The notes below the pieces were generated by a model. It was not told where the DNA came from, did no database searches, and saw only the letters and a list, made by a program, of their open reading frames with translations. DNA of 46,825 nt, taken from assembly GCA_022072415.1 (NCBI GenBank), contig JAJVHW010000051.1:1-46825 (forward strand). The letters run 5' to 3'. Source of the stretch: Planctomycetota bacterium. GTDB lineage: Bacteria > Planctomycetota > JAJSAM01 > JAJVHW01. Numbering within the stretch: the stretch's first letter is position 1; each line of letters opens with the position of its first letter. Positions 1-46,825 of the stretch are shown in pieces. The position numbers were made by a program, and so were the translations under genes.

Positions 1-92
1 GCCGCGAGCAGCGGCGGAAGCGTGGACAGCAGGATCGCGTGCTGCGCGCGGTGCAGGAGGACGGACCTCCGGCGGACTGCGGGAGACGGCAT
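1..92 (-). CDS. N-terminus of a truncated putative exported/membrane protein (MPSPAVRRRSVLLHRAQHAILLSTLPPLLA...)
   Basis: Minus-strand frame with ATG at 92..90 running off the window edge; hydrophobic N-terminus. Only about 30 codons visible. Confidence 0.3.
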   Translation of the reverse strand, partial: MPSPAVRRRSVLLHRAQHAILLSTLPPLLA

Positions 93-166
93 GGGACGGA
101 CTCCGGGAACGCGGGGAGCGGCATGCGCAGCGCGACGCGCGCGGCGCGGAGCGATCCGGAGGAGCC

Positions 167-700
167 CTAGACGCGGAGCACGAACGGGCGGAGCCCCGCG
201 CGCGGCGGCGGCGGCTCCGGGCGCGGCAGGGCGAGGTCCGTCGCGGCGCGTGCGGCGCAGATCGGGGCGAATTCGGCGCCGACCGCGGCGACCGGCGGCG
301 GCTCGGGGAGCGTCGGGCCGCCCGCGCCGGACGGCGCAGCGGGCTCGTCGGCCGGGGAAATGTGGAGACAGCAGCCGTCGTCGCGCCTGGACTCGTCCCG
401 GGTCGGGTCGATCCGCAGATCCCCGTCCCGTCCGGCCGTCGCCGTCGCGTCGAGTCCGCAGCAGGGGTCGGGCGCCCGCGAGGAGGGCATGTCCCCACCA
501 CAGCAGGCGCACGCCGCGCCCGCGGCCTCGTCGACGCAGCAGCCCAGCGCGACTCCGCGGTCCGTCAGGCAGATCCCCCCCATCAGCCCCCCGAGCGCGG
601 GGACCAGATAGGCGATCAGCACCACGGCGAGGATCGCGCGGCGGAGGACGGGGTGACGGGCGAGCCTGCGGGTCATCGTGCGGGTCATCGGAACCACCAC
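167..700 (-). CDS. Small Cys-rich protein with one N-terminal TM helix, function unknown
   Basis: 177-aa ORF; hydrophobic segment AILAVVLIAYLVPALGGLMGGI, then several CC motifs (GCCVDEAAGAACACCGG, DPCCG, DGCCLH). Confidence 0.55.
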   Translation of the reverse strand: MVVPMTRTMTRRLARHPVLRRAILAVVLIAYLVPALGGLMGGICLTDRGVALGCCVDEAAGAACACCGGDMPSSRAPDPCCGLDATATAGRDGDLRIDPTRDESRRDDGCCLHISPADEPAAPSGAGGPTLPEPPPVAAVGAEFAPICAARAATDLALPRPEPPPPRAGLRPFVLRV

Positions 701-820
701 ACTCTACGATCCGAACCCGCCCACGGGAAGGTCAAGTTCAACTTTCTGGCGCGGTGCGGGCGGCCTTGCGAGCATCCGCCGGAAGGAAGCACCGTCCCCA
801 CCCTCACGAAGGAGCCGTCC

Positions 821-1471
821 ATGAAGACGAACCGGATCGCAGCCGTGATGTCGACGCTGACCGTCGCATGCCTCTCCGCCCCCGCCTGGGCACAGGACGC
901 GGCCAAGCCAGTCGCCGAGGAGCCCGGGTTCATGCAGCGCGCCGGGGGGCTCGTCATGGGCCTCGTCCTCGCGATCGTCACGATCGCGATCTCCCTCGCC
1001 CTCGGCATGTTCGCCGTGCGGAAGGCGATCGAGATGTTCGACAAGACCACGAAGGGCATCAACGAGTGGGACGAGCTCAAGAAGGGCAACGTCGCCGTCG
1101 GCCTCCTCCTCGCCGCGATGATCTACGCGGTCGGCAGCGTGATCTCGGGCGGAGTCGAGGGCCTCACGAACTCGCTCATGAACCCGTCGCTCAGCCTCGC
1201 GTTCGTGATCGTCGTCGCCGTGGGCTTCGTGAACCTGCTGATCGCGCTCTTCATCGCCACGGCGGTGATCAGCAAGGCGATCTCGATCCTCGACTTCATG
1301 ACGAAGGACCTCGACGAGATGGCGGAGATCGGCCGCGGCAACGTGGCGGTCGCGATCCTCGTGACGGGCGTCCTGCTCGCGGTGTCGAAGATCGTCGCGA
1401 CGGGCGTGACCGCGCTCTCGAGCGTCCTCACGGTCGAGAAGGTCGCGAAGGTCTTCAACATCACCCTCTGA
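821..1471 (+). CDS. DUF350-like multi-TM membrane protein with signal peptide
   Basis: ATG at 821 (MKTNRIAAVMSTLTVACLSAPAWAQ signal peptide), then repeated hydrophobic modules with the pattern GNVAVGLLLAAMIYAVGSVI / GNVAVAILVTGVLLAVSKI, typical of DUF350. Confidence 0.75.
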   Translation: MKTNRIAAVMSTLTVACLSAPAWAQDAAKPVAEEPGFMQRAGGLVMGLVLAIVTIAISLALGMFAVRKAIEMFDKTTKGINEWDELKKGNVAVGLLLAAMIYAVGSVISGGVEGLTNSLMNPSLSLAFVIVVAVGFVNLLIALFIATAVISKAISILDFMTKDLDEMAEIGRGNVAVAILVTGVLLAVSKIVATGVTALSSVLTVEKVAKVFNITL

Positions 1472-1566
1472 TCCGGACGTCGTCGTCGCGACACATGCCT
1501 GCGGCCCGGAGCGCCCCGCGCCTCCGGGCCGCTTGATTCCCGGGCAGTCCCGGCGACGATGAGCGG

Positions 1567-3564
1567 GTGACCGCCGCCCGCCGCATGCTGCCGTGGCTGC
1601 TCCTTCCGCTCGCGTTCGCGGGCGGATGGATGCTCGGCGGCGAGCCGGACCGCGAGGCGCGGCGAGGTCCGCCGGGAACGACCGGGGACTCCGAGGCCGA
1701 GGGCAGGCGCGCCGCGACGGTCGTCCCGTCCGGCGGATCCGCGAAGCCCGCCGTCCCCCTCCGCGCAGGCGCGGCGCAGCGCGATCTCGAGTCGGTCCTC
1801 CGCGCCGCCATGTCCGAGGGTCCGCGCGGACTCTTGGACGCGCTCCCGCGCTCGACGAAGACGATCACCGGGCGCGCCGTGGACAGCGAGGGGAACCCCG
1901 TGCCCGGCGTGCTCGTGCGCGGCGACCCGGACCTCCCCCGCGAGATCACGCAGCACCTCTGGAGCAGCGACGAGGAGGACGCCGAGCCGCTGACCACGCC
2001 GGAAGACCGCGCGCTCCGCGACGCGCTCCGCACGCTCCGGAACGGGCCGCTCCAGTACGCCGCGTGGCGGGAGACGCGGACCGCGGCCGACGGCACCTAC
2101 GTGCTCGGCGACCTGTTCGATCTCGAGTACGACGTGGAGGGGTACCTCGCGGGCGCCGAGGTGGACGAAGAGTCGGGCGACGTGCGACCCGGAGGCACGG
2201 CGGACTTCGTGGTGAAGCGGACCGCGGACGTGATCCTCACGGTGCTCGGGCCGACGGGCGCGGAGGTTCCCCACGCCGCCGTCTTCGCCACCGACGACAT
2301 GGGCGACCACCCGTTCGAGTACGACTGGCTGTCGAAGTACCTCGACTGGACGCCGACGTCGCGCACGATGCGCGTGCCCGCCGGACCGAACCGGTTCGCG
2401 GCGCGCGACGGCGTGCTCCAGTCCGCGGTCGTCGAGGCGACGGTTCCGGCCGCCGGTCCGATCGTGCTCCGGATGGCTCCGACCGCGGAGGTCACGGTGC
2501 GCCTCCCGGACAAGCCTGCCGGGCTCTGCGCCGAGGTGAGCCTCTGCGTGAAGCTGACCACGGCCGAAGGCGTTCCGGTCGCCGAGGACTGGTCGGAGGA
2601 TGACGGGCGCGACGTGCGGTTCCCGGCGATCCCTTCGGGCCGCTACCGCATCGCCCTGTCGCTGGGCGACGACGACCCGCCGCTCGCGTCCATCGACGCG
2701 GACGTCGCTCCGGGGCCGAACGAGTTCACCCTCTCCGCGCTCGGCGTGTCCTCGGAGGCCGGGTTCTTCGTGGAGGGACTCCGAGCCGACGGCACGCCGG
2801 TGGATCGCGGATCCACGGGCGTCGAGGTCTCCTTCCCGGACGTGGAGGACACGCCCGCGTGGAGTCTCCTCGAGGGCGCCGACCCGGGCCGTTGGTTCCT
2901 CGCCCGGAACCCGGGGCGCGCGGATCTCAGGGTGCGCATCCGGATGACCGAGGAGGGCGCCACGGCCGAGACCGAGACCACGTGGGGCACTGCGGGACCG
3001 GTCGTGCTGCGCCTCCCGAGGACGTGGACGACGGTCGTGCGAGGCATGCCCGCGCGCGGCGGGTGGTCGATCGAGTTGATCACGCCCGACGGGCGAGCCG
3101 ACGCGAACTGCCAGGCCGAGCGCGACGACGACGGGGCCTGGACCTTCTCCCAGCTCAATCCGGGAGACTACGAGATCCGCGCCTGGGACCGCCGCCACGG
3201 CGGTTCGTTCCGCTTCCGCGTCCCCGGCGCGCCCATCCTCGACTGGAGGCCCGTGCCGTTCCGCGCCCTCCGCGTCGAGGGGATCGACCTCCTCGAGATC
3301 GCCGAGGCGGACGCGGACGCCGCCGCAAACGGCGCGGGCGCGACCGGACTCGCGGCCCTGGCGGACGGCGACCTGATCGTGGGCATCGACGGCGCGGAGT
3401 TCGCCGACCGCATCGCCCTCGAGGCCGCCCGCGCGTCCGCCCAGTCGCGTCCCTCGGCGAGGGTGACGGTGCTCCGCGGATCGAAGCGTCTCGAGCTCGT
3501 CGTGGACCCGGTCGCGCTGTTCGCCGACGACGCGCTCAGCCTCGAACTCGCGACCCGGGACTAG
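1567..3564 (+). CDS. Exported protein with carboxypeptidase-regulatory-like repeats and a C-terminal PDZ-like domain
   Basis: 665-aa ORF with GTG start, N-terminal TM, beta-rich segments (KTITGRAVDSEGNPVPGVLVRG) and PDZ-like tail (GLAALADGDLIVGIDGAEF). Confidence 0.75.
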   Translation: MTAARRMLPWLLLPLAFAGGWMLGGEPDREARRGPPGTTGDSEAEGRRAATVVPSGGSAKPAVPLRAGAAQRDLESVLRAAMSEGPRGLLDALPRSTKTITGRAVDSEGNPVPGVLVRGDPDLPREITQHLWSSDEEDAEPLTTPEDRALRDALRTLRNGPLQYAAWRETRTAADGTYVLGDLFDLEYDVEGYLAGAEVDEESGDVRPGGTADFVVKRTADVILTVLGPTGAEVPHAAVFATDDMGDHPFEYDWLSKYLDWTPTSRTMRVPAGPNRFAARDGVLQSAVVEATVPAAGPIVLRMAPTAEVTVRLPDKPAGLCAEVSLCVKLTTAEGVPVAEDWSEDDGRDVRFPAIPSGRYRIALSLGDDDPPLASIDADVAPGPNEFTLSALGVSSEAGFFVEGLRADGTPVDRGSTGVEVSFPDVEDTPAWSLLEGADPGRWFLARNPGRADLRVRIRMTEEGATAETETTWGTAGPVVLRLPRTWTTVVRGMPARGGWSIELITPDGRADANCQAERDDDGAWTFSQLNPGDYEIRAWDRRHGGSFRFRVPGAPILDWRPVPFRALRVEGIDLLEIAEADADAAANGAGATGLAALADGDLIVGIDGAEFADRIALEAARASAQSRPSARVTVLRGSKRLELVVDPVALFADDALSLELATRD

Positions 3565-3580
3565 TCGCGTCGTCCCCGGG

Positions 3581-3613
3581 GACGGCTGGCTGAACGGCTG
3601 GCTGGACGGCTGG
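3581..3613. repeat. 12-bp direct repeats (gacggctggct/gaacggctggct/ggacggctgg)
   Basis: Direct reading; the last unit overlaps the encoded CCA of tRNA-Cys. Confidence 0.85.
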
Positions 3614-3685
3614 AGGCGGCGCCCGGATTTGAACCGGGGAATGACGGATTTGCAATCCGTTGCCTTACCACTTGGCTACGCCGCC
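3611..3685 (-). tRNA. tRNA-Cys (GCA), CCA encoded
   Basis: Reverse complement GGCGGCGTAGCCAAGTGGTAAGGCAACGGATTGCAAATCCGTCATTCCCCGGTTCAAATCCGGGCGCCGCCTCCA folds as a cloverleaf; anticodon loop TTGCAAA; U73 discriminator. Confidence 0.95.
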
Positions 3686-3826
3686 TCGGCGAAGCGCGGC
3701 AGTATCGTGGGGACGGCCGCGACTCACCAACTTCCGTCCCGCGGAAGTTCGTTCGCCATGGCTCGCCCCGCCGTACTCTCGGCCCTTTCCCCCCGGGTCG
3801 CCGGGGTCAAGTGCCGGAGCAACGAC

Positions 3827-3925
3827 ATGGGCAAGCGCAAGCGGACGTACAAGCTCAAGTGGCGCAGCAAGAAGGCCAACCACGGCCGGAAGCCGTGCCG
3901 CGGCCGGGACCGCAGCTGGAAGTAG
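3827..3925 (+). CDS. 32-aa highly basic conserved-looking microprotein MGKRKRTYKLKWRSKKANHGRKPCRGRDRSWK
   Basis: ATG with GGAG ribosome-binding site 8-10 nt upstream, TAG stop; basic, ribosomal-protein-like composition. Confidence 0.7.
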   Translation: MGKRKRTYKLKWRSKKANHGRKPCRGRDRSWK

Positions 3926-3953
3926 CCGTTCCCGCGCGCGTCGCGACATCTCG

Positions 3954-4014
3954 CGACGTGCAACGCCGCCGACGCGCAACGCCGCGACGTGCAACGCCGT
4001 GACGGCCAACGCGG
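3954..4014. repeat. Imperfect 15-16-bp tandem repeat (cgacgtgcaacgccg), about 4 copies
   Basis: Direct reading between the microprotein stop and the convergent gene. Confidence 0.7.
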
Positions 4015-4035
4015 CCCGTCGAGCGACCGCCCGCC

Positions 4036-4980
4036 TCAGCGCGGACGCTTCGGGATCGTCCCCGAGTACCGCTCGGTCCGGATCCCGGCCCCTCGCATCG
4101 CCGCGATCACCGGGATCACGTCGGCCATGGTGGCGCCCTTCCCGCACTCGAGGACTGCGCGCGTCCGGTCCGCGTTCGACGTGTCGGAGAGGTCCTTCCG
4201 CTTCGCGCTCCACGCGGTCCACGCGGCGGCGACGTCCTTCGCGAGTTCGGCCACGGGCTTCCCGTCGGCCGTGACCGTCGGCGCCCCGGCCGCGGCGCCC
4301 GGCTTCAGCGTCACGACGAAGCTTTCGCTCGGCGCGGGAAGCTGCGCGTTCTTCGCGTTCGGCATCTTCACCGCGATGCCGCGGAGCCCCTTCGGCTCGC
4401 CGGGGAGCGCCGCCCCGAGGTAGATGTTCTGGACGTAGCTGTCCTGGCAGGTCTCGAGGAGCCAGCGCACCCAGAGCCACGTCGCCTTGCCGTCGGCCGC
4501 GATCACCACCGGCTGCCCCTGCTTCGCGCCGATCTGGCGCCCGAGCTCCGCGAACGTGTTGATCGGCACGGCCTTCGTCCCCTGCCAGACGGTCGTCGGC
4601 TCTCCGTCCTCGTTCACCGGGACGCGTAGGTCCGTGTAGCCCTTCCCGAAGATGTCGGGATCGAAGTCCTCGGCGCCCGCCGACGTCACCAGCACGACGT
4701 TCTCGACGGTGACGACCTGCATCTTCGGCTTCGGCGGGGCGTCCGGCTTCGCCGGGACCGGAGCGGCCGGCGCGGGCTTCGTCGGCGCGGGCTTCGTCGC
4801 ATCGGCCGGGGCCGCGGGCGTCACGGTCGGCGCGTCCCCCGCAGGCGCCGGTCGCAGGCTCCGGCTGCGGAAGTCGCCGCGCAGCCGATCGCCCATCGGC
4901 TCCTCCCAGCCCTTCGTGGCGTACGCCGCGCCGACGGCGGCGAGCGTACCGAGAATCGCGAGCACCCTGTAGTTGGCCAT
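4036..4980 (-). CDS. Membrane-anchored protein with C-terminal ExbD/TolR-like domain
   Basis: 314 aa; N-terminal TM (VLAILGTLAAVGAAYA), Pro/Ala/Lys linker, ExbD-like segment CGKGATMADVIPVIAAMRGAGI. Confidence 0.6.
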   Translation of the reverse strand: MANYRVLAILGTLAAVGAAYATKGWEEPMGDRLRGDFRSRSLRPAPAGDAPTVTPAAPADATKPAPTKPAPAAPVPAKPDAPPKPKMQVVTVENVVLVTSAGAEDFDPDIFGKGYTDLRVPVNEDGEPTTVWQGTKAVPINTFAELGRQIGAKQGQPVVIAADGKATWLWVRWLLETCQDSYVQNIYLGAALPGEPKGLRGIAVKMPNAKNAQLPAPSESFVVTLKPGAAAGAPTVTADGKPVAELAKDVAAAWTAWSAKRKDLSDTSNADRTRAVLECGKGATMADVIPVIAAMRGAGIRTERYSGTIPKRPR

Positions 4981-5021
4981 CGCGAGAGGCTACCGCGCCG
5001 CGCGGGGGCCGCGCACGTTCG

Positions 5022-5126
5022 GGTTCACGCCCATGCGGTTCACGCCCACGTGGTTCACGCCCACATGGTTCACGCCCACATGGTTTACGCCCACATGGTT
5101 TACGCCCACATGGTTTACGCCCAAAC
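5022..5126. repeat. Seven exact-period 15-bp tandem repeats (ggttcacgcccacat)
   Basis: Units start at 5022, 5037, 5052, 5067, 5082, 5097 and 5112. Confidence 0.97.
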
Positions 5127-8100
5127 GACTGGGTCGTGGAACGTCGGACGCTCGTCGCCTGGCGCGCCGGTGATCCCCGCGGGCCGGACGCGCACGCCGT
5201 AGGCGAGGCGGCCCGGCGCGGACACCGTGACGGTCCCGGCGTAGCGACGGAGCCCGCCCGCCGCCGGTGCCGACCCGTCCTCGCGGTCGATCGGCCGCGC
5301 GGGCTGGAGGACCACGATCTCCCGCGCGTCGAGGTCGTCGTCGCCGCGGCGCTCGCCGAGGACCATCTCCACCACCACGTCGCCGGGGAGCAGGGTCCCG
5401 AGGTTCACGTCCACTTCGGCCGCGAGCGCGTCCCCGGGGCGGGCCGACTCGGCCCCCGCCACGCGCGCGGCGACGACGCGGAGCGCCGCCATCCCGGCGT
5501 GGACGCGGGCCCGCCGCGCCGCGAGCGCGCGCGCGCCCGCGAAGTCGTCCTCGCGAAGCTCGTGGAACCGCCGCGCGAGCGGACGGTAGGCGAGTTCCGC
5601 GTACTGCGCGACCATGCGCGCGGTGTCGAACACCGGCGGGACCGTCGCGAGGGCGCGCCGCACGCGGGCGCACCACGACGCCGGAACGCCGTCCGCGCCG
5701 CGGTCGAAGAAGGACGGCACGACCTCGTGCTCGAGGAGCGTGTAGAGCGCCGCGGCGTCCGCGACGTCCTGCGCGCCCTCGTCGGCGGGGACCGGCGCCG
5801 TGCGGAAGTCCGGACCGATCCGCCACCCGTTCGTCCCGTCGAACGCCTCGAGCCACCACCCGTCGCCCACGGACAGGTTGAGCGCTCCGTTCGCGGCGGC
5901 CTTCATGCCCGACGTCCCGCTCGCCTCGAGCGGCGCGCGCGGGTTGTTGAGCCACACGTCCACGCCGCGCACGAGCGTGCGCGCGAGCGCGAGGTCGTAG
6001 TCCTCGAGGATCACGATCCGGCCGGCGAACGCGTCGCTCCGCGCGAGCTTCGCGACGCGGGAGAGCAGGTCGCGCGCCGCCCCGTCCCGCGGATGCGCCT
6101 TCCCGGCGACGAGGAGCCGCACCGGACGGCCCGGCGCGTCGAGGATCGCCGCGAGCCGCGCGGGGTCGCGCAGCACCAGGTCCGCCCGCTTGTACGTGGC
6201 GAACCGCCGCGCGAACCCGATGTAGAGCGCGTCGGGGGAGAGTCCTTCGACCGTGCGTGCGAGGAGCGCTTCGCTGTCGCCGCGGGCGCGGAACGACGCC
6301 GTCACGCGCGCAGCGACCGCGCGGCGCATGTCGTCGCGGAGCGAGGAGCGAACGGCCCACAGCGCGGCGTCGGACGCCTGCGGCGCGCGGCGGCGGAAGT
6401 CCTCCGCCGCGACGGCGCCGGACGCGCCGAGGAGCTTCGCCACCGCCGGGCTCGTCCACGTCGGCAGGTGCACTCCGTTCGTCACGGACGCGACGGGCAC
6501 CTCGCCCGTGAGGAGCGCGGGCTGGAACGAGCGCAGGAGCGAGCGCGACACCTCGCCGTGCTTCTCGCTGACCGCGTTCACGACCGACGCGAACTCGATC
6601 GCGAGCTTCGTCATGTTGAAGCCGTGCGCGTCGTCCGACGCGACGCCGAGCGCGAAGAACCGCTCCCACGGGATCCCGAGCCACTCGGGCACGTCGGAGA
6701 AGTAGCGGCGCATCAGGTCTTCCGCGAACCGGTCGTGCCCCGCGGGGACCGGCGTGTGCGTCGTGAAGACGGTGGTCGCGCGGACCGCCTCGCGGGCCTC
6801 GTCGAACGAGAGCCCCTTCTCCTTCACCAGCACCCGTGCGCGCTCGAGCGCGCAGAAGGCGCCGTGCCCCTCGTTCACGTGCCACGCCGACGGCTCGATT
6901 CCGATCGCGGCGAGGAGCCGCGCGCCGCCGGCGCCGAGGACGATCTCCTGGCGGAGGCGGTGCTCCGCGTCGCCCGAGTAGAGCGCGTGGGTGATCGCGC
7001 GGTCTTCGGCGCGGTTCCCGTCGGTGTCGCTGTCGAGGAGGTAGAGCTCCACCGTGCCGACCTGGAGCTTCCACGCGCGGAGGAGGAGCTTCGTCCCCGG
7101 GATCTGCAGCGAGACCTCGACCGGCTTCCCGTCGGCGCCGAGCACCGGCGCGAGCGGCGACGCCGCGGGGTCGAGGACGTCCTCGACGGCCCGCTGGTCC
7201 GTGCCCCCGTCGAGCCTCTGGCGCATGTACCCGCGGCGGTAGAGCAGTCCGACGCCGACCAGCGGGAACCGGAGGTCCGCTGCGGTCTTCAGGTGGTCCC
7301 CCGCGAGGGCGCCGAGGCCGCCGCTGTAGATCGGGAGCGACTCGTGGATCCCGAACTCGGCGCAGACGTAGGCCACGGGGTGCCTCCGCGACGGACCGTC
7401 TGCTTCGGCATCGGCGGCGGCCGCCGCCGCGGAGAGATCCGCGTCGAGCCGCCGCGCGACGCGCTTCACGCGGTGCGCATACTCCGGATCGGCCGCGCGG
7501 GCGTCGAGGTCCGCCTGCGACGCCTCGCGGAGCGTGCGCACCGCGTCGTGCCGGCACGCGTCGAACACCTGCGGCGAGAGGTCCGCGAAGAGCGACGCCG
7601 CCTCCGCGTCCCACGTCCAGCGGAGGTTCCGCGCGATGCGCGCGAGGTCCGCGATCCCCGCGGGGACCGCGGGCGTGACGTCCAGCGGGAAGAGCCGGGG
7701 CCGGTTCGGCGGCGCCGCGGGACGCGCAGGGAGCGGATGGGCCGGCGCGGGCGCGGCAGGCACGTGCTTCCGGCGCGACCGCTTCCGCGCCGTCTCGCGG
7801 GCCTTCGCGTGCGCGTCGAAGTGCCGCTCCACGAGGAGCGTCCACTCGGTGGACGCCGCGATCTCGCGGCACGACGCGGCGACGGTCTCGCGGTCCCGCG
7901 CGTCGTCGAGGCGCCTCTCGATCGCGCGGACGAGGCGCGCCGTGGCCTTCTCGTCGCTCCGGTCCTTCCGCGCGAGCACCGTCACGCCGCGCCCCCGCGG
8001 GACGCCCGCGGCCGACGTCCACTGCCCGAAGCCGGTGCAGTCGGTGGTGATCGTCGGGACCCCGAGCGCGAGGCTCTCCTGCGGCGTGTAGCCCCACGCG

Positions 8101-9389
8101 TCGTAGAAGCTCGGGAAGCACGTCAGGTCGGCGCCCTGGAGGAGCGACTCGTAGCCCATCCCGAAGAGCCCGTCGCCCACGCCGAGGTAGCTCGCCACGT
8201 GGATCACGCGGACCCGCGAACCCTTCGCGTTGAGGAGTCCGAGCGCCCGGCACTTCACGGCGATGCCGTCGTTCTCCGCGTCGAAGAGCGCGTGCGTGCA
8301 GTGCCCGACGGGCTCCCCGGGCGCGAACGGCGCGCGCAGCCGCTCCGCCACGTCGCGGCGCAGCCCCGCGTTGCCCGCGGGGACGAACATCCAGAGCACG
8401 ATCCGGCGGCCCGGCTTCTGCGCGATCTCGGCCAGCGCGGCGAGCAGGATGTCGTAGCCCTTGTTGTGCATCTCGTGGCGGCCGGCCGTGACGATCGTGT
8501 AGGCGTCGCCGGCGTCCTCGCCGAGCAGCTTCGACGCCGCGTCGCGGAACCGCCGCGCGGAGGCGTCCCGCGTCGCGCCGCCCACGCGGAGCTTCATCAC
8601 CTCGGGGTCCCACCCGTTCGGGAGCACGACGTCGGCCGCGCGGCCGTGGACGAGGCGCGCCTCGTCGGACGTCATGTCGCTCACCGCGGTGAACACGTCG
8701 CATTCGCGGACGAGCGCGGCCTCCATCGAGTGGGCGGCGCGCACGCCGGTCGCCTCGGCGGCCTGCTCGACGGTGCGCCCCTCGAGCCCCTTCTCCGGCG
8801 AGACGCCCGTCGCCGCGATGGCGCGCCCGAGGACGGTCGAGTGCGCGGTGAAGACGGTCCCGATCTCCGGCGCCTCGTCGCGCAGGCGGAGGAGGCCCGC
8901 GCCCGCGAGCCACTCGTGGAACTGCGCCACGGCGGGCCCCTGCGCGCCCTGCGGACTCTCGCGCCACCACCGCTCGACGACGATGCCCGCGGCCCAGCCG
9001 AAGAGCAGGGGCTCGACGTACTCCCATCCGCCGAACAGCGAGTCCACGCGATGGCGGTCCCAGAGCGCCTTCAGGATCTCGTCCTTCCGCGCGTAGAGGC
9101 CGGAGAACTCCACGAGGATCGCCCGGGGCTTCCCCGGCACGTCCCACCGCCCCACCTGCACGGGCACGCCGGCCGCCCGGCAGCCCTCGGCGAACGCGTC
9201 GAACGCGGGGTCCGGCTCGAACTCGCTCGGGTGGTCGCCGGGGGACAGGCGCCACGGGCCGATCACGACGTAGCTCTCGCCGAGACGCTCGGACATCGAG
9301 CGCGCCTTCGTGGCGAGGACGGTGTGGACGCCGCCGACCTTGCTGCAGACTTCCCAGCTCACCTCGAACAGCGTGGCCGTGCGCTTCAA
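5115..9389 (-). CDS. Fusion: N-terminal eukaryote-type glycogen synthase (GT3/GYS) + C-terminal alpha-glucan phosphorylase (GT35, DUF3417-containing)
   Basis: 1424 aa, TTG start overlapping the GH57 stop. N-term LFEVSWEVCSKVGGVHTVLATKA (GYS hallmark); linker RKHVPAAPAPAHPLPARPAAPP; phosphorylase N-term IARNLRWTWDAEAASLF; PLP-site motif EASGTSGMKAAANGALNLSVGDGWW. Confidence 0.9.
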   Translation of the reverse strand: MKRTATLFEVSWEVCSKVGGVHTVLATKARSMSERLGESYVVIGPWRLSPGDHPSEFEPDPAFDAFAEGCRAAGVPVQVGRWDVPGKPRAILVEFSGLYARKDEILKALWDRHRVDSLFGGWEYVEPLLFGWAAGIVVERWWRESPQGAQGPAVAQFHEWLAGAGLLRLRDEAPEIGTVFTAHSTVLGRAIAATGVSPEKGLEGRTVEQAAEATGVRAAHSMEAALVRECDVFTAVSDMTSDEARLVHGRAADVVLPNGWDPEVMKLRVGGATRDASARRFRDAASKLLGEDAGDAYTIVTAGRHEMHNKGYDILLAALAEIAQKPGRRIVLWMFVPAGNAGLRRDVAERLRAPFAPGEPVGHCTHALFDAENDGIAVKCRALGLLNAKGSRVRVIHVASYLGVGDGLFGMGYESLLQGADLTCFPSFYDAWGYTPQESLALGVPTITTDCTGFGQWTSAAGVPRGRGVTVLARKDRSDEKATARLVRAIERRLDDARDRETVAASCREIAASTEWTLLVERHFDAHAKARETARKRSRRKHVPAAPAPAHPLPARPAAPPNRPRLFPLDVTPAVPAGIADLARIARNLRWTWDAEAASLFADLSPQVFDACRHDAVRTLREASQADLDARAADPEYAHRVKRVARRLDADLSAAAAAADAEADGPSRRHPVAYVCAEFGIHESLPIYSGGLGALAGDHLKTAADLRFPLVGVGLLYRRGYMRQRLDGGTDQRAVEDVLDPAASPLAPVLGADGKPVEVSLQIPGTKLLLRAWKLQVGTVELYLLDSDTDGNRAEDRAITHALYSGDAEHRLRQEIVLGAGGARLLAAIGIEPSAWHVNEGHGAFCALERARVLVKEKGLSFDEAREAVRATTVFTTHTPVPAGHDRFAEDLMRRYFSDVPEWLGIPWERFFALGVASDDAHGFNMTKLAIEFASVVNAVSEKHGEVSRSLLRSFQPALLTGEVPVASVTNGVHLPTWTSPAVAKLLGASGAVAAEDFRRRAPQASDAALWAVRSSLRDDMRRAVAARVTASFRARGDSEALLARTVEGLSPDALYIGFARRFATYKRADLVLRDPARLAAILDAPGRPVRLLVAGKAHPRDGAARDLLSRVAKLARSDAFAGRIVILEDYDLALARTLVRGVDVWLNNPRAPLEASGTSGMKAAANGALNLSVGDGWWLEAFDGTNGWRIGPDFRTAPVPADEGAQDVADAAALYTLLEHEVVPSFFDRGADGVPASWCARVRRALATVPPVFDTARMVAQYAELAYRPLARRFHELREDDFAGARALAARRARVHAGMAALRVVAARVAGAESARPGDALAAEVDVNLGTLLPGDVVVEMVLGERRGDDDLDAREIVVLQPARPIDREDGSAPAAGGLRRYAGTVTVSAPGRLAYGVRVRPAGITGAPGDERPTFHDPVVWA

Positions 9390-10711
9390 CGGGTGCCTCC
9401 GGTCGGACGGGAACGCCTCGTTCTACGGCGTGGACGGGCGGCGCGGCCACGAACGGCCGGGCCCGTCCGCGACTTCGGGCGCGTCTTCGGGCGAGCCGCG
9501 GCGCGGCGCCGCGTCCGCCGGGCCTTCCGCGGGCGCTCGGCGCGCCGGACGAGGTCGTCGAGCGCGTTCATGAACGCGACGAACGCGTCGTGCGGGGAGT
9601 CGTACGGGCTGAAGTAGCGGTGGACGTCGCCGTCGGTGAAGTACTTCGTGCACATGTAGTAGACGTGGTCCGAAGTCGAGAGCCTCCGCCAGTCCGCGAG
9701 GAGCCCGGGGTCGTCGTTCCGCCGCACGGCGCGGAGCGCGTCGTAGAGGGCCGCGTGCGCCGACGTCTGCATGTCGTTCCCGAGCCACGCCGTGAGGTCG
9801 CGCTCCTGGTCGGCCCAGGAGACCGGGTCCGGAACGTCGAGCACTCCGACCGGGCGGTGCGCCGCCGCCGCCTCCGCGGGGGTCGCGAACGAGAGCCGCC
9901 GGTGCGCGAGCACGGCCTCCGGGAGCTCGCGGAAGAAGCGGAGGATTCCCGACGACTCGCCCTGGTGCTCCCCGGCCGTCTCGAAGTCCATGAAGAGGCA
10001 GCACACGTCGGCGCCGCGCGGCAGGCGGGCGAGCGACCCGGCGAACTCACGCGCCGTGAGCGGATCGCCGCGCCGCGCGCGGTCGGCGAAGCGGAACGCG
10101 ATGTCGTCGGACCGGCGGTAGTCGCGGAGGAGGAGCGACACGCCGGGCGCCCCGCGGACGGTCCGCACCTTGTGCGGCGAGCGGCGCCCGAGGAGGCGGT
10201 CCGCGCCCTCGCCGAGGAGGGCGCGGAAGCCCATGTCCTCGGCCCGCCGCGCCACCTGCTCGTCGAACACGAGTTCCGTGTTCCGGAACGTCGCGGGCTC
10301 CGCGCCGAACACGTCGCGGAGCCGTCCGCGGTGCGCGCCGACCTGCGCCTCGAATTCCTCCCCGCACCCGTAGGCCGCGAGGGAGTGGTGCGAGGTCTCC
10401 GCGACGACCTCCGCGCCACCGGTCGCGACGAGCGCGCGGAACCCGTCGAGCGCGCGGGGCGCCCACCGCTCCATCTGGTCGATCACGGTCCCCGTGATCG
10501 AGAACGCGCAGCGGAAGCGGCCGTCGGTGCGCCGCACGGCGTCGGCGAGGATCGACGTGACCGGCTCGTAGCTCCGCTCCGCGACGCGGCGGACGATCCG
10601 TTCGTCGAGCGTGCGGTCGAAGTAGCGGCGGTCGCGCCCCACGTCGAACCACGAGTAGCGGCGGAGCCGGAACGGCTGGTGGACGTGGAAGTAGAGGACG
10701 ACGGACGTCAC
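9386..10711 (-). CDS. GH57-family glycoside hydrolase (alpha-amylase/branching-type)
   Basis: GTG start at 10711 overlapping the GT4 stop; VVLYFHVHQPFRL, SITGTVIDQMERW, FRNTELVFDEQVARRAEDMGFRALLGEG, FMDFETAGEHQ. Confidence 0.88.
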   Translation of the reverse strand: MTSVVLYFHVHQPFRLRRYSWFDVGRDRRYFDRTLDERIVRRVAERSYEPVTSILADAVRRTDGRFRCAFSITGTVIDQMERWAPRALDGFRALVATGGAEVVAETSHHSLAAYGCGEEFEAQVGAHRGRLRDVFGAEPATFRNTELVFDEQVARRAEDMGFRALLGEGADRLLGRRSPHKVRTVRGAPGVSLLLRDYRRSDDIAFRFADRARRGDPLTAREFAGSLARLPRGADVCCLFMDFETAGEHQGESSGILRFFRELPEAVLAHRRLSFATPAEAAAAHRPVGVLDVPDPVSWADQERDLTAWLGNDMQTSAHAALYDALRAVRRNDDPGLLADWRRLSTSDHVYYMCTKYFTDGDVHRYFSPYDSPHDAFVAFMNALDDLVRRAERPRKARRTRRRAAARPKTRPKSRTGPAVRGRAARPRRRTRRSRPTGGTR

Positions 10712-11970
10712 GCGAGCACCTCGCGGTAGACGTCCTCGAGCCGCGCGGCCTGCCGGTCCCACGAGAGCGCCGCCGCCTCGGCGCGCGCGCGCGACGCCAT
10801 GCGCCGCCGCACCGAGGGCGACGCGAGGAGTTCCTCGATCATCTCCGCGAGGCGCACCGGGTCGGCCGGGTCGAAGGTGCGGAGGCTCGGCATCACTTCG
10901 GCGACCCCGGAGCGCTCGCTCAGCAGCACGGGGACGCCGCGCTGCGCGGCCTCGAGGGGCGTGATCCCGAACGGCTCGGACACGCTCGGGAGTACGTAGA
11001 GGTCGGCGTCGCGGTAGGCGCGGTCCACGTCGCCGGGCCCGAGGAACCCCGTGAAGTGGACGTGCCGCGCGAGTCCGAGCGACGCCGCGCGCTCGATGAT
11101 CCCGCGGAGGAGGTCCCCGTCCCCCGCCACGACGAACTTCACCCGCGGACGCGCCGCGACGACCCGCGCCGCGGCCTCGAGGAACACGCCCGGGCCCTTC
11201 TGGTACGTCACGCGCCCGAGGAAGAGGACGACCGGCTCGGCGATCCGCCGGCGCCCGCCGCGCCGCGTGCGGTCGCCGCTCCGCGCCGGGGCGTTGTGGA
11301 CGACGCGCATCTTCGCCGGGTCGGCGCCGTACGCCTCCGCGACGCTCCCGGCCGTGTAGCCGCTCACGCACACCACGCGGTCGGCGGCGCGGACGCCGTC
11401 GCGCTCGATCGCCTCGATCGCCGGGTTCGACCGGGGGCCCGACCGGTCGCGCTCGATCGAGTGGACGTGGAGGACCAGCGGGACGCCGAGGATCCGCGCC
11501 GCCTCGCGCGCCGCCGGAAACGTCATCCAGTCGTGCCCGTGGACGACCGCTGCGCCGGACTTCCGCGCCGCGCGGCGGACGGCCCGCGCGTACCGCGCGA
11601 CCTCGGCCATCAGGTCGGGGCCGTAGCGGCCGCCTCCGCGGACGGCGGCGCCCGCCGCATAGGTCTCCTCGGTCGCGTACGGGAGCAGCGCCGCGTCGAT
11701 CTCCACGACGTCGGCGCCCGGGTCGAGGAACTCCATCGACGGCGGCCGGTCCTCGTCGCCGCTCACGCGGGGCAGGACGAACGCGACGGGGACGCCGCGC
11801 CGCGAGAGCGCGTGGGTGAGCCCGTGGCACGCCGTCCCGAGGCCGCCGGAGAGGTGCGGCGGATACTCCCACCCGAGCATGAGCACGCGGCGGCGCGGCG
11901 CGCGTCCGGACGTGTCTCCGGAGCGTCGGGGGGCGCGGGCGGCGGGCGGCGGGGGATCGGCGGCGGTCAC
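10708..11970 (-). CDS. GT4-family glycosyltransferase
   Basis: VLMLGWEYPPHLSGGLGTACHGLTHAL; VVHGHDWMTF; VLFLGRVTYQKGPGVFLEAAARV; EPFGITPLEAAQRGVPVL. Confidence 0.9.
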   Translation of the reverse strand: MTAADPPPPAARAPRRSGDTSGRAPRRRVLMLGWEYPPHLSGGLGTACHGLTHALSRRGVPVAFVLPRVSGDEDRPPSMEFLDPGADVVEIDAALLPYATEETYAAGAAVRGGGRYGPDLMAEVARYARAVRRAARKSGAAVVHGHDWMTFPAAREAARILGVPLVLHVHSIERDRSGPRSNPAIEAIERDGVRAADRVVCVSGYTAGSVAEAYGADPAKMRVVHNAPARSGDRTRRGGRRRIAEPVVLFLGRVTYQKGPGVFLEAAARVVAARPRVKFVVAGDGDLLRGIIERAASLGLARHVHFTGFLGPGDVDRAYRDADLYVLPSVSEPFGITPLEAAQRGVPVLLSERSGVAEVMPSLRTFDPADPVRLAEMIEELLASPSVRRRMASRARAEAAALSWDRQAARLEDVYREVLA

Positions 11971-12088
11971 GTCGTGGACTTCTCGCGGCAGGGTCCGCGA
12001 AAAGCGGACGAGGCTATCCTCGACGGCGCCCGCGAAGCCCGCGCGATCCGAGGGTTCGTCCGGAGTTCACCGGATCCGAGCCTGCGGA

Positions 12089-13309
12089 TCAGGAGGCGCG
12101 GACCTTCACCAGCCGCCCGATCTCGTCCATCGCGGCGCGGCAGCCGTCGTAGTCGGGGTGCTTCAGGCGGATGTACGCGTTGGCCATGTACCCCGCCTCC
12201 ACCGGCTGCGTGGGGGTGCCCGGCGGCGGCAGGTGCGCGTCGAGGATGAACTCGCCGAACCGCTGGTACATCTCGCGGACGCCCTCGTACGAGGCGATCC
12301 GCCCGTCGCGGTCCGGGCGGAGCGCGATCATGCCCGCGGTGAAGCGGCGCGACGGCCGCTTGTCCGGCCGGCCCTGCGCGACGGCGAAGCCCCATTCGCG
12401 GTAGAGGTCGAAGTCGTTCGCGGCGGAGTAGAGGTCCCAGACGCCGACGCCCGGCGGGCGGCAGCCGATCTCGCTGAACTTGAGCCCCTTCGGCCCGTAG
12501 AACCACTCCATGTGGGTGGCGGTGGTGCCGAGCCCGAGCGCGGAGATCACGCGCGCGCCCATCGCCTTCACCTCGGCGTAGCCCGCGGCGTCCACGCGGT
12601 TCGTCGTGACGATCTGCGGCGAGATCCACCGCGTGCGCATCGCCTCGAGGACGCCCGGGTAGTAGTGCGAGATGAAGTCGTGGACCACCACCCCGCCGAT
12701 CGAGAGCGTGTCGTAGAAGCCCTCGTGCCCCTCGATGAACTCCTCGACCGCGCACGCCGCGCCGCGGTCCACGTGCGACTCGGCGATCGCGCGTTCGAGG
12801 GACGCGTCGTCGTCCACGCGGATCGTGCCCGACGCGCCGGCGGCGGCCGACGGCTTCAGGATCAGCGGATACCCGTTCGCCTTCGCGAAGGCGCGGACCT
12901 CGTCGCCGGACTGCGCCCCGGTGGACTTCGCGCAGGGCACCCCCGCCGCGCGGAGCGCCTCCTTCATGGCCGGCTTGTCCCGGCAGAGGAACGCGGAGCG
13001 GACCGACGTGCCGGGGATCCCGCACGCCTCCCGCACCTTCGCCGCGGGGAGGATGTGCGCCTCCACCGTGGCCTCGAGCCGGTCGATCCAGCCGCGCGAC
13101 TGGATCCGCTTCACGGCCGCGGTCATCGACTCCTCGTCCACGACGGACCGCACCTGCTCGTACCACGTGAGCTGGCCGCGCAGCTCGTCGCCGAGCGCCT
13201 CCCGGGGCTGCTCGCCCACGGCGCTCACGGCGGCCCCGGCCTCGATCAGGCCCCGGACGAACTTCTTCTGGTTCGACGGGAAGCGCGGCTCGACGAAGAT
13301 GACGTGCAC
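12089..13309 (-). CDS. ATP-grasp ligase, paralog 1
   Basis: Likely GTG start at 13309 (VHVIFVEPRFPSNQKKFVRGL); RDKPAMKEALRAAGVP, YPLILKPSAAAGASGT, VEEFIEG, HMEWFYGPKGLKFSEIGCRPPG. Confidence 0.85.
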   Translation of the reverse strand: MHVIFVEPRFPSNQKKFVRGLIEAGAAVSAVGEQPREALGDELRGQLTWYEQVRSVVDEESMTAAVKRIQSRGWIDRLEATVEAHILPAAKVREACGIPGTSVRSAFLCRDKPAMKEALRAAGVPCAKSTGAQSGDEVRAFAKANGYPLILKPSAAAGASGTIRVDDDASLERAIAESHVDRGAACAVEEFIEGHEGFYDTLSIGGVVVHDFISHYYPGVLEAMRTRWISPQIVTTNRVDAAGYAEVKAMGARVISALGLGTTATHMEWFYGPKGLKFSEIGCRPPGVGVWDLYSAANDFDLYREWGFAVAQGRPDKRPSRRFTAGMIALRPDRDGRIASYEGVREMYQRFGEFILDAHLPPPGTPTQPVEAGYMANAYIRLKHPDYDGCRAAMDEIGRLVKVRAS

Positions 13310-13356
13310 GGGAAACCCCTCCGGAATGTCTCGGCGGCGATGGATAGCATCGCCCC

Positions 13357-14286
13357 GTGCGCCGGATCGTACTCCTGGGGTCGCAGCGGCTCCAGCCAAC
13401 CCTCGTGCAGGCCGTCGAATCCGTGGGAGTCACGGGTCCGATCGTGGCGATCACGGCAGGCTGGGAGGAGCGCGAGGACGAGATCGACGAGCTCCGCGAC
13501 CACCTCGGCCGCCGGGTCCTGAACCTCCGCCTCCACCACCGGGGCGAGGAGGTCTTCGAGAAGGACCCGGAGCTCTTCCGCGCGGTGCGCGACCGCCGCC
13601 AGACGCTCCGCGAGGCGCACGACCTCTACCGGATCCGCCTCGACCGGGCGATCCAGGCGCTCCGCGACCTCCGCACCCACGGCGGGCCGCACGCGCTCCT
13701 CGACCCGGCCATGCTCGCGGCGCTCGACGACCTCCGCCGCCTCGACGACTGGCACGTGGCGCGGATGGCCGAGATCGTCCGCGAGTGGGACGAGCGCTGG
13801 CGCCCGTCCGAGCGCGCGTCGCTCGCCCCGCACCTCCGCGCGATCGAGGCCATCTCGCGCGAGGCGGAGACGCTCGCCGTCGCGGGCGGGAACGTCGCCG
13901 TGCTGCTGAACCGGCTCCGGCTCTTCGGGATCGACCGCACGTTCTCGCGGCACACGGTCTTCGCCTGGTCGGCCGGCGCGATGACGCTCACCGAGCGGAT
14001 CGTCGTCTACCACGACGACCCGCCGTTCGGCCGCGGCAACCCCGAGGTGCTCCGCCCCGGGCTCGGGTTCGTCGGGGGCGTCGTCGCGCTCCCGCACTGG
14101 CACCGGCGGATCCGCACGGACCACGTGAACCGCGTGCGCCTCTGGCACCACCGCTTCCGCCCGCTGCGCTGCGCCGCGCTCGACGACGGGTCGTGGGCGG
14201 TGTTCGGCGACGGCGTGCTCCGCGCCGTCTCGAACGGCGTGCGCACGTTCACCGAGGACGGCCGCGTGGAGGACCTCGTCCCGTGA
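13357..14286 (+). CDS. Peptidase S51 / cyanophycinase / class-I GATase-like protein
   Basis: 309 aa; nucleophile-elbow-like motif FAWSAGAMTLTERIVVYHDDPP, downstream His (LPHWHRR), N-terminal GSQRLQPTLVQAVESVGVTGPIVAITAGWEERE. Confidence 0.6.
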   Translation: MRRIVLLGSQRLQPTLVQAVESVGVTGPIVAITAGWEEREDEIDELRDHLGRRVLNLRLHHRGEEVFEKDPELFRAVRDRRQTLREAHDLYRIRLDRAIQALRDLRTHGGPHALLDPAMLAALDDLRRLDDWHVARMAEIVREWDERWRPSERASLAPHLRAIEAISREAETLAVAGGNVAVLLNRLRLFGIDRTFSRHTVFAWSAGAMTLTERIVVYHDDPPFGRGNPEVLRPGLGFVGGVVALPHWHRRIRTDHVNRVRLWHHRFRPLRCAALDDGSWAVFGDGVLRAVSNGVRTFTEDGRVEDLVP

Positions 14287-15422
14287 CGCTCGCCCTCCGG
14301 AACCTCCTCTCCCGCCGCGACACGCTCACCGACCCCGAGGTGCGGCGCTTCCTCTCCGAGCACGGCTCGCCGATCGTCGAGGGCGGGACCGTCACGTTCC
14401 TCTTCTACGGCCGCGCGACGGCGGTGCGCCTGCGCCACTTCATCTTCGCCCTCCAGTCCTCGCAGGCGTTCGAGCGCCTCGGAGGGACCGAGCTCTGGCA
14501 CCTGACGCTCGAGGTGCCCCTCGGCTCGCGCATCGAGTACAAGCTCGAAATCGAGCTCGACGGGCGGACGGTGCTCGTCCGCGACCCGCTGAACCCCCGC
14601 ATCGCGCACGATCCGTACGGGGCGAACTCCGTGTGCGTGACGCCCGGCTACGCGGTCCCGGCGTGGATCCAGCCCGACGCGGAGGCGCGCCCCGGCGGGT
14701 CGGAGTCGTTCTCGCTGCAAAGCGCCGCGCTCGGCGGCGAGCGGCACGTGGACGTCTACCTCCCGGCGCGCATGCGTCCGACGCGCCGGTACCCGCTGCT
14801 CGTCGCGTTCGACGGGCGGGACTACGTCCACTTCGCGAGCATGCGGACGGTGCTCGACAACCTGATCCACCGCGACGAGGTGGAGCCCTGCATCGTGGCG
14901 TTCTGCCAGTCGCCGGACCGCATGCGCGAGTACGCCGCGTGCGAGGAGCACTCGCGGTTCGTCGGCGAGGAGCTGCTCCCCGCGCTCGAGGCGAAGTACC
15001 CGATCCGGGAGGGCGCGGCGAACCGCGGACTGATGGGCGCGTCGCTCGGCGCGGTGGCGTCGCTCCACGCCGCGTGGAGGTTCCCCGGGCGATTCGGAAG
15101 GCTCTTCCTCCAGTCCGGGTCGTTCGCGTTCACGGACATCGGGCGGCACGTGAAGCACCCGGTGCTCGAGCCCGTCCTCGACTTCGTGAACCGCTACCGC
15201 GAGGAGCCGTCGAAGGTCGCGGAGCGGGTCTACGTGTCCTGCGGCGTCTACGAGGGGCTCATCTACGAGAACCGCTCCCTGTACCCGATCCTCCAGAAGA
15301 CCGGCATGGAGGTGAAGTTCGTCGAGGCGCGCGACGGGCACAACTGGGAGAACTGGCGCGACCGCCTGCGCCAGGGGCTCGGTTGGCTTTTCCCCGGCCC
15401 CCTCAACCTGGTGTACGAATGA
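14283..15422 (+). CDS. Esterase (EsteraseD/enterochelin-esterase-like) with N-terminal CBM48/E-set-like domain
   Basis: GTG start overlapping the previous TGA; N-terminal VTFLFYGRATAVRLRHF...WHLTLEVPLGSRIEYKLEIELDGRTVLVRDPLNPRIAHDPYGANS; hydrolase RHVDVYLPARM...LLVAFDGRDY; nucleophile GASLGAVAS; DGHNWENW. Confidence 0.82.
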   Translation: MTLALRNLLSRRDTLTDPEVRRFLSEHGSPIVEGGTVTFLFYGRATAVRLRHFIFALQSSQAFERLGGTELWHLTLEVPLGSRIEYKLEIELDGRTVLVRDPLNPRIAHDPYGANSVCVTPGYAVPAWIQPDAEARPGGSESFSLQSAALGGERHVDVYLPARMRPTRRYPLLVAFDGRDYVHFASMRTVLDNLIHRDEVEPCIVAFCQSPDRMREYAACEEHSRFVGEELLPALEAKYPIREGAANRGLMGASLGAVASLHAAWRFPGRFGRLFLQSGSFAFTDIGRHVKHPVLEPVLDFVNRYREEPSKVAERVYVSCGVYEGLIYENRSLYPILQKTGMEVKFVEARDGHNWENWRDRLRQGLGWLFPGPLNLVYE

Positions 15423-15471
15423 CGGGTCCCGCGCCTCCCGCCCCGGGGGGCCGTCCCGGAGGGCAGACTCC

Positions 15472-16725
15472 ATGGCCGCACCGCGTTCCGTCGTGACCCG
15501 GAGGATCGGGCTCTCCCTGGGAGCCGACCTCTGCTGGCCCGCCTGCTACGAGGAGATCGTGCGGCGGCTGGACCTCGAGATCCCGGTCCGGAAGGAGCGG
15601 ATCCGGTTCGAGGTCGAGCGCGTGACCATCGAGCCCTTCTCGCTCGCCCAGCCGGTGAAGTACGACGTGGTGCTCGACCGCCTCACGCACTGGTACCACA
15701 CGTCGCGGGAGTGGGTGAAGAAGGCCGTCGTGATGAACGACGTGTACGTCCTCAACAACCCGTTCTCGATCCAGGCGAACGAGAAGCACACGACCTACGC
15801 CGCGATGATGCGCCTCGGACTCCCGGTGCCCGAGACGTGGATGATCCCGCCGAAGGAGTACGAGTGGACGCAGGACCTCCGGATCACCCTCCGGAACTAC
15901 GCGAAGCTCTTCGACCTCGGGAAGATCGGCGAGAAGATCGGCTACCCGATGTTCATGAAGCCGTACGACGGCGGCGCGTGGGTGGGCGTCTCGAAGATCG
16001 ACGACGAGGCCGCGCTGAAGGAGGCGTACGAGAAGAGCGGGAAGCGGGTGATGCACCTGCAGAAAGCGGTCTCCCCCTTCGACCTGTTCGTGCGCTGCAT
16101 CGGCATCGGGCCCCAGACCCGCGTCATCAAGTACGACGCGTCCGCGCCGCTCCACGCGCGCTACACGGCCGAGAAGGGGTTCGTGACCGACGAGGAAGCG
16201 CGCCTGATGCGCGAGATGACGCTCACGATCAACGCCTTCTTCGGCTGGGACTTCAACTCGTGCGAGGCGCTCCGCCGCGACGGCGTCTTCTACCCCATCG
16301 ACTTCGCCAACGCGTGCCCCGACAGCCAGGTCACGTCGCTCCACTACCACTTCCCGTGGCTCGTCCTCTCGAAGATCCGCTGGTCGCTCTTCGTCGCCGC
16401 GACGAAGCGCCCGATGCGCCACAACCTCGACTGGGCGCCGTTCTTCGAGGTCGCGAGGGAGGACCTGCCGTTCCGCGAGAAGCTCCGTAAGTACGCGGAC
16501 ATCGCCGAGAAGCGGCTCGAGGCGGACCGGTTCGAGGAGTTCTGCGCGAAGCACCTCGCGCACCTGCCCGAGGTGGCGCACGAGTTCTTCGCGTCGCAGA
16601 TCTGCAGGGAGGCGGTGCGCGGGAAGGTCGCGCAGCTCTTCCCCGCGCACGAGGTCGAGCAGTTCACCGAGCATTTCTTCGCCGCGATCCAGCGGTGGCG
16701 CGAGGAGGAGGGCCGCCCGTCATGA
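15472..16725 (+). CDS. RimK-like ATP-grasp ligase, divergent from paralogs 1-3
   Basis: 417 aa; NNPFSIQANEKHTTYAAMMRLGLPVPETW, YPMFMKPYDGGAWVGVSKI, VLHYHFPW region; PIDFANACPD. Confidence 0.8.
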   Translation: MAAPRSVVTRRIGLSLGADLCWPACYEEIVRRLDLEIPVRKERIRFEVERVTIEPFSLAQPVKYDVVLDRLTHWYHTSREWVKKAVVMNDVYVLNNPFSIQANEKHTTYAAMMRLGLPVPETWMIPPKEYEWTQDLRITLRNYAKLFDLGKIGEKIGYPMFMKPYDGGAWVGVSKIDDEAALKEAYEKSGKRVMHLQKAVSPFDLFVRCIGIGPQTRVIKYDASAPLHARYTAEKGFVTDEEARLMREMTLTINAFFGWDFNSCEALRRDGVFYPIDFANACPDSQVTSLHYHFPWLVLSKIRWSLFVAATKRPMRHNLDWAPFFEVAREDLPFREKLRKYADIAEKRLEADRFEEFCAKHLAHLPEVAHEFFASQICREAVRGKVAQLFPAHEVEQFTEHFFAAIQRWREEEGRPS

Positions 16726-17504
16726 CCAGGGAGCAGCAGCCGCCGAAGCAGGGTCCCCGCGAGATCCCGAAGCGCACCGAGCGCCTCTTCGACGAGGCCA
16801 TCGGGCGCGAGATCCTCTGCGCGCGCTGGGGATGGTGGGGCCTGCCCGTCCTCCTCTACCCGACCGCCGGCGGCGACGCCGAGGAGGTCGAGCGCATGAA
16901 GATGATGGTCGTCCTGCGCCCGCTCCTCGAGGCCGGGAGGATCAAGGTCTTCAGCGTGGACTCCATCGGCGGACAGGCGCTCACGCAGAAGGACCGGACG
17001 ACCCAGTCGTTCGCGCGCGCCCAGACGCTCTTCGACCGGTTCGTCTACAACCGCGTCGTGCCGTGGATCCGGAAGGACTGCGACTCCCCCGCCGCGGAGA
17101 TCGTCACGGCCGGCGCGTCGATCGGCGCGTACAACGCCGCCGCCTCGGTCTGCCGGCACCCCGACGTGTTCAGCCGCGCGATCGCCATGTCGGGCACGTT
17201 CGACCTCACGAAGTGGCTCGAGCCGCCGTACTCGCTCGACTTCTACTACTCGTCGCCGATGCACTTCATCCCGAACCTCGGCGAGTGCGAGCAGCTCCGC
17301 CTGCTGCGCACGCGGCACATCCTGCTGCCGACGGGGTCCGGCCCGTACGAGGAGCCCGCGCAGTCGTGGCGCCTCGCGCAGGTCCTCGGCGCGAAGGGCA
17401 TCCCGAACCGCGTGGACGACTGGGGGAAGGACTACGACCACGCCTGGCCCACGTGGCGCGAGATGCTCCCGAAGTACCTGGGCGAGATCACGCAGGCGTC
17501 GTGA
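16722..17504 (+). CDS. Putative esterase (alpha/beta hydrolase)
   Basis: ATGA overlap with the ATP-grasp gene; PVLLYPTAGGDAEE, nucleophile AGASIGAYNAA, C-terminal DYDHAWPTWREML. Confidence 0.82.
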   Translation: MTREQQPPKQGPREIPKRTERLFDEAIGREILCARWGWWGLPVLLYPTAGGDAEEVERMKMMVVLRPLLEAGRIKVFSVDSIGGQALTQKDRTTQSFARAQTLFDRFVYNRVVPWIRKDCDSPAAEIVTAGASIGAYNAAASVCRHPDVFSRAIAMSGTFDLTKWLEPPYSLDFYYSSPMHFIPNLGECEQLRLLRTRHILLPTGSGPYEEPAQSWRLAQVLGAKGIPNRVDDWGKDYDHAWPTWREMLPKYLGEITQAS

Positions 17505-17522
17505 GAGGGTGTCGCGCCGGGT

Positions 17523-17921
17523 TCATCCCCGGAACAGCGTGAGACCCGGGACCTGCTCGAAGCCGCGATCGAAGGTGAGGATCTCGCGCACGCCGCGTCG
17601 GCGCATCTCGGCCGCGTGGATCGCGTCGCGCGCCGGGACTTCGGAGCCGGGCAGCAGCAGCATCCGCGCGTCCATGACGTCCTCGGGCGCGACCTCGAAC
17701 ACCTCGTCCACCATGCCGCGGAGCGCTTCGAACGCCGGCTCGATGGCATCGCGGCGGCGGATCGCGGAGTACCGACGGAGGATCTCCTGGAACACTCCCG
17801 CGTCCGTGACCAGTCTGCGACCGGCGCTCATTGCGGCGCGCAACCGGAGCGATGCATCGTACGTGTGCGGATGAGGCGCGCCGACGAGGTACATCGGCAC
17901 GTTCGCGTCGATGAAGATCAC
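17523..17921 (-). CDS. PIN-domain toxin (VapC-like)
   Basis: GTG start overlapping the antitoxin TGA; VIFIDANVPMYLVG, DAIHAAEMRRRGVREILTFDRGFEQVPGL. Confidence 0.9.
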   Translation of the reverse strand: MIFIDANVPMYLVGAPHPHTYDASLRLRAAMSAGRRLVTDAGVFQEILRRYSAIRRRDAIEPAFEALRGMVDEVFEVAPEDVMDARMLLLPGSEVPARDAIHAAEMRRRGVREILTFDRGFEQVPGLTLFRG

Positions 17922-18175
17922 TCCTCGGGCCCTTCCGCGTAGCCCGACTCGATTTCGGCGTTCATCTGCTCGACGTCGCAGGTGGGGAACGAGTGCGCCA
18001 TCGCCCGGTCGATCACGGTGAGACGCTCGCCGACCTGCGCCGTGGGGCGTCGGCGGCACGCATCATCCGGCACCCTGCGGACGAACTCGCCGACGGACAG
18101 TCCCTCCGACCGGGCAATGCGCCGGAGTTCCGGCCACCGGGGCTCGGGCACGAGCACCTGAAGCCTCTTGCTCAT
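17918..18175 (-). CDS. Antitoxin, RHH-type probable
   Basis: MSKRLQVLVPEPRWPELRRIARSEGLSVGEFVRR; translationally coupled to the PIN toxin. Confidence 0.8.
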   Translation of the reverse strand: MSKRLQVLVPEPRWPELRRIARSEGLSVGEFVRRVPDDACRRRPTAQVGERLTVIDRAMAHSFPTCDVEQMNAEIESGYAEGPEE

Positions 18176-18232
18176 GACTCCGAGCATGGGATGAGTCACG
18201 CTGCGAGTCGATCATGAGTCGGCACATGAGTC
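18174..18232. promoter_or_regulatory. Candidate operator of the TA module: repeated GAGTC/GACTC boxes
   Basis: atGACTC at 18174, atGAGTCa at 18191, atGAGTC at 18214 and 18226; the first two form TGACTC..GAGTCA over the antitoxin start. Confidence 0.5.
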
Positions 18233-18279
18233 CTCCCGGAGGGTGCCTCTCCCCGCGGACGGCCCCGCTCGGCTCGGGC

Positions 18280-19734
18280 TCAGCCCGCGGCGAGTCGGCG
18301 GTAGAGCGACTCGTACTCCCCGATCCGCCGGTCCCAGCCGTTGTCCTCGGCCATGCCCTGGAGCTGGATCGAGCGCCAGACCGCGCGGTCGGCGAAGAGG
18401 CGCACCGCCGTCTCCGCGGCCCACCGGAGCCCCTGCGCGGTGAAATGGTCGAAGACGATGCCCGTGCCGTCGCCCGTGCGGCGGTCGTAGAGGCGCACGG
18501 TGTCCGCGAGACCGCCCGTCTTCCGCACGATCGGCACCGTGCCGTAGCGCAGGCTGTACATCTGGTTCAGCCCGCACGGCTCGAACAGCGACGGCATCAG
18601 GAACGCGTCGGCGCCGGCTTCGATCCGGTGGGCCATGCGCTCGTCGTACCCCTCGCGGAAGGCGAACTTCCTCGGGAACGCGCGGGCCATGTCGCCGAGC
18701 ATCCCCGCGATCTCGCGGCTGCCCGAGCCGAGGCAGACGATCCGGACGTCGCGGGACGCGAGGACCGGGAGCAACGCCTCCTGGAAGAGCTCGAAGCCCT
18801 TCTGCGCCGTGAGCCGCGAGACGACGCCGAACACCGGTCCGCCCGGCGTCGGCGCGAGGCCCGTCTCGCGGAGCAGCTCGGCGCGGCACACCGCCTTCCC
18901 CGAGAGGTCGTTCGGCGAGTAGCGGGCCGGGAGGTGCGCGTCGCGCGACGGATCCCACACGTCGTGGTCGATGCCGTTCAGGATGCCGACGACGCCGCGG
19001 GCCCGGAGCAGCGCGTCCAGTCCGAAGCCGTGCTCCGGCGTCTGCACCTCGCGCGCGTGCGTCGGGGACACGACGGTCAGCGCGTCGGCCCAGAGGAGGC
19101 CGGTGGTCAGGAACGAGAAGCGCCCCGCGCGCGCCTCGTCCTGGTGGAGCATGTGCGCGACGGGGCCGAGCCCCGTCTCCGCCGCGCGCGCGAACGGGAA
19201 CGCCCCCTGGTAGGCGAGGTTGTGCAGCGTGAGCACCGAACGCGTCCGCGCGAAGAGCCGGTCCCACGAGTAGAGCGTCCTCACGTAGAGCGGCATGAGC
19301 GCCGTGTGCCAGTCGTGCGCGTGGACGATGTCGGGCGCGAACCCCATGCGCTGGCAGCTCTCGAGCGCGGCGCGGGAGAGCATCGCGAAGCGCAGGTGCT
19401 CGTCGCCCTGCTGCGAGTAGATCTCGTCCCGGCCGCCGAACAGCGCGGGGCAGTCCACGAAGTAGACCAGGGGCCCGCCCGGACCGCCGTGGCGCCCGGC
19501 GCGGAGCGAGAACGTGAACGTCCGCCCGCCGAGCTCCACGGGCACGTCGCGCACGAATCCCACCGGCATCAGCGCCGACGCGTCGATCCGCCCGTAGAGC
19601 GGGAGGAACGCGCGCACGTCGTGCCCGTGCTTCGTCAGGTACGTGACGAGCGACCCGCAGACGTCGCCGAGCCCGCCCGTCTTCGCGAACGGGGCCATCT
19701 CGGACGCGGCGAGGCAGATTCGGAGCGCGGTCAT
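18280..19734 (-). CDS. glgA: Glycogen synthase (GT5)
   Basis: LRICLAASEMAPFAKTGGLGDVCGSL; IVHAHDWHTALMPLY; LHNLAYQG; GILNGIDHDVWDP; PSLFEPCGLNQMYSLRYGTVPIVRKTGGLADTV. Confidence 0.96.
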   Translation of the reverse strand: MTALRICLAASEMAPFAKTGGLGDVCGSLVTYLTKHGHDVRAFLPLYGRIDASALMPVGFVRDVPVELGGRTFTFSLRAGRHGGPGGPLVYFVDCPALFGGRDEIYSQQGDEHLRFAMLSRAALESCQRMGFAPDIVHAHDWHTALMPLYVRTLYSWDRLFARTRSVLTLHNLAYQGAFPFARAAETGLGPVAHMLHQDEARAGRFSFLTTGLLWADALTVVSPTHAREVQTPEHGFGLDALLRARGVVGILNGIDHDVWDPSRDAHLPARYSPNDLSGKAVCRAELLRETGLAPTPGGPVFGVVSRLTAQKGFELFQEALLPVLASRDVRIVCLGSGSREIAGMLGDMARAFPRKFAFREGYDERMAHRIEAGADAFLMPSLFEPCGLNQMYSLRYGTVPIVRKTGGLADTVRLYDRRTGDGTGIVFDHFTAQGLRWAAETAVRLFADRAVWRSIQLQGMAEDNGWDRRIGEYESLYRRLAAG

Positions 19735-19766
19735 GTCCCTCCGGGCGGGTCGGAGCCGAAGTCGGG

Positions 19767-21032
19767 TCAGATGATGGTGCCGGGCGGGATCGTGGCGTTG
19801 CGGGGCACGACGATGACTCCGCCGCGGATCGCGTAGTTGTCCGCGTCCTCGTGGTCCACGCCCCGGGCGTTCACGAGCTGCGCGCCGTCGCCGATCCTCG
19901 CGTCGAGGTCGATGATCGCGTTCTTGACGACGCAGTCCCGGCCGATGCCCATCGGCACGGCGGCGTCGGACGGACGCTGGGACTCGTACTCGCGCCCGCC
20001 CATCACGATCGTGCGGTCGATCTTCGCCCCGGGGCGCACGATCGCGCGGATGCCGATGATCGAGTTCGTGATCCGGCTCTCGCTGATGATGCTCCCCTCG
20101 CAGAGGATCGACTGCTCCACCTCGCACTTGTTGACCTTCGTGCCGGGCAGGAACCGCTGGTGCGTGTAGATCGGGAAGTCGGGGCTGTAGAGGTTCAGCG
20201 GCGGGAGCGGATGCGTGAGTTCGAGGCTCGCCTCGTGGAAGCTCGGGATCGTGCCGATGTCCCGCCAGTAGCCGTTGTAGGCGAACGACCACACGCGCCG
20301 GTCCTTGATGGCCGCGGGGATCACGTCCCTCCCGAAGTCCGCCGCGCCGGTGCCGCCCACGATCTCCTGAAGCACGTCCATCCGGAACGTGTAGATGCCC
20401 ATGCTCGCGAGGAGCGCCCCCGGCTCGGCCTTGAAGCCGAGCGCGGCGAGCGTCTCCGGCGGCGGCGTGAGCCGGTCGAGGACCTGCTCGTCCTGGGGCT
20501 TCTCGACGAACTCGACGATCCGCCCCTCCCGGTCCACGCGCATGATGCCGAGCGCCTTCGCCTGGCTCCGCGGCACCGCGGTCACCGCCACGGTCAGGTC
20601 CGCGGAGGCCGCCCGGTGGCGCTTCACGAACGCGCGCATGTCCATCAGGTAGAGCTGGTCGCCCGAGAGGATCAGCACGTCCCGGGGCCGCAGGTCCGCG
20701 AGGTGGATGAGGTTCCGCCGGATCGCGTCGGCCGTCCCCTGGTACCAGTCCTTCCGGTCGCTCCGCTCGTCGGCGGCGAGGATCTCCACGAACCCGCCGC
20801 GGAACGGGTCGAACCTGTACGTCTGCGAGATGTGCCTGTGCAGGCTCGCGGAGTTGAACTGGGTGATGACCCAGACCCGCTCGAAGCCTGCGTGCAGGCT
20901 GTTGCTGATGGGGACGTCGATGAGGCGGAACTTCCCGCCCAGCGGGACCGCGGGCTTCGCCCGGTCGCGGGTGAGCGGCCACAGGCGCGAGCCCTGGCCT
21001 CCTCCGAGGATGGCGGTGACGACTGTCTTCAT
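19767..21032 (-). CDS. glgC: Glucose-1-phosphate adenylyltransferase
   Basis: MKTVVTAILGGGQGSRLWPLTRDRAKPAVPLGGKFRLIDVPISNSLHAG; C-terminal left-handed beta-helix repeats. Confidence 0.96.
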   Translation of the reverse strand: MKTVVTAILGGGQGSRLWPLTRDRAKPAVPLGGKFRLIDVPISNSLHAGFERVWVITQFNSASLHRHISQTYRFDPFRGGFVEILAADERSDRKDWYQGTADAIRRNLIHLADLRPRDVLILSGDQLYLMDMRAFVKRHRAASADLTVAVTAVPRSQAKALGIMRVDREGRIVEFVEKPQDEQVLDRLTPPPETLAALGFKAEPGALLASMGIYTFRMDVLQEIVGGTGAADFGRDVIPAAIKDRRVWSFAYNGYWRDIGTIPSFHEASLELTHPLPPLNLYSPDFPIYTHQRFLPGTKVNKCEVEQSILCEGSIISESRITNSIIGIRAIVRPGAKIDRTIVMGGREYESQRPSDAAVPMGIGRDCVVKNAIIDLDARIGDGAQLVNARGVDHEDADNYAIRGGVIVVPRNATIPPGTII

Positions 21033-21090
21033 ATCGCCCGGGGCGAGGCTACCCTTGGACTCGCCCCGGTTCCAACGGAGACTCCCGTCC

Positions 21091-22341
21091 ATGCGCAACG
21101 TCGTCTTCGTCGCCCCGTATCTGATGGACGCCACGCTGCGATTCGTCCGGGGGGCTGCGGCGGTGAACGGCGCCCGCGTCGTGCTCCTCACGGAGGAGCC
21201 GGAGGAGAAGATCCCGCAGGACCTCCGCGCGCTCCTCTTCGGCCACTGGCGGCAGGAGGGGCTCCTCGACCACGCGAACATCGTGAAGGCGGTGACCGAG
21301 ATCTCGCGCCGCCTCGGCACGGTGTCGCGGCTGATCGGGATGCTCGAGCAGGTCCAGGTGCCGCTCGGCCGCGCCCGCGAGGAGCTCGGGATCGACGGCA
21401 TGGACGCGCGCACGGCGGAGCGCTTCCGGGACAAGGGGCTCATGAAGGACGTGCTGCGCGCGGCCGGAGTGCCCTGCGCGCGCCACCGGAAGATCTCCGA
21501 CGAATCCGAGGCCCTCGCGTTCGCGAAGGAGACGGGCTTCCCGCTGGTGGTGAAGCCGCCCGCCGGCGCCGGCGCGAAGTCCACGTTCCGCGTCGAGACC
21601 GCCGACGAACTCGTGCAGTCGGTCCGCGCGTGCGGCGCGGGGCGCGGCCGCGAGGTGCAGGTCGAGGAGTTCGTCACGGGCGACGAACACTCGATCGACA
21701 CGGTGACGATCCACGGGAAGCCGGTCTGGCACTCGATCTCGCACTACGACCCCTCCCCCCTCCACGTGGTCGAGAACCCGTGGATCCAGTGGTGCGTGAT
21801 GGTCCCCCGCGAGATCGACCATCCGCGCTACGACGACGTGCGTCAGGTCGCGTACCGCGCGCTCGACGCGCTCGGGATGCGGACCGGCGTCTCGCACATG
21901 GAGTGGTTCCGCCGCCGCGACGGGTCCCTCGCCGTGGGCGAGGTCGGGTGCCGCCCGCCCGGCGCGCAGCTCTGCACGCTCCACAGCTACGCGCACGACT
22001 TCGACCTCTACGGCGCATGGGGCCGCCTCGCGATCTTCGACCAGTTCCATCCGCTGGAGCGGAAGTACGCGGCCGGAGCGGCGTACCTGCGCGGACAGGG
22101 TCCCGGCGGCGCCCGGGAGGGCGGCCGCGTGGCGTTCGTGAACGGCCTCGAGCAGGCCCAGCGGGAGCTCGGGCACCTCGTGGTCGAGGCGCGGCTCCCG
22201 CGCGTCGGGCAGACCGCGAGCGGGACGTACGAAGGCGAAGGCTACGTGATCGTGCGCCACCCGGAGACCGAGGTGGTGCGGCAGGCGCTCCGGCGCCTGG
22301 TCACGCTGATCCAGGTCGGTCTCGAGCAGGAGCGCAGATGA
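21091..22341 (+). CDS. ATP-grasp ligase, paralog 2
   Basis: FRDKGLMKDVLRAAGVPCAR, FPLVVKPPAGAGAKST, VEEFVTGDEHSIDTVT, HMEWFRRRDGSLAVGEVGCRPPG. Confidence 0.88.
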   Translation: MRNVVFVAPYLMDATLRFVRGAAAVNGARVVLLTEEPEEKIPQDLRALLFGHWRQEGLLDHANIVKAVTEISRRLGTVSRLIGMLEQVQVPLGRAREELGIDGMDARTAERFRDKGLMKDVLRAAGVPCARHRKISDESEALAFAKETGFPLVVKPPAGAGAKSTFRVETADELVQSVRACGAGRGREVQVEEFVTGDEHSIDTVTIHGKPVWHSISHYDPSPLHVVENPWIQWCVMVPREIDHPRYDDVRQVAYRALDALGMRTGVSHMEWFRRRDGSLAVGEVGCRPPGAQLCTLHSYAHDFDLYGAWGRLAIFDQFHPLERKYAAGAAYLRGQGPGGAREGGRVAFVNGLEQAQRELGHLVVEARLPRVGQTASGTYEGEGYVIVRHPETEVVRQALRRLVTLIQVGLEQERR

Positions 22342-23558
22342 CACGGGTCCTTTACCTCTCGCCCGGCTATCCGCCGGAGATGCCGTTCTTCGTGCGCGGC
22401 CTCGTGGACGAGGGCGCGCAGGTCTACGGGATCGGCGACGGCCCGGAGGCCGGCCTCCCGGAGCTCGCCCGTTCGCGGCTCTCGGGCTACCTCCAGCTCC
22501 GGAACCTCTGGGACGAGCAGCAGACCGTCGAGACGGTGCGCCGCTGGGCGCGTCACGTCCCCTTCGACCGCGTCGAGTGCCTCTGGGAGCCGGGGATGAT
22601 CCTCGCCGCCCGCATCCGCGAGGCGCTCGGGCTCCCGGGGATGACCGTCGAGCAGACGCTCCCCTTCCGCGACAAGGAGACGATGAAGGTCGCGCTCGAC
22701 GAGGCGGGCATCCGCACGCCCCGCCACGCGCGCGCGAAGACCGCCGACGAGATCCGCGCCGCGGCGAGGCGCATCGGCTATCCGGTCATCGTGAAGCCCA
22801 TCGCGGGCGCCGGCTCTGCCGACACGCACCGCGTGGACGACGACGCGCAGCTCGAGCAGGCGATCCGCGTCACGCAGCACGTGAAGGAGTGCTCCGTCGA
22901 GGAGTTCATCGACGGCGAGGAGTTCACGTTCGACACCGTGTGCGGCGGCGGGAAGATCCTCTACTGGAACATCTCGTGGTACCGCCCGCGGCCGCTCGTC
23001 CAGCGGCAGCTCGAGTGGTGCACGCCGCAGACCATCGCGCTCCGCAACCCCTCGCAGTCCGACCTCGCCGGCGGCGCGGCCATGGGGCGCGCGGTGATCG
23101 ACGCCCTCGGCTTCCGCGACGGCTTCACGCACATGGAGTGGTACCGGAAGGCCGACGGAGAGGCCGTCTTCGGCGAGATCGGCGGGCGTCCGCCGGGAGC
23201 CCGCTCGACGGAACTCATGAACTACGCGTGCGACTTCGACGTGTGGCGCGCGTGGGCCGAGGCGGTGCTGCGCGGGCGGATCTCGCAGCCCGTGGAGCGG
23301 AAGTACAACGCCGGGATGGCCTTCAAGCGGGCCCGCGGCAACGGCCGCATCCAGCGGATCGACGGCCTCGAGCGCTGGCTGCAGCGCTCCGCGGGCGCCG
23401 TGACGTCGGTGGAGCTCCTCCCGGTCGGCGCCATGCGCCGCGACTGGAAGCAGACGCTCCTCTCCGACGGGTGGATCATCGCGCGGCACCCCGACCTCGG
23501 GACGCTGATGGAGATCCTCGACCGCTTCGGGACCGACGTGCAGCTCATCGCCGGCTAG
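22338..23558 (+). CDS. ATP-grasp ligase, paralog 3
   Basis: ATGA overlap with paralog 2; FRDKETMKVALDEAGIRTPR, YPVIVKPIAGAGSADT, VEEFIDGEEFTFDTV, HMEWYRKADGEAVFGEIGGRPPG. Confidence 0.88.
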   Translation: MTRVLYLSPGYPPEMPFFVRGLVDEGAQVYGIGDGPEAGLPELARSRLSGYLQLRNLWDEQQTVETVRRWARHVPFDRVECLWEPGMILAARIREALGLPGMTVEQTLPFRDKETMKVALDEAGIRTPRHARAKTADEIRAAARRIGYPVIVKPIAGAGSADTHRVDDDAQLEQAIRVTQHVKECSVEEFIDGEEFTFDTVCGGGKILYWNISWYRPRPLVQRQLEWCTPQTIALRNPSQSDLAGGAAMGRAVIDALGFRDGFTHMEWYRKADGEAVFGEIGGRPPGARSTELMNYACDFDVWRAWAEAVLRGRISQPVERKYNAGMAFKRARGNGRIQRIDGLERWLQRSAGAVTSVELLPVGAMRRDWKQTLLSDGWIIARHPDLGTLMEILDRFGTDVQLIAG

Positions 23559-23578
23559 GCGGAAGGGAACGGGAAGGC

Positions 23579-25501
23579 TTGGGCGACAAGAACGTCATCG
23601 AGTCCGGCGACGAGGCCGAGGCGCTGCGGGGATTCACGAACAAGCTCCTCCGCGACCTCCGGGCGCTGGAGATGCTCCTCGAGCGGAAGGCCTTCGACAC
23701 CGGCGTGCGCCGGATCGGCGCCGAGCAGGAGTGCTTCCTCGTGGACCGCGCGTGGCGCCCCGCCGCGGCGGTGCTTCAGGTGATCGAGAAGATGAAGGAC
23801 CCCCACTACGTGACCGAGGTGGCGCAGTTCAACCTCGAGATGAACCTCGACCCGCTCGAGTTCACGGGGACCTGCCTCCGCCGGATGGAGGACCAGCTCC
23901 TCCAGCTCCTCGTCAAGGCCCGCGCCGCGGCCCACGCCACGGGGAACGAGATCTGCCTGATCGGCATCCTCCCCACCGCGCGGAAGGGAGACCTCGGCCT
24001 CGAGAACATGACGCCGAACCCGCGCTACTTCGCGCTGAACCGCGCGATGACGAAGCTCCGCGGGACGGACTACGAGATCCGCCTGAAGGGGATCGACGAG
24101 ATCAACGTGAAGCACGACTCGGTCATGGTCGAGGCGTGCAACACGTCCTTCCAGGTCCACTTCCAGGTCGCGCCCGACGAGTTCGCGAAGTACTACAACC
24201 TGGCGCAGGTCATCGCCGCGCCGACCCTCGCCGCCGCGACGAACTCGCTCCTCCTCTTCGGCCGCCGCCTCTGGCACGAGACGCGGATCGCGCTCTTCCA
24301 GCAGTCCGTGGACACGCGGGCCACGGCGCACGACATGCGCGAGGTGAGCCCCCGCGTGGACTTCGGCCGGCAGTGGGTCCGCCGCTCCGTGGTGGAGCTC
24401 TTCCAGGAGGCCATCTCGCGGTACCGCGTGCTCATCGCGGGCCCCACCGACGAGGACCCCATCGAGCTCGTCGAGAGCGGGAAGGCGCCCCAGCTCCGCG
24501 CGCTCCGCCTGCACAACGGGACCGTCTACCGCTGGAACCGCGCGTGCTACGGCATCTCCGACAACGGGAAGCCCCACCTCCGCATCGAGAACCGCGTCCT
24601 CCCGAGCGGGCCGACGCCCCTCGACGAGATGGCCAACGCCGCGTTCTGGTACGGCCTGATGCTCGGGCTCGGGCGGCAGGTCGAGGACGTCACGAAGCAC
24701 ATGAGCTTCGACGACGCGAAGGGGAACTTCTTCGCCGCGGCGCGGAACGGTCTCGGCGCGCACCTGACGTGGTTCGACGGCCAGTCGGTGCAGGCGCGCG
24801 ACCTGATCCTCGAGAAGCTCCTCCCGGCCGCATGGGAAGGGCTCCGCTCGGCGAAGATCGACGCCGCGGACATCGAGCGCTACCTCGGCGTGATCCAGGA
24901 GCGCGTGAAGGAGGCGCAGACGGGTTCCCGCTGGGCCCTGAAGAGCTTCGCGGCCCTGGCCGACAAGGGCACGCCCGGCGAGCGGCTCAACGCGATCACG
25001 GCGGCCGCCGTCTCCCGGCAGTGGGAGAACACCCCCGTCGCGCGCTGGCCGCTGGCGCGGATCGAGGAGGGCGGCGGCTGGCGGAACAACTACGTGAAGG
25101 TCGAGCAGTTCATGACGACCGACTTCGTCACCGTGCAGGAGACGGACGGCCTCGACCTCGCCGCGAACCTGATGGTGTGGGAGCGGATCCGCCACGTGCC
25201 GGTGGAGGACGGCGAGCATCGTCTCGTCGGGCTCGTCTCCTACCGCGCGCTCCTCCGCGCCCTCGCCGCCGGCGCCGCCGAGGGGCGCCACGTCGGGGAC
25301 ATCCCCGTGTCGGAGGTCATGCGCCGCGATCCCGTCTGCGTGACTCCGGAGACGCCGAGCCTGAAGGCCATCGAGATCCTGCGGAAGAGCGACTTCGGAT
25401 CGCTGCCCGTGGTCAAGGACGGGCGCCTCGTCGGCGTCATCACCGCGCGGAACTTCCTCCAGATCGCGGCCGAGCTCCTCGAGCAGAAGCTGAAGGAGTA
25501 G
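23579..25501 (+). CDS. GCS2-family carboxylate-amine ligase with two C-terminal CBS domains
   Basis: TTG start preceded by ggaagggaacgggaagg; RRIGAEQECFLVD, HYVTEVAQFNLEMNLDPLEFTG, HDSVMVEACNTSFQVHFQV; CBS pair VKVEQFMTTDFVTVQETDGLDLAANLM / VSEVMRRDPVCVTPETPSLKAIEILRK. Confidence 0.85.
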   Translation: MGDKNVIESGDEAEALRGFTNKLLRDLRALEMLLERKAFDTGVRRIGAEQECFLVDRAWRPAAAVLQVIEKMKDPHYVTEVAQFNLEMNLDPLEFTGTCLRRMEDQLLQLLVKARAAAHATGNEICLIGILPTARKGDLGLENMTPNPRYFALNRAMTKLRGTDYEIRLKGIDEINVKHDSVMVEACNTSFQVHFQVAPDEFAKYYNLAQVIAAPTLAAATNSLLLFGRRLWHETRIALFQQSVDTRATAHDMREVSPRVDFGRQWVRRSVVELFQEAISRYRVLIAGPTDEDPIELVESGKAPQLRALRLHNGTVYRWNRACYGISDNGKPHLRIENRVLPSGPTPLDEMANAAFWYGLMLGLGRQVEDVTKHMSFDDAKGNFFAAARNGLGAHLTWFDGQSVQARDLILEKLLPAAWEGLRSAKIDAADIERYLGVIQERVKEAQTGSRWALKSFAALADKGTPGERLNAITAAAVSRQWENTPVARWPLARIEEGGGWRNNYVKVEQFMTTDFVTVQETDGLDLAANLMVWERIRHVPVEDGEHRLVGLVSYRALLRALAAGAAEGRHVGDIPVSEVMRRDPVCVTPETPSLKAIEILRKSDFGSLPVVKDGRLVGVITARNFLQIAAELLEQKLKE

Positions 25502-25504
25502 CGG

Positions 25505-26389
25505 GTGGACTCCGCGCGCGTCTTCGCGTCGGTCCGCGGCGCGGAGCCGGGTCCCACCCTGATCGTCGTGGCCTCGATCCACGGGAACGAGCCCGCGGGG
25601 GCGGTCGCGGCGTCGCGCGTCGCGGCGACGCTCCGCGAGGAGTCCGTCCGCGGCTCGTTCGTCGCGATCACCGGGAACGTCGCCGCATCGTCGCGCCGCG
25701 TGCGTTGCGTGCACCACGACCTGAACCGGGCGTTCCTCCCGGACCCCGTGGCCGCGGCGCGGCGCGGCGAAGCGCCCGCGGGGCTCGGCGCCGAGGGTGC
25801 GGAGCTTCGCGGGCTGGTCCGCGCCCTCGACGACGCGCGAGCCGCCGCCCGCGGCCCCGTGTTCCTCCTCGACCTTCACTCGACCTCCGGCGACGGCGCG
25901 CCGTTCCTGCTCCTCCCGACGTCCGGCGGCGCCCGCCTCGCGTCCGCCGTCCCGCTCACCGCGGTGTCCGGCCTCCTCGGGATGCTCCGCGGCACGATGG
26001 TCGAGGAGTTCCGCGGGGAGTTCGACGGCGCCCTCGTCGCCGAGTGCGGGAGCCACGGGAGTTCGGCTGCGCCCGACTGCGCCGAGGCCGTGATCCGCTG
26101 CGTCCTCGCGGAGACGGGGATCGCGCCGCCGGACCCGGACGCCCCGCGGCGTCTGGAGTCGTTCCGCGGCGCGCTCCCGGCGTCCCTCGCCGTCGCGTAC
26201 CGCCATGCGATCGCTCCCGCGGACCGGTTCGCGATGCGTCCGGGGTGGCGCCACTTCGACCCCGTGACCGCGGGGACTCCGGTCGCGGACGACGCGCGCG
26301 GTCCCGTGCTCGCGCCGGTCACGGGCCGGATGCTCCTCCCGCTCTACCAGCCGGTCGGGGACGACGGGTTCTTCGTCGCGATCGGGTAG
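25505..26389 (+). CDS. Succinylglutamate desuccinylase/aspartoacylase (AstE/AspA)-like zinc hydrolase
   Basis: TLIVVASIHGNEPAG, HHDLNRAF, FLLDLHSTSG, VAECGSHGS; GTG start 3 nt after the GCS2 stop. Confidence 0.85.
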   Translation: MDSARVFASVRGAEPGPTLIVVASIHGNEPAGAVAASRVAATLREESVRGSFVAITGNVAASSRRVRCVHHDLNRAFLPDPVAAARRGEAPAGLGAEGAELRGLVRALDDARAAARGPVFLLDLHSTSGDGAPFLLLPTSGGARLASAVPLTAVSGLLGMLRGTMVEEFRGEFDGALVAECGSHGSSAAPDCAEAVIRCVLAETGIAPPDPDAPRRLESFRGALPASLAVAYRHAIAPADRFAMRPGWRHFDPVTAGTPVADDARGPVLAPVTGRMLLPLYQPVGDDGFFVAIG

Positions 26390-26433
26390 ACTGCGGCCTC
26401 CGGGACCGGGCGCACCGTTCGAGGAGGAGATCC

Positions 26434-26952
26434 ATGACGTTCGTGCACGCCGCATCCGTCGCCGCAGCCGCCGCGCTTTCGCTGTCCGCCTGCGCGTCCG
26501 GTCCGCGCACCGGAAGCGATCCCGCGTGGTCGAAGGACGCGTTCGAGACGCTGAAGCGCCGCGAGGGCGCGTGGACGACGACGGGGAGCGGGATGCCCGG
26601 GAAGGTGGTCTACCGGGTCGTCGGCAACGGGAGCGCGGTGCAGGAGATCCTCTTCCCCGGCGAACCGCACGAGATGATCTCGATGTACCACCTCGACGGG
26701 CCCCGCCTCGTCATGACGCACTACTGCGCGGCCGGGAACCAGCCGTTCTACGTCGCAGGGCCCGGAGACGCGCCCGGCGAGATCCGCTTCCACTTCGCGC
26801 GGCTCTCGAACGGAGACCCCGCGAGGGACATGCACATGCACGAGGGTTCGTCGTCGGTCGGCGCCGACGGACTCCTCCGCCAGACGTGGATCGGCTGGCA
26901 GGACGGGAAGCCCGGGGAGCACACCGTCACGATGGAGCTCCGGCGGCAGTAG
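26434..26952 (+). CDS. Secreted lipoprotein, hypothetical
   Basis: GAGGAGGAG ribosome-binding site; lipobox-like AALSLSACASG; 172 aa. Confidence 0.75.
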   Translation: MTFVHAASVAAAAALSLSACASGPRTGSDPAWSKDAFETLKRREGAWTTTGSGMPGKVVYRVVGNGSAVQEILFPGEPHEMISMYHLDGPRLVMTHYCAAGNQPFYVAGPGDAPGEIRFHFARLSNGDPARDMHMHEGSSSVGADGLLRQTWIGWQDGKPGEHTVTMELRRQ

Positions 26953-27033
26953 CTGACGCCGCATCTCTCGCCACGGTGGCGCGCCCGGCGCTCTGCCGCC
27001 GGGCTCCGGCTGCAGCGCCGGCGCGACACCCCG

Positions 27034-28332
27034 TCAGACGATCTGCAGGTTCGTCTCGATCGTCAGCGGCTCCGGGAAGACCGGAGCCGGATCGGCGGCG
27101 AGGTGCTCCCCGAGGATGTGCTTGTAGATGCTGCGGAAGTCCACCGCGTAGGCGAGGTGCTCCGCGTTGAGGTCCTGGTTCGTCAGGTCGGGGCCGTAGC
27201 TCCCGCCGGTCACCGCGCCGCCGATCACGAGCGCGCAGAAGCCGTGCCCGTGGTCGGTGCCCGCGGATCCGTTCACGTAGTTCCGCCGTCCGAACTCCGT
27301 GATCACGACGATCGCGATGTCGTTCCAGACGCCGCGGTTCTTCATGTCCTGCGCGAAGGCGCCCACGGCGTCGTCGAGCTGCGTGAAGAGCGACGGGAGC
27401 GCGCCCGTGGACTGCCCCTGGCTGCTGTGCGTGTCGAACCCGCCGTAGCCCGTGTAGAAGATCCGCGTCTCGAACCCGCCCTCGATCAGCACGGCCGCGT
27501 CGCGCATGCGCTGCGAGAGCGACGTGTTGGCCCAGGACACCGCCGTCGTGTACGAGGCGAGCGCGGTCTGCACCGCGCTGGTGAGCGTGTACGCCTGGTC
27601 GAGCGCGTCGCGCGACTGCTGGTTCAGCCCGGCTCCGGAGTAGCGCTGGATCATCTCCTTCGCGTACTGCGACCGGTGGAGCCGCGCGTTCGTCGAGTTC
27701 GAGGCCGTCCCGCTGATGTTGAACGCGCCGAGCGACGAGACGAGGAGCGGGTTCGTGCCGCCTCCGATGAAGTCGAGGAGCCTCCCGACGCCGAGCCCCA
27801 CGGCGCCCATCGACGTGGGCGCGTTGTCGTTCGCGTAGCGTGCGATCCATCCGCTCGGCGACACGCCGAGGGGCCCGAACCCGTTCCGGACGCCCGTCGA
27901 GAAGATGTCCTGGCTCTCGAAGTGCGAGAGGTTCGCCGAGGGGTACCCGACGCGCTGGACGAACGCCACCGAGCCCTCGTCGTAGAGCGCGCGGATCCGC
28001 GGCAGCGACGGGTGCAGCTTGTAGAGCTGCGTCGCGAACGGGCCGCCGAGCGCGGGGACGCCCGACGTGTCCACGGCCACGCTTCCCGCCGCCGACGTGC
28101 GCCGCGACGAGTAGCTCGACAGCGAGACCGGGATCACCATGTTCAGCGTGTCGCAGCCGCCGAACATGTTGATGACGATCATGCGCTTCAGGTTCTGCGG
28201 CGCGGCCGACGCCGGAGCGCAGAACCGGCCGAGCGGGCCGAGCGCGGTGATCCCCGCCCCCGCGAGGGAGAGCTTGAGGATGTCGCGGCGGGAGACGTTC
28301 TTCGGGAGGTGCAGCGGGCTGGCTGGGGACAT
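27034..28332 (-). CDS. DUF1501 family protein (Tat-type leader)
   Basis: VSRRDILKLSLAGAGITALGP leader; GFDTHSSQG, IVVITEFGRRNYVNGSAGTDHGHGFCALVIGGAV. Confidence 0.92.
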   Translation of the reverse strand: MSPASPLHLPKNVSRRDILKLSLAGAGITALGPLGRFCAPASAAPQNLKRMIVINMFGGCDTLNMVIPVSLSSYSSRRTSAAGSVAVDTSGVPALGGPFATQLYKLHPSLPRIRALYDEGSVAFVQRVGYPSANLSHFESQDIFSTGVRNGFGPLGVSPSGWIARYANDNAPTSMGAVGLGVGRLLDFIGGGTNPLLVSSLGAFNISGTASNSTNARLHRSQYAKEMIQRYSGAGLNQQSRDALDQAYTLTSAVQTALASYTTAVSWANTSLSQRMRDAAVLIEGGFETRIFYTGYGGFDTHSSQGQSTGALPSLFTQLDDAVGAFAQDMKNRGVWNDIAIVVITEFGRRNYVNGSAGTDHGHGFCALVIGGAVTGGSYGPDLTNQDLNAEHLAYAVDFRSIYKHILGEHLAADPAPVFPEPLTIETNLQIV

Positions 28333-28345
28333 GGCGGTCGCTCCT

Positions 28346-30781
28346 TCACCGGACCTGGTACGTGGGGTGCTGCGCGAGGATCAGCAGCAGTCCGCGGACG
28401 CGCTCGTCGCGGTGGGACTGGCTCTCGCCGTCGAACGGCGAGTTCGTCGTGGTCCCGTTGGTGTTGCGGACCGTGTTCAGGTACTCGACCAGCTCGGTGC
28501 GGTCGGCCTCCGTCAGCTCGACGCGGAGGCGCTCCGCGAGCGTGTCCACCGTGTTCCCGGCGGTCCGCTGCCCCGAGGGCGGCATGAGGTTCACCACGTC
28601 GATCCCGGCGTTCCTCTGCCGCGTGGTGTCCTCCACGCACTGGTAGATCAGGTTCGTGCGGTCGGCGAGCCCCTGCGACGACAGCCAGAGCTCCCCGAGA
28701 GGCCAACCGTTCACCGTGGGCGACTGCGTCGGGCGCTGTCCGAGGGTGTTCAGCAGCGAGTCGAGCGACGAGACGCGGAGCACGAGCCCCGTCGCGCGGA
28801 TGAACCCCACGCCGTACTCGACCGGCGCCTTCACCTGCGCCCGCCGCGCCTTCGCGTGGAAGAACGCCTCGCACGTGAAGAGCCGCCGGAGGAACGGAGC
28901 GAGCTCCCACTGGCACGTGTCCACGAAGTAGTCGGCCATCTCGTCCACGAGCACCTGGTCCGGATCCTCGAACGCGTAGTACTCGAAGAGCTTCTTCGTG
29001 ATGAACTTCGCGACCGGACGTCCGGGGAGCCCGAGGGTCACGTCCACCACGGACTCGTAGTCCTGGTCGGTGGTCTGGTTCCCGGGGATCGTCTGGCCGA
29101 AGATCGTCTTCGCGCCGGTGTCGTGCCGGTTCGTGTCCACCGACATGTACCCGAGCCCGTTCGCGTCGTACCGCTCCCGGTACCCCGACCACGCCTTCGC
29201 GCCCTGGACGATGTCCGCCTGCGTGTAGACGTTGTCCACGCCGAGCGTGTAGAGCTCCCAGAACTCGCGTGCGAAATTCTCGTTCGGCGCCGTCCGCGTG
29301 TTCACGCGGCCGTCGAGGAAGACGAGCATCATCGGGTCGCGCGCGACGTCGAGGAGGAGCTGGCGGAAGTTCCCGTTCCCCCCGTAGCGGAGCTTGTTGA
29401 CGTGGTCCACCATGTAGAAGTTGTTCGAACCCTCGAGCACGACCGTCGAGCAGCCGAAGTGGTCGTGCCAGAAGAACCCGATCGTCTCCTTGAACGGGTT
29501 CTCCGAGTTGAGCATCAGGTTCGTCCACCAGCGCGCCACCTGCGTGGACGACGGGAACTTGCCCTCGAGCCCGGGCGGGTCGGTGACGTTCACGAGCTCG
29601 GTCGCCGCCGCCGCCTGCTCCGCCGCGGTGTTCCGCTGGAACGAGAGCATCGTGTTGAGGTACGTGTCCACCCCCTGGCTCTGGACGGCCGCCATGTCGG
29701 CGTCCGTCGCGAACCAGCGGGTGCGCGTCAGGAAGTGGCGGTAGTCGTCCTCCGCCAGCGTGCGCCCTTCGAACGCGAAGGACCGCGACCGGTTGAGGCG
29801 CGTCTGGATGCGAAGCGTGCCCGCCGCGGAACCCGCGGCGTTGGACGCGGTGACCGTGTAGGTGGCGAGGGGGCTGATCTCGGTCGGCGTGCCCGTGATC
29901 GCGCCGGTGACCACGTCGATCGCGAGGCCGGCGGGGAGCCCCGGCGACACGCTGAAGCGGCCGCGCGGGTTCGTGCCGCCGACGATCACGTTCGCGGCGA
30001 TGGCGTCGCCCTCCTCGTACTCGACGACGGGCACGGAGTAGACGGGTTCCGTCGGCACGTCGAGCGGATCGAGGACGAGTCCCGAACCGGACGCGCTCGC
30101 GCCGAAACCCGAGGACTCCCACTCGAAGCCGCCGTCGCCCTGCCGGAGAGAGAGCGTGAACGACTTCCCCTTGAACGAGAGCTTCGACGCCTTGCCGCCG
30201 CCCTTCAGCGCGACGACGTCGCCGCAGGACGCGGCCGTGCCCTCCGCGGCGAACTTCCCCTTCTTCCCCTCCGTGAGCACGACGTCCACGGTGGCGGTCT
30301 GCTCCGGAGCGGACGCGAGGTCGATCACGCACGTCCCCTTCCGTGCGAGGGCCGCGTCGCCCTTCACGGACGCCCCGCCGGCGAACGTCCGCGCGCCGGG
30401 CCCGCCGCCGAGGACGCCGTCCAGCGCGAGCTTCGTGCGTCCGGAGGTGCCGTCGAGCGACAGCGTGCTCTTCGCGGCCTTGAACTTCACGGAGCCGGTG
30501 ACCTGGAACGAGAGCCCGAGGTAGTCCGCCGTGCCGGTCACGCGGCCCTTGGCGTCCGTCTCGACCGTGAGCGTGCCCTGCGACGCGCCGTCGTCGGTGG
30601 TCAACGTGAACGGGAACGTGCCCTCGAGGCAGACCGGCGCCGTGACGACGTCGAAGGAGTAGACGTTGACCTCGCCCTCGGCCCCCGCCGCGCTCCCGGC
30701 GCCGCCGCCGAACGCCGCCGCCGCGCCGACCGTGAGCGCGAGGAACCCGTGACGTGCGACGGAACGATGCGTGCGAGCCAT
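28346..30781 (-). CDS. DUF1800 family protein with a putative-Ig (He_PIG-like) domain
   Basis: HFLTRTRWFATDADM, FWHDHFGCS, NENFAREFWELYTLGVDNVYTQADIVQGAKAWSG; N-terminal GLAIDVVTGAITGTPTEISPLATYTVTASNAAGSA. Confidence 0.92.
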   Translation of the reverse strand: MARTHRSVARHGFLALTVGAAAAFGGGAGSAAGAEGEVNVYSFDVVTAPVCLEGTFPFTLTTDDGASQGTLTVETDAKGRVTGTADYLGLSFQVTGSVKFKAAKSTLSLDGTSGRTKLALDGVLGGGPGARTFAGGASVKGDAALARKGTCVIDLASAPEQTATVDVVLTEGKKGKFAAEGTAASCGDVVALKGGGKASKLSFKGKSFTLSLRQGDGGFEWESSGFGASASGSGLVLDPLDVPTEPVYSVPVVEYEEGDAIAANVIVGGTNPRGRFSVSPGLPAGLAIDVVTGAITGTPTEISPLATYTVTASNAAGSAAGTLRIQTRLNRSRSFAFEGRTLAEDDYRHFLTRTRWFATDADMAAVQSQGVDTYLNTMLSFQRNTAAEQAAAATELVNVTDPPGLEGKFPSSTQVARWWTNLMLNSENPFKETIGFFWHDHFGCSTVVLEGSNNFYMVDHVNKLRYGGNGNFRQLLLDVARDPMMLVFLDGRVNTRTAPNENFAREFWELYTLGVDNVYTQADIVQGAKAWSGYRERYDANGLGYMSVDTNRHDTGAKTIFGQTIPGNQTTDQDYESVVDVTLGLPGRPVAKFITKKLFEYYAFEDPDQVLVDEMADYFVDTCQWELAPFLRRLFTCEAFFHAKARRAQVKAPVEYGVGFIRATGLVLRVSSLDSLLNTLGQRPTQSPTVNGWPLGELWLSSQGLADRTNLIYQCVEDTTRQRNAGIDVVNLMPPSGQRTAGNTVDTLAERLRVELTEADRTELVEYLNTVRNTNGTTTNSPFDGESQSHRDERVRGLLLILAQHPTYQVR

Positions 30782-31211
30782 GCGTGCCTCCCGGAGTCTC
30801 GCGGGCCGCGTCCCGCGCCGCAGAGACTCTACCCCGGCGCGCCAGTCCCGTTACGAGAGAGACGGCTTCTCACGTCGGTCTCACAGGGCGCGCACGCCGT
30901 CCTCGACGGCCGCGAACGGGGACACGACGAACCGCCCCTCCGTCCCGAGTTCCATCTCCAGGCCCTGGGGTGGGCGCCCGGACCGGAAGTGATCGGTCCT
31001 CTGCTGCGGCAGCGCCGGCGCGTCCGGCGGTCGGTTTCCGCCCCTCGTGCTCTCCATTCATCCGAGCGTCAGGGTGTCGAAGGATGCAGGTCGACTCCGG
31101 AAACGGGATGGCGCGGTTTCGTGGGCGTCGTGGGAGGATGCCCGCCGTCGGGGGGCGTTCCCCGTGGTCCGAGGCGCCCGTGAGGAGTCCCGGGGCCGAC
31201 CGGAGGTGGAC

Positions 31212-32498
31212 ATGCCGGAACACTTGCACAGCGGCCCCGCTCACGCGATCGGGAGCCGTCCTCCCGAGTGCCGCGCGGCCGGATTCGCGGGTCCCGTGGT
31301 CGCATGCGACCGCGCAGGATGGTTCGACCCCGCGCGGCCGCTCGTCTGCCGCCATGCCGAGCCGCCGCCGGGCGGCTTCGGGTGGACGCCGTACGTGCCG
31401 TCCGCATCGGGCGCCGGGGCACCGCCCACCGGCACGCCGCCGACGCACGGCTGGGGGAGCGACGTCTACATCTACGGAGGCGCAGGAGGTGGCGGAGGAG
31501 GCGGCGGCGGCCACGTCCACGTCGGGGCCCCGCCTGTCCTGGTTCCGCCCCAGCATCCGTGGACCGATCCGGAGCGCGTGCCGGGCGACCCGGCGGCGAC
31601 CGTCCGCTTCCGGCGGCGCGCCGGATATGCGTACGACCGGAACGACCCGCTGCAGGTCGTCGAGATCCCGTGCAACCCCGACGCGATCGCCGAGCAGCGC
31701 GTGCGACTGAAGGTCACGCGGCCGGCGACTTCGACGGGAGCGGTCGGCGCCCCGCTGGCCGGCGTCATGGACGCAAGGATCCACGTGGCCTTCCCGAAGG
31801 ACCACGAGATCGAGGTGGACCACGTGTTCAAGGGGGAGCACTGCCGCTCCGTCCGCTACGAGATCTTCGTGCAGTACGTCGTGTTCGACGTGGAGCTCAA
31901 CGTGCCGGGGCAGGTTCCTGAGACGTTCTCGGTGTCGGAGCCCGTCGGGTGGTTCCCCGTGAAGCGCCACATCGACCCGACGTGCTGCACGGCGACCACC
32001 GAACGGATCCAGAAGTCGGTGGAGAAGTCCGCCGCCACCTCCGAGCCGCCGGTGCGCCATGCGTTGGTGCGCGCCGCGGACCATCTTCTCGCGGCCCGCG
32101 GGTTCCTGCCGCACCCCGGCCGCATCTCCGATGCCACCGATGCGTACGCCCGCGCAGCTCGACTGCTCGCCGACGCGGAGCGCGGCGGGGCCGACGTCTC
32201 GGGCCCGCTCTCCGGCATCGCACGGATTGCGCGCGGTCTGGCGGGACCGGTGGTTTCGGACGCGCTCGCGTCGAGACTGGGCGCGTCCGACGCGCTCCTG
32301 GGCGCGCTGATCGTGCGCGGAGGGTCGGAGGCCGCCGCGGACCTTGCAACCGGCGACGCGGCTCGCGCGGAGTCGCCTGCGGACGCGGTCGTCTGGTACG
32401 TCGCCGCCCTCCATCACGCCTCGGCGGCGCTTGACGTCGCGAACGCGGCTCGCTTCGACGCGCCCGTCGCCGCGAAGCGCAAGCCCCGCCGCGCCTGA
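31212..32498 (+). CDS. Hypothetical protein with Pro/Gly-rich N-terminus and poly-Gly tract
   Basis: Long ORF with probable ATG at 31212 (GGAGGTGGAC upstream); YGGAGGGGGGGGGHVHVG. Confidence 0.6.
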   Translation: MPEHLHSGPAHAIGSRPPECRAAGFAGPVVACDRAGWFDPARPLVCRHAEPPPGGFGWTPYVPSASGAGAPPTGTPPTHGWGSDVYIYGGAGGGGGGGGGHVHVGAPPVLVPPQHPWTDPERVPGDPAATVRFRRRAGYAYDRNDPLQVVEIPCNPDAIAEQRVRLKVTRPATSTGAVGAPLAGVMDARIHVAFPKDHEIEVDHVFKGEHCRSVRYEIFVQYVVFDVELNVPGQVPETFSVSEPVGWFPVKRHIDPTCCTATTERIQKSVEKSAATSEPPVRHALVRAADHLLAARGFLPHPGRISDATDAYARAARLLADAERGGADVSGPLSGIARIARGLAGPVVSDALASRLGASDALLGALIVRGGSEAAADLATGDAARAESPADAVVWYVAALHHASAALDVANAARFDAPVAAKRKPRRA

Positions 32499-32526
32499 CC
32501 GCTTCGCGGCCGGTCTCTCCAACGAA

Positions 32527-34554
32527 TCAGCGGGTGCGCGTCACCCGCCAGATCGCCGCGAAGGTGGACACGTACAGGCTCCCGTCGGACGCGATCTGGA
32601 CGTCGAGGGGCTTGCCGTCGATCCCGGTCTCGTCGAACCGGAGGAACGGGCGCTCTTCGTCGAGGTCGGAGACCGTCGGGCCGGAGAGGCGGATCGTCCG
32701 CACGTCGGCCCCGTCGTACCCGGCGAGGAAGAGGACCGACTCCCACTCCGGGCCGAAACCGGCGCCGTCGTGGAACGCGAGGCCCGTCGGCACGATCACG
32801 GGCGTCCAGTCGATGATCCGCCGCCCGCGGAGGGGGCCCGGGATCGACTCGGGGTCCTCGGACCCCCACTCGAAGTTCTTCCCCGCCTGCACGAAGTCGA
32901 GTTCGTCGTGCGCCGTCGGCCCGTTCTCCGTGACGAAGAGTCCGCCCGTCGGGCCGTGGAACGTCAGGTCGAACGGGTTCCGGAACCCGATGGCCCAGAC
33001 GGGGCTCGACGGGTCCGGGTTCGACGCGGGGACGCGGCCGTCCGGCGCGTACCGGAGGACGCAGCCGGCGAGGGACGCCGGGTCCTGGGCGCGTGCAGGG
33101 TCGCCCGTGTCGCCGACGGTCACCCAGAGCATGCCGTCCGGACCGAACTCCACCGCGCCCGCGTTCTGGGTGACGCCGCTCGGCAGGTCGTCCACGATCA
33201 CGTCCGGCCCGGCGACGGACTCGACCGGACCCGCGGGCGGCGACACCGTGTACCGGAGCACCCGCGTGCGCTCCGCGTGCCCCGCTTCGGCCGCGGTGGT
33301 CGCCGTCACGTAGACGCGGCCCGACGACGCGAAGTCGGGCGAAGCGCAGATCCCGAGGAGGCCGCGCTCGCCGCCCGTCACGACGGGCACAGTCACGAGA
33401 GGTTCCGGGTCCAGCGCGCCGTCGGCGGACACAAGCCGGACGTTCCCGCTCAGGAGCTCGGCGTAGAGCATCCTGCCGTCGGGGAGGAGCGCCATGCGGA
33501 CGGGGATCGCCGCCTCGGTGACCTTGGCGATTCCGAAGCCTGGAAGAAGTTCGGCGACGCCGGCGGGAAGCTCCGGGTCCACGGCGATCGTCAGGTCCGC
33601 CGACGTCGAGCCGCGCGCGTTCCGCGCGGTGACCGTGTACACCGTCGGCGGGCTCGTGGACACCGGCTCGCCGGAGATCCCGCCGGTCTGCGGGTCGAGG
33701 GCGAGGCCGTCCGGGAGCGGGGGGAGGATCGTGAACGCGAGGTCGTCGCCGGAGACGGTCGCCGAGACGGCGAGAGACTCCGCGACGCGCGCATCCACGA
33801 CGTCGTCGTCGAAGGAGAGGTCCCGCGGCGGCGCGAGGTCGAGCGTGCCCGGCGGGCCGACGTTCACGAGGCGCACGTCGAGGGTCGCGGCGCCGCTCGT
33901 CACGCGAACGACTCCGACGCCGGCGGCCGCGCCCATCGTGAACGCGTGGACCGCCCCGCCTCCCCCGGGAGCCGCTGCGACCGCACCGGCGCCGTCATCC
34001 GCAAGTTCGACGACCACGTCGCCGCCCGGCGAGGCTGCGACGCGGAGCCGCACTGCGTCGCCCGGCTCGTGGACGAGGACCGTCCGCCCGGTCTCGACCG
34101 CATGCACGTCGCCGATCGGGCCGAGCCGCCGCCGCGCACGAGCGATCGACGCGGCGGCGCGGCCGGTTGCCAGCATCGCGTCGAGATCGGAGGCTGCGCC
34201 GACTTCGTCCGCCGCGCGGTCAATCCTGCGCCGCGCGTCGAGCAGGCCGACGCGGAGGTCGCGCGCCATCCCCGCAGGCCGCACGTCGCGGATCGCGGTG
34301 GACGCGGCGGTCGCGGACTGCGCAGCGTCTCCGAGCGCGAGGGCGGCGGTCCGGTCGTCATCCGCGAGGAGCGCCGCCGCGGCATCGGCGAGCCGCCCCT
34401 CGCACGCCCGCAGCGCAGCGTCGAGTGCGTCGCGCGGCTCGCCCGCGAACGACGCCCCGCCGCAAAGGAGCGGCGCGAGCACGAGCGGCGCGAGCAGGAG
34501 CGGCGCGAGCACGAGCGTCGGACGCATCGGCGGCATCGTGCCACGGATTGCCAT
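32527..34554 (-). CDS. PQQ-dependent sugar dehydrogenase-like (glucose/sorbosone dehydrogenase) with Ig-like domain
   Basis: MRMALLPDGRMLYAEL..., VSVGDTGDPARAQDP-type segment, GFRNPFDLTFHGPTGGLFVTENGPTAHDELDFV; start is ATG 34554 or 34527. Confidence 0.85.
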   Translation of the reverse strand: MAIRGTMPPMRPTLVLAPLLLAPLVLAPLLCGGASFAGEPRDALDAALRACEGRLADAAAALLADDDRTAALALGDAAQSATAASTAIRDVRPAGMARDLRVGLLDARRRIDRAADEVGAASDLDAMLATGRAAASIARARRRLGPIGDVHAVETGRTVLVHEPGDAVRLRVAASPGGDVVVELADDGAGAVAAAPGGGGAVHAFTMGAAAGVGVVRVTSGAATLDVRLVNVGPPGTLDLAPPRDLSFDDDVVDARVAESLAVSATVSGDDLAFTILPPLPDGLALDPQTGGISGEPVSTSPPTVYTVTARNARGSTSADLTIAVDPELPAGVAELLPGFGIAKVTEAAIPVRMALLPDGRMLYAELLSGNVRLVSADGALDPEPLVTVPVVTGGERGLLGICASPDFASSGRVYVTATTAAEAGHAERTRVLRYTVSPPAGPVESVAGPDVIVDDLPSGVTQNAGAVEFGPDGMLWVTVGDTGDPARAQDPASLAGCVLRYAPDGRVPASNPDPSSPVWAIGFRNPFDLTFHGPTGGLFVTENGPTAHDELDFVQAGKNFEWGSEDPESIPGPLRGRRIIDWTPVIVPTGLAFHDGAGFGPEWESVLFLAGYDGADVRTIRLSGPTVSDLDEERPFLRFDETGIDGKPLDVQIASDGSLYVSTFAAIWRVTRTR

Positions 34555-34583
34555 GCGCGTCGAGCGGGTCCGTCGCGAGGCGG

Positions 34584-34880
34584 GCGCATCCGCGAGCGGA
34601 GCAGGACGTCCACCCGCGACGCCGCGGTGGACGGCGGCGCGCTTCGCGCCGGCGTATCCGCGAGCGGAGCGAGACGTCCACCCGCGACGCCGCGGTGGAC
34701 GACGGCGCGCTTCGCGCCGGCGTATCCGCGACCGGAGCAAGACGTCAACCCGCGACGCCGCGGTGGACGGCGGCGCGCTTCGCGCCGGCGTATCCGCGAG
34801 CGGAGCAAGACGTCAACCTGCGACGCCGCGGTGGACGGCGGCGCGCTTCGCGCCGACGTATCCGCGAGCGGAGCAAGACG
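34584..34880. repeat. 68-bp tandem repeat array (about 4.4 units) abutting the tRNA-Phe 3' end
   Basis: Unit starts at 34584, 34652, 34720, 34788 and 34856 (partial). Confidence 0.97.
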
Positions 34881-34956
34881 TGGTGGGCAGACCCAGACTT
34901 GAACTGGGGACCCCAGCATTTTCAATGCTGTGCTCTACCAGCTGAGCTATCTGCCC
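34881..34956 (-). tRNA. tRNA-Phe (GAA), CCA encoded
   Basis: Reverse complement GGGCAGATAGCTCAGCTGGTAGAGCACAGCATTGAAAATGCTGGGGTCCCCAGTTCAAGTCTGGGTCTGCCCACCA; anticodon loop TTGAAAA. Confidence 0.96.
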
Positions 34957-35015
34957 ACGCGCGAGGCGCCGAACCTACCCGCAGCCGCCTCCGCTTCAAG
35001 ATTCGCGCGGGGTCG

Positions 35016-35510
35016 TCACTCCGGATCGGACCGGAGCCGCTCGGTCACCGACGCGTAGAGGGCGTCGAACACGATCTTCGACCGCTCGACCGTCTCGTGG
35101 TCGTCGCGGCAGACGAGCGGGAAGCCGCGGCAGACGGCGCGGAGCCCCGCGCCCTCGGCCGTGTCGTGGAGGCGCGGGGGGAGGTCGGCGGAACCGACGA
35201 TCCGTCCCATCTCGCGGAGGGTCTGGTCCCCGTGCTGGTACATGAGCGCGAGTTGTTCGAACGAGGTGCGGCCCTTCGCGTCCTCGTGAGGGAAGTCGGC
35301 GCCCGGCGCGTCGAAGCCGCGTGCGCCCTCGCGCGCCTGGACCGCGGCCACCTCGCCGGGCTCGACGAAGAGGAAGGTCGCGTCGGGGTCCACGAACCTG
35401 CGGATCAGCCATGCGGTCGCCGCGCGGTTCACGCGGATCCCCTTCCGCGTCACCCACTTCGTCCCGGTGCCGGCGCCCGCGCGCCTGTCCCCGTCCGTCG
35501 ATCCGCTCAT
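35016..35510 (-). CDS. Chromate resistance ChrB-domain protein
   Basis: KWVTRKGIRVNRAATAWLIRRFVDPDATFLFVEPGEV; FEQLALMYQHGDQTL. Confidence 0.8.
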   Translation of the reverse strand: MSGSTDGDRRAGAGTGTKWVTRKGIRVNRAATAWLIRRFVDPDATFLFVEPGEVAAVQAREGARGFDAPGADFPHEDAKGRTSFEQLALMYQHGDQTLREMGRIVGSADLPPRLHDTAEGAGLRAVCRGFPLVCRDDHETVERSKIVFDALYASVTERLRSDPE

Positions 35511-35517
35511 GTCTCCC

Positions 35518-36510
35518 TCACGTCCACGTGCCGCCCGCGCCGGGGACGTCGGCCCGCCACTCGCCGTCGCGGAACCTCCGGCGCATCTCCGCGATGTCGG
35601 CCGCGATCTGCGCGCGGAGCGCGTCGGGCCCGTCGAACCTCCGCTCGTCGCGGAGCTTCCCGAGGAGGAACACCTCGAGCGTCCTTCCGTAGAGGTCGCC
35701 CTCCCAGTCCGGGACGTGCGCCTCCACCGTCTCCGCGCGGCTGCCCTCGGGGTGGAACGTCGGACGCCCGCCGATGTTCACCACGCACGGCCGCGCCGCG
35801 CCGTCGCGTTCGCCGCCGATCGCGGCGACGCCTCCGTACACGCCGCGTCCCGGTCGGAGCTCGCCTTCGAGGTCGAGGTTCGCGGTCGGGAAGCCGAGGC
35901 TGCGCCCGCGCCCGTCGCCGCGGACCACCGTCCCGAAGAGGGCGGGCGGACGCCCGAGCAGGTCGCCGGCGCGCGCGAGGTCCCCCCGCGCGACCGCGGC
36001 GCGGATCGCCGACGACGACACGATCTCGCCGTCGGCCATGCGCACGGGTTCCGTGGACTCGACGAGCACGCCGAGGGGCGCGAGCCGCTCGCGCAGCATC
36101 GCGGCATCGCCGCGGCGGTCGCGCCCGAAGCGGGTGTCGTGCCCCGCGACGACTCCGCCCGCGCCGATCGCCCCGGCGAGCACGTCGTCCGCGAACGCCT
36201 CCGCCCCCATCTCGCGGAGGTCGCGGTCGAACCGCAGCACGGCCACCGTGTCCACGCCCTCGCGGCGGAGCAGATGGAGCCGGTGACGAAGCGACGTGAC
36301 GAGCGGCGGCGCCTCGCCGTGCGTGACGGCCTTCGGGTGCACGTGGAACGTGACGACCACGACCTCGCCGTTCAGCCGCGCGGCCATCTCCCGCGTGCGG
36401 GCGAGCACCGCCCGGTGCCCGCGGTGGACTCCGTCGAAGACGCCGAGCGTGACGGCCGGCCGGCGGAAGCGCTCCCGGCGGAGCGCGCCGAGGCCCTCCA
36501 GCGTCCGCAC
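35518..36510 (-). CDS. ribF: Bifunctional riboflavin kinase/FAD synthetase
   Basis: VTLGVFDGVHRGHRAVLARTREMA; VVRGDGRGRSLGFPTANLDL; LYGRTLEVFLLGKLRDERRFDG. Confidence 0.95.
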   Translation of the reverse strand: MRTLEGLGALRRERFRRPAVTLGVFDGVHRGHRAVLARTREMAARLNGEVVVVTFHVHPKAVTHGEAPPLVTSLRHRLHLLRREGVDTVAVLRFDRDLREMGAEAFADDVLAGAIGAGGVVAGHDTRFGRDRRGDAAMLRERLAPLGVLVESTEPVRMADGEIVSSSAIRAAVARGDLARAGDLLGRPPALFGTVVRGDGRGRSLGFPTANLDLEGELRPGRGVYGGVAAIGGERDGAARPCVVNIGGRPTFHPEGSRAETVEAHVPDWEGDLYGRTLEVFLLGKLRDERRFDGPDALRAQIAADIAEMRRRFRDGEWRADVPGAGGTWT

Positions 36511-36511
36511 G

Positions 36512-37033
36512 TCAGGCCGAGGCCCGGTCCGCCGCGCGATCCTCCAGCGCCTTCAGCGCGCGCCGGTTGGCGAGCTTGTCCGCGGGCGTCATCTTCGAGA
36601 GGAACGTCACGCCGTCGAGGTGGTCGATCTCGTGGAGGCAGCAGCGGCCGAGCATGCCGTCGTCCTCGATCTCGCGGACCGTGCCGTCGAGCGTCGTGTA
36701 GCGGACCTTCACGCCCTTCCGGCGCGTGATGACCGCCGCGACTCCCGGGAACGAGAGGCAGCCCTCTTCGCGGGCCTCGCTCCCCCACGCGTCCACGACC
36801 TCGGGGTTGATGATCACGATCTCGTCGCCCGGCCGGCCGGTGCCGGAGACGACCGCCACGCGCGCGTCCCAGCCGACCTGGGTCGCGGCGAGGCCGAGCC
36901 CGTTCTGGTCGAACATCGTCGCGACCATGCGCGCGGCCATGGCGCGGACATCCGCCGACGCGGGGTCGGCCTTCGCCGCGCGGCGGCGGAGGAACGGGTC
37001 GGGGTACTTGAGGACGGGCAGGAGTTCGGACAT
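36512..37033 (-). CDS. def: Peptide deformylase
   Basis: NGLGLAATQVG, EEGCLSFPG, CLHEIDHLDGVTF. Confidence 0.96.
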   Translation of the reverse strand: MSELLPVLKYPDPFLRRRAAKADPASADVRAMAARMVATMFDQNGLGLAATQVGWDARVAVVSGTGRPGDEIVIINPEVVDAWGSEAREEGCLSFPGVAAVITRRKGVKVRYTTLDGTVREIEDDGMLGRCCLHEIDHLDGVTFLSKMTPADKLANRRALKALEDRAADRASA

Positions 37034-37181
37034 GGGGATGCGGGCTCCGGGCTGCGGCGCGGCGGCGGCGCCGGGCCACGGGGAACGAGCATACTCATCG
37101 GCGCGGGGCCGGTCGGAACAATCCCCTTGCCGCCCCGGCGGGGCCCCCTACGATGCTGGAATCCAGAGGAGCCGAGCCCAC

Positions 37182-38516
37182 ATGGCGATCGACGTCAGCA
37201 AGCAGGTCCAGAAGGCCGAGCAGGCCTTCCAGACGAAGAAGTACGAGATGGCGATCGAGATCTACCTGCAGGCCCTGCAGATCGATCCCGACAACCGCGC
37301 GGCGCGGCGCGGCATCCGCCTCGCCTCGCTGAAGAAGACGGAGAACAACTACCCGAGCTCGCTGTCGATCAAGCTCTCGACGGCCTCCACCCGCGTCGGG
37401 ATGCTCCACCCGACGGCCGAGCAGCGGTTCCCCGCGTACGAGGCGTACCTCAAGGTGGACCCGAAGAACACCGACATCGGGCACCAGCTCGCGGAGGCCC
37501 TGGAGAAGGCCGGGCACCAGAACGGCGCCATCGGCGTGCTCGAGGCCATCGTCGAGATCAACCCGAAGGACGGCCAGGCGCGCACGTCCCTCGGCCGCCT
37601 CCTCGCGGGGAAGGAGCCGCAGAAGGCGCTCGAGCACCTCGAGGCGGCGCTGAAGATCGACCCGAAGAACCAGCTCGCCATCAAGACCCGGAAGGACCTC
37701 GCCGCGGAGCTCTCGATCAAGCGCGCCGGGTTCGAGACCGCGCGGACCACCCACGACCTGATCCGCGACAAGGACAAGGCGAGGGAGCTCAACCAGGCCG
37801 ACCGGCTCCAGCGCGACGCCTCGGAGTCCGGCGACCACATCTCGCGGATCGAGGCCCGGGTGCGCCAGACCCCGGGCGACCGGAAGCTCCTCCGCGAGCT
37901 CGCCCGCGCCTATGCCTCGGCGAACCGCACGGCCGACGCGGAGAACGCGTGGCAGAAGATCATCGACTCGGACCCGGCGGACTTCGACGCGAAGGTCCAG
38001 CTCGGCGACCTCCGCCTCGGCCAGATCGACCGCGCGCTCGCCGTCGCCGAGCAGAAGGGCGACCGGATCGCCGTCGACAACCTCACCCGCCGCAGGACCG
38101 AGGCGCAGATCGCCGAGTTCACGATGCGCGTGTCGGAGCACCCGACGGACCTCGGGATCCGCTACCAGCTCGGCGAGGCCCTGCTCCGGGCGGGGCGCCT
38201 CGACGAGGCGACCGGCGAGTTCCAGAAGTGCGTGAAGGACCCCCGCCGGCGGGTGGACGCCATGTGCCTCCTCGGCGAGTGCTTCCTCCAGCAGGGGCTC
38301 CACGACCTCGCCGCGCGGCAGCTCGAGAAGGCGCTGGAGGAGAGCCCGGGCCTGAATTCCGAACGGGGCAAGGCCATCGTCTATACCCTCGGCGTCCTTC
38401 GCGAGAGCCAGGGCGACCGCGCCGCGGCGAGGGACGAATACCTCAAGGTGTACGAGGTGGACGTGTCCTTCCGCGACGTGGCGAAGAAGATCGCCGCGCT
38501 CTCGAAGCCGCAGTAG
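37182..38516 (+). CDS. Tetratricopeptide repeat protein
   Basis: MAIDVSKQVQKAEQAFQTKKYEMAIEIYLQALQIDPDNRAARRG and further TPR-like repeats. Confidence 0.85.
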   Translation: MAIDVSKQVQKAEQAFQTKKYEMAIEIYLQALQIDPDNRAARRGIRLASLKKTENNYPSSLSIKLSTASTRVGMLHPTAEQRFPAYEAYLKVDPKNTDIGHQLAEALEKAGHQNGAIGVLEAIVEINPKDGQARTSLGRLLAGKEPQKALEHLEAALKIDPKNQLAIKTRKDLAAELSIKRAGFETARTTHDLIRDKDKARELNQADRLQRDASESGDHISRIEARVRQTPGDRKLLRELARAYASANRTADAENAWQKIIDSDPADFDAKVQLGDLRLGQIDRALAVAEQKGDRIAVDNLTRRRTEAQIAEFTMRVSEHPTDLGIRYQLGEALLRAGRLDEATGEFQKCVKDPRRRVDAMCLLGECFLQQGLHDLAARQLEKALEESPGLNSERGKAIVYTLGVLRESQGDRAAARDEYLKVYEVDVSFRDVAKKIAALSKPQ

Positions 38517-38587
38517 CCCAACGAAGCGCCTCGCCGGGAGAGCCCGGACGGGCGCGACAGACGCAGAGAGGAACCTGACGAGACGCC

Positions 38588-38860
38588 ATGCCCCACACCG
38601 AGCACGCCAAGAAGTCCCACCGCAAGTCGGTCCGCCGCCGCGAGCGCAACCGCGCCGCGAAGGCCGCGTACCGCACCGCCGTCAAGAAGGCGCGCGCGAC
38701 CCCCGCCGGCACCCCCGGCGCGAAGGAGTCCCTCTCGGCGGCGCAGGCGCGGCTGGACAAGGCGGCGAAGAACCGCACGATCCACCCGAACACCGCCGCG
38801 CGCATGAAGAGCCGTCTCGCGAAGGCGCAGAAGCGCACCGCCTCGGCCGACGCGAAGTAG
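38588..38860 (+). CDS. rpsT: 30S ribosomal protein S20
   Basis: MPHTEHAKKSHRKSVRRRERNRAAKAAYRTAVKKA...NRTIHPNTAARMKSRLAK. Confidence 0.95.
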   Translation: MPHTEHAKKSHRKSVRRRERNRAAKAAYRTAVKKARATPAGTPGAKESLSAAQARLDKAAKNRTIHPNTAARMKSRLAKAQKRTASADAK

Positions 38861-38960
38861 CGTCCGCCGCGCACGCCGCCGATCCATCTCGACGGATCAC
38901 TCCGCCCGGGAGTCCCTGCGCGTCAGGAGCCGGTCGGGGGCGAAGTGCGCCTCGAACCCC

Positions 38961-39230
38961 GCGCCGTATCCCCGAGTGGCGCAGTCAGTCCCCCCCGCGC
39001 CGCCGCGGTGGACGGCGCGCCTCGCGCCGTATCCGCGAGTGGCGCAGACAGCCTCCCGCGCCGCCGCGGTGGACGGCGTGCTTCACGCCGTATCCGCGCG
39101 TGGCGCAGACAGTCCCCCCCGCGCCGCCGAGGTGGACGGCGCGCTTCGCGCCGTATCCGCGAGTGGCGCAGACAGCCTCCCGCGCCGCCGCGGTGGACGG
39201 CGCGCTTCGCGCCGTATCCGCGAGTGGCGC
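38961..39230. repeat. Tandem repeat array with alternating 63/61-bp period; shares its core with the 34.6-kb array
   Basis: GTATC landmarks at 38966, 39029, 39090, 39153 and 39214. Confidence 0.95.
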
Positions 39231-39264
39231 GTGCAAAGTGCCGCGTGCAAAGCGCCGCGCGTTC

Positions 39265-40014
39265 TCAGACCGAACGCCAGAGCGCCCGGTCGAGCCCCCA
39301 CTCGCGGCAGACGCGGTCCGCCTCCGGCGCGTAGAGCGACCGAAGCGTCTCGGCGAGTCCGGGCACGTCGTTCCAGGGCTCGGGCACCTTCGCCCCGCCC
39401 GTGGCGTTCCACGTCTCGGCGCCCGGCGCGGTCACCGCGCGCGGCGGCAGTCCGAGCCGTGCGAAGAACGCCGACGCGGCCCCCGCGGGATCGGCGACGA
39501 TCCGCTCGTACTGCATGACGAGGAAGCTCGTCCGCGGGAACGCCCCGAGCCACGCGTCGAGCTGCGTGGCGTACATCCCGCCCCAGAGCGCGTCGTCGCC
39601 CTTGTCGCGCACCCAGTGGAGCCACGCGCGGCCGTCGGCCTCCGCCGGCGCGCCGGGGCGCGTCGCCATCCAGCGGAGCGACGAACGGAAGCGCTCGACG
39701 GGATCGCGGAGCAGCACGACGAGCAGCGTGTCCGCCGGCACCGCGCGGGCGAGGAGGCGCGGAACCCAGAGGCAGCGCAGGTACGCCGGGGTGAACTCCC
39801 CCGGCGCACGCACGGCCGGGAACGACGCGTGGTACGCGGAGATCCGCGCGTCGGACCAGGGCGACGCGAGGAAGCGGTCGAAGAAGTGCGCCTCCTTCTT
39901 CCCGTCGCGCGGCAGCGCCACGTCGGGGTGCTGGAGGACGAGGTCCGTGAACCAGGTCGTTCCGGAGCGCTGGGCGCCGATCCCGACCCAGGCGGGCGCA
40001 CGGCCGGGGGTCAC
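39265..40014 (-). CDS. Sulfotransferase family protein
   Basis: WVGIGAQRSGTTWFTDLVLQHP (5'-PSB loop-like), LLVVLLRDPVERFRSSLRW (3'-PB-like); GTG start overlapping the aminotransferase stop. Confidence 0.9.
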   Translation of the reverse strand: MTPGRAPAWVGIGAQRSGTTWFTDLVLQHPDVALPRDGKKEAHFFDRFLASPWSDARISAYHASFPAVRAPGEFTPAYLRCLWVPRLLARAVPADTLLVVLLRDPVERFRSSLRWMATRPGAPAEADGRAWLHWVRDKGDDALWGGMYATQLDAWLGAFPRTSFLVMQYERIVADPAGAASAFFARLGLPPRAVTAPGAETWNATGGAKVPEPWNDVPGLAETLRSLYAPEADRVCREWGLDRALWRSV

Positions 40015-41240
40015 TTCGCTCCGACCCCGGCGCCGTCGCGGTGTCCCGACTCGCTCCGCGCGGCGGCCGCGGCGCGCGCGAAGCCGGGGAGCGCGCGTTC
40101 GATCGTCGCGTCGTCCACGCAATAGGAGAGGCGCATGTGCCCCGGCCGCCCGAACCCGGCGCCCGGGACGGCGAGGATCAGCTCGCCGAGGAGCCTCCGC
40201 ACGAACGCCACGTCGTCCGGGTCCGGCGTGCGGGGAAAGAGGTAGAACGCGCCGTCCGGAAGCACGACGTCGTATCCGGCGGCGACGAGCCCGGCGTGGA
40301 GCCGGTCGCGCTTCCGGCGGTAGATCCCCGGGTCCACGGAGACGCCCTGGAGGTCCCCCGCCGCGCGCTGCTGGATGGCCGGCGCATTCACGAACCCGAG
40401 CGTGCGCGTCGCGAACGTCGCTCCCGCCACGAGGGCGTCGCAGTCCGGCATCGACGGGGAGAAGGCCAGGTACCCGATCCGCTCGCCGGGGAGCGCGAGG
40501 TCCTTGCTGTGCGACGTGACGACCACCGTCGGCCCGTAGGATGCGAAGGGCCACGGCACCGGCGCGCCGTACGCGATGTGCCGGTACGGTTCGTCGGCGA
40601 CGAGGACGATCGTCCGCCCGTGGCGCTCGGACGCGTCCCGCAGCAGCGCGCCGAGGCGGTCGAGCGCGGATGGCGGATACACCACGCCGGTCGGGTTGTT
40701 CGGACTGTTGACGAGCACGGCCTTCGTGCGCAGCGTGATCGCGCGCTCGAGGGCGTCGAAGTCGATCTGGAAGTCCCCGCGCGTCTCCGCCACCACGAGC
40801 CGCCCGCCGTGGTTGTCCACGTAGAACTCGTACTCGGGGAAGTAGGGCGCGAGGACGACCACCTCGTCGCCGGGGTCGAGGAGCGTCTTCATGAGGACGT
40901 TGAGCCCGCCCCCGGCGCCCACGCTCATGACGACGTGCCGCCCCTCGAAGGGCAGTCCGGCGGCTCCGGCGAGGTGCGCCGCGACCTTCGCCCGGACCTC
41001 CGGGTACCCGGCGTTCGGCATGTAGCGGTGCGCCCCGGGCGGACCGGGCTCCACGGCGCGGCGGAGCGCGTCGATCACCCGGGGCGGCGGCTCGACCACG
41101 GGGTTCCCGAGGGAGAAGTCGAAGACGTTCGCCGGGCCGTGCTCGGCCTTCAGGCGATTCCCCTCCTCGAACATGCGCCGGATCCACGACGCGGAGCGCA
41201 TCGCGTCGGCGACCTTTCGGGAGAGGACGGGGCCGGGCAC
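40011..41240 (-). CDS. Class I/II PLP-dependent aminotransferase
   Basis: FDFSLGNPVVEPP, VNSPNNPTGVVYPP, VADEPYRHIAY, TSHSKDLALPGERIGYLAF. Confidence 0.93.
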   Translation of the reverse strand: MPGPVLSRKVADAMRSASWIRRMFEEGNRLKAEHGPANVFDFSLGNPVVEPPPRVIDALRRAVEPGPPGAHRYMPNAGYPEVRAKVAAHLAGAAGLPFEGRHVVMSVGAGGGLNVLMKTLLDPGDEVVVLAPYFPEYEFYVDNHGGRLVVAETRGDFQIDFDALERAITLRTKAVLVNSPNNPTGVVYPPSALDRLGALLRDASERHGRTIVLVADEPYRHIAYGAPVPWPFASYGPTVVVTSHSKDLALPGERIGYLAFSPSMPDCDALVAGATFATRTLGFVNAPAIQQRAAGDLQGVSVDPGIYRRKRDRLHAGLVAAGYDVVLPDGAFYLFPRTPDPDDVAFVRRLLGELILAVPGAGFGRPGHMRLSYCVDDATIERALPGFARAAAAARSESGHRDGAGVGAK

Positions 41241-41323
41241 GGACCTCCGAGGATGCCGCGTTCCCGTCCGCCGCAAAGCATTGTGTGGGCGTCGCGGCGG
41301 GCTGCGGCGAGGATCGGAGCACG

Positions 41324-42538
41324 ATGGACCTCGCACGGATGCGGGCCGCCGACCGCTGGCTGGGCAGGCCGCTCTGCGCGGCGCTCACCCTCGTTCGCCG
41401 GCTGCTCCCCGCGCCCGGGCCGAAGCCCCCCGCCGAGGTCCGCCGCGTCCTCTTCGTGAAGCTCTCGGAGATGGGCGCGCTGGTCCTCTCCGCGCCGGCC
41501 TTCGCGGAGGCGCGCCGCGTCTTCCCGAACGCGGAGGTCCACCTCCTGTGCTTCTCGGAGAACGCCGAGCTCGCCGGGGTGGCGGGCGGGATCCCGCCGG
41601 ACCGACGGATCGAGGTCCGGCCCGGGGGCGTGCTCGCGACGATCGGCGGGCTCCTCGGCGCGATCCGGGAGGCGCGGCGGCGGCGCTTCGACGTCGTGGT
41701 GGACCTCGAGTACTTCTCCCGCGTCTCCGCGATCCTCTCGTTCCTGACGCGCGCGCCGGTCCGCGCGGGATACCACCGCTTCGAGGCGGAGGGGCTCTAC
41801 CAGGGCGACCTCTACACCCACCGCGCGTCGTGGAACCTGTATCTCCACGTCTCGCAGAGCTACGTCGCCCTCGTGCGCGCCGCTGCGGCCGATCCGCGGG
41901 CGACGCCTCTCCTCAAGGCCGAGGCGCCGCCCCTCGCCGACCTCGTGTTCCCGCGGTTCGAACCGACCGACGCGGACGTTTCCGCCGCCGCCGACGTGCT
42001 CCGCGCGGCCGGTGTGCCGGACGGCGCGCGCGTGCTCCTCGTCAACCCGAACTCGAGCGACCTGCTGCCGCTGCGCCGCTGGCCCGAGGAGCGCTTTACG
42101 GCGCTCTGCCGCGCGCTCGCCGACGCGCACCCCGACGCATGGATCGTGCTGACCGGCGCGGGCCACGAGGCCGAGGTGGCGGAGCGCATCCGGGCCGCGA
42201 GCGGCACGTCCCGGTGCGTGTCGATCGTCGGCAGGACCGGACTCCGCGCGCTTCTCGCGGTGTTCCGTCGCGCGTCGGTGCTCGTGTCGGCCGACAGCGG
42301 ACCGCCCCACTTCGCGGCCATGACCGACCTGCGCTGCGTGACCCTCTTCGGCCCCGAGACGCCGCAGCTCTACGGCCCGGTGACCTCGCGGAACACCGCG
42401 ATCACTGCGGGACTCGCGTGCAGCCCGTGCATCCACGCCTGGAACCGCCGGGTCTCGACGTGCACGGACAACCAGTGCATGCAGCGGATCGACGTGGCGC
42501 GGGTGGTGGCGGCGGTGAGCGCGGCCGTCGCCGGCTGA
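41324..42538 (+). CDS. GT9-family glycosyltransferase (heptosyltransferase-like)
   Basis: RRVLFVKLSEMGALVLSAPAFAEARRVFPNAEVHLL; LPLRRWPEERFTALCRALAD; VSADSGPPHFAAMTDLRCVTLFGPETPQLYGP. Confidence 0.9.
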   Translation: MDLARMRAADRWLGRPLCAALTLVRRLLPAPGPKPPAEVRRVLFVKLSEMGALVLSAPAFAEARRVFPNAEVHLLCFSENAELAGVAGGIPPDRRIEVRPGGVLATIGGLLGAIREARRRRFDVVVDLEYFSRVSAILSFLTRAPVRAGYHRFEAEGLYQGDLYTHRASWNLYLHVSQSYVALVRAAAADPRATPLLKAEAPPLADLVFPRFEPTDADVSAAADVLRAAGVPDGARVLLVNPNSSDLLPLRRWPEERFTALCRALADAHPDAWIVLTGAGHEAEVAERIRAASGTSRCVSIVGRTGLRALLAVFRRASVLVSADSGPPHFAAMTDLRCVTLFGPETPQLYGPVTSRNTAITAGLACSPCIHAWNRRVSTCTDNQCMQRIDVARVVAAVSAAVAG

Positions 42539-42565
42539 GCTGGCGTCGCCCCGCGAAACGAAGAC

Positions 42566-42613
42566 AGCCCCGGCCGCCTGCCTCCGTGGACCGGAGGCCG
42601 GATGACCGGGGCT
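42566..42613. terminator. Strong bidirectional hairpin between convergent genes
   Basis: AGCCCCGG...CCGGGGCT outer stem, GCCTCCG-tggac-CGGAGGC inner stem; no U-tract. Confidence 0.65.
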
Positions 42614-42641
42614 GCTCGGGTCGCGGGCGACCCGGGACGTC

Positions 42642-44270
42642 CTACTTCGCGCCGCCCGTGCCCATCACGCGGCCGTAGCGGTAGAAGACCTCGAGGCAGA
42701 GGCAGTTGACCGCCGTCGAGTAGATGCGGCCGCCTTCCGGCGCCCACGGGTCCTCGGGGTCCCAGGAGCCGATCTCGTCGCGGCCCGGCTCGGTGCGCTG
42801 GTGCTTGATGATGGACTCCTCCATCGCCGGCTTCCACGCCTCCCAGTACTTGCCGCCGAGCTGGTACATCGCCAGCGAGCCGTAGTACCAGTAGTAGAAG
42901 TCGATGCAGCCCGCGTCGGCGTCCCACTTGGGGAGCTTCTTCAGCATGAGGTCGCCGCCCTTGGCGATCATCTCGTCCTTCTTGATCTCGTCGCCCTCGT
43001 CGCCCTTGCTGTGGTGGCAGAAGATGCGGTTGAGGACGCCCACGGCCGTCATGGCCTCGGACTCGCTCTGCGGGAACTTGTCCTTCATCGCCTCCGTGCG
43101 GGCGGGCCCGGTGCCGCGGGTCTGGTACCCCACGCGGCCGAAGTCCGGCTCCGTCATGCGGTCGGTCCAGGTGAGGGCGCCCTGGAACGCCGTCTTGTCC
43201 ACTTCGAGCTCCGCCATGATCGCGGACTTGAGGGCCATCACGGCCCAGCCCGTGACCGACGTGTCGTTGTCGCCGTCGCGGACGCCGTAGCGCCACGCGA
43301 GGTAGGGGTTCTGCGACTGGATGACGAAGTTGACGCCGCGCTGCGCCGACTCGCGGAAGAGCGGCGACTGCGTGAGGCCGTACGCCTCGGTCATCGCGAG
43401 CGACGCGCACATGTGGTTGTACTGGAAGTGCTGCGTGGAGCGCGGGCCGAAGCAGCCTTCCGCGTCCTGCTGGTCCTTCAGCCACTTGAGGCCGTTGCGG
43501 ACCGTGTCCTTGTACGTGCCGTTCTGGTGCGTCTCGCCGGCGCCGAGGAAGCAGAGGAGCGCGAGGCCCGAGTTGCCCGGGTCGTACGTCCCCTCGCCGG
43601 GGCCCGAGCACTTGTTGAGCTTGCACATCTGGTCGAAGCCGTCGGTGTCCCAACGGCCGTCAGAGCTCTGGTGGTTCTTCAGCCACTCGAGGGCGAGGTC
43701 CACGGCGTTCTGCGACTTCTTGCCGCCGCCGCCCGCCTTCAGGTTGTTGCGGCCGCCGCGGCGGTTGCCGAACTTGCCGCCGGCGCCGCCGCCGATGCCG
43801 ATGGTGCCGTTCGTGCCCGGCCCCTCGAACGGGGCGTCGGAGTTGAAGCGCGGGTCGCCGAGGGACCCGTTGTCGTCCATGTCGTCGTCGGTCTCGTTGT
43901 GGTCGGAGACCTTCGCGTCCTTGAGGACCGGGTCCTCGACGACGCGCTCGGACTCCTCGAGAGGCTTCGTCTCCTCGGGCGTCGGAGGCGGCTCCTCCTC
44001 CTTCATCTCGAGGTTCTCGGTCTGGTTCATCGTGAGGTTCGACTGCTCCTGCACGGGCGGCGGAGGCGCGCTCGGCATGAGGGCGAAGATCGCGAAGGCC
44101 ACGCCGTGGATGCCGATCGACGCGAGGAGCCAGGGGGCGTTCTTCGTCTGCTCGTAGAGCAGCTCGTTGAAGTCCTTCGCCTCGTGGCCGTACATGCGCT
44201 CGGACAGCGTCATCTGCTCGCGCTGGGGCGGCGCTTCGGCCTGACGGCCGCGCTGGGGCTTCTGTGCCAT
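42642..44270 (-). CDS. Squalene-cyclase/prenyltransferase-repeat protein with N-terminal TonB-like membrane anchor
   Basis: LEWLKNHQSSDGRWDTDGF, GLKWLKDQQDAEGCFG, VTGWAVMALKSA repeats; N-terminal TM then acidic/Pro linker EEEPPPTPEETKPLEE. Confidence 0.82.
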   Translation of the reverse strand: MAQKPQRGRQAEAPPQREQMTLSERMYGHEAKDFNELLYEQTKNAPWLLASIGIHGVAFAIFALMPSAPPPPVQEQSNLTMNQTENLEMKEEEPPPTPEETKPLEESERVVEDPVLKDAKVSDHNETDDDMDDNGSLGDPRFNSDAPFEGPGTNGTIGIGGGAGGKFGNRRGGRNNLKAGGGGKKSQNAVDLALEWLKNHQSSDGRWDTDGFDQMCKLNKCSGPGEGTYDPGNSGLALLCFLGAGETHQNGTYKDTVRNGLKWLKDQQDAEGCFGPRSTQHFQYNHMCASLAMTEAYGLTQSPLFRESAQRGVNFVIQSQNPYLAWRYGVRDGDNDTSVTGWAVMALKSAIMAELEVDKTAFQGALTWTDRMTEPDFGRVGYQTRGTGPARTEAMKDKFPQSESEAMTAVGVLNRIFCHHSKGDEGDEIKKDEMIAKGGDLMLKKLPKWDADAGCIDFYYWYYGSLAMYQLGGKYWEAWKPAMEESIIKHQRTEPGRDEIGSWDPEDPWAPEGGRIYSTAVNCLCLEVFYRYGRVMGTGGAK

Positions 44271-44389
44271 GTCGAACCTCTCGCTGAGGGGACGAACCGG
44301 GCCCGCCGGGGGTTCCCGACGCGCCGCCCGGGCCGCGCCCGGGTACCGTCGGGGATGTTACCCGGGGGTCCCGTGATCCTCCTGAACGA

Positions 44390-44436
44390 AACCCCGCCTC
44401 CGCGGTTCGGAGGAAATCCCGGATTCCGGCGGGGTT
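44390..44436. terminator. Hairpin downstream of the PpiC-like gene
   Basis: AACCCCGCC (44390-44398) pairs with GGCGGGGTT (44428-44436). Confidence 0.5.
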
Positions 44437-44445
44437 GACGGAGGC

Positions 44446-45654
44446 TCAGTTCGAGCCCGGGTCCGTGGCCTTCCGGCGGGCCGCGCTCAGGTGCTCGCGG
44501 AGCCCGGACGCCACGTCCTGCGGCCGGACGGTCGCCTCCTCGAGGAGCGAGAGGCAGACCTCGTAGTACGCCGCGTCGAACTTGCGCCCGCGGAGCTCCT
44601 CCTCGAGCCGGGGCTGCGCCTCCTCGAACGGGATCGTGCGCGCGGGCGTGACGCCTTCGGAACGCAGGATGTGGAAGCTCGGGCCCTTCTGGAGGATCTC
44701 CGACAGCGCGCCGCGGGGCTTGTCGAACGCCTGCTCCTCGATCCACGGCTGCGCCTTCCCGCGCTCGGTGAGTTCGATCAGCCCGTCGGCGGGGTCGGGC
44801 TCCGGGGAGTTCCGGGTGACGTCGCGGAAGACCGGCACCCAGTCCTCCCCGGCCCGGAGCCGCGCGAGCGCCGCCTCGGCCTTCCGGCGGGCGTCGGCCA
44901 CCGCGGCTTCGCGGTCCGGCGCGTCGAGGTCGGAGAGGATCGTCAGCTTCCGCACCCGCGCGACCGCCGGCACCTTGAATCGCTCGGGGTTCGCCTCGTA
45001 CGCGGCGACGACGTCGGTCGGCCGCACCCACGTGTCCGTCCGGGCGCGCACGCGCACGTTCGCCGACGACGAGAGCCCCACCGCCGCGCTCATGTACCGC
45101 CGCGCCCGCTCGCGGCGCCGCAGCACGTCCTCCCACTCCCGGCGGGTCATGTCCCGCTCGGCGAGGTACGCGTCGAGCTTCCCGCCCGCGCGTTCGAGCC
45201 GCCGGACCTCGTTCGCCTGGATGCGCTCCATGTCGTCGCGCGCGAGATCGATCCCGCTCTCGACGGCCGCCTGGTCCACGAGACGCTCCGTCAGGATGTC
45301 GTAGAAGGTGCTCTTCTCGAGCGTCGCGAGGTCCGCGTCCTCGGACAGCACCCGCCGGGACGGCAGCCGCAGCGCGACGTCGCGGTACGTCACCACCTCG
45401 CCGTTCACGTACCCGAGCACGCGCGACGGCGACGTGGAGGACACGACGCGAGGCTGCGGCGGCGCCTGCTCGGCCGCGTCGTTGAGGATCTTCGTGGTCG
45501 CCGGCGCCGGGTCATCCCGCGACGCGGAGCCCTCGTCCCCCGGCTCCGCCGAAGCGCACCCGCCGGCCGCGAACGCCCCCGCGATCACGAGCGGCGCCGC
45601 GATGGCGGACGTCAGGTTCCGGACCGACCGACGGGACGACGGAGCAGCGTGCAT
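44446..45654 (-). CDS. PpiC/SurA-like peptidyl-prolyl isomerase lipoprotein
   Basis: Lipobox-like AAGGCASAEP; GYVNGEVVTYRDVALRL; GLIELTERGKAQPWIEEQAFDKPRGALSEILQKGPSFHILRSEGVTPARTIPFEEA. Confidence 0.82.
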   Translation of the reverse strand: MHAAPSSRRSVRNLTSAIAAPLVIAGAFAAGGCASAEPGDEGSASRDDPAPATTKILNDAAEQAPPQPRVVSSTSPSRVLGYVNGEVVTYRDVALRLPSRRVLSEDADLATLEKSTFYDILTERLVDQAAVESGIDLARDDMERIQANEVRRLERAGGKLDAYLAERDMTRREWEDVLRRRERARRYMSAAVGLSSSANVRVRARTDTWVRPTDVVAAYEANPERFKVPAVARVRKLTILSDLDAPDREAAVADARRKAEAALARLRAGEDWVPVFRDVTRNSPEPDPADGLIELTERGKAQPWIEEQAFDKPRGALSEILQKGPSFHILRSEGVTPARTIPFEEAQPRLEEELRGRKFDAAYYEVCLSLLEEATVRPQDVASGLREHLSAARRKATDPGSN

Positions 45655-45855
45655 CCGTCGATGAGAGATGCCCCCCGCCCCGCCGCGCCAGCCAATTCGC
45701 AGGGCGGGGGTCGCGCGCGCCTCCTCCGTACACCGTGCGGACGCCGCCCCGGAACAAGGGTCACACCGGCACCGATCGCGGCGGCCGGCGTGCACTCGCC
45801 GCTCGGCTCCGGATCTCCCGGCGCGACGACGGCCCCACGGACCCGTCCGCCGCCG

Positions 45856-46047
45856 GTGCGGTACACTCCGGAGCAACGTGACGCCTTCCACGAGGCCGTG
45901 CGCTCCCGCGTCCGGGACGCTCTGCTCCGCGCAGAGGGTGCCCGTGCGCGGCGCCGCGCGGAGCGCGAGATGATCCACGCGGAGTTCGAGGCTGTGGGGG
46001 GACGGATTCTTGGCCGCCTAGCTCGGGACCGGGCGACGGAAGTGTAG
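45856..46047 (+). CDS. Possible small Arg-rich hypothetical protein
   Basis: 63-codon tail of a longer ORF with possible GTG start (VRYTPEQRDAFHEAVRSRVRDALLRAEG...); coding status uncertain. Confidence 0.25.
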   Translation: MRYTPEQRDAFHEAVRSRVRDALLRAEGARARRRAEREMIHAEFEAVGGRILGRLARDRATEV

Positions 46048-46065
46048 AAATGAAAGCTGACCCCA

Positions 46066-46248
46066 TTGGCAAACCTCATCGCGCAGGACTCGAGTTTCAA
46101 TCGCGGAGCATTCAATCAGCTCGAGAAGGAACTAGCAATGCACCTTGATGCCGGAACTACGGTTGACTACGCGTACGAGGTCCACTACGCTGATGGCCTT
46201 GGTGCGCGACCGACTGGCCTCACGGTTGGCGCCTCAATCAATGAATGA
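46066..46248 (+). pseudogene. C-terminal fragment of a DNA/RNA non-specific endonuclease toxin domain
   Basis: NLIAQDSSFNRGAFNQLEKELAMHLDAGTTVDYAYEVHYADGLGARPTGLTVGASINE matches the tail pattern NLVxQDSxxNRGxYKxLExExxxxLxxGKxVxVxIxxxYxxxxxRPxxxxVxYxI; in-frame TGA at 46051 and no upstream nuclease core. Confidence 0.65.
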
Positions 46249-46297
46249 CCAATGACCTACTCCGACTTAATCAACGCCCCCGGCGGAAGGTAACCCG

Positions 46298-46657
46298 ATG
46301 ACTCACGAGTTTGAGTTCATCGGATCGAGACTCATGCAGAGTCTCGATGGCGTTTCATGGAGCAGCGCGTGGATATCGTTCGAGATCGTCGATCAGGGAG
46401 TGATCCGACGGAGCCAAAGATTCCGTCCCGAAACGGGTGGTTCTGAACGAGACTTCCGCCTGATCGATCCCATCGGCGTCGCCAAGGTGGTCGAGTCACT
46501 TCGCGATGAGATGGCCCAGCAGGGCTATCCGAGGTGGAGTGGGCTCGTCATCAAGCTCCATCCCACCGGTGACTACCAGTTTGAGTACCGATACCCCGAC
46601 TCAGGTCCGTCCCATTTGCTTCGTTCGAACGAGGACACGCCAGGCGGCGGAACGTAG
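46298..46657 (+). CDS. YezG/DUF600-like immunity protein
   Basis: 119 aa with GGAAGG ribosome-binding site; WSSAWISFEIVDQGVIRRSQRF...VVESLRDEMAQQGYPRWSGLVIKLHPTGDYQFEYRYPD resembles the DUF600 core. Confidence 0.6.
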   Translation: MTHEFEFIGSRLMQSLDGVSWSSAWISFEIVDQGVIRRSQRFRPETGGSERDFRLIDPIGVAKVVESLRDEMAQQGYPRWSGLVIKLHPTGDYQFEYRYPDSGPSHLLRSNEDTPGGGT

Positions 46658-46771
46658 GCGTGCCAATGTGCCAATGGGGTCAGATGAGATGAGAAGGTCG
46701 GCTCTCCGGACGAAGAACCCTTCGTAGGGGTTTCAAGTCTGCAACCGGGCCTTGCGCCCAGGAGAACCGGC

Positions 46772-46825
46772 ATGAGCAAGGGTACACGCTTCGTCCTCGG
46801 GTTCGACATCGGCGACCGCCTCTCG
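46772..46825 (+). CDS. Start of a probable IS110-family transposase (truncated by window end)
   Basis: MSKGTRFVLGFDIGDRLS: the GxDIGDRxS spacing fits the first DEDD acidic motif of IS110; AGGAG ribosome-binding site upstream. Only 18 codons. Confidence 0.4.
   Translation, partial: MSKGTRFVLGFDIGDRLS

Follow-up and report, generated by a model that had tools for sequence, protein, structure and literature searches.

Two related hairpin arrays in the window

The window (46,825 nucleotides, the whole of contig C11 in a 76% complete MAG of 3.86 Mb on 174 contigs) carries two tandem arrays of a hairpin-forming sequence, which raises the question of whether such arrays are kept by selection on an RNA structure, belong to a dispersed repeat family, or arose by local slippage. 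Among named records, those closest to it in gene order are Planctomycetota MAGs. Array 1 (34583-34881, + strand; 4.4 copies of 68 bp, 95% matches) and array 2 (38960-39230, + strand; 4.4 copies of 61 bp, with an alternative row of 124 bp) were both placed by TRF and match each other at 77% identity (E 1e-50), in agreement with the initial annotation, which had described two arrays with a common core, spaced at 68 versus 63/61 bp with the core retained. Array 1 contains four complete units and a partial unit at each end; the complete units lie on the + strand at 34618-34668 (51 nt), 34686-34736, 34754-34804 and 34822-34872 (covariance model E=1.0e-11, 2.5e-10, 1.0e-11 and 5.3e-12, respectively), and the array starts 8 bp beyond the 3' end of a tRNA-Phe(GAA) gene (34881-34956, - strand; ARAGORN and Rfam). 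Array 2, with a period of 61/63 bp, consists of four complete units and one partial unit, the complete ones at 38999-39043 (45 nt), 39060-39104, 39123-39167 and 39184-39228 on the + strand (E=4.2e-11, 7.7e-10, 3.2e-10 and 2.8e-11, respectively). It is flanked by two convergent genes, rpsT (ribosomal protein S20; 38588-38860, + strand; Pfam PF01649, E=3e-18) and a sulfotransferase-like ORF (39265-40014, - strand), which was predicted from its coding score and named by reading its sequence rather than by a family search. Shorter tandem repeats were also reported by TRF: a 14-bp repeat (AGTGCCGCGTGCAA x 2.6; 39223-39259) joined straight onto the end of array 2, a 15-bp repeat (GAGCGGCGCGAGCAC; 34468-34517) where the GSDH-domain gene adjoining array 1 begins, and a 15-bp unit (GGTTCACGCCCACAT x 6.8; 5022-5123) inside a very long ORF or at its border.

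The conserved unit is a single imperfect hairpin

Alignment of the copies found genome-wide defined the conserved unit as one imperfect hairpin of 45-53 nt with about 18-22 pairs, following the scheme GCCGC-CGNGG-TGG-(ACG.. stem, 3-nt tip, ..CGT)-AT-CCNCG-A-GYGGC, characterised by a bulged A and by an internal loop fixed as TGG/AT. The unit had initially been described as two hairpins; the proposed GGCGCG-CTT-CGCGCC element is instead the tip of the longer hairpin, which has two further pairings, GCCGC/GYGGC and CGNGG/CCNCG. The other proposed hairpin, CCGCG-4nt-CGCGG, joins spacer to unit and requires a spacer with CCCGC at its end; since this pairing is absent at C92, C124, C52, C171, C133 and C111, two separate hairpins were rejected as the conserved unit. 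Most units fold alone as a single stem, while unit 2 of array 1, which has a stem mismatch, adopts a different fold in isolation.

Among 31 distinct rows of the alignment, standard pairs made up 93.5% of pair cells, and two-sided changes were seen at 8 pairs in 20 cells, compared with 3.0 and 3.9, respectively, in shuffles. The covariation score was 0.138 against 0.074 in shuffled alignments, none of 500 shuffles scored as high and slid controls collapsed, although the alignment was fitted to the structure being tested, which favours that structure, and kinship among rows inflates the counts. The changes fall in different arrays: CG to GC changes were found in the middle stem (C92, C27 and C133) and in the outer stem (C124), and CG to UA changes in the apical stem (C41, C27 and C40). 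Almost all distinct units (29 of 30) were free of stop codons in all six frames, a weak result because 45% of shuffled units also pass and the units are related. At one site (C133, locus L143, 1535-1794), two sub-families stand next to each other in opposite orientation, one 45-nt unit being followed by three identical 41-nt units whose stem is GGAG/CTCC and whose tip is shortened.

Copies are dispersed in this genome and absent from relatives

A covariance model search of the 3.86-Mb MAG, of the kind proposed in the initial annotation, identified 36 units (E < 1e-5), which are spread over 12 contigs and about 16 sites or arrays; most units scored E 1e-8 to 5e-14, far beyond chance. The core is therefore not restricted to the window, and its stems are kept in the copies elsewhere. 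The same kind of search in 58 other Planctomycetota, four of them from the same family, yielded no credible copy (best E 0.0035); a wider spread in the phylum was rejected, as the weak matches in nine relatives (E 0.0035-0.09) are about the number expected by chance over 59 genomes. A phage or plasmid origin was likewise rejected, as scanning viral contigs for exact matches and searching plasmids and phages by blastn yielded no match to the repeat.

About 12 of the 16 sites or arrays were intergenic with respect to ORFs of coding potential, placement being judged from predicted ORFs in a fragmented MAG. Sites lay between convergent genes (array 2 in the window, C41, C27 and C92) or between co-directional genes (array 1, behind tRNA-Phe, and C124, C171, C52 and C133), units often lying 7-20 bp past a stop codon; no site between divergent genes was identified from the predicted ORFs, with C22 and C40 ambiguous. 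Units occur in either strand orientation relative to the neighbouring gene.

Empty sites, as would be expected for a mobile element, were found in relatives both for the window arrays and for copies within imuA and imuB (see below). The relative L093 retains the AspAT-rpsT and RibF-ChrB-tRNA-Phe gene orders, both without arrays: an ordinary long hairpin occupies the rpsT gap, and no unit was found in the DNA behind tRNA-Phe. The sulfotransferase-like ORF had no tblastn match in either syntenic relative and, in L093, the AspAT-rpsT gap lacks it, so that in this gap the gene and array 2 were either both gained in the present genome or both lost in L093.

In-frame copies in imuA and imuB

Contig C111 carries lexA, imuA, imuB and dnaE2, of which three have Pfam support (LexA, ImuB through its IMS domain, and the polymerase), while ImuA has no Pfam match and owes its name to its position and resemblance. 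The contig holds eight in-frame units within genes, at two places in imuA and one in imuB, where they are read as SSPLADTARSAPSTAAA and encode an Ala/Ser/Pro-rich linker (SPLADTARSAPSTAA); one more unit, within a predicted ORF on C1, is read in the same frame, so that all four in-gene sites share one strand and frame. In the relative G001, the ImuA matches that end at residue 159 and begin at 238 abut one another, and the same holds for those that end at 308 and begin at 412. Both unit-bearing ImuA segments are missing from four genomes of the same family, with the flanking ImuA stretches at 54-80% identity. In ImuB, about residues 195-365 are missing in the same-family relatives that cover the region while the flanking protein aligns, a comparison read from the neighbouring DNA. 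These copies amount to a clean natural experiment, a precise in-frame invasion of mutasome genes with empty sites within the family. They also extend a published tendency of intragenic palindromes to occur in DNA-repair genes, since many in-gene REPs lie in such genes, uvrA, uvrB and dnaE2 being named (PMC3733652). That the repeats act as a contingency device, in which an unstable copy number of 18-19-residue linkers tunes mutagenesis by the SOS mutasome and the ensuing mutagenic DNA synthesis both disseminates and corrects the palindromes, appears highly improbable.

A second short palindrome, GGAGTCCCG..CGGGTCGTT, likewise occurs in imuA and imuB of C111, where it adjoins the main repeat (locus L135, 7770-7795 and 8755-8780), and also on C32 (locus L161). 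Three copies of the exact pattern were found in the genome and one possible match in 58 relatives, and looser variants occur near C133.

Arrays grew by local duplication

Units are 94% identical within arrays and 80% between arrays, and the linkers of 9-19 nt are near-identical inside an array and different between arrays. Each array is accordingly best read, from these identities, as a local head-to-tail duplication of hairpin plus linker. The spacing of 68 versus 61/63 bp, initially taken to suggest selection on structure or a self-propagating family, would then reflect independent duplications at different insertion sites, each of which copied its own linker, and selection need not be invoked. 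A CRISPR was rejected on the same grounds, because linkers that are near-identical within an array are not spacers. Periods of in-gene arrays are 54 or 57 and all divisible by three, compared with intergenic periods of 55-68 (one of 103), for which 1 of 15 intervals is divisible by three; counted per array, the proportions are 3 of 3 in genes and 0 of 8 between genes (about 0.006, exact test calculated by hand).

Relative to its neighbours in array 2, the unit at 39060-39104 has one apical-stem pair changed on both sides, from C-G to T-A (CGTG-CTT-CACG). Template switching in quasi-palindromes yields paired changes of this kind (PMC7202029, PMC8794818) and may account for the one in this young duplicate. 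Covariation in a palindromic repeat should therefore not, by itself, be taken as evidence for a functional RNA.

A probable REP/RPE-like family and alternative explanations

The repeat constitutes a new REP/RPE-like family, real and dispersed, from an uncultured Planctomycetota lineage, and among the 59 Planctomycetota genomes examined it is confined to this one. Dispersal is seen; transposition itself is not, and no target-site duplication was established. Probably the repeat is a lineage-specific, non-autonomous element resembling REPs and Rickettsia palindromic elements, which was dispersed and then expanded locally by tandem duplication. Dispersal would have proceeded through a single-stranded or hairpin DNA form, on which an enzyme that did not turn up in the incomplete assembly would have acted in trans. 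Copies would survive only where they are harmless, that is, behind genes, or within genes in the single frame that encodes a linker and with a period divisible by three. At many sites the hairpin was then duplicated head to tail together with its 9-19-nt linker, giving site-specific periods. The complementarity of the arms is probably maintained in part by template switching from one arm to the other, and the element need not serve any function for the host. Of the initial reading, the preference for a self-propagating, dispersed family over simple slippage is borne out by the 36 units and the empty sites; selection on structure may have acted, but need not be assumed.

Like REPs, which are found near 3' ends where neighbouring genes converge or run in the same direction (PMC3733652), the repeat is a short, imperfect, multicopy palindrome, lineage-restricted, mainly extragenic and near the 3' ends of convergent or co-directional genes, and its grouped copies are repeated in tandem with flanking DNA, as are published REP clusters. 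Unlike REPs, it has a longer hairpin (45-53 nt) that carries the bulged A and the fixed TGG/AT loop described above, its copies are predominantly head to tail rather than inverted dimers, and imuA and imuB are among its host genes. Rickettsia palindromic elements (Ogata et al. 2000, reviewed in PMC2229807) lie between genes and are also fused in frame in conserved protein genes, with an ORF running through the element. The present repeat resembles them in combining intergenic and in-frame intragenic palindromes that are open throughout, the latter in conserved genes and absent from relatives; it differs in length (45-53 nt versus 105-146 bp), in its frequent head-to-tail arrays and in its unrelated host. 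Integron attC sites are imperfect hairpins with extra-helical bases that occur in rows, as do the present units, but attC sites were rejected because no gene cassettes lie between the units. The linkers measure only 9-19 nt, and no GTTRRRY/RYYYAAC core was seen in the units by eye.

We consider it unlikely that the repeat is a REP family tagged with GTAG or CGTC, whose mobilising RAYT transposase the assembly lacks. In favour of this, the repeat agrees with published REPs in placement, in size, in being reiterated in tandem together with flanking DNA and in having copies in DNA-repair genes, and CGTC abuts most units on C111. On the other hand, CGTC adjoins only the C111 copies and GTAG none, the hairpin exceeds those of REPs in length, and conservation is poor over the 14 nearest flanking bases. 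The initial annotation had also suggested looking for a linked transposase, and no match to the Y1 transposase of RAYT (Y1_Tnp, PF01797) was obtained in the 76%-complete assembly; this result and the lack of tags outside C111 argue against a tagged REP.

A structured RNA or 3'-UTR element selected at gene ends, such as a terminator or an mRNA-stabilising or processing hairpin, is rather improbable. The two-sided pair changes are consistent with it, as are the location of most intergenic sites directly behind genes and an outer stem that pairs G-U or G-C on the top strand and would be A-C on the other. However, both strands are used relative to genes, which argues against a strand-specific RNA, units also lie inside coding genes, and template switching can generate covariation. 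At the syntenic gene ends of relatives the hairpin is absent, in one case with a different, ordinary hairpin behind rpsT. Neither array has a terminator-like T tract, so terminators were rejected, and so was any known Rfam RNA, only two tRNAs in the window matching above the gathering score.

Simple tandem slippage at two loci without dispersal is refuted as a full explanation, because, although copies are far more alike within than between arrays, linkers are array-specific and local duplication did shape the arrays, the same hairpin occurs on 12 contigs and forms precise inserts in imuA and imuB.
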